In this document: in pieces, positions 1-21,990 of the stretch | How positions within the stretch are numbered: position 1 is the stretch's first letter | Layout: each line of letters begins with the position of its first letter | IMG/VR virus record: IMGVR_UViG_3300035698_008165 | Location: 1-21,990 of that record | Reading direction: 5' to 3' (one strand) | Source of the DNA: a virus | DNA: 21,990 nt | Position numbers and translations under genes: made by a program | Notes under the pieces: generated by a model | Told to the model about the DNA's origin: nothing | Databases searched by the model: none | What the model saw: only the letters and a program-made list of their open reading frames with translations

Positions 1-47
1 CAGAGGCAGTAACTGATAATTACATGCAAGAACTAAAAAATAAATAA
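1..47 (+). CDS. 3' end of an upstream gene (partial)
   Basis: One frame is open from the window edge to a TAA at 45-47 and encodes a 14-residue hydrophilic tail (EAVTDNYMQELKNK). The other two + frames hit stops within the first 15 bases, so this frame is the likely C-terminus of a gene that begins outside the window. It ends two bases before the next ATG, which fits the tight packing of the following genes. Nothing can be said of its function. Confidence 0.5.
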   Translation, partial: EAVTDNYMQELKNK

Positions 48-49
48 TT

Positions 50-376
50 ATGAAAACACAACACGAACAAAGAATAGAAGCGGTCAGGCAGTTCAGAGAA
101 GTCTGGCTGTTGGGAGTACTCAGGAAGGCCGGCGGAGTTATGATAACAATCTTTGGCTTTACGGTAGCTGGGTTATTGATATTATCATTTAATCATGACT
201 ATGATCTTTCCAAAATGCCGGGTAAAATCCTATCAATATTGACATGTATCTGTATCGCTTACGTATTTATCGGCGGCATAGCTCACATGTTGAATACCCG
301 GAAAATACTCAGGGAATGCAAAAGACTTGGGATAACGTATAGGGAGTGGAGAACGTTGAAAAAGAATATTAAATGA
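50..376 (+). CDS. Small membrane protein, two predicted helices
   Basis: This 108-residue protein is not recognised as a named family. A basic, charged N-terminus (residues 1-28) is followed by two hydrophobic stretches (about 30-48 and 60-80) joined by a short polar loop with Asp residues, and then by a strongly basic C-terminal tail. This suggests a two-helix inner-membrane protein with both ends in the cytoplasm. Holins can look like this, but no lysin gene is nearby and the basic tail alone is not diagnostic, so no role is assigned. Its stop overlaps the next start (ATGA at 373), implying translational coupling. Confidence 0.7.
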   Translation: MKTQHEQRIEAVRQFREVWLLGVLRKAGGVMITIFGFTVAGLLILSFNHDYDLSKMPGKILSILTCICIAYVFIGGIAHMLNTRKILRECKRLGITYREWRTLKKNIK

Positions 377-606
377 GAACGCCAAAGGAAACATCTGCAG
401 TCATAGCTAAGACAATCGAGGACATCAGAGAGGCATTAAACGTTGCGCCCTCAACTGTAATGTCAGGGTATAGCTTCTGTAACTTCCATAACAAAAAGGA
501 GTTCAGGACAATTCATGTCGATAAGCTAATCAAAGGGATCTGCAAAGAGAACAAAGTTAGTGAAAAGCATATTAGAAAGATTATGGGTTTGAGAAATATA
601 AACTAA
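373..606 (+). CDS. Small hypothetical protein
   Basis: A 77-residue, mostly helical, basic protein coupled to the preceding gene by an ATGA overlap. The C-terminal third is rich in Lys and Arg and could bind nucleic acid, but no helix-turn-helix or zinc motif is clear. I do not recognise the family. It is probably genuine because of the coupling and because the following gene starts 10 bases after its stop. Confidence 0.6.
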   Translation: MRTPKETSAVIAKTIEDIREALNVAPSTVMSGYSFCNFHNKKEFRTIHVDKLIKGICKENKVSEKHIRKIMGLRNIN

Positions 607-616
607 AACAGAGATC

Positions 617-1111
617 ATGAAATTAACAAGGAAAGAAAAAAAAAAGTTTTACGATTTTATTCGAGATAACATTAAATCTGAAATGCTATCTGGATTAGTA
701 AAAATGTACAAAGAGGAATCAGAACTTATTCGAGTGCCTGAGAACATTAAGTTTGAGGATTGTGGTGGTGAATTAGAACTTGTTTCACCTGACGGGAAAA
801 ATGTATTGGGTTCATATAAACAGCATGGAGGTATTCCTTATCTTGGTTATGCGGGATGTGATGAAGATAAAGAGAGCGACCTTTACACCGAACCCCTCTA
901 CCTCAAGCCCTGCAAGCGTGAAGACCTAAAATGTAAGGATATAGCGTATAAGTATTTTGTACCCAGTTCTAATTTTTTTGATCATTCTTCTTATTGTGTT
1001 ATTCTTAATAGTGAAGAACATGCTTATTACTTTAATAATGACACAAAAAAAGGTATAAGCATATCAACTACGGGTTGGTCTCATTGGTGGAAAGTAGTAA
1101 AAGAGAAATAG
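617..1111 (+). CDS. Hypothetical protein with A10 tract near its start
   Basis: A 164-residue soluble protein of unknown function, with a Lys-rich amphipathic N-terminus (about 1-35) and a C-terminal part rich in aromatic residues and ending in a WSHWWK segment. The start is preceded by an A-rich leader (aaaacagagatc) of the type used by several small genes here. Its codons are more AT-rich than those of the tail genes. An uninterrupted run of ten A at 636-645, in codons 7-10, could promote slippage. The gene may be an accessory (moron-like) gene, but that is inference. Confidence 0.6.
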   Translation: MKLTRKEKKKFYDFIRDNIKSEMLSGLVKMYKEESELIRVPENIKFEDCGGELELVSPDGKNVLGSYKQHGGIPYLGYAGCDEDKESDLYTEPLYLKPCKREDLKCKDIAYKYFVPSSNFFDHSSYCVILNSEEHAYYFNNDTKKGISISTTGWSHWWKVVKEK

Positions 1112-1137
1112 CCAAATATTAATTAAAAATAGAAAGC

Positions 1138-1302
1138 ATGAGAATTTACGAAGTAGAAATTTATGGTATGACAGTAGCAATGCATTTCATAGCTAAAGAT
1201 TTAGAAGATTTAATGGATCAATTATCTGGCTATGGGGAACCTCAATCTATTATGTGGGTCGCAGATGTCCAAGATCCTAAAAAAATAATTGACTCGCATT
1301 GA
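1138..1302 (+). CDS. Small acidic hypothetical protein, 54 aa
   Basis: An ATG at 1138 opens a 54-codon frame to TGA at 1302, preceded by an A-rich leader (aaaaatagaaagc) matching those before the genes at 617, 5211 and 7696. The protein begins MRIYEVEIYGM, suggesting a short beta strand, followed by an amphipathic acidic helix containing LEDLMDQL. No family is recognised. The leader, the tidy spacing from the preceding gene and the promoter overlapping its end support it as a real small gene. Confidence 0.55.
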   Translation: MRIYEVEIYGMTVAMHFIAKDLEDLMDQLSGYGEPQSIMWVADVQDPKKIIDSH

Positions 1303-1319
1303 TTAATTGATTATATTTG
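1289..1319 (+). promoter_or_regulatory. Bacteroidota-type promoter P1
   Basis: TTG at 1289-1291, a 20-nt spacer and TATATTTG at 1312-1319 match the -33 and -7 (TAnnTTTG) elements used by the primary sigma factor of Bacteroidota. Transcription would begin near 1324-1326. The -33 element lies inside the end of the 54-aa gene. The RNA would run into the terminator at 1356-1382, so P1 yields either a short RNA of about 55-60 nt or a terminator-controlled read-through into the packaging genes. Confidence 0.6.
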
Positions 1320-1344
1320 TATGCAATTTGTTCTCAATTGATTA
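1298..1344. repeat. Three direct copies of ATTGATTA
   Basis: The octamer ATTGATTA occurs head-to-tail at 1298-1305 and 1306-1313 and again at 1337-1344. The first two copies fall in the P1 spacer and run into its -7 element; the third lies just past the expected start of transcription. The placement suits a repressor or activator operator. A terminase-binding (pac or cos-flanking) site is also possible because terS lies about 660 bases downstream. The repeats are AT-rich and short, so chance is not excluded. Confidence 0.4.
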
Positions 1345-1355
1345 GGTTGGTTTTG

Positions 1356-1382
1356 GCCTCGGATAGGTTTCCGGGGCTTTTT
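1356..1382 (+). terminator. Intrinsic terminator
   Basis: GCCTCGG at 1356-1362 pairs with CCGGGGC at 1371-1377, giving a 7-bp GC-rich stem with one G-U pair and an 8-nt loop. Five T follow immediately at 1378-1382. It would stop transcription arriving from the upstream small genes and from P1. Its T-tract is shared with the -33 element of the next promoter. Confidence 0.75.
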
Positions 1383-1407
1383 GTATTAAAAAAAAAGTGT
1401 AACTTTG
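1380..1407 (+). promoter_or_regulatory. Possible promoter P2 for the packaging genes
   Basis: TTTG at 1380-1383 and TAACTTTG at 1400-1407 fit the Bacteroidota -33/-7 pair, but the spacer is 16 nt, slightly shorter than usual. The spacer contains a run of nine A (1388-1396). Transcription would start around 1412-1414, at or next to the ATG of the following gene, so the mRNA would be leaderless or nearly so. The exact TAnnTTTG match and its position right after a terminator favour a real promoter. Confidence 0.45.
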
Positions 1408-1411
1408 CCAT

Positions 1412-2005
1412 ATGCTTAAACAGCAAAGCCAAAGGCGAAAAGATAATTCTATTCTTTTAGAAGCAAAAGGAATAGGTATAAGTAACTTTAAAAATAATGT
1501 TGTTACTTTAATTCCCGGAGAAATCACAGCCCTATCACTAAGGAAATTATCTGCCTTGACAGAAATGCCAAAACAAGATGAGTATATTCATATAATAACA
1601 AAAAACGCCGTTAATTCATTTGACTTTATTGCCGCAATAGCAGACAAAGAAATAATTCTGAAATTATACATTGCCGTATATCGGATAGGCAAAAAGGTTA
1701 TCAATACGATAAAGTCAATTCAGAATCAGGGGAGAATAAATAAAATAACATTCCTGGTAAATGACGGATATCCAAAGATGCAAAGAGAAGGGTGGAATGT
1801 ATTAAAATCACATGAATCAGAAAAATGGCAAATAAAGATTGAGAACAATCATGCGAAAGTAATAGCAATAAAGACAGATTCAAATAATTATGTGATCGAA
1901 GGATCCGGGAATTTATCTATTAATGCAAGAATAGAACAGTACTTGTTTGCAAACAGTGAAGGACTATATAATTTCCACGAACAGTGGATTAACGAAATAA
2001 ACTAA
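1412..2005 (+). CDS. Phospholipase D / HKD-type family protein
   Basis: This 197-residue protein carries one PLD-like active-site motif near its C-terminus: His147-x-Lys149, Asp156, then GSGN at 164-167 and a conserved-looking Glu175. The His-Lys to Asp spacing is two residues longer than the classic HxKx4D. Single-motif members of the superfamily dimerise and cut phosphodiester bonds in nucleic acid or lipid. The stop overlaps the terS start (TAATG at 2003-2007), placing it in the packaging operon, so an activity on DNA during packaging is plausible but inferred. The start is the first in-frame ATG after the promoter; there is no Shine-Dalgarno sequence. Confidence 0.7.
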   Translation: MLKQQSQRRKDNSILLEAKGIGISNFKNNVVTLIPGEITALSLRKLSALTEMPKQDEYIHIITKNAVNSFDFIAAIADKEIILKLYIAVYRIGKKVINTIKSIQNQGRINKITFLVNDGYPKMQREGWNVLKSHESEKWQIKIENNHAKVIAIKTDSNNYVIEGSGNLSINARIEQYLFANSEGLYNFHEQWINEIN

Positions 2006-2448
2006 TGCCGGGCGGAAAAGGAAATATAAGACCAGAGGACGGTAAGCAATTTAGCTCCGATTATCAACCACAAGAAAAATGGCCGGAAGAAAGAGCTATT
2101 GAACTGGGTGAGGATTTAATTAAATGGTTAAATGAGAAAACAGAGGAGAGTGAAGATAAAGGGAATATATTCTTTGAAGAGTACCTTATTATTAAAAGAG
2201 ATTTACACCCCAATATTATAAGTTATTTAACTAAAAAATTTACGTCGTTTAGTGAGTTGATTAGGAAAGCTGGTAAAATACAAGAAATAAAGTTAGTTAA
2301 ATATGGCGTTGCAGATAGACTTCAACCAGCTATGACAAAGTTTGTTTTAACTAATCATCATGGTTATAAAGATAGGCAAGAGCAGGAAGTAAAGAAGATG
2401 GACGTGGTCGAATACAAGAATGTCTCAAAGCAATTCCCAGACAAATGA
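2005..2448 (+). CDS. terS: Terminase small subunit
   Basis: This 147-residue protein would recognise phage DNA and regulate the large terminase during packaging. The N-terminus is Gly- and Lys-rich (MPGGKGNI and on), a DUF5681-like tail common in phage DNA-binding proteins. The C-terminal half contains a helical segment followed by GVADRLQPAMTKFVLTNHHG (residues about 101-120) and GYKDRQE, a signature seen in many small terminases. It sits directly before the large subunit with an ATGA overlap at 2445. No clear helix-turn-helix is visible by eye, so the call rests on the C-terminal signature and on position. Confidence 0.8.
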   Translation: MPGGKGNIRPEDGKQFSSDYQPQEKWPEERAIELGEDLIKWLNEKTEESEDKGNIFFEEYLIIKRDLHPNIISYLTKKFTSFSELIRKAGKIQEIKLVKYGVADRLQPAMTKFVLTNHHGYKDRQEQEVKKMDVVEYKNVSKQFPDK

Positions 2449-3632
2449 TCTCCAGGACATCCACATATTACAAGATCAGAGACATCAAAGCTAAGATTAA
2501 AGTAGTTCAGGGAGGCCAGGGTGCCGGTAAGAACATATCTATAGCTCAGATACTACTTGAGGACTGCCAGCGAGACAAGGACATTACAACCGTGATGTCC
2601 AACACTTACGATAATTTAAAGGACGGTGCAATAGCTGACTTCAAATTCCTATACGATGAGATGGGATTGGATTGGGACCGGGATTACAATAAGACTGAAC
2701 ATAATTTATTTCATTGTGGGGGAGTTATTCAGTTCCGGTATATATCTGATATCAGAAGGCAGGCTGGTAAGTCTAAACGGAGGAATAAGCTATACCTGAA
2801 CGAGTGCAACAAGATGGGATGGGAGGTTGCATCCACGTATATAGGCAGAACACACGGTGATGTATACCTGGATTACAACCCTGATTTTGAATTCTGGGCG
2901 CATACTGAAGTTCCTAAATTAAAAGATGATAAAGGTAATTCAATCAGTAATCAGATCATAGTTACATATATTGATAACGAGATGTGTCCTCAATCAGAGG
3001 TTGACTACATACTATCAAGAAAGGACAATACGGAATGGTTCAGGGTGTACGGGCTTGGTAACACAGGTTATTACTCTGAGAGGCGGATATATTCATACAG
3101 CTGGATAGAGAAACCACCAGATGACGCAAGGCGTATCCCTTCAGGTATGGACTTTGGGGTATCACCAGATCCAACTGTTCTGATTGACATATGGAAAAAG
3201 GATGACAATTTATATGTTGATGAAGTGTTTTCACTAAACAACCTGATGCCTGAGAAGATAAAAGGATCTGAAAGGATGTCTATTGTCGATCAGATGTTAT
3301 TTGTTGAGCACAATAAAGGGCAGATAATCATCGCTGACAGTGCAGGGGCTACTGAGATCAGAGACCTTAAGAAGCATTTCTACAACGTAAGGGGCGTTAA
3401 AAAGACTCCTGGATCAGTGATTGACGGGATCAATAAGACCAGAGGTTACAACATATTTTTAACCAAGCGATCAATCAGCATGAAAAACGGTATTGAAAAA
3501 TGGTTCTGGAAGGTTGATATTAACGGAAAGATAATCCCAGAACCAGAAGGACATGAGCCAGACGGATTAGCCGCACTGAGGTATGTAGTGATGGAGCATG
3601 AACGATTCTCAAGATCCCAGGTATGGCATTAA
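2445..3632 (+). CDS. terL: Terminase large subunit (PBSX / Terminase_3 type)
   Basis: The 395-residue motor and nuclease of DNA packaging, at normal family length. The N-terminal ATPase has a Walker A-like loop GGQGAGKN at 23-30, a Walker B strand KLYLNEC at 115-121 (the family often has an N-E pair in place of D-E) and a YLDYNP segment at 142-146. The C-terminal RNase H-like nuclease shows three acidic positions: Asp236 in MDFG, Asp298 in IADSAG and Asp373 in EPDGLAALRY. Oddly, the residue after the P-loop lysine is Asn rather than Ser or Thr. The next gene overlaps its end by 10 bases. No portal gene follows, which is unusual. Confidence 0.95.
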   Translation: MISRTSTYYKIRDIKAKIKVVQGGQGAGKNISIAQILLEDCQRDKDITTVMSNTYDNLKDGAIADFKFLYDEMGLDWDRDYNKTEHNLFHCGGVIQFRYISDIRRQAGKSKRRNKLYLNECNKMGWEVASTYIGRTHGDVYLDYNPDFEFWAHTEVPKLKDDKGNSISNQIIVTYIDNEMCPQSEVDYILSRKDNTEWFRVYGLGNTGYYSERRIYSYSWIEKPPDDARRIPSGMDFGVSPDPTVLIDIWKKDDNLYVDEVFSLNNLMPEKIKGSERMSIVDQMLFVEHNKGQIIIADSAGATEIRDLKKHFYNVRGVKKTPGSVIDGINKTRGYNIFLTKRSISMKNGIEKWFWKVDINGKIIPEPEGHEPDGLAALRYVVMEHERFSRSQVWH

Positions 3633-4273
3633 TAAAAACAATAGAAAGGCTCAGGCTTAAGGACATGCTGATTGACCTGAATGAGTACGCAGGGCTTGCA
3701 GATGGACTGATTAAGCTGCCGCTACCCGATAAGGTTAAGATAGGGCGCAAGAGGTATAGCATCCCTGCAACGATGGAAGAGTTCACCGATAGTATCTGTT
3801 ACGGTCAGCGTGTTTACCTTACCAGGGAGGAGCCTACAGACGTCGGTTTGATCCTTAGAATTATTAATGGATACTACTATCCGATAGTCACAGGACGGAA
3901 GTGGGATGAAGATAAATGTACGTTATTAGGAAATAAAGTTTTAACTTGCAAGGTCAACGAACTATATCCGGTAGCTATGCACTTAGTTGAATTGATAAGC
4001 GAGACAGCAGAGCGGGAAACCAAACTGCTTCATAGAGAGCCTTCTAAGCTCGAACTGGCAGCAGGTATTGAGAAGCTTGACGTATTCTCTGAAATGATGT
4101 CGCTTGATTTCCTACGAGATGCAATGAAAATAACTATCCCTGAAGTACTGTTGACACCTTATAATGAATGCCTGGTCAGGTTCATGATCCAAAAAGAGAC
4201 TAATGAATTCAATGAAAGGTATATGGAGTTAATGAAAGATAAGCCAAAGAACAAATCAAAATTCACAAAATGA
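3623..4273 (+). CDS. Hypothetical phage protein, 216 aa
   Basis: A soluble, mixed alpha/beta protein of 216 residues, translated from an ATG overlapping the end of terL by 10 bases. The middle (about 45-70) reads SIPATMEEFTDSICYGQRVY; a helical stretch follows at about 110-135 and a basic tail rich in Lys and Asn ends it. The combination of a threshold-like N-terminal segment and helical C-terminus is loosely reminiscent of tail-assembly chaperones, and the next ORF overlaps it by 4 bases. I saw no convincing slippery heptamer, however, and the tape measure gene is 8 kb away. Function unassigned. Confidence 0.65.
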   Translation: MALIKTIERLRLKDMLIDLNEYAGLADGLIKLPLPDKVKIGRKRYSIPATMEEFTDSICYGQRVYLTREEPTDVGLILRIINGYYYPIVTGRKWDEDKCTLLGNKVLTCKVNELYPVAMHLVELISETAERETKLLHREPSKLELAAGIEKLDVFSEMMSLDFLRDAMKITIPEVLLTPYNECLVRFMIQKETNEFNERYMELMKDKPKNKSKFTK

Positions 4274-4590
4274 AAGAGATAGACAAATTCACATTACTTG
4301 AAGATCATCCGACTATTGCGACAGATTCTATTGTTAAATTAATAGAACAAACCTCCTGTAGACTAACGAGAGCAAGAGAAGCTCAGATAATTGAACGTTT
4401 TAAAGAATTAGGACACGAGTTTGAAACAAGAGAAGATTTTGAGATGTTTTGTAAAAGCAGATGCAGACTAGAATCGTATCCAGCTAACCTTCATAGACTT
4501 TACGCTGATAATATTTTAGTGGCCACATGGTCTGAGAACTTTACTATTGAATCAGACGGTAAAGGAGTAACAGCAATATCAGGGAAATAA
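4270..4590 (+). CDS. Hypothetical phage protein, 106 aa
   Basis: Coupled to the previous gene by ATGA. An acidic N-terminal helix region is followed by a Cys-containing segment (MFCKSRC, about residues 59-65) and a probable beta-rich end rich in Ser and Gly. The two cysteines do not make a zinc-binding set with others in view. No family recognised. Position between packaging and structural genes suggests a virion-assembly role, without direct evidence. Confidence 0.6.
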   Translation: MKEIDKFTLLEDHPTIATDSIVKLIEQTSCRLTRAREAQIIERFKELGHEFETREDFEMFCKSRCRLESYPANLHRLYADNILVATWSENFTIESDGKGVTAISGK

Positions 4591-4595
4591 ATTCA

Positions 4596-5192
4596 ATGCC
4601 GAAAAGGGATAAACGATATTACAACTTCAATGCTGGTAGGCAACCTGCTAAAGGATCAAAGAGGTATGGTCTGTCTGGCATGGATGACCTACGCACACCG
4701 GCAGCAGGAGTGTCTAAGATACTAGGAAAGGAGCCAACAGTAACAGCCTTCAAGGGCGGAATAGTTCAGGCGTTCGCAGACAATCTGGATAATGCAGTAG
4801 CATTTAATGTACAGCTTCCACACTCATACGAAGAGGGATCAATGATTTATTTTCATGTACATGTTATCATACCAACGGCCGGAGCAGGTGGAGGGGCTGA
4901 GAATATAAAGTTAGACTTCACTTATTCATGGGCTAATGTAGATGAAGCATTCCCGGTGGAAACGCCTGTAAGTGTAACATATGATGTACAGGACATTGCA
5001 GCAGACACGCATTTTTATATTGAGATTGCAGATATTGTAGGAACAGGTAAGAAGATAAGCTCCATACTGGTATGCTCATTAACACGGGATGTATCAGTAG
5101 CTAATAACTATGCAGATGATATATATTTATCAGAGTTAGACTTTCATGTTCAGCAAAACTCAAACGGATCAAAACAACAGTGGATAAAATAA
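4596..5192 (+). CDS. Probable virion structural protein (beta-rich)
   Basis: A 198-residue protein with a basic, flexible N-terminus (1-35) and a long run of alternating hydrophobic residues suggesting a beta-sandwich. Recognisable elements are the EGSMIYFHVHVIIP segment (about 79-92), a YSWANVDEAFP stretch (about 108-118), the ISSILVCSLTRD strand (about 155-166), a LSELDFHVQQ segment (about 180-189) and a Gly-Ser-Lys end. I recall this combination from uncharacterised phage structural proteins, often near tail genes. It is not a recognised HK97-fold capsid protein. The copy number and place in the virion cannot be read from sequence. Confidence 0.65.
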   Translation: MPKRDKRYYNFNAGRQPAKGSKRYGLSGMDDLRTPAAGVSKILGKEPTVTAFKGGIVQAFADNLDNAVAFNVQLPHSYEEGSMIYFHVHVIIPTAGAGGGAENIKLDFTYSWANVDEAFPVETPVSVTYDVQDIAADTHFYIEIADIVGTGKKISSILVCSLTRDVSVANNYADDIYLSELDFHVQQNSNGSKQQWIK

Positions 5193-5210
5193 ACTAAAAA
5201 CATAGAAATT

Positions 5211-5393
5211 ATGAGAGAAAAACCTCCAATAGGATTAATGCCCAGAAAAATACATGAAGAGAATGTTAAGGCGAAACGATTTAATGAAGTATGTGGAGCT
5301 ATTACAAGATATTATAATACAGGAATGGAAATAGATATTGAATGGATTGAAGAATATAATGAACTGATAAAAGATGATAACCGCAGCACTTAA
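5211..5393 (+). CDS. Small conserved phage protein (PPIGLMPR type)
   Basis: A 60-residue protein starting MREKPPIGLMPRKIHEEN, followed by a helix and a C-terminal DIEWIEEYNELI segment. Short proteins with a PPIGLMPR N-terminus and an EW(I/V)EELNEL end recur in phages and prophages of Gram-negative bacteria; their function is unknown. An A-rich leader (aaaaacatagaaatt) precedes the ATG. The end overlaps the next gene by 20 bases. Confidence 0.7.
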   Translation: MREKPPIGLMPRKIHEENVKAKRFNEVCGAITRYYNTGMEIDIEWIEEYNELIKDDNRST

Positions 5394-5814
5394 AACAATA
5401 CTAACAGCCTCAGGATGTACCCTTGTTCTATATGAACAGGACCGGCTTGCTAACCTGTATACAGATCAATCAGATCAGGACGACATCATAGGACTTATAA
5501 CCCAGCTTAACACCATGACCCTCGAGGTTAGAGCGAACGCTATACATGAGCATTATGCACCCCTGTATATCGAAGTATCAAAACAAGTAAGCCTTGAGGA
5601 CAACGCAGATAACAATGAGGTGCGGCTTCAAACCCTGCTGAATATCTGTAAGGACATTATCATAAGGATAATCGGGGAGGCTATATTTAAGAGTGTGGGA
5701 CCAGTGAGTGTTGAGAAGATTACTGAGAACAAATACGATGCTAATGTCATAGGGTGGGTTATGACCCTTGACCTGTACTATTTATTCAATGAATTACGAG
5801 ATCCTTGTTTATGA
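5374..5814 (+). CDS. Probable neck / tail-associated protein, 146 aa
   Basis: This mostly helical protein of 146 residues has segments typical of small head-tail or tail-terminator proteins: an N-terminal helix, a polar middle with a QTLLNICKDIIIRIIGEAIF helix (about 86-105) and a C-terminal mixed part ending in GWVMTLDLYYLFN. Its position before a gp10-like gene fits a neck or tail-completion role. I do not recognise a named family. Its start overlaps the previous gene by 20 bases and its stop overlaps the next ATG as ATGA, so all three are translationally linked. Confidence 0.6.
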   Translation: MITAALKTILTASGCTLVLYEQDRLANLYTDQSDQDDIIGLITQLNTMTLEVRANAIHEHYAPLYIEVSKQVSLEDNADNNEVRLQTLLNICKDIIIRIIGEAIFKSVGPVSVEKITENKYDANVIGWVMTLDLYYLFNELRDPCL

Positions 5815-6260
5815 ATTTAGCTCAACTCATAAAGCCTGAACTGCTGCAACTGATACAGAACATCGGTACTAAGAATATGTACTCCGGGAATAAGATACCT
5901 GGTTCTGTGATGAAAATGTTCACCATTGACGAGCGCACGGACGGGGCTGGCATATTAGTACCATACTGGATCAGCGTATTACAGACAGGCAGGGGACCAC
6001 GCAAAGGCTCAAAGTATATGGGTTTTGATAAGCGGATCTTTAAATGGATGAGTAAGAACGGTATGTTCAAGTCATCAACGCTGAAAGGCAAAAAGAATGA
6101 AGCACGGTTCATGACATGGTACATCAACAAGTATGGTAACAAGCAGTTTCGCAATAAGGTATTTGTTGACATCTATGAGACAGAGCGAAGAAAAACAATA
6201 GCTAAGATTAACGCTAAGATAGGTACTGAGCTACACAGAATAACAATGGAGATAATATGA
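5811..6260 (+). CDS. Tail-completion / neck-like protein (HK97 gp10-like candidate)
   Basis: The frame is open from a TTG at 5805, but the ATG at 5811 makes an ATGA junction with the previous stop, so the 149-residue start at 5811 is preferred. The protein is basic. It has a helical N-terminus, a central VPYWISVLQTGRGPRKGSK segment and a C-terminal alpha/beta part ending in a long basic helix. The aromatic plus TGRGPR-type core is reminiscent of phage neck/tail-completion proteins that join head and tail. This rests on pattern similarity and gene order only. The next gene overlaps it by four bases. Confidence 0.55.
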   Translation: MNLAQLIKPELLQLIQNIGTKNMYSGNKIPGSVMKMFTIDERTDGAGILVPYWISVLQTGRGPRKGSKYMGFDKRIFKWMSKNGMFKSSTLKGKKNEARFMTWYINKYGNKQFRNKVFVDIYETERRKTIAKINAKIGTELHRITMEII

Positions 6261-6514
6261 ATTATCATATAACCAGCGCTATATTAAGATTTGAAGAGGG
6301 CAAAGTTATTGACGGTAAGCCGTCATGGAACGCTTTTCATAAAGGTTATGACTATCCGGAGGTTGAGAATGTTGCTGTAATTGGAGTACTAAAATGGGAT
6401 ATGATGATTGAGCAGTACTGTTATTATCCTGAATGTCCTTGGTGGCACAAGCAAATCATCCTATCTGAGAAACTACTGAATGAGATAACTGAATTTATAA
6501 AAACATTGAAATGA
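6257..6514 (+). CDS. Small hypothetical protein, 85 aa
   Basis: ATGA overlaps on both sides place this 85-residue ORF firmly in the operon. The sequence is rich in aromatic residues (three Trp in YCYYPECPWWHKQ and nearby) with two Cys, and ends in an amphipathic helix. No family recognised. Confidence 0.55.
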   Translation: MNYHITSAILRFEEGKVIDGKPSWNAFHKGYDYPEVENVAVIGVLKWDMMIEQYCYYPECPWWHKQIILSEKLLNEITEFIKTLK

Positions 6515-6702
6515 TTGAATGTCCTAAAGTAACAACAGATTTTTTAAAAGAATGTCATCCTGGATATCAAGAACCATTTAGTATTTCTATTAGGCGAGTA
6601 AGCAAATGTCTTTTTAGTAGACGTTTGGGCTTCCAGGGAAATAGGATATTTGGATTGTCGGTATGTATTAGATTATTTGGATTCAATATAACTAAGACTT
6701 AA
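6511..6702 (+). CDS. Small basic hypothetical protein, 63 aa
   Basis: A 63-residue basic ORF beginning at an ATGA overlap with the gene before it and ending one base before the ATG of the tail gene at 6704. It contains three Cys and several Arg-Phe pairs but no recognisable motif. Coding status rests on position and lack of any gap. Confidence is moderate because the composition is not distinctive. Confidence 0.45.
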   Translation: MIECPKVTTDFLKECHPGYQEPFSISIRRVSKCLFSRRLGFQGNRIFGLSVCIRLFGFNITKT

Positions 6703-6703
6703 A

Positions 6704-7675
6704 ATGATTACACTAATTTCAACACCCGAATATGCCGATCCTGCCGATCCTGCTGTGATATGCAGATGGCTCGCAACGGAAAGCCCGAACAACTTCAGGT
6801 TCCTCAGGACTGATTGGGTATGTGTTGGTGCAGATAATGCAGGGTTTTTAAGGCTGACCGTTGGTGAAGATTACATCGGTAGCGATGAGAATGTGATAGC
6901 TGTTTATTGTTCTGCAACTAATCAGATGTACGTGGGCGCAGTAACGAATGTTGATGTGACACTCAGGGTAATTGATACTGATATTGTATGGGTAGCTACA
7001 ATGAACATTACATATCTCAATGATAACTCACTTTATGGAGGGTATTATTTTGAAGGCAGGTTGACAATCGATGATATTATCTATCCGCTCACTATTATAG
7101 CCTCCCCTGATTCATTCGGATATGGAGACTTAGATGTATCGGGTATTCTAAGGATAGTAACGGCACTGGGTAAAACAGGTGATTACACTGATCGGATAAT
7201 GAGTGAACCTACCAAGTCAGGCAGATTCAATTTCGAGTACAGGGCCGCATGGTATGGCTCAGATAATGACTGGGAGGGCGTTGCGATAACTTCACCTCCT
7301 GCTTCACCTCCTATACTAATTGACTGGTACTATGGTGAGTCAGTACGAAGCGAAGAACAGGGATCAAATCTACATGAGTACGTTGCTGATGAGCTTAATG
7401 ATGCACCGTTTTTTAATGCCTTTGACCGACCTGTTTACTTTCTTGGACTACCATTCGACCTATCCTTTATCATGCCTGAGGTGGCTGAGATTTCACCAGT
7501 ATCAGATATTCATGTTCAGATCAAGATATACGATTCAAATAATTTACTGCTTGATACGATTGACGAAGATGTACCGGCTGATGATCTTGAAGGATATATC
7601 TGTAGTTTGAATATTGACGAGACTGAGATACCAGAGAATGCTGATCATATGACAGCAGAAATAACAACACCATAA
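6704..7675 (+). CDS. Tail structural protein, 323 aa
   Basis: An acidic, beta-rich protein of 323 residues, Asp-rich throughout, with almost no Lys in long stretches. The C-terminal third contains a segment (about 225-262) with NLHEYVADELN followed by a PVYFLGLPFDLSFI motif, which I recall from uncharacterised Bacteroidota phage virion proteins, and then an Ig-like run of strands (VQIKIYDSNNLLLD). An N-terminal ADPADPA repeat is encoded by a tandem gccgatcct. Location upstream of the adhesins and tape measure gene suggests a tail component; which one cannot be decided. Confidence 0.6.
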   Translation: MITLISTPEYADPADPAVICRWLATESPNNFRFLRTDWVCVGADNAGFLRLTVGEDYIGSDENVIAVYCSATNQMYVGAVTNVDVTLRVIDTDIVWVATMNITYLNDNSLYGGYYFEGRLTIDDIIYPLTIIASPDSFGYGDLDVSGILRIVTALGKTGDYTDRIMSEPTKSGRFNFEYRAAWYGSDNDWEGVAITSPPASPPILIDWYYGESVRSEEQGSNLHEYVADELNDAPFFNAFDRPVYFLGLPFDLSFIMPEVAEISPVSDIHVQIKIYDSNNLLLDTIDEDVPADDLEGYICSLNIDETEIPENADHMTAEITTP

Positions 7676-7695
7676 CAAACAAAAACAGAGAAGTA

Positions 7696-8016
7696 ATGAA
7701 AAATCCATTTACGGTTTTAAAAAGAAAGAAGAGATCAGATGCAAAAAGGGCTGTTTCTAACCTAACAGGCAGAACGCCTGCTGATTTTAAAATTGGGGAG
7801 GTCTATAAAATGAGTCCAGGTTGCTATACAAAAAATCCTTATTATATAATCATAAGCGGGACAGGTATAGGATTTATAGAGACATATATTCCAGGGCATC
7901 ATTTATTATTGATTAAATATCCATCTCTGACATGGGAGTATCAAATACCAAGAATGACATTTGTTGGAATAGGATTGGGATATAAAAAATATATTCATAA
8001 TCAGGAATTGAAATAA
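7696..8016 (+). CDS. Small basic hypothetical protein, 106 aa
   Basis: A 106-residue basic protein with a Lys/Arg-rich N-terminus (about 1-25) followed by a beta-rich body containing a FKIGEVYKM strand and Gly-rich turns. An A-rich leader (aaaaacagagaagta) precedes the ATG, as for other stand-alone small ORFs here, and the gene is more AT-rich than its neighbours. No family recognised. It may be an accessory insert between tail genes. Confidence 0.55.
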   Translation: MKNPFTVLKRKKRSDAKRAVSNLTGRTPADFKIGEVYKMSPGCYTKNPYYIIISGTGIGFIETYIPGHHLLLIKYPSLTWEYQIPRMTFVGIGLGYKKYIHNQELK

Positions 8017-8018
8017 TA

Positions 8019-9458
8019 ATGGGTTGGGGAAAGGATTTATATAAACTTGTACGCATACCGATAAGAACGGCCTGTGATGGTTATTACCTTCGTTGGTATT
8101 ATAACGGCTGGCACTATTGGTTCTTCAGACCTGGACAATACGGTATAGAGACAGAGGGAGAAAACTACTTCACCATCGGTACTCGTCAGATAAAGCTAGG
8201 TTCAGGGCAACTATCCCGGGGAGAGGCCGATGCTGTAAGAACAATAATGAATACCCGTGAAGTTTATTTACTTACCGATAATGGATGGAAGCACGTAAGG
8301 ATTGAGCCGGGGAGCGTAACAGTATATAACGAAAGCGTACTGGGTGCAGAGATTGATTTTATAGTCGTTATCGGAAGCAAAGAAATATCAGGCGATACAG
8401 GCTTCACACCTGTACTGCCAGTTCCTGTAATTGATCCACCAGCATTTGAGGGCTACTGTGAGAAAATAGTAGGTACTCAAATATGGATGTGCGCTAACTG
8501 GGGAGCCGATTATCCTGGTAGTAAAATATATGATGATAATGAGAGCTTCCGGGAATTATACGGAGGGTTATATACCAAGGCTCAAATCATGTCACCAGGA
8601 TTCGTTCCCGAGGGATGGCGCATACCTACTCCGGCAGATTGGGCAACGCTAATGGGATATCTTGGAGGAGCCGCAGCCGCCGGAGGACACCTTAAAGAAG
8701 CAGGGGCCGCACATTGGATACTACCAAACACTGATGCAGATAATACAAGCGGACTAACTTTCGTGGGAGGTGGATGGCACTGGTACGATGGAGCCTCAGG
8801 TACTTATAAGTTCTTACTGAAAGATCAGACAGGCTATTACTGGATGCAATCAGCTGACGGTAATGCGTGGTGCTACTTACTTAAGTTCACTGATGGAGTA
8901 TTATTATATTCTCCCCTTGCCGATGTTGTGCCAGCCCTTGATCCGATGTATATGAGTGTACGGCTTATTAAGGATGAAGTTGCACCAACGGACTTCCATG
9001 ATTGGTTCTTGCCTTCAAGAAATGATTTGGTTACAATGTATAACATCTTGCATACGGCAGGACTTGGTGGTTTCTCAAATACAAGATACTGGTCATCTAG
9101 TGAAGTTAACTTAGGCAGCGGGAGTGCCAGGGATTTTGGTACAGGTGCTGCCCTAACTGCATCTAAAAATACATCTTACTATGTTAGAGCTTGTCGTACA
9201 TTTGTTGCAGCAATAGGAGCTTATGTAGCGGGTGATATAGGTCCGGCAAGTGGTTTTATATTCTACGTTGATGGAGCTGGAACAACATATTATGAAGCTG
9301 CGCCTATCGATCAATCAACAGGTCAAGTTTGGAGTAATGTTATTGCATGGTTAGGAACAACAAGTATCCTGATTGGGACTGGCCAGGCAAATACTAACTT
9401 CATAATTGGACAGCCAGGACACGTTGATAGTGCAGCAAAAATATGTGATGATTTATAA
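8019..9458 (+). CDS. Lectin-like tail adhesin with FISUMP and permuted DUF1566-like parts
   Basis: This 479-residue protein has four parts. Residues 1-125 form a beta-rich domain with YYLRWYYNGWHYWFF (22-36), also found in the 805-aa protein at 10263. Residues about 145-318 are a Fibrobacter succinogenes major (FISUMP) domain: IVGTQIWMCANWG, a GWRIPTPADW core, and YMSVRLIKD at its end. Residues about 325-395 look like the second half of a DUF1566-type C-type-lectin fold (DWFLPSRNDL, YWSSSE, YYVRACRTF). Residues about 405-479 look like the first half (GPASGFIFYVDG, YYEAAPIDQSTG, IGTGQANT, AAKICDDL). Such folds bind ligands, so a receptor-binding tail role is likely. The reversed order of the halves is the odd feature. 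Confidence 0.75.
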   Translation: MGWGKDLYKLVRIPIRTACDGYYLRWYYNGWHYWFFRPGQYGIETEGENYFTIGTRQIKLGSGQLSRGEADAVRTIMNTREVYLLTDNGWKHVRIEPGSVTVYNESVLGAEIDFIVVIGSKEISGDTGFTPVLPVPVIDPPAFEGYCEKIVGTQIWMCANWGADYPGSKIYDDNESFRELYGGLYTKAQIMSPGFVPEGWRIPTPADWATLMGYLGGAAAAGGHLKEAGAAHWILPNTDADNTSGLTFVGGGWHWYDGASGTYKFLLKDQTGYYWMQSADGNAWCYLLKFTDGVLLYSPLADVVPALDPMYMSVRLIKDEVAPTDFHDWFLPSRNDLVTMYNILHTAGLGGFSNTRYWSSSEVNLGSGSARDFGTGAALTASKNTSYYVRACRTFVAAIGAYVAGDIGPASGFIFYVDGAGTTYYEAAPIDQSTGQVWSNVIAWLGTTSILIGTGQANTNFIIGQPGHVDSAAKICDDL

Positions 9459-9461
9459 ATT

Positions 9462-9743
9462 ATGATTGAAATTATTAAAATATCGCTGATAGCTTTTATG
9501 TTCGCAACATTAGCTGGGAAAGAAAAATCTATATTTCACTGGTACTACAAGTTGATAACTAAGCTTCCTGATTCTATAAGCTACCCGCTGGGAGGATGCT
9601 ATCTATGTTTTACAGGTCAGGCTTGCTTTTGGTACTACCTGTTATTTGTAGACGGATACAATTTCTTTGAGCATTTGTTCTTTGCTTCAGCAGGAATGTT
9701 TCTGTCAATGATATACAATAAGATTTATAATTTACTAAAATAA
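9462..9743 (+). CDS. Small phage membrane protein with Cys cluster
   Basis: A 93-residue protein with hydrophobic stretches at about 3-18, 53-66 and 70-85. Between the first two lies LGGCYLCFTGQACFW, with Cys46, Cys49 and Cys55. Small membrane proteins with a Gly-Cys-xx-Cys segment next to a Trp/Phe helix occur in other phages (DUF1360-like appearance), role unknown. A holin-like or superinfection-exclusion role is possible. It is a membrane protein set among virion genes. Confidence 0.65.
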   Translation: MIEIIKISLIAFMFATLAGKEKSIFHWYYKLITKLPDSISYPLGGCYLCFTGQACFWYYLLFVDGYNFFEHLFFASAGMFLSMIYNKIYNLLK

Positions 9744-9748
9744 AAGTT

Positions 9749-10258
9749 ATGCCAAAATTTCCAAGTGACCTCGGACATAGAGCAGCAGTATTAACAACTG
9801 ATAAACTGCTTATTCATAATATAACAACAGGAGCGACAGAGTATTCTACCGTTTCAGAACTACTCGCTGCCCTAGCTATTTATGGTAATGTAGGGATAGG
9901 AACCGTAGCTCCACAAGAGAAATTACATGTTTATAAAGCTATAGGATCCGCAAGAGTAGAGGTTGAAACAGGAGACGGTAATGCTGCTGCTTTTAAGCTC
10001 ACTAATACAGCAGGAAGTTATAGTGCCTATACTCAAAGTAATTCATTTAGAATCTATGATAATATTGCACCTGCTGAAAGATTAATTATTGATAGTGCAG
10101 GAAATGTAGGAATCGGAACAGTGACACCCACATCAAAATTACAAGTTGTAGGAATACCTGTTTATGCTAATAATGCAGCAGCAATCGTAGGAGGATTAAC
10201 AGCAGGAGCATTTTATCGAACGGGTGGAGATCCTGACCCGGTTTGTATAGTACATTAA
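9749..10258 (+). CDS. Tail fibre-like protein with GNVGIGT repeats
   Basis: A 169-residue fibre or adhesin component. Two copies of a GNVGIGTxxP...KLxV repeat (about residues 46-62 and 117-133) are the beta-helix/collar type repeats common in phage tail fibres and trimeric adhesins. The C-terminus, from VYANNAAAIVGGLTAGAFYR to DPDPVCIVH, is a widespread phage fibre ending with a conserved Val-His terminus. The N-terminus (LGHRAAVLTTDKLLIHN) resembles other phage-particle attachment ends. The protein is short for a full fibre, so it may be a minor fibre or work with the neighbouring adhesins. Confidence 0.75.
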   Translation: MPKFPSDLGHRAAVLTTDKLLIHNITTGATEYSTVSELLAALAIYGNVGIGTVAPQEKLHVYKAIGSARVEVETGDGNAAAFKLTNTAGSYSAYTQSNSFRIYDNIAPAERLIIDSAGNVGIGTVTPTSKLQVVGIPVYANNAAAIVGGLTAGAFYRTGGDPDPVCIVH

Positions 10259-10262
10259 AAAG

Positions 10263-12680
10263 ATGAGAATAGGAGTAAATAGAGAATTAGCAGACGGTAT
10301 ATTACTGACTGACGACGGCGATCCGATATTAACAGAGGCCGGTGAAGAGATTACTATCTCAACTCCTGTTCCACTTACAATATTAATATCACAATGTGCT
10401 ATAGGAGTTTACCTTCGATGGTGGTTTAATGGCTGGCACTATTTCAACTTCACTGACGACTATGAAATTAAGATGCAGACCGAGAGCCTTGGAACTCAGA
10501 CCACTAATTTCTTCTCAGTTATATCCAAGATCGAAAGACCAACAAGATTAAAAGCATTGTACTCATACCAAATAGTTACTGAAGGAATAACACCCGGAAA
10601 CATTGACGGCTTCACAGGCATACTAATGGCCGAGAAAGTTGAGCAGTATGAGGGTAAGGTGTGGAGAGAAGTGGACATAACCAGGGGCTATCATGGCTTA
10701 AGGGAAGGAATAGACAGAGGATTCTATATTGGTTTTGAAGCCACCCGCAAAGAACTACCTGATAGTTCGTCAGTATTTCATAAGTCACTTGAGCTGTATC
10801 TTGGAGACACACTTTGCGATCTTGACGTTAACGAGGTAGTACCTATCAATAAACAGACAAATGATATTGCAGAGATGCAGGATAGGCAGAGCGACTTTAC
10901 TGCTCAGTTCAAGGTACGGAAGACCCGTGAGATGAAAGCACTGTTTGAGCTATCAGGGGAGACAGGGATAAATACTACATTCCCATTTGTGGCTCATGAT
11001 TGCAAATTAATATCAGATCATATTGAGATAATAACAGGCGGAACCCTGTACGTTAACAAGGTAGATGACCAGTATTATTATGTGTCAATCCTATCAGGAA
11101 ACAAAAACTTATTTGAGACAATAGATAACTTGAAAATATCAGAGCTTACTTTGGCCTCGACAAATCATACATGGAACGTTGCGACTATGGTAGCTTCTCA
11201 TGCTGCTGATCTTGATTATGTTTATCCGCTTTGTGAACCCTCAGAGGATGGAGGTATTACACCTGATGAAGATGACGGAGATACGGTAGATATGTATGGC
11301 GGATGGATATGGCCCTTTATAAAAGTAAAAGCTATCTGGGATGAGATATTCGTAAACGCAGGGTATATCTGCGAAGGTAGTATACTGACTGATGACACGT
11401 TTGATAAGTTATTCCTTCCGATAGTAAACAGGAATATCTCTAATAGCATTACTGAGTCTTATTTGTATTCAGGGGTATGGAGGGGGAGGCGAGACTTTAC
11501 AATAGCTCCCGCACCCCTTAACTTTCTAAATGGAATAATCACAATACTAAACGGTGACGGTGGATTGTTTGATTCATCTGCTATATATGTTCTGCCTTTC
11601 GATGCTACATATAAATTCCGGGTAAGCATATTTGCTCAGTTTGATGGAGCCCTTCCTGGTGCTTACCTATACATAGCAGCAGCGTATAATAAGGACATGA
11701 TTTTAGTCTATGACTCAGGAACAGGAGACACAATATACGAATGCGAATACACTGGACTAACTGATGCGCAGGCAACATTCTATATCAATCCTCAAGATGC
11801 TATACGGTTTTACGAAATATCAGTTGTCTCAATAACTCAAGATAGTGATGAGTTTGGTAGCGTCATGACTCCTCATATCAATTTGCCCGACCTATCACAG
11901 ACAGATTTCATTAAGCTAATATGTAATATGTTTGGTCTCATTCCTGATGTAACGCCTCGGGACCGTAAGATTCTGTTTTGGAACTATACCGATCTGTATG
12001 ATAATATCGCTATTGCCCGTGATTGGTCTGACTACTTATCAGAGAGAGACGACGAAGGGGAGTTTAAGTTTGGCGATTATGCTCAGGATAATTATTTGAG
12101 ATACAAGGATTCTGAAGATGTTATAGGCGATCAGGGACTTGGTTCAATGCATATCAATGATGAGACGCTACCGGCCGAAAAAGATGTTATGGAAGTACCT
12201 GTATCAACATGCGATGAGGTAACTATACTGGATAATATATTCAGTGTTGATGTGTCAAGGATCGCATTTAATGAATTCAACCCAGACACATCAGTATACG
12301 ATAGCAAGGAATACATCGACCCACGAATTGTTTATGTCGATCATGTCAGATCTGTAGCTTCACCGGCTTATGAGAAAACACTAGGGCTAAGACCAACAGT
12401 AGCACCCGGAGGAGAAATAGATATTACAAGCCCCAGAAAGGCTTCATCTATTGAGGTATCATTTTCTCAGCTTGTTTATAATTACTATCCATCCCTTTCA
12501 AGGTTGCTGACAAAAACTAACCTGCGTAGGGCTAAGTTCAATCTACCTGTTTATGAAGTGGCAGGATTAAAGCATTACATACCGATTTACTTAAGCCAAT
12601 ACAAGGCATATTTTTATGTTAACAAAATCAATAACTATGTTCCTGGTAAGTTGTGTACAATTGATCTAATAAAATTATAG
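10263..12680 (+). CDS. Large tail protein (hub/fibre type), 805 aa
   Basis: The 805-residue product starts with an acidic segment (LTDDGDPILTEAGEEI, 14-30) like those at the N-terminus of phage tail proteins, then the VYLRWWFNGWHYFNF domain (49-63 and onward) shared with the adhesin at 8019. The body is beta-rich and acidic. Its C-terminal third has LSQTDFIKLICNMFGLIPDV (about 543-562), a DWSDYLSERDD segment and FKFGDYAQDNYLRYKD, resembling tail hub or baseplate-wedge proteins of Bacteroidota phages. It could be the hub or receptor-binding component. Its position just before the tape measure gene, rather than after, is unusual. Confidence 0.65.
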   Translation: MRIGVNRELADGILLTDDGDPILTEAGEEITISTPVPLTILISQCAIGVYLRWWFNGWHYFNFTDDYEIKMQTESLGTQTTNFFSVISKIERPTRLKALYSYQIVTEGITPGNIDGFTGILMAEKVEQYEGKVWREVDITRGYHGLREGIDRGFYIGFEATRKELPDSSSVFHKSLELYLGDTLCDLDVNEVVPINKQTNDIAEMQDRQSDFTAQFKVRKTREMKALFELSGETGINTTFPFVAHDCKLISDHIEIITGGTLYVNKVDDQYYYVSILSGNKNLFETIDNLKISELTLASTNHTWNVATMVASHAADLDYVYPLCEPSEDGGITPDEDDGDTVDMYGGWIWPFIKVKAIWDEIFVNAGYICEGSILTDDTFDKLFLPIVNRNISNSITESYLYSGVWRGRRDFTIAPAPLNFLNGIITILNGDGGLFDSSAIYVLPFDATYKFRVSIFAQFDGALPGAYLYIAAAYNKDMILVYDSGTGDTIYECEYTGLTDAQATFYINPQDAIRFYEISVVSITQDSDEFGSVMTPHINLPDLSQTDFIKLICNMFGLIPDVTPRDRKILFWNYTDLYDNIAIARDWSDYLSERDDEGEFKFGDYAQDNYLRYKDSEDVIGDQGLGSMHINDETLPAEKDVMEVPVSTCDEVTILDNIFSVDVSRIAFNEFNPDTSVYDSKEYIDPRIVYVDHVRSVASPAYEKTLGLRPTVAPGGEIDITSPRKASSIEVSFSQLVYNYYPSLSRLLTKTNLRRAKFNLPVYEVAGLKHYIPIYLSQYKAYFYVNKINNYVPGKLCTIDLIKL

Positions 12681-12682
12681 CC

Positions 12683-15460
12683 ATGGCAACAGAACAGAAA
12701 AAATATCTCATAAATGTAGAAAGCAACCTTGACAAGTATTCCAAAGAGGCTGCTAATGCGAAGAAAAATGTTGATACTCTCAAGGCTAGTAATGAAAAAC
12801 TAAAAGCCGGAGGCAAGGCTACAACAGCAGAGATTGAAAAAAGCAATGCAGCTCTCCGGAATGCTCAAGCAGAATACCGTAAGTCGAAGAAACTTGTTGA
12901 CCTGCAAACACAGGCTAACCTTTCAAACGTAGGTAGCAGAAAGCAGCTTAATGCAATAGTCGCAATCGAACAACAACGATTGGGAAAGCTAACAAATACG
13001 ATTGTAGCAAATTCAAAAGGTGTTAGGGTATTATCTGCTGACTATATTAAGCAAAAGCAGGCACTGGCACAGGCAAAAGGAGCTGTCATAGCTTACGATG
13101 GAGCGCAAAAGGACGGACGCTCAAACGTTGGACGCTACTCGGCAAGTCTTGCAAAAATGGGCAAAAGCTTATTGCAGACAATGGGAGTGTTTTCAGCAGG
13201 GACTATAATATTAAGAGCCTTTTTTAATGTTATAAAGAACGGCTTTAAGACCACGTTCAACTTTGAAAAATCAATGTCCACAGTTCAGGCTATCTTAAGG
13301 GTGACTAAAGATGAGATGGTTGAACTGCGCCAGAGTGCTATTGAGCTTGGTTCAGCTACTAAGTTTACAGCTACAGAGGTTGCGGGGCTTCAGAAAGAAT
13401 ATGCCAAATTAGGCTTTACGATGTTTGAGATCAAGAACATCACAAGAGATACACTTGATCTTGCAGCTGCTTCAGGCTCAGAATTATCAGAAACAGCATC
13501 CATCGTAGGATCAACCATGAGACAGTTCAATCTTGACGCCACAGAGTCAGCAATGGTGGTGGATACTATGTCACTTGGTTTCAGTACCTCTGCTCTGGAC
13601 ATGGAGAAATTTAAAGTCGGTATGTCAAAGGCTGGACCTGTTGCGGCCTCGTTTGGGAATTCTCTACAAAGAACAACAGCCGAATTAGGGACTTTGGCTA
13701 ATGCTGGACTTGACGCTTCAACATCAGGAACATCATTAAGGAATATATATCTTGAGCTATCTAAAAGAGGCTTGACATGGGATGAGGCTATGAATAAAAT
13801 TAGCTCATCACAGAATGCCGCAGCCACATCATTCGATTTATTTGGTAAACGTGGAGCTGTTGCCGGACTAATACTTGCTGAAAATACTGACACTATCGTT
13901 GAATATACCGAAGAACTTACCGCCGCTGACGGGGTGACAAAAGACATGGCTGATACAATGCTTGACAATGTTTCCGGTTCTATGACTATATTCAAATCAG
14001 CATGGGAAGGCTTGATCCTGAGAACAGGACAGTCAACAGGGGAGCTACAGGAATACATAGAGTCTTTAACCGATCTGGTTTCAATGATAAATACAGACGG
14101 CAAACCTGCGCTAGATTCTTTATTTGAGACAAAACAGATTGATAACTTTCTGTCAAGAGCTAAACTATTCAGGGATACCGGACAGGGATTCATTGGATCA
14201 TGGTCAGCAGCAAGACAGACTACAAATAAACAGGTTCAAGAAATGCTTGATAAATTTCAGGCTGTTGAGCAAAAAAGAAGGGATATTGAAAAGAAAGCTA
14301 ATGAAGCAAGATTAAAAGAGGAGGCAGAGATAGCAAGAGCGAAAAAACAAAAACTTATTGATGCTCAAGCAGCTATTGACGCCCTTGAACTTGCTGAGAA
14401 GTTAGCAGAAGCCGATAGGCGTGTACTGCTTGAACTCCGTAAACTACAGGCCAAAGATGATATTAAAGCAATGAAGCAGGTATTAGCTGATGAATTAGCT
14501 GCTGATCTTGAAAATATTGAATTAACCAATAACCAGAGATTGCTACTGCGAGAGAAATATCTTCAGGCCGTTGCAGCATTAGACTTAAAGGCCGCTAAAG
14601 AGAGGGAAAAGCTAGAGGATGACGCAGCCAGTAAAGCTGCAAAAGAGCTTAAAATACTGGAAGCAAAAGCAAAAGCAGAGGCCGATCTACTGCGTGAACA
14701 ATACGCTATCGAGAGACAGATAGATGCTGAGATCGCTGACATCGAAAAGAATAGCCTATTAACTAATGCTGAACTGAGATTACAAATAGCTGAACTATCA
14801 AGTACCGATCTGTTTGATGTTGAAATGCAGCGGCTTGAAATGTTAATGAATGCTGAGATAGAAGCAGCTGACGGCACAGGTATTGAGACTAATCTTATAT
14901 ATGAAAAGTATGCTCTGCTGAGATCACAGATAGATCAACAGGAATCAGATGCTAAACTTGCTTTGTACGGTGGATTTGCTGCGAACATCGCTCAGATATT
15001 TGGAGAAAACACAGCAATAGGAAAGGCCGCTGCAGTGGCAAGTACAACAATCGCTACATATGAAGCCGCTATGCAGGCTTACAAATCTATGGTCGGAATA
15101 CCTATCGCTGGACCTGTTCTTGCTGTAGCAGCCGCAGGGGCAGCCGTAGCAACAGGGATAGCAAGTGTCAAGAAGATACTAGCGGTTGATATCCCAGGCG
15201 AAGGTGGTGGAGGCGGAGCAGCACCAACGCCAATTAAGGCACAACAGCCTCGAGCGTTAGCCGCTCCCGTTAGTGCGACATTCTTTACTCAGCCCCAGTT
15301 GACTCAGGCAGATCTTAACGCTGCGCCAAATCAAAACGCTTTGACTCCTGAGGCACTTGCACTGGCTATAAGCGAACTACCAAATCCGATTGTAACAGTT
15401 GAGGATATAAACGCAAGAACACACGATAAAACAAAAGTAGAAGTAAGGGCAATCATATGA
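12683..15460 (+). CDS. Tail tape measure protein (TP901 type)
   Basis: A 925-residue tape measure protein, which sets tail length and helps DNA enter the host. Coiled coil occupies about residues 10-140. Residues about 190-445 match the TP901 core: FEKSMSTVQAIL, SATKFTATEVAGLQKEYAKL, a small-residue-rich middle and FDLFGKRGAVAGL. A long Lys/Glu/Ala coiled coil spans about 515-760. Near the end (about 800-865) two hydrophobic Ala-rich helices could insert into a membrane, followed by a Gly/Pro/Ala linker. By the rule of thumb of about 0.15 nm per residue the tail would be near 140 nm, arguing for a long-tailed phage. The next gene overlaps by 4 bases. Confidence 0.93.
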   Translation: MATEQKKYLINVESNLDKYSKEAANAKKNVDTLKASNEKLKAGGKATTAEIEKSNAALRNAQAEYRKSKKLVDLQTQANLSNVGSRKQLNAIVAIEQQRLGKLTNTIVANSKGVRVLSADYIKQKQALAQAKGAVIAYDGAQKDGRSNVGRYSASLAKMGKSLLQTMGVFSAGTIILRAFFNVIKNGFKTTFNFEKSMSTVQAILRVTKDEMVELRQSAIELGSATKFTATEVAGLQKEYAKLGFTMFEIKNITRDTLDLAAASGSELSETASIVGSTMRQFNLDATESAMVVDTMSLGFSTSALDMEKFKVGMSKAGPVAASFGNSLQRTTAELGTLANAGLDASTSGTSLRNIYLELSKRGLTWDEAMNKISSSQNAAATSFDLFGKRGAVAGLILAENTDTIVEYTEELTAADGVTKDMADTMLDNVSGSMTIFKSAWEGLILRTGQSTGELQEYIESLTDLVSMINTDGKPALDSLFETKQIDNFLSRAKLFRDTGQGFIGSWSAARQTTNKQVQEMLDKFQAVEQKRRDIEKKANEARLKEEAEIARAKKQKLIDAQAAIDALELAEKLAEADRRVLLELRKLQAKDDIKAMKQVLADELAADLENIELTNNQRLLLREKYLQAVAALDLKAAKEREKLEDDAASKAAKELKILEAKAKAEADLLREQYAIERQIDAEIADIEKNSLLTNAELRLQIAELSSTDLFDVEMQRLEMLMNAEIEAADGTGIETNLIYEKYALLRSQIDQQESDAKLALYGGFAANIAQIFGENTAIGKAAAVASTTIATYEAAMQAYKSMVGIPIAGPVLAVAAAGAAVATGIASVKKILAVDIPGEGGGGGAAPTPIKAQQPRALAAPVSATFFTQPQLTQADLNAAPNQNALTPEALALAISELPNPIVTVEDINARTHDKTKVEVRAII

Positions 15461-15687
15461 CAGTATTTGAATACATAGGCAAGAATTATGAGAGGATTAA
15501 AAAAGATGTTAAAATAGGTATTACATCTTACAGCGTTTTAAAACATTGGCTAATCTATTCCCGGTATGACTATTACAGAAAGACAGGTAGCAAGGTTAGT
15601 ATAGCTGTGCTTTGTGCAGCAACGGATAATAGGGTTTCTGAAAATTGGGTGTATGCAATAATTAAAAAAATGGAGGCAGAAGCATGA
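15457..15687 (+). CDS. Small hypothetical protein linking tail and glycan genes
   Basis: A 76-residue, basic, helical protein coupled by ATGA to the tape measure gene before it and to the glycosyltransferase after it. The C-terminal half (VSIAVLCAATDNRVSENWVYAIIKKMEAE) looks like a helical DNA-binding or small-domain fold, perhaps helix-turn-helix like, but the evidence is weak. No family recognised. Its coupling on both sides makes the glycan cluster continuous with the late structural operon. Confidence 0.6.
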   Translation: MTVFEYIGKNYERIKKDVKIGITSYSVLKHWLIYSRYDYYRKTGSKVSIAVLCAATDNRVSENWVYAIIKKMEAEA

Positions 15688-16613
15688 AAGTAATCATGCT
15701 ATCGACTATTGACTATGCGGGGTCAGGATATAAAACATTCCATGCAATAAAACGGCACACCGATATTGATATTAATTTATTCACAGGTAAGCCCGATAAT
15801 AATCTAAAGCATCCTATCCACAATTTAGTAGTCTCATCCAACCGCCCAGCCGTTCAGGGGCTTGTAAACGAGGCCGATATACTTCACTTTAAAGGCGATT
15901 GGCCGCCTGTAGATGGGTATTTAGGATTAGCTATCCCTGACAAGCCTATAATTATTACTGTTTCTGGATCGTTCTTTCGTAAAAAGGAACACGGAGGACT
16001 AGGGGCGTATAGCTGGGTTGATTACACCAGGGCAACTCTTAAAACGTCATTTGAAACCGATCTCTTATATCCTGAGTATTCTGATATATGGACTCCGCAT
16101 CCTATCGACTCAGATGAGAAGCCTAATATTTGGGAGCCTAAAGAAAGACCTTTATTCCTACATATACCTAGCACGGCAGCAAGGAAAGGAACCGTATTTG
16201 TACAAAAAGTGTTTGACGTATTAAAGCAATTAATTGATTGTGATGCGCAGATAATCCAGGGAGTTGATTTTCAAACAAGCCTCGAATTAAAGAAGAAATG
16301 CACGGTGTATTTCGATCAGTTCATGGTTGGATTCTATGGTAACTCAGCCCTTGAAGCAATGCAGTGGGGTATACCTGTTGTCAACTGGTTATCTCCAATG
16401 GCAATTAAGCAAGGCAAAGGACAGTTAAACGGATGTCCTATACTGAATCAGGATCAATCAGATCCTTATGAAACAGCAAAACAGGTCATACTGAAATTAA
16501 GAGATGGGAATAAGTGGAGTATGGAAACAAAAACATGGTGTGACAATATTCATGGTTATAAATCAATAGCAAAAAAATGGAAGCGTATATATGAACACTT
16601 ATTTAAAGGCTAA
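15684..16613 (+). CDS. Glycosyltransferase, GT-B fold (GT4-like)
   Basis: A 309-residue enzyme expected to move a sugar from a nucleotide donor to an acceptor. The N-terminal half is Rossmann-like, beginning MKVIMLSTIDYAGSGY, with HFKGDWPP near 68-75 and SGSFFRKKEHGG around 94-105. The C-terminal half has LHIPSTAARKGT (159-170), the usual start of the second domain, and GFYGNSALEAMQWGIPVV (216-233), where Glu224 falls in the donor-binding EX-type motif of GT4-like enzymes. It is somewhat short for GT4 (commonly 350-400). The PanD-like gene starts inside its 3' end, overlapping by 23 bases. Confidence 0.8.
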   Translation: MKVIMLSTIDYAGSGYKTFHAIKRHTDIDINLFTGKPDNNLKHPIHNLVVSSNRPAVQGLVNEADILHFKGDWPPVDGYLGLAIPDKPIIITVSGSFFRKKEHGGLGAYSWVDYTRATLKTSFETDLLYPEYSDIWTPHPIDSDEKPNIWEPKERPLFLHIPSTAARKGTVFVQKVFDVLKQLIDCDAQIIQGVDFQTSLELKKKCTVYFDQFMVGFYGNSALEAMQWGIPVVNWLSPMAIKQGKGQLNGCPILNQDQSDPYETAKQVILKLRDGNKWSMETKTWCDNIHGYKSIAKKWKRIYEHLFKG

Positions 16614-16893
16614 AACGACACTTAATATTACAGGATGCGAGGTTGAATATAAGGGTAGTCTTACACTTGACCAGGACTTAATGGATAAGCTCGGAGTAGT
16701 AACCGGGGAGCAGGTATTTGTTAATTCCAAATATGGAATGAGTCGCATAATGACATACTTAATTCCCGGAAAAAGAGGATCAGGAGCATGTGAAGTTAAC
16801 GGCGGAGCGGCTAATCATTTTGAGATAGGCGATACTGTTCACTTATTATTTTTCTCTCTATCAGATAAACCGATAAAATCTATCGTGTTATGA
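16591..16893 (+). CDS. panD: PanD-like pyruvoyl-dependent aspartate 1-decarboxylase
   Basis: The 100-residue protein aligns by eye along nearly its whole length with PanD, which turns L-aspartate into beta-alanine and CO2. Conserved are Lys8 (E. coli Lys9), the self-cleavage site Gly22-Ser23 in YKGS (E. coli Gly24-Ser25), whose serine becomes the pyruvoyl cofactor, the LDQD stretch (26-29), Arg52 and Tyr56 in SRIMTY (E. coli Arg54 and Tyr58), KRGSG (61-65) and VNGGAA (69-74). It lacks about 15-25 C-terminal residues of typical PanD (115-126 residues). It overlaps the glycosyltransferase by 23 bases and the ATP-grasp gene by ATGA. Beta-alanine could feed CoA synthesis, but the context suggests use in a glycan; that is inference. 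Confidence 0.85.
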   Translation: MNTYLKAKTTLNITGCEVEYKGSLTLDQDLMDKLGVVTGEQVFVNSKYGMSRIMTYLIPGKRGSGACEVNGGAANHFEIGDTVHLLFFSLSDKPIKSIVL

Positions 16894-17693
16894 CTACTCC
16901 TAACCGTGTACTGGTTGAGTCCCGATATGCTCAAACCAAACTAGGATATTATCCTGATATAATGAACCCTAAATCATTTTCAGAGCATGTGCTTAATAAT
17001 AAGATGTTCGTTAAAAATGACCTATTAGTTCAGACAACAGATAAGGTGGCTGTAAATGAGTATGTCAAAGATCATGGATTTGAGGAAATACTAATTGAGA
17101 ACTATCATATAACTGATGATCCTGATACGATTCCTTTTGATAAGCTACCTGATGAATATATAATAAAGCCCAATCAATTATCAGGTAGTCTGTTTCATAT
17201 TAAAGGAGTGTTTGATAGGGTTAAGGTAATTGCAACATGCAGAGTATGGCTCAAGGAAACTCATTACGGAAAGAGTAGATTCGTATGGTGTACATCTCAG
17301 ATAAAGCCTAAAATCATTGTTCAGAAACTTATCGATTCATGTCCTTTGGACTATAAGTTCCATATGATACATGGAAAATGTGCCTGGGTGGGAGTCTATA
17401 ACGCTGCACATATAGGGAGCCTTGACCGATCAAATACTAATTACGACCCAAACTGGAATAAGCTCCCATTCAGTTTACAGCAGCCTCTAGGCAAGGACGT
17501 GAGTAAGCCGATGAATTACGAACGGATGATAGAGATAGCCGAAAAGTTATCAGAGCCCTTCAATTATGTCAGGGTGGATCTGTATAACATCAAAGGCAGG
17601 ATATATTTTGGTGAACTAACTCACTACCCTAATTCAGGATCAGGAAAGTTCACTCCTGAAAGTTGGGATTATAAATTTGGTAAACTATTTTAG
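16890..17693 (+). CDS. TupA-like ATP-grasp ligase
   Basis: This 267-residue protein fits the TupA-like ATP-grasp family, named for a Bacillus teichuronopeptide gene and common in polysaccharide clusters. ATP-grasp enzymes join a carboxylate to an amine through an acyl phosphate. Seen are NPKSFSEH (26-33), DKVAVNEYV (51-59), LPDEYIIKPNQLSG (86-99; usual form LPxxFVLKxNHGSG, with Lys93), DYKFHMIHGK (154-163), YVRVDLYNIKGRIYFGELTH (226-245) and YPNSGSGKF (246-254), the last two holding the likely metal ligands. The His-Gly of the usual NHGSG is replaced by Gln-Leu. It follows the PanD-like gene by a 4-base overlap. The substrates are unknown; beta-alanine is an attractive candidate. Confidence 0.82.
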   Translation: MTTPNRVLVESRYAQTKLGYYPDIMNPKSFSEHVLNNKMFVKNDLLVQTTDKVAVNEYVKDHGFEEILIENYHITDDPDTIPFDKLPDEYIIKPNQLSGSLFHIKGVFDRVKVIATCRVWLKETHYGKSRFVWCTSQIKPKIIVQKLIDSCPLDYKFHMIHGKCAWVGVYNAAHIGSLDRSNTNYDPNWNKLPFSLQQPLGKDVSKPMNYERMIEIAEKLSEPFNYVRVDLYNIKGRIYFGELTHYPNSGSGKFTPESWDYKFGKLF

Positions 17694-17695
17694 GT

Positions 17696-18571
17696 ATGAT
17701 AAAAGTATTAGTTACAGGAGTTGCAGGCTTTATTGGCAGTCACATTGCAGAGGAGTTGATACGCAGGGATGTTGTAGTAATAGGGCTGGATGATTTATCG
17801 GCAGGGTATGAAAGTAATATCCCTGAGGGAGTTATATTCTTACAAGCCGATTTATATAAGACAAATCAATGGTCTCATATGCTTAAAGGCGTTGACGCTG
17901 TATTTCATAACGCTGCATCAAAGAAAAACGTATGTCTGAAAGATCCTGCCAGGGATATGAAAGTTAACGGTATCGGAACTTATAGACTGCTAAGAGCATG
18001 TGTTGATAATAATGTTAGTAAGTTTATTCATGCCTCAACTGGATCAGTTTATGGCGAAGTTGATGGAAGGATAACCGAGGACACCCCAAGAAACCCAGTA
18101 AGCATCTACGGAATTAGCAAAATGTCTGGGGAGAATTATGTTCAGTACTTCCATAAATTCGAAGGACTTAACACAACCGTTCTCAGGTACTTTCATGTTT
18201 ACGGCGAAAGGCAGGAAAGTAGTCAGGATACAGGCGGAGTAGTTGCTATTTTCAAAAGGAAAGTACAGGCCCAGGAACCGATTACTATACATGGAGACGG
18301 TACACAAAAGAGGGTCTTTACTCATGTCTCTGATATTGTCAAGGCTAATATACAGTCATGGCACGAGTCGAAATCTGAAGGTAAGATTTATAATTGTGCT
18401 TCAGGTAAACAGACATCAGTAATTGAGTTAGCTGATTTACTAGGAGTAAAATATAATAAGAAAATTAGATACAAATATACAAACTCACTCCCCGGAGACA
18501 TTTATAATTTTGATGTTGATAATTCAAAGATCATGGAATTAGGAGTTACATTCAGACCAATAGAATTATGA
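17696..18571 (+). CDS. NAD-dependent sugar-nucleotide epimerase/dehydratase
   Basis: An extended short-chain dehydrogenase/reductase of 291 residues that would interconvert a nucleotide sugar, such as a UDP-hexose 4-epimerase. The dinucleotide-binding loop is TGVAGFIGS (7-15), with Asp32-Asp33 expected to bind the NAD ribose. Catalytic residues are Ser/Thr in HASTGSVYG (112-120) and Tyr138 and Lys142 in YGISK. Substrate-side motifs are RYFHVYGERQ (164-173) and GDGTQKRVFTHVSDIV (200-215). Length is slightly below the usual 310-340. Epimerase versus dehydratase cannot be decided by eye. It lies 2 bases after the ATP-grasp gene and overlaps the next gene by ATGA. Confidence 0.88.
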   Translation: MIKVLVTGVAGFIGSHIAEELIRRDVVVIGLDDLSAGYESNIPEGVIFLQADLYKTNQWSHMLKGVDAVFHNAASKKNVCLKDPARDMKVNGIGTYRLLRACVDNNVSKFIHASTGSVYGEVDGRITEDTPRNPVSIYGISKMSGENYVQYFHKFEGLNTTVLRYFHVYGERQESSQDTGGVVAIFKRKVQAQEPITIHGDGTQKRVFTHVSDIVKANIQSWHESKSEGKIYNCASGKQTSVIELADLLGVKYNKKIRYKYTNSLPGDIYNFDVDNSKIMELGVTFRPIEL

Positions 18572-19293
18572 AAATACTTGCCGTAGCATTCGCCTATAAT
18601 GAAATGAAGTTGATCCCAAGCTTTGTGAAATATTACAGAGATCAGGGGTGTGATATATTTGTTCTGGATAATCATTCATCAGATGGAACCAGCGAATGGC
18701 TTACCGAGAATAATGTAAGAACAGAAGTTTGTCCTACAGGTGGAATGTTTCACCTACTGAAGTTACAAAAAGGATTAGTCGATGAAATAAACAGATCAAA
18801 ACCTGACTGGGTAGTTTATACCGGGATTGATATATTCTATTCCTTTAACTCGACTATCAGAAAAACTATCGAAAGGGCTGACAAGAACGGCTATAACATG
18901 ATAGGAGTTCAACATTATAACATGCATAATACAGGGGAGCCGCCAGCATATCCTTTGCACGAAAACTATTTCCATGCACGAAAAGGTAATAGGCTTTATA
19001 TGATAAGTAAGTTTCAGGATCCGTTTGGATTTGAGGCCGATTCTATCCAGATCAAAGGGAGAAAGATATTTGAAGCTAAAGGGGTACTTGTTAATTATGG
19101 TAACTGCAAGCCAGCTGGTGAAAGAGAGGATACATTTAAACGAAGGAGAAAGGCATGGAATGCAGGGCTGGACAGGAACTATGGAGTACATTACATAGAG
19201 GGCCATAAAAGGGGCTGGATATGGAGAAGGGACGAGTTAATTGACATCAGGAAAACAGAAGATTATAAATACATACAAAAGATTAGAATATGA
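18568..19293 (+). CDS. GT2-like glycosyltransferase, atypical DxD
   Basis: A 241-residue GT-A-like protein. The N-terminus MKILAVAFAYNE (1-12) and VLDNHSSDGTSEWL (32-45) are typical of GT2 nucleotide-sugar binding. The metal-binding position reads TGIDIF (85-90), with a single Asp88 rather than a full DxD. The C-terminal region (GEREDTFKRRRKAW, about 184-197, then HKRGWIWRRDEL) is Arg-rich. Similar proteins occur in polysaccharide and phage clusters. It may work without the standard metal site, or use Asp88 alone. It is linked to its neighbours by ATGA on both sides. Confidence 0.72.
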   Translation: MKILAVAFAYNEMKLIPSFVKYYRDQGCDIFVLDNHSSDGTSEWLTENNVRTEVCPTGGMFHLLKLQKGLVDEINRSKPDWVVYTGIDIFYSFNSTIRKTIERADKNGYNMIGVQHYNMHNTGEPPAYPLHENYFHARKGNRLYMISKFQDPFGFEADSIQIKGRKIFEAKGVLVNYGNCKPAGEREDTFKRRRKAWNAGLDRNYGVHYIEGHKRGWIWRRDELIDIRKTEDYKYIQKIRI

Positions 19294-20048
19294 TTGCACT
19301 GATTACGCCGACCGGAGCCCGAAAGTCTCAATTTGAATTATGTAAACGATGGATGAATAGACAAACATATCAAGGCGAAGTGGTCTGGATAATAGTAGAT
19401 GACGCACTCCCCTCGACAATACAAGATGACGGTTACGTATTTATGAAACGCTGGACAATCGTTAAAATCTACCCTACTCCTGTATGGTCAGGAAAGAACA
19501 CTCAGGCTAGAAATATAAAGGCCGGGATTGATTATGTTAAAAAGACTTACACGAAAGACGACATTGAGGCTATATTTATTATCGAAGATGACGACTATTA
19601 TAAGCCCGTTTACCTTGAGCGAATGATGGCCCGAATGGGTGATTATGATCTACTGGGAGAAACCAACACGATATATTATAATGTTCAGTGGCGAAGGTTT
19701 ATTACTAACCCAAACCGGCATCATGCAAGCCTGTTTCAGACAGCATTTACTTATGATTTCATTCCAACATTTGAGCTTTGTTATCCTGATAAATTCATAG
19801 ATGCCAAGGCGTGGAAATTAGGTAAGAACAAACATCTGTTTTTTGAGGACTTCTTATCGCTGGGCATGAAAGGGATGCCAGGAAGGGGCGGAATAGGAGC
19901 AGGCCACAGACTTGCAATGGCTATGTCGAATGACTTATCAATGAATTTTTTAACAAAACATATAGGAAAAGATGCAAAATTCTATCAAGGATATTACAGC
20001 AATAGTAGTAAGCCACAACACTCGAGATTTACTACAAAACGCCATTAA
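19290..20048 (+). CDS. GT-A-like glycosyltransferase (GT2 type)
   Basis: A 252-residue enzyme starting MIALITPTGARKSQFELCKR, then WIIVDDALP (33-41), the usual nucleotide-binding strand. The metal-binding motif is FIIEDDDYY (96-104), a good DxD. The end of the protein contains GRGGIGAGHR (198-207) and a Lys- and His-rich tail. The last 77 bases overlap the following gene, which is read in another frame. The donor and acceptor are unknown. Confidence 0.75.
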   Translation: MIALITPTGARKSQFELCKRWMNRQTYQGEVVWIIVDDALPSTIQDDGYVFMKRWTIVKIYPTPVWSGKNTQARNIKAGIDYVKKTYTKDDIEAIFIIEDDDYYKPVYLERMMARMGDYDLLGETNTIYYNVQWRRFITNPNRHHASLFQTAFTYDFIPTFELCYPDKFIDAKAWKLGKNKHLFFEDFLSLGMKGMPGRGGIGAGHRLAMAMSNDLSMNFLTKHIGKDAKFYQGYYSNSSKPQHSRFTTKRH

Positions 20049-20679
20049 ATCTGTCAGGAAATTCCACCCTGATATGAAGATCATGATAATTGACGGCTCG
20101 GATAAAACTGATCCATGCTACTCATACGCAATATCATTGGCTTCAGATGTTACAGATGTTTACCCGTGTGGCTATAATATAGGACACGGTAGAGGGATGC
20201 ATATGGGAATTAAGGAATGTGAAACTAAGTTTGCTCTGATATTTGATTCAGATATAGTGATGCTTAAAAGCCCTGTACAGAAGATGCTTGATATGATGGA
20301 GCCAGATACTTATGGAGTCGGGTATCTGGAAAAGTCTGCATATGACGGTTATGAATACGGGGCTAAGCCACAGCATAAAAATCAGCCTTTTATGTACATG
20401 CTACATCCTTTTTTCCATCTATTACAGATCTCAGAGTATTATAAGTTCGCTCCTTATGTTCACCACGGGGCCCCTTGTTTTAAGGCTGCTCGGGATATTC
20501 ATTTGAAAGGATTGACTGATAAAATAATCAAACGGTTTCCGGGATTAGGACATACTCATGGTAAAGGATTTGTTTGGTCAGCCGTTCCCGGCGAATGGAT
20601 TAAACACGATACAGCCGGGACCAGAAAGTCAAGAGTTAAAAGAGGCAAACAAGAAATCGAACAGGGATGGGAATTATAG
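19972..20679 (+). CDS. GT2-like glycosyltransferase
   Basis: A 235-residue protein with a GT-A fold signature: ITAIVVSHNTRDLLQNAIKS (8-27) is the classic GT2 N-terminus, MIIDGSDKTD (38-47) the nucleotide-binding segment, YNIGHGRGMHMGI (68-80) and ALIFDSDIVML (88-98) with DSD as DxD. GHTHGKG (193-199) and HDTAGTR (212-218) are frequent in related phage GTs. The only ATG giving the conserved N-terminal strand is at 19972, inside the previous gene, making a 77-base overlap; no later ATG, GTG or TTG preserves that strand. The next gene overlaps by 13 bases. Confidence 0.78.
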   Translation: MQNSIKDITAIVVSHNTRDLLQNAIKSVRKFHPDMKIMIIDGSDKTDPCYSYAISLASDVTDVYPCGYNIGHGRGMHMGIKECETKFALIFDSDIVMLKSPVQKMLDMMEPDTYGVGYLEKSAYDGYEYGAKPQHKNQPFMYMLHPFFHLLQISEYYKFAPYVHHGAPCFKAARDIHLKGLTDKIIKRFPGLGHTHGKGFVWSAVPGEWIKHDTAGTRKSRVKRGKQEIEQGWEL

Positions 20680-21176
20680 CAGTACTTGGTATTGGCCCTT
20701 CAAAGGATTTATTCAAACCTGACGGCTTTGATAAGGTGATCGGAGTCAACGATATTTGGAGATTCTACGAAACCGATGTGATAGTCTGCCTAGATAAGAC
20801 TAAGGCATTTACTCCTGATCGGTTAAAGGTTATCAATAACAGCAAACCTGAGGCGTTCTATTCTCAAATAGTGAACTGGGATACTCGCAGCGATTTTGTT
20901 AAGCTTAATATCAAACCTGGATACCCTGACGGAGCGTGCATACTTGAGCCGTACGTTATGGTAAAGTCATTCTTTAGTCCATACGTTGCTTGTCAGGTAG
21001 CATTCTGGTATTACGGGGCCACTGAAATACACTTATTTGGCGTTGATATGACTAATCATCCACACCTTAACGGTACTCTCTGCGCTAAGATTAAGATACA
21101 CTTTCAGCATCTCAGAACAGCACTCAAGAATAAAGGATGTGAAGTGGTAGTACATGGGGGCGGGATACTAAAATAA
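20667..21176 (+). CDS. Rossmann-like protein of phage glycan clusters
   Basis: This 169-residue protein has a nucleotide-binding-like start (IIAVLGIGPS, 3-12), an IGVNDIWRF segment, IVCLDKTKAF (39-48) and a C-terminal GATEIHLFGVDMTNHPH (about 117-133). Together these resemble the MAF/DUF115-like or sialyltransferase-like Rossmann proteins often found next to glycosyltransferases in phages and polysaccharide loci. It could be a further sugar transferase. It overlaps the preceding GT by 13 bases and is the last gene of the cluster; a new promoter starts at its stop codon. Confidence 0.62.
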   Translation: MGIIAVLGIGPSKDLFKPDGFDKVIGVNDIWRFYETDVIVCLDKTKAFTPDRLKVINNSKPEAFYSQIVNWDTRSDFVKLNIKPGYPDGACILEPYVMVKSFFSPYVACQVAFWYYGATEIHLFGVDMTNHPHLNGTLCAKIKIHFQHLRTALKNKGCEVVVHGGGILK

Positions 21177-21177
21177 A

Positions 21178-21209
21178 TTTGCTTTATTCATTTTCTCTTT
21201 ATATATTTG
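21178..21209 (+). promoter_or_regulatory. Bacteroidota-type promoter P3
   Basis: TTTG at 21178-21181, a 20-nt spacer and TATATTTG at 21202-21209 match the -33 and -7 elements well. Transcription would begin near 21214-21216, leaving a leader of about 110 nt before the ATG at 21324. It is the best-formed promoter in the window and lies immediately after the last gene of the glycan cluster, so it likely drives a separately timed unit starting with the gene at 21324. Confidence 0.7.
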
Positions 21210-21219
21210 TCTTAGCTAA

Positions 21220-21310
21220 CGTTCAAAATGGGAAAATTATGAAACATAAAGCCTTAGTAGATGTAATGCAGATTCCCATCTGGTTAGCCATTACATTGAA
21301 CGGGCTTTTT
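21220..21310 (+). promoter_or_regulatory. Structured leader with possible attenuator
   Basis: Several arms can pair between the P3 start and the gene at 21324. CGTTCAA (21220-21226) pairs with TTGAACG (21296-21302); TGTAATG (21262-21268) pairs with CATTACA (21289-21295); AGAT (21270-21273) pairs with ATCT (21278-21281); and AAAGCC (21248-21253) pairs with GGCTTT (21303-21308), ending in a T-tract at 21306-21310. The outer CGTTCAA/TTGAACG stem and the AAAGCC/GGCTTT stem compete for position 21302-21303, so two alternative folds are possible, one terminator-like. This could be an attenuator or RNA-based control element. Energy was not calculated. Confidence 0.4.
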
Positions 21311-21319
21311 AATTCATAA
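21239..21319 (+). CDS. Possible 26-aa leader peptide
   Basis: An ATG at 21239 opens a 26-codon frame ending at TAA 21317-21319, five bases before the ATG of the next gene. It lies wholly inside the structured leader after P3 and covers the pairing arms. The product (ending WLAITLNGLFNS) is hydrophobic. A leader peptide whose translation shapes the RNA fold would sit just here, but an ORF this short can arise by chance. Confidence 0.25.
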   Translation: MKHKALVDVMQIPIWLAITLNGLFNS

Positions 21320-21323
21320 AATT

Positions 21324-21920
21324 ATGGCAACGCAAAAATCAGTTGAAGTAAAAGAATTTAGTATTAGAGAAGTGGTAATTCCTATCACAAGTATTTCTCC
21401 ATTGATAGTTCACAAATGGAGTGAAAAAGCAAAAAGAGAAATGGCCGACAAACAGGCTGGTAAGGCTAAGAACAAAAAGCATGCTATTCGTAATCCAGAA
21501 GAAGATTACAATCAGGCAAGGCATATAAGCCCGCAGGGATGGGATGGATTTCCGGCCGCAGGATTTAAGGCTGCAATGACTCGTGGCGCAAAGATAATAG
21601 GCATGGTTATGAAAGATACCCAGACGGCTTTCTTTATAAATGCAGATTGTGAAGAAACACAACTTGTTAAGATAAAAGGGGATTCAAGAATGCGTACAGA
21701 TATGGTGCGTGTCGGTATGGGATCTGCTGACATTCGTTACAGGCCTGAGTATTTGAATTGGGATGCTGAGCTATCTATCGAATTCAATGAAGGTGTTATA
21801 AGCCTTGACCAGATTTATCAACTCGTAAAAGCTGCCGGTTATGGTTGCGGAATAGGTGAAATGAGACCTGAGAAAGGTAAATTCAATTATGGTCGTTTCG
21901 AGTTAGTTGAAACCAAATAA
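21324..21920 (+). CDS. Conserved-looking phage protein, 198 aa
   Basis: A 198-residue protein, first gene of the unit driven by P3. The N-terminal half has VVIPITSISPLIVHKWSEKAK (17-37), a Lys-rich region and GWDGFPAAGFKAAM (72-85); the C-terminal half has MRTDMVRVG (123-131), ADIRYRPEYLNWDAEL (135-150) and a Gly-rich end, AGYGCGIGEMRPEKGKFNYG (171-190). I recall similar proteins from early or nonstructural regions of other phages, function unknown. The Gly-rich loop near the C-terminus recalls RAMP-type RNA-binding folds, but that link is a guess. The ATG follows an A-rich stretch (aattcataaaatt). Confidence 0.7.
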   Translation: MATQKSVEVKEFSIREVVIPITSISPLIVHKWSEKAKREMADKQAGKAKNKKHAIRNPEEDYNQARHISPQGWDGFPAAGFKAAMTRGAKIIGMVMKDTQTAFFINADCEETQLVKIKGDSRMRTDMVRVGMGSADIRYRPEYLNWDAELSIEFNEGVISLDQIYQLVKAAGYGCGIGEMRPEKGKFNYGRFELVETK

Positions 21921-21929
21921 ATATTTGAG

Positions 21930-21990
21930 ATGGAAAACAAATTATATTCCTGGAAATTGAAAGGGTTAGCCAAAGGGGTTAACCCTGAAG
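21930..21990 (+). CDS. Gene truncated by the window end (partial)
   Basis: An ATG at 21930, nine bases after the previous stop, opens a frame that runs off the window after 20 codons (MENKLYSWKLKGLAKGVNPE). The aromatic and basic start followed by a turn is not enough to identify it. Its place directly downstream of the 21324 gene suggests the same operon. Confidence 0.55.
   Translation, partial: MENKLYSWKLKGLAKGVNPE

Follow-up and report, generated by a model that had tools for sequence, protein, structure and literature searches.

What does a tailed phage do with a PanD-like aspartate decarboxylase gene and a TupA-like ATP-grasp ligase gene, placed among glycosyltransferase (GT) genes behind its tail tape measure gene? 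The question is raised by IMG/VR record IMGVR_UViG_3300035698_008165, of which positions 1 to 21,990 were analyzed (the window). A preliminary description of this DNA had proposed an unbroken run of overlapping genes at 15684-21176 of the window, and our analysis bore this out: every named gene lies where it had been placed, on the + strand, in the order GT p2, PanD p3, ATP-grasp p4, epimerase p5, GTs p6, p7 and p8, and p9 (Table 1). From the tape measure gene through 21176, adjacent genes overlap or are no more than 2 bp apart. The PanD/ATP-grasp pair sits inside the run, downstream of p2, and its two genes do share an ATGA junction (overlap 16890-16893), as had been claimed. A scan for promoters and terminators gave no signal exceeding that of shuffled sequence. 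The arrangement is more than chance, since an independent record, L002, has the same gene order with proteins that are 47-65% identical.

Table 1. Genes of the cassette and its left neighbor, in window coordinates.
Feature	Position	Strand	Basis and context
Tail tape measure protein	12683..15460	+	phrog_1533 6.5e-56 and others; left neighbor of cassette, kept in ~15 related records
p1, small protein, conserved left border of cassette	15457..15687	+	phrog_17790 2.7e-5; between tape measure and cassette in related records
p2, probable GT-B-type glycosyltransferase	15684..16613	+	GT-B-like C-terminal motif; 58-61% homologues in L002, L007
p3, PanD-like pyruvoyl aspartate decarboxylase, 100 aa	16591..16893	+	PF02261 9.7e-22
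p4, TupA-like ATP-grasp amide ligase (predicted)	16890..17693	+	PF14305 9.6e-32
p5, GalE-like NAD-dependent sugar-nucleotide epimerase	17696..18571	+	PF01370 1.1e-55
p6, GT2 glycosyltransferase (Glyco_tranf_2_4)	18568..19293	+	PF13704 5.2e-8
p7, probable GT-A glycosyltransferase, conserved right core	19290..20048	+	weak PF00535 0.056; kept in related records
p8, GT2 glycosyltransferase, conserved right core	19972..20679	+	PF00535 4.6e-13
p9, small protein, GT42/MAF-like predicted fold, conserved right core	20667..21176	+	AlphaFold2 + Foldseek

The sugar-handling genes of the run were identified with differing strength. Of the four GTs named previously, p6 and p8 pass the Pfam cut-offs, whereas p7 gives a weak GT2 match and p2 was called from a GT-B-like C-terminal motif judged by eye, profile searches of Pfam, PHROG and NCBIfam having returned no match for it. 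p8 is up to 80% identical to proteins of other phages and had no match among isolated phages. The sugar-nucleotide epimerase is confirmed by the clear PF01370 match of p5, whose nearest solved relatives include UDP-sugar 4-epimerases. The protein described earlier as Rossmann-like, p9, is present as well, and its AlphaFold2 model (pLDDT 90) is closest in Foldseek to the sialyltransferase CstII (GT42) and a MAF glycosyltransferase.

p3 is a member of the PanD family. Its PF02261 match scores 77.5 bits against a curated cut-off of 25 and was recovered again by a whole-record search, and alignment indicated that the protein retains the residues that correspond to Lys9, Gly24-Ser25, Arg54, Thr57, Tyr58 and Asn72 of the E. 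coli enzyme; of these, the Gly-Ser pair is the processing site, Thr57 is associated with activation, and Lys9 and Arg54 with the substrate (PMC3975893). The protein has diverged, however, scoring 63.5 bits against the NCBIfam panD equivalog TIGR00223, under the cut-off of 106, such that equivalence to a housekeeping PanD is not established and the substrate could differ. We predict with good confidence that p3 is active on aspartate. Its counterpart in L002 is 62% identical over 87 aa. Bacterial PanD proteins, including a second copy in the Bacteroidota genome L134 (55% over 85 aa), belong to the same PF02261 family and keep all active-site residues, whereas p3 is shorter, diverged, and located in a glycan cassette with no pantothenate or housekeeping context. 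In three Bacteroidota genomes with a second PanD copy, no glycan context was seen around that copy within the 3.3 kb surveyed. Because 172 of the 198 sampled Bacteroidota genomes have a PanD of their own, the phage could in principle do without one.

We found no literature linking PanD to phages. PF02261 genes also occur in Jace (NC_047974; a Rhodococcus/Gordonia phage) and in the phages L047-L050. The proteins they encode are longer and 36-38% identical to p3, and their neighbors are ABC/GNAT- and CaiB-like genes or nucleotide-metabolism genes, with no adjoining ATP-grasp gene or glycan cassette. In Jace, gp86 was weighed as a possible ATP-grasp partner for PanD and rejected, since its sequence suggests an ABC-type ATPase and an acetyltransferase; L047-L050 were rejected as a parallel, being another phage type without an ATP-grasp gene.

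The ligase appears catalytically intact. The PF14305 match of p4 (110.8 bits, profile positions 12-240 of 241) was also recovered again by the whole-record search, the protein keeps 15 of the 15 columns that are invariant among 43 homologues, and its model (pLDDT 93) is closest in fold to ATP-grasp carboxylate-amine ligases. The 80 nearest bacterial TupA relatives are spread across many phyla, and at none of their 80 loci did a PanD gene lie within 8 kb of the TupA gene. Scanning viral contigs with the whole ligase gave no match; with the ligase N-terminus, the sole match was L002.

A precedent for the chemistry comes from Campylobacter jejuni, in which a TupA-like ATP-grasp enzyme amidates glucuronic acid and one amine substrate is produced by a dedicated decarboxylase (PMC11800379, PMC12409886, PMC11800397); sugar-carboxylate amidation is established for Cj1438C (PMC11800379). 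The HS:2 capsule cluster (Cj1436 decarboxylase, Cj1437, Cj1438C, Cj1435) likewise unites an amino-acid decarboxylase, a TupA-like ligase and GTs for the ATP-dependent joining of an amine to a sugar carboxylate. In C. jejuni the amine is ethanolamine-phosphate formed by phosphoserine decarboxylation, or serinol-phosphate formed by transamination, with a phosphatase in addition, whereas the present cassette has PanD, no phosphatase that we could see, and a place in a phage instead of a bacterial capsule locus. By analogy, this precedent supports the earlier idea that an amine is joined to a carboxylated sugar. It also narrows the earlier statement that no described system has this combination: the chemistry is known, and what is new is PanD in the decarboxylase role of TupA-type amidation, and the presence of such a pair in a phage. 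Our literature search found no description of a virus with a decarboxylase and TupA-like sugar amidation.

On this model, PanD would convert aspartate to beta-alanine, and the co-translated ligase would use ATP to form an amide between beta-alanine and the carboxylate of a sugar, a uronic acid provided by the host. The epimerase would set the sugar, and the cytosolic GTs would assemble the glycan, most likely on a virion structural protein. The carboxylated acceptor is assumed, since no UDP-sugar dehydrogenase or UDP-glucose dehydrogenase was recognized in the cassette (15457-21176); the record is a fragment, and the host could supply this step. Amide formation between beta-alanine and a uronic acid is plausible, if not quite probable. 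An exchangeable glycan cassette with beta-alanine amidation, the virion being its most likely target, is the best overall explanation we can offer and is put forward tentatively; the genes present, their order and synteny, the intact catalytic residues and the exchange of cassettes are observed, whereas substrates, product and target are the parts that we infer.

Comparison with about 15 related records of Bacteroidota-type phages (fragments, several of 44-54 kb) indicated that a tape measure gene, a small-protein gene, 2-5 kb of sugar genes and then p7, p8 and p9 follow one another in a conserved order, while the 2-5 kb stretch is exchanged, carrying methyltransferases, sugar-nucleotide enzymes, a B12-radical SAM gene or other GTs. 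We would therefore describe the run as an exchangeable glycan-synthesis cassette of these tailed phages, bounded by the tape measure gene and p1 on one side and the p7-p9 core on the other. L137, the closest relative by core, has a different cassette. PanD and ATP-grasp are both present in two of the ~15 phages, one ligase being truncated, and neither gene occurs in the remaining records. In L002, the ATP-grasp gene is cut to 72 residues without the catalytic part (in a single contig) and the tail of PanD is frameshifted with its core retained; elsewhere in the cassette the reading frames are open. In L007, the slot after p2 and before the epimerase is filled exactly by two methyltransferases instead of the pair, an exchange that a sugar-modifying role of the pair would predict. 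The only intact PanD/ligase pair known is the one in the present window, and co-occurrence in other phages was found weakly, through L002 with its damaged ligase. The earlier picture of a phage glycan cassette in a late structural operon, with a catalytically intact pair, stands, but not that of a fixed phage pathway, as the cassette is exchanged and the pair, seen in two related phages, is one version of it.

The ATGA overlap and the joint presence or absence of the two genes across related records suggest that PanD and the ligase probably share one pathway. They could instead be unlinked, PanD being an auxiliary metabolic gene that raises the host's beta-alanine/CoA supply during infection, and the ligase joining some amino acid or amine provided by the host to the glycan. 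The PanD core kept in L002 despite the truncated ligase would fit such a separation, as would the PanD genes without ATP-grasp in L047-L050 and Jace, but L002 has damage in each of the two neighboring genes, the phage PanD lies within a late glycan cassette away from nucleotide-metabolism genes, and most sampled Bacteroidota already have PanD. Given these observations and the shared junction and distribution, we regard separate roles as unlikely.

For the target of the glycan, we lean slightly toward a virion protein. GTs lie directly downstream of the tape measure gene in ~15 records, and phage GTs can glycosylate virion proteins such as the mycobacteriophage capsid and tail tube (Freeman 2023, cited in PMC12619734). 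The mycobacteriophage enzymes are likewise phage-encoded, and here the GTs adjoin virion structural genes; the present cassette differs in being larger and exchangeable, in including sugar-nucleotide and amidation genes, and in lying by the tape measure gene. Host-surface remodeling, in which the GTs and amide pair would alter capsule, LPS or surface-protein glycans during infection so as to exclude superinfecting phages or mask receptors, is improbable in our view. TupA-like ligases and GTs of this kind typically belong to bacterial loci for surface polysaccharides, as the many phyla of the 80 relatives and the C. jejuni capsule illustrate, and phage GTs are known to change cell surfaces (PMC12619734). 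However, no flippase, polymerase or phosphoglycosyltransferase was present in any cassette read, a simple hydropathy scan found no clear membrane protein in the cassettes, and the site is in the late operon after the tape measure gene, not in an early or lysogeny module. Hypermodification of phage DNA with a glycan bearing an amide-linked amine is very improbable: although phage GT sets place diverse glycans on DNA (Pyle 2024, cited in PMC12619734) and all cassette enzymes appear cytosolic, the cassette genes are coupled to those of the tail, and a thymidylate-synthase/hydroxymethylase-family gene was absent from 15 group records, which are fragments (several of 44-54 kb), other routes of base activation also existing.

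That this phage makes beta-alanyl-amidated glycans and shows them on its virion, while relatives replace the module with methyltransferases and other sugar-modifying genes, is as a whole rather doubtful. If true, the site by the tape measure gene would correspond in phages to the bacterial capsule locus, setting a variable virion "serotype": phages would vary their glycan by cassette swap at one fixed site, as bacterial capsules do, with one version using amide chemistry and employing PanD, a vitamin-pathway enzyme, to supply a glycan building block. It would then become testable whether variation of the virion glycan influences how phages adsorb, how they are recognized and their ecology.

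Several database matches to PanD or ATP-grasp were set aside. Those in the "Bacteriophage sp." entries MT839897, MT838506 and MT835502 were rejected because the contigs look bacterial (panC-panD; polysaccharide clusters with ABC exporters), and those in Listeria, Staphylococcus, Enterococcus, Escherichia, Salmonella and Acinetobacter "phage" entries are mostly unannotated assemblies and probably host DNA.

Our sequence comes from an uncultivated tailed phage, of which the IMG/VR record is a fragment of 21,990 bases. The host is likely to belong to the Bacteroidota, because the tape measure protein best matches Flavobacterium and Bacteroides phages and the 805-aa protein preceding it has its matches in phages of Elizabethkingia, Cellulophaga, and Bacteroides. 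Every gene in the run that starts with the tape measure gene and ends at position 21176 is on the plus strand, and neighbors overlap or lie at most 2 bases apart. The genes listed there in the preliminary description were correct, with Pfam support for PanD, the adjoining ATP-grasp ligase, the epimerase, and two GT2 glycosyltransferase genes. The likeness of the small protein p9 to CstII and MAF, seen in a predicted structure, is a fold-level statement only.

Features of the phage fragment and of other records compared with it
Feature	Coordinates	Strand	Support or context
Terminase large subunit	2445-3632
Tape measure protein	12683-15460	+
p2		+	glycosyltransferase, from motif only
PanD (p3)		+	Pfam 9.7e-22
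TupA-like ATP-grasp (p4)		+	Pfam 9.6e-32
Epimerase (p5)		+	Pfam 1.1e-55
Two GT2 genes		+	above Pfam cut-off
p7		+	weak GT2 match
p9		+	predicted fold nearest sialyltransferase CstII and MAF glycosyltransferase (E-values 0.002-0.025)
Second PanD, Bacteroidota genome L134	1477-1842	-
GIY-YIG-like ORF, phage record L028	6701-7255		immediately upstream of p7
PanD region, phage record L047	3752-8294
PanD region, phage Jace (L006)	3892-6112		gp86-gp88

Both enzymes appear intact. PanD is short (100 aa) and diverged, scoring below the NCBIfam panD cut-off, and its alignment retains residues corresponding to E. coli Lys9, Tyr22, Gly24-Ser25, Arg54, Thr57, Tyr58, and Asn72 (active-site roles in PMC3975893). 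The ligase keeps all 15 residues invariant among 43 homologues, and its structure model (pLDDT 93) resembles the carboxylate-amine ligases RizA, LysX/ArgX, and Ddl. In a separate metagenome record, L002, the genes follow one another as in our fragment (tape measure, p1, p2, PanD, ATP-grasp, epimerase, p6, p7, p8, p9), at 47-65% protein identity. Its PanD goes out of frame past residue 87 and its ligase ends after 72 homologous residues, immediately before the epimerase, as read from one contig in which assembly error is possible; a second contig apparently of the same phage (L021) begins inside the epimerase. This damage, if real, is probably recent, because both genes are constrained between the two phages (dN 0.31 and 0.36, with synonymous sites saturated or about 2.6). 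The pair is thus known from two phages, with one intact copy.

Family assignments leave substrates unfixed, and those of PanD and the ligase are predicted. The best precedent for their mechanism is the Campylobacter jejuni HS:2 capsule, for which the decarboxylase Cj1436 converts serine-phosphate into ethanolamine-phosphate, and either this amine or serinol-phosphate is coupled to glucuronic acid through an amide bond by the TupA-like ATP-grasp domain of Cj1438 (PMC12409886, PMC11800397, PMC11800379). By analogy, the phage PanD, unlike Cj1436, would supply beta-alanine, which the ligase would amide-link to a sugar carboxylate. The acceptor sugar would be host-derived, as no gene of the cassette was recognized as a UDP-sugar dehydrogenase. 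The reverse direction, with the carboxylate of beta-alanine joined to an amino sugar, is also conceivable; either amide adds 71.04 Da.

Searches with p7 and p8 retrieved about 60 viral loci. A common plan of tape measure, p1, variable stretch, p7, usually p8, and p9 was found in about 15 distinct records (our fragment, L002, L015, L018, L020, L023, L024, L028, L035, L038, L044, L137, L141, L148, and L150, the last with no p8 detected), a count of records on a shared backbone rather than of independent exchange events. The p1-p7 stretch is distinct in nearly every record and, as identified partly by family search and partly by reading sequences, contains other GT2s, GT11, a C-methyltransferase, SAM methyltransferases, a Polysacc_synt_2 dehydratase, a B12-radical SAM protein, and a flavin enzyme. 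Among these related records, PanD and the ligase were found only in our fragment and L002. At another locus, L007, two methyltransferases take their place, with p2 (61%) on one side and the epimerase (64%) on the other, and L137, whose core is nearest (p7-p9, 74-78%), carries a different cassette. The pair therefore behaves as an interchangeable sugar-decoration unit, which replaces the single fixed phage pathway proposed at first. The p1-p7 stretch is a hotspot of swapped sugar-modifying genes, including dehydratases, in the 13 other records, and this exchange seems a broader phenomenon than the PanD pair itself. Within the L028 cassette, an ORF resembling a GIY-YIG homing endonuclease by eye could contribute to exchange.

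The late-operon position of the cassette favors virion proteins as the glycan target; virion glycosylation is described in phages (Freeman 2023, cited in PMC12619734). A lipid-linked capsule or LPS route is disfavored because a simple hydropathy scan found no clear membrane segments in the cassette proteins, with three borderline values, one in p1 of L018. Phages also carry DNA glycans (Pyle 2024, cited in PMC12619734), but phage DNA is a less likely target than virion proteins: no thymidylate-synthase-family gene was found in the 15 records, which are fragments.

No PanD lay within 8 kb of any of the 80 nearest bacterial TupA loci. Since most sampled Bacteroidota genomes (172/198) have their own PanD, the presence of one in the phage points to local or high demand for its product, or to altered specificity. 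The parts and chemistry are already known; the combination and its genomic place are new, and no paper on PanD in phages was found. A second, diverged PanD is present in 3 of the 198 genomes (L134, L135, L136). The L134 copy is the nearest cellular relative found for the phage PanD (55% over 85 residues), with no glycan genes seen within the 3.3 kb examined.

Other phage PanDs (Jace and L047-L050) lie in unrelated gene contexts; the collection scans used short exact peptide patterns and may miss divergent copies. Three entries labelled 'Bacteriophage sp.' (MT839897, MT838506, MT835502) appear to be bacterial contigs and may mislead searches for phage metabolic genes. In L047-L050, a full-length PanD is downstream of two ORFs resembling acyl-adenylating (AMP-ligase) enzymes, and these phages also carry ribonucleotide reductase and PhoH genes. 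In Jace, a Rhodococcus/Gordonia phage, PanD is flanked by ABC-ATPase/acetyltransferase-like and CaiB-like CoA-transferase genes, near a ParB-like gene, and represents another unexplained phage use of this enzyme.
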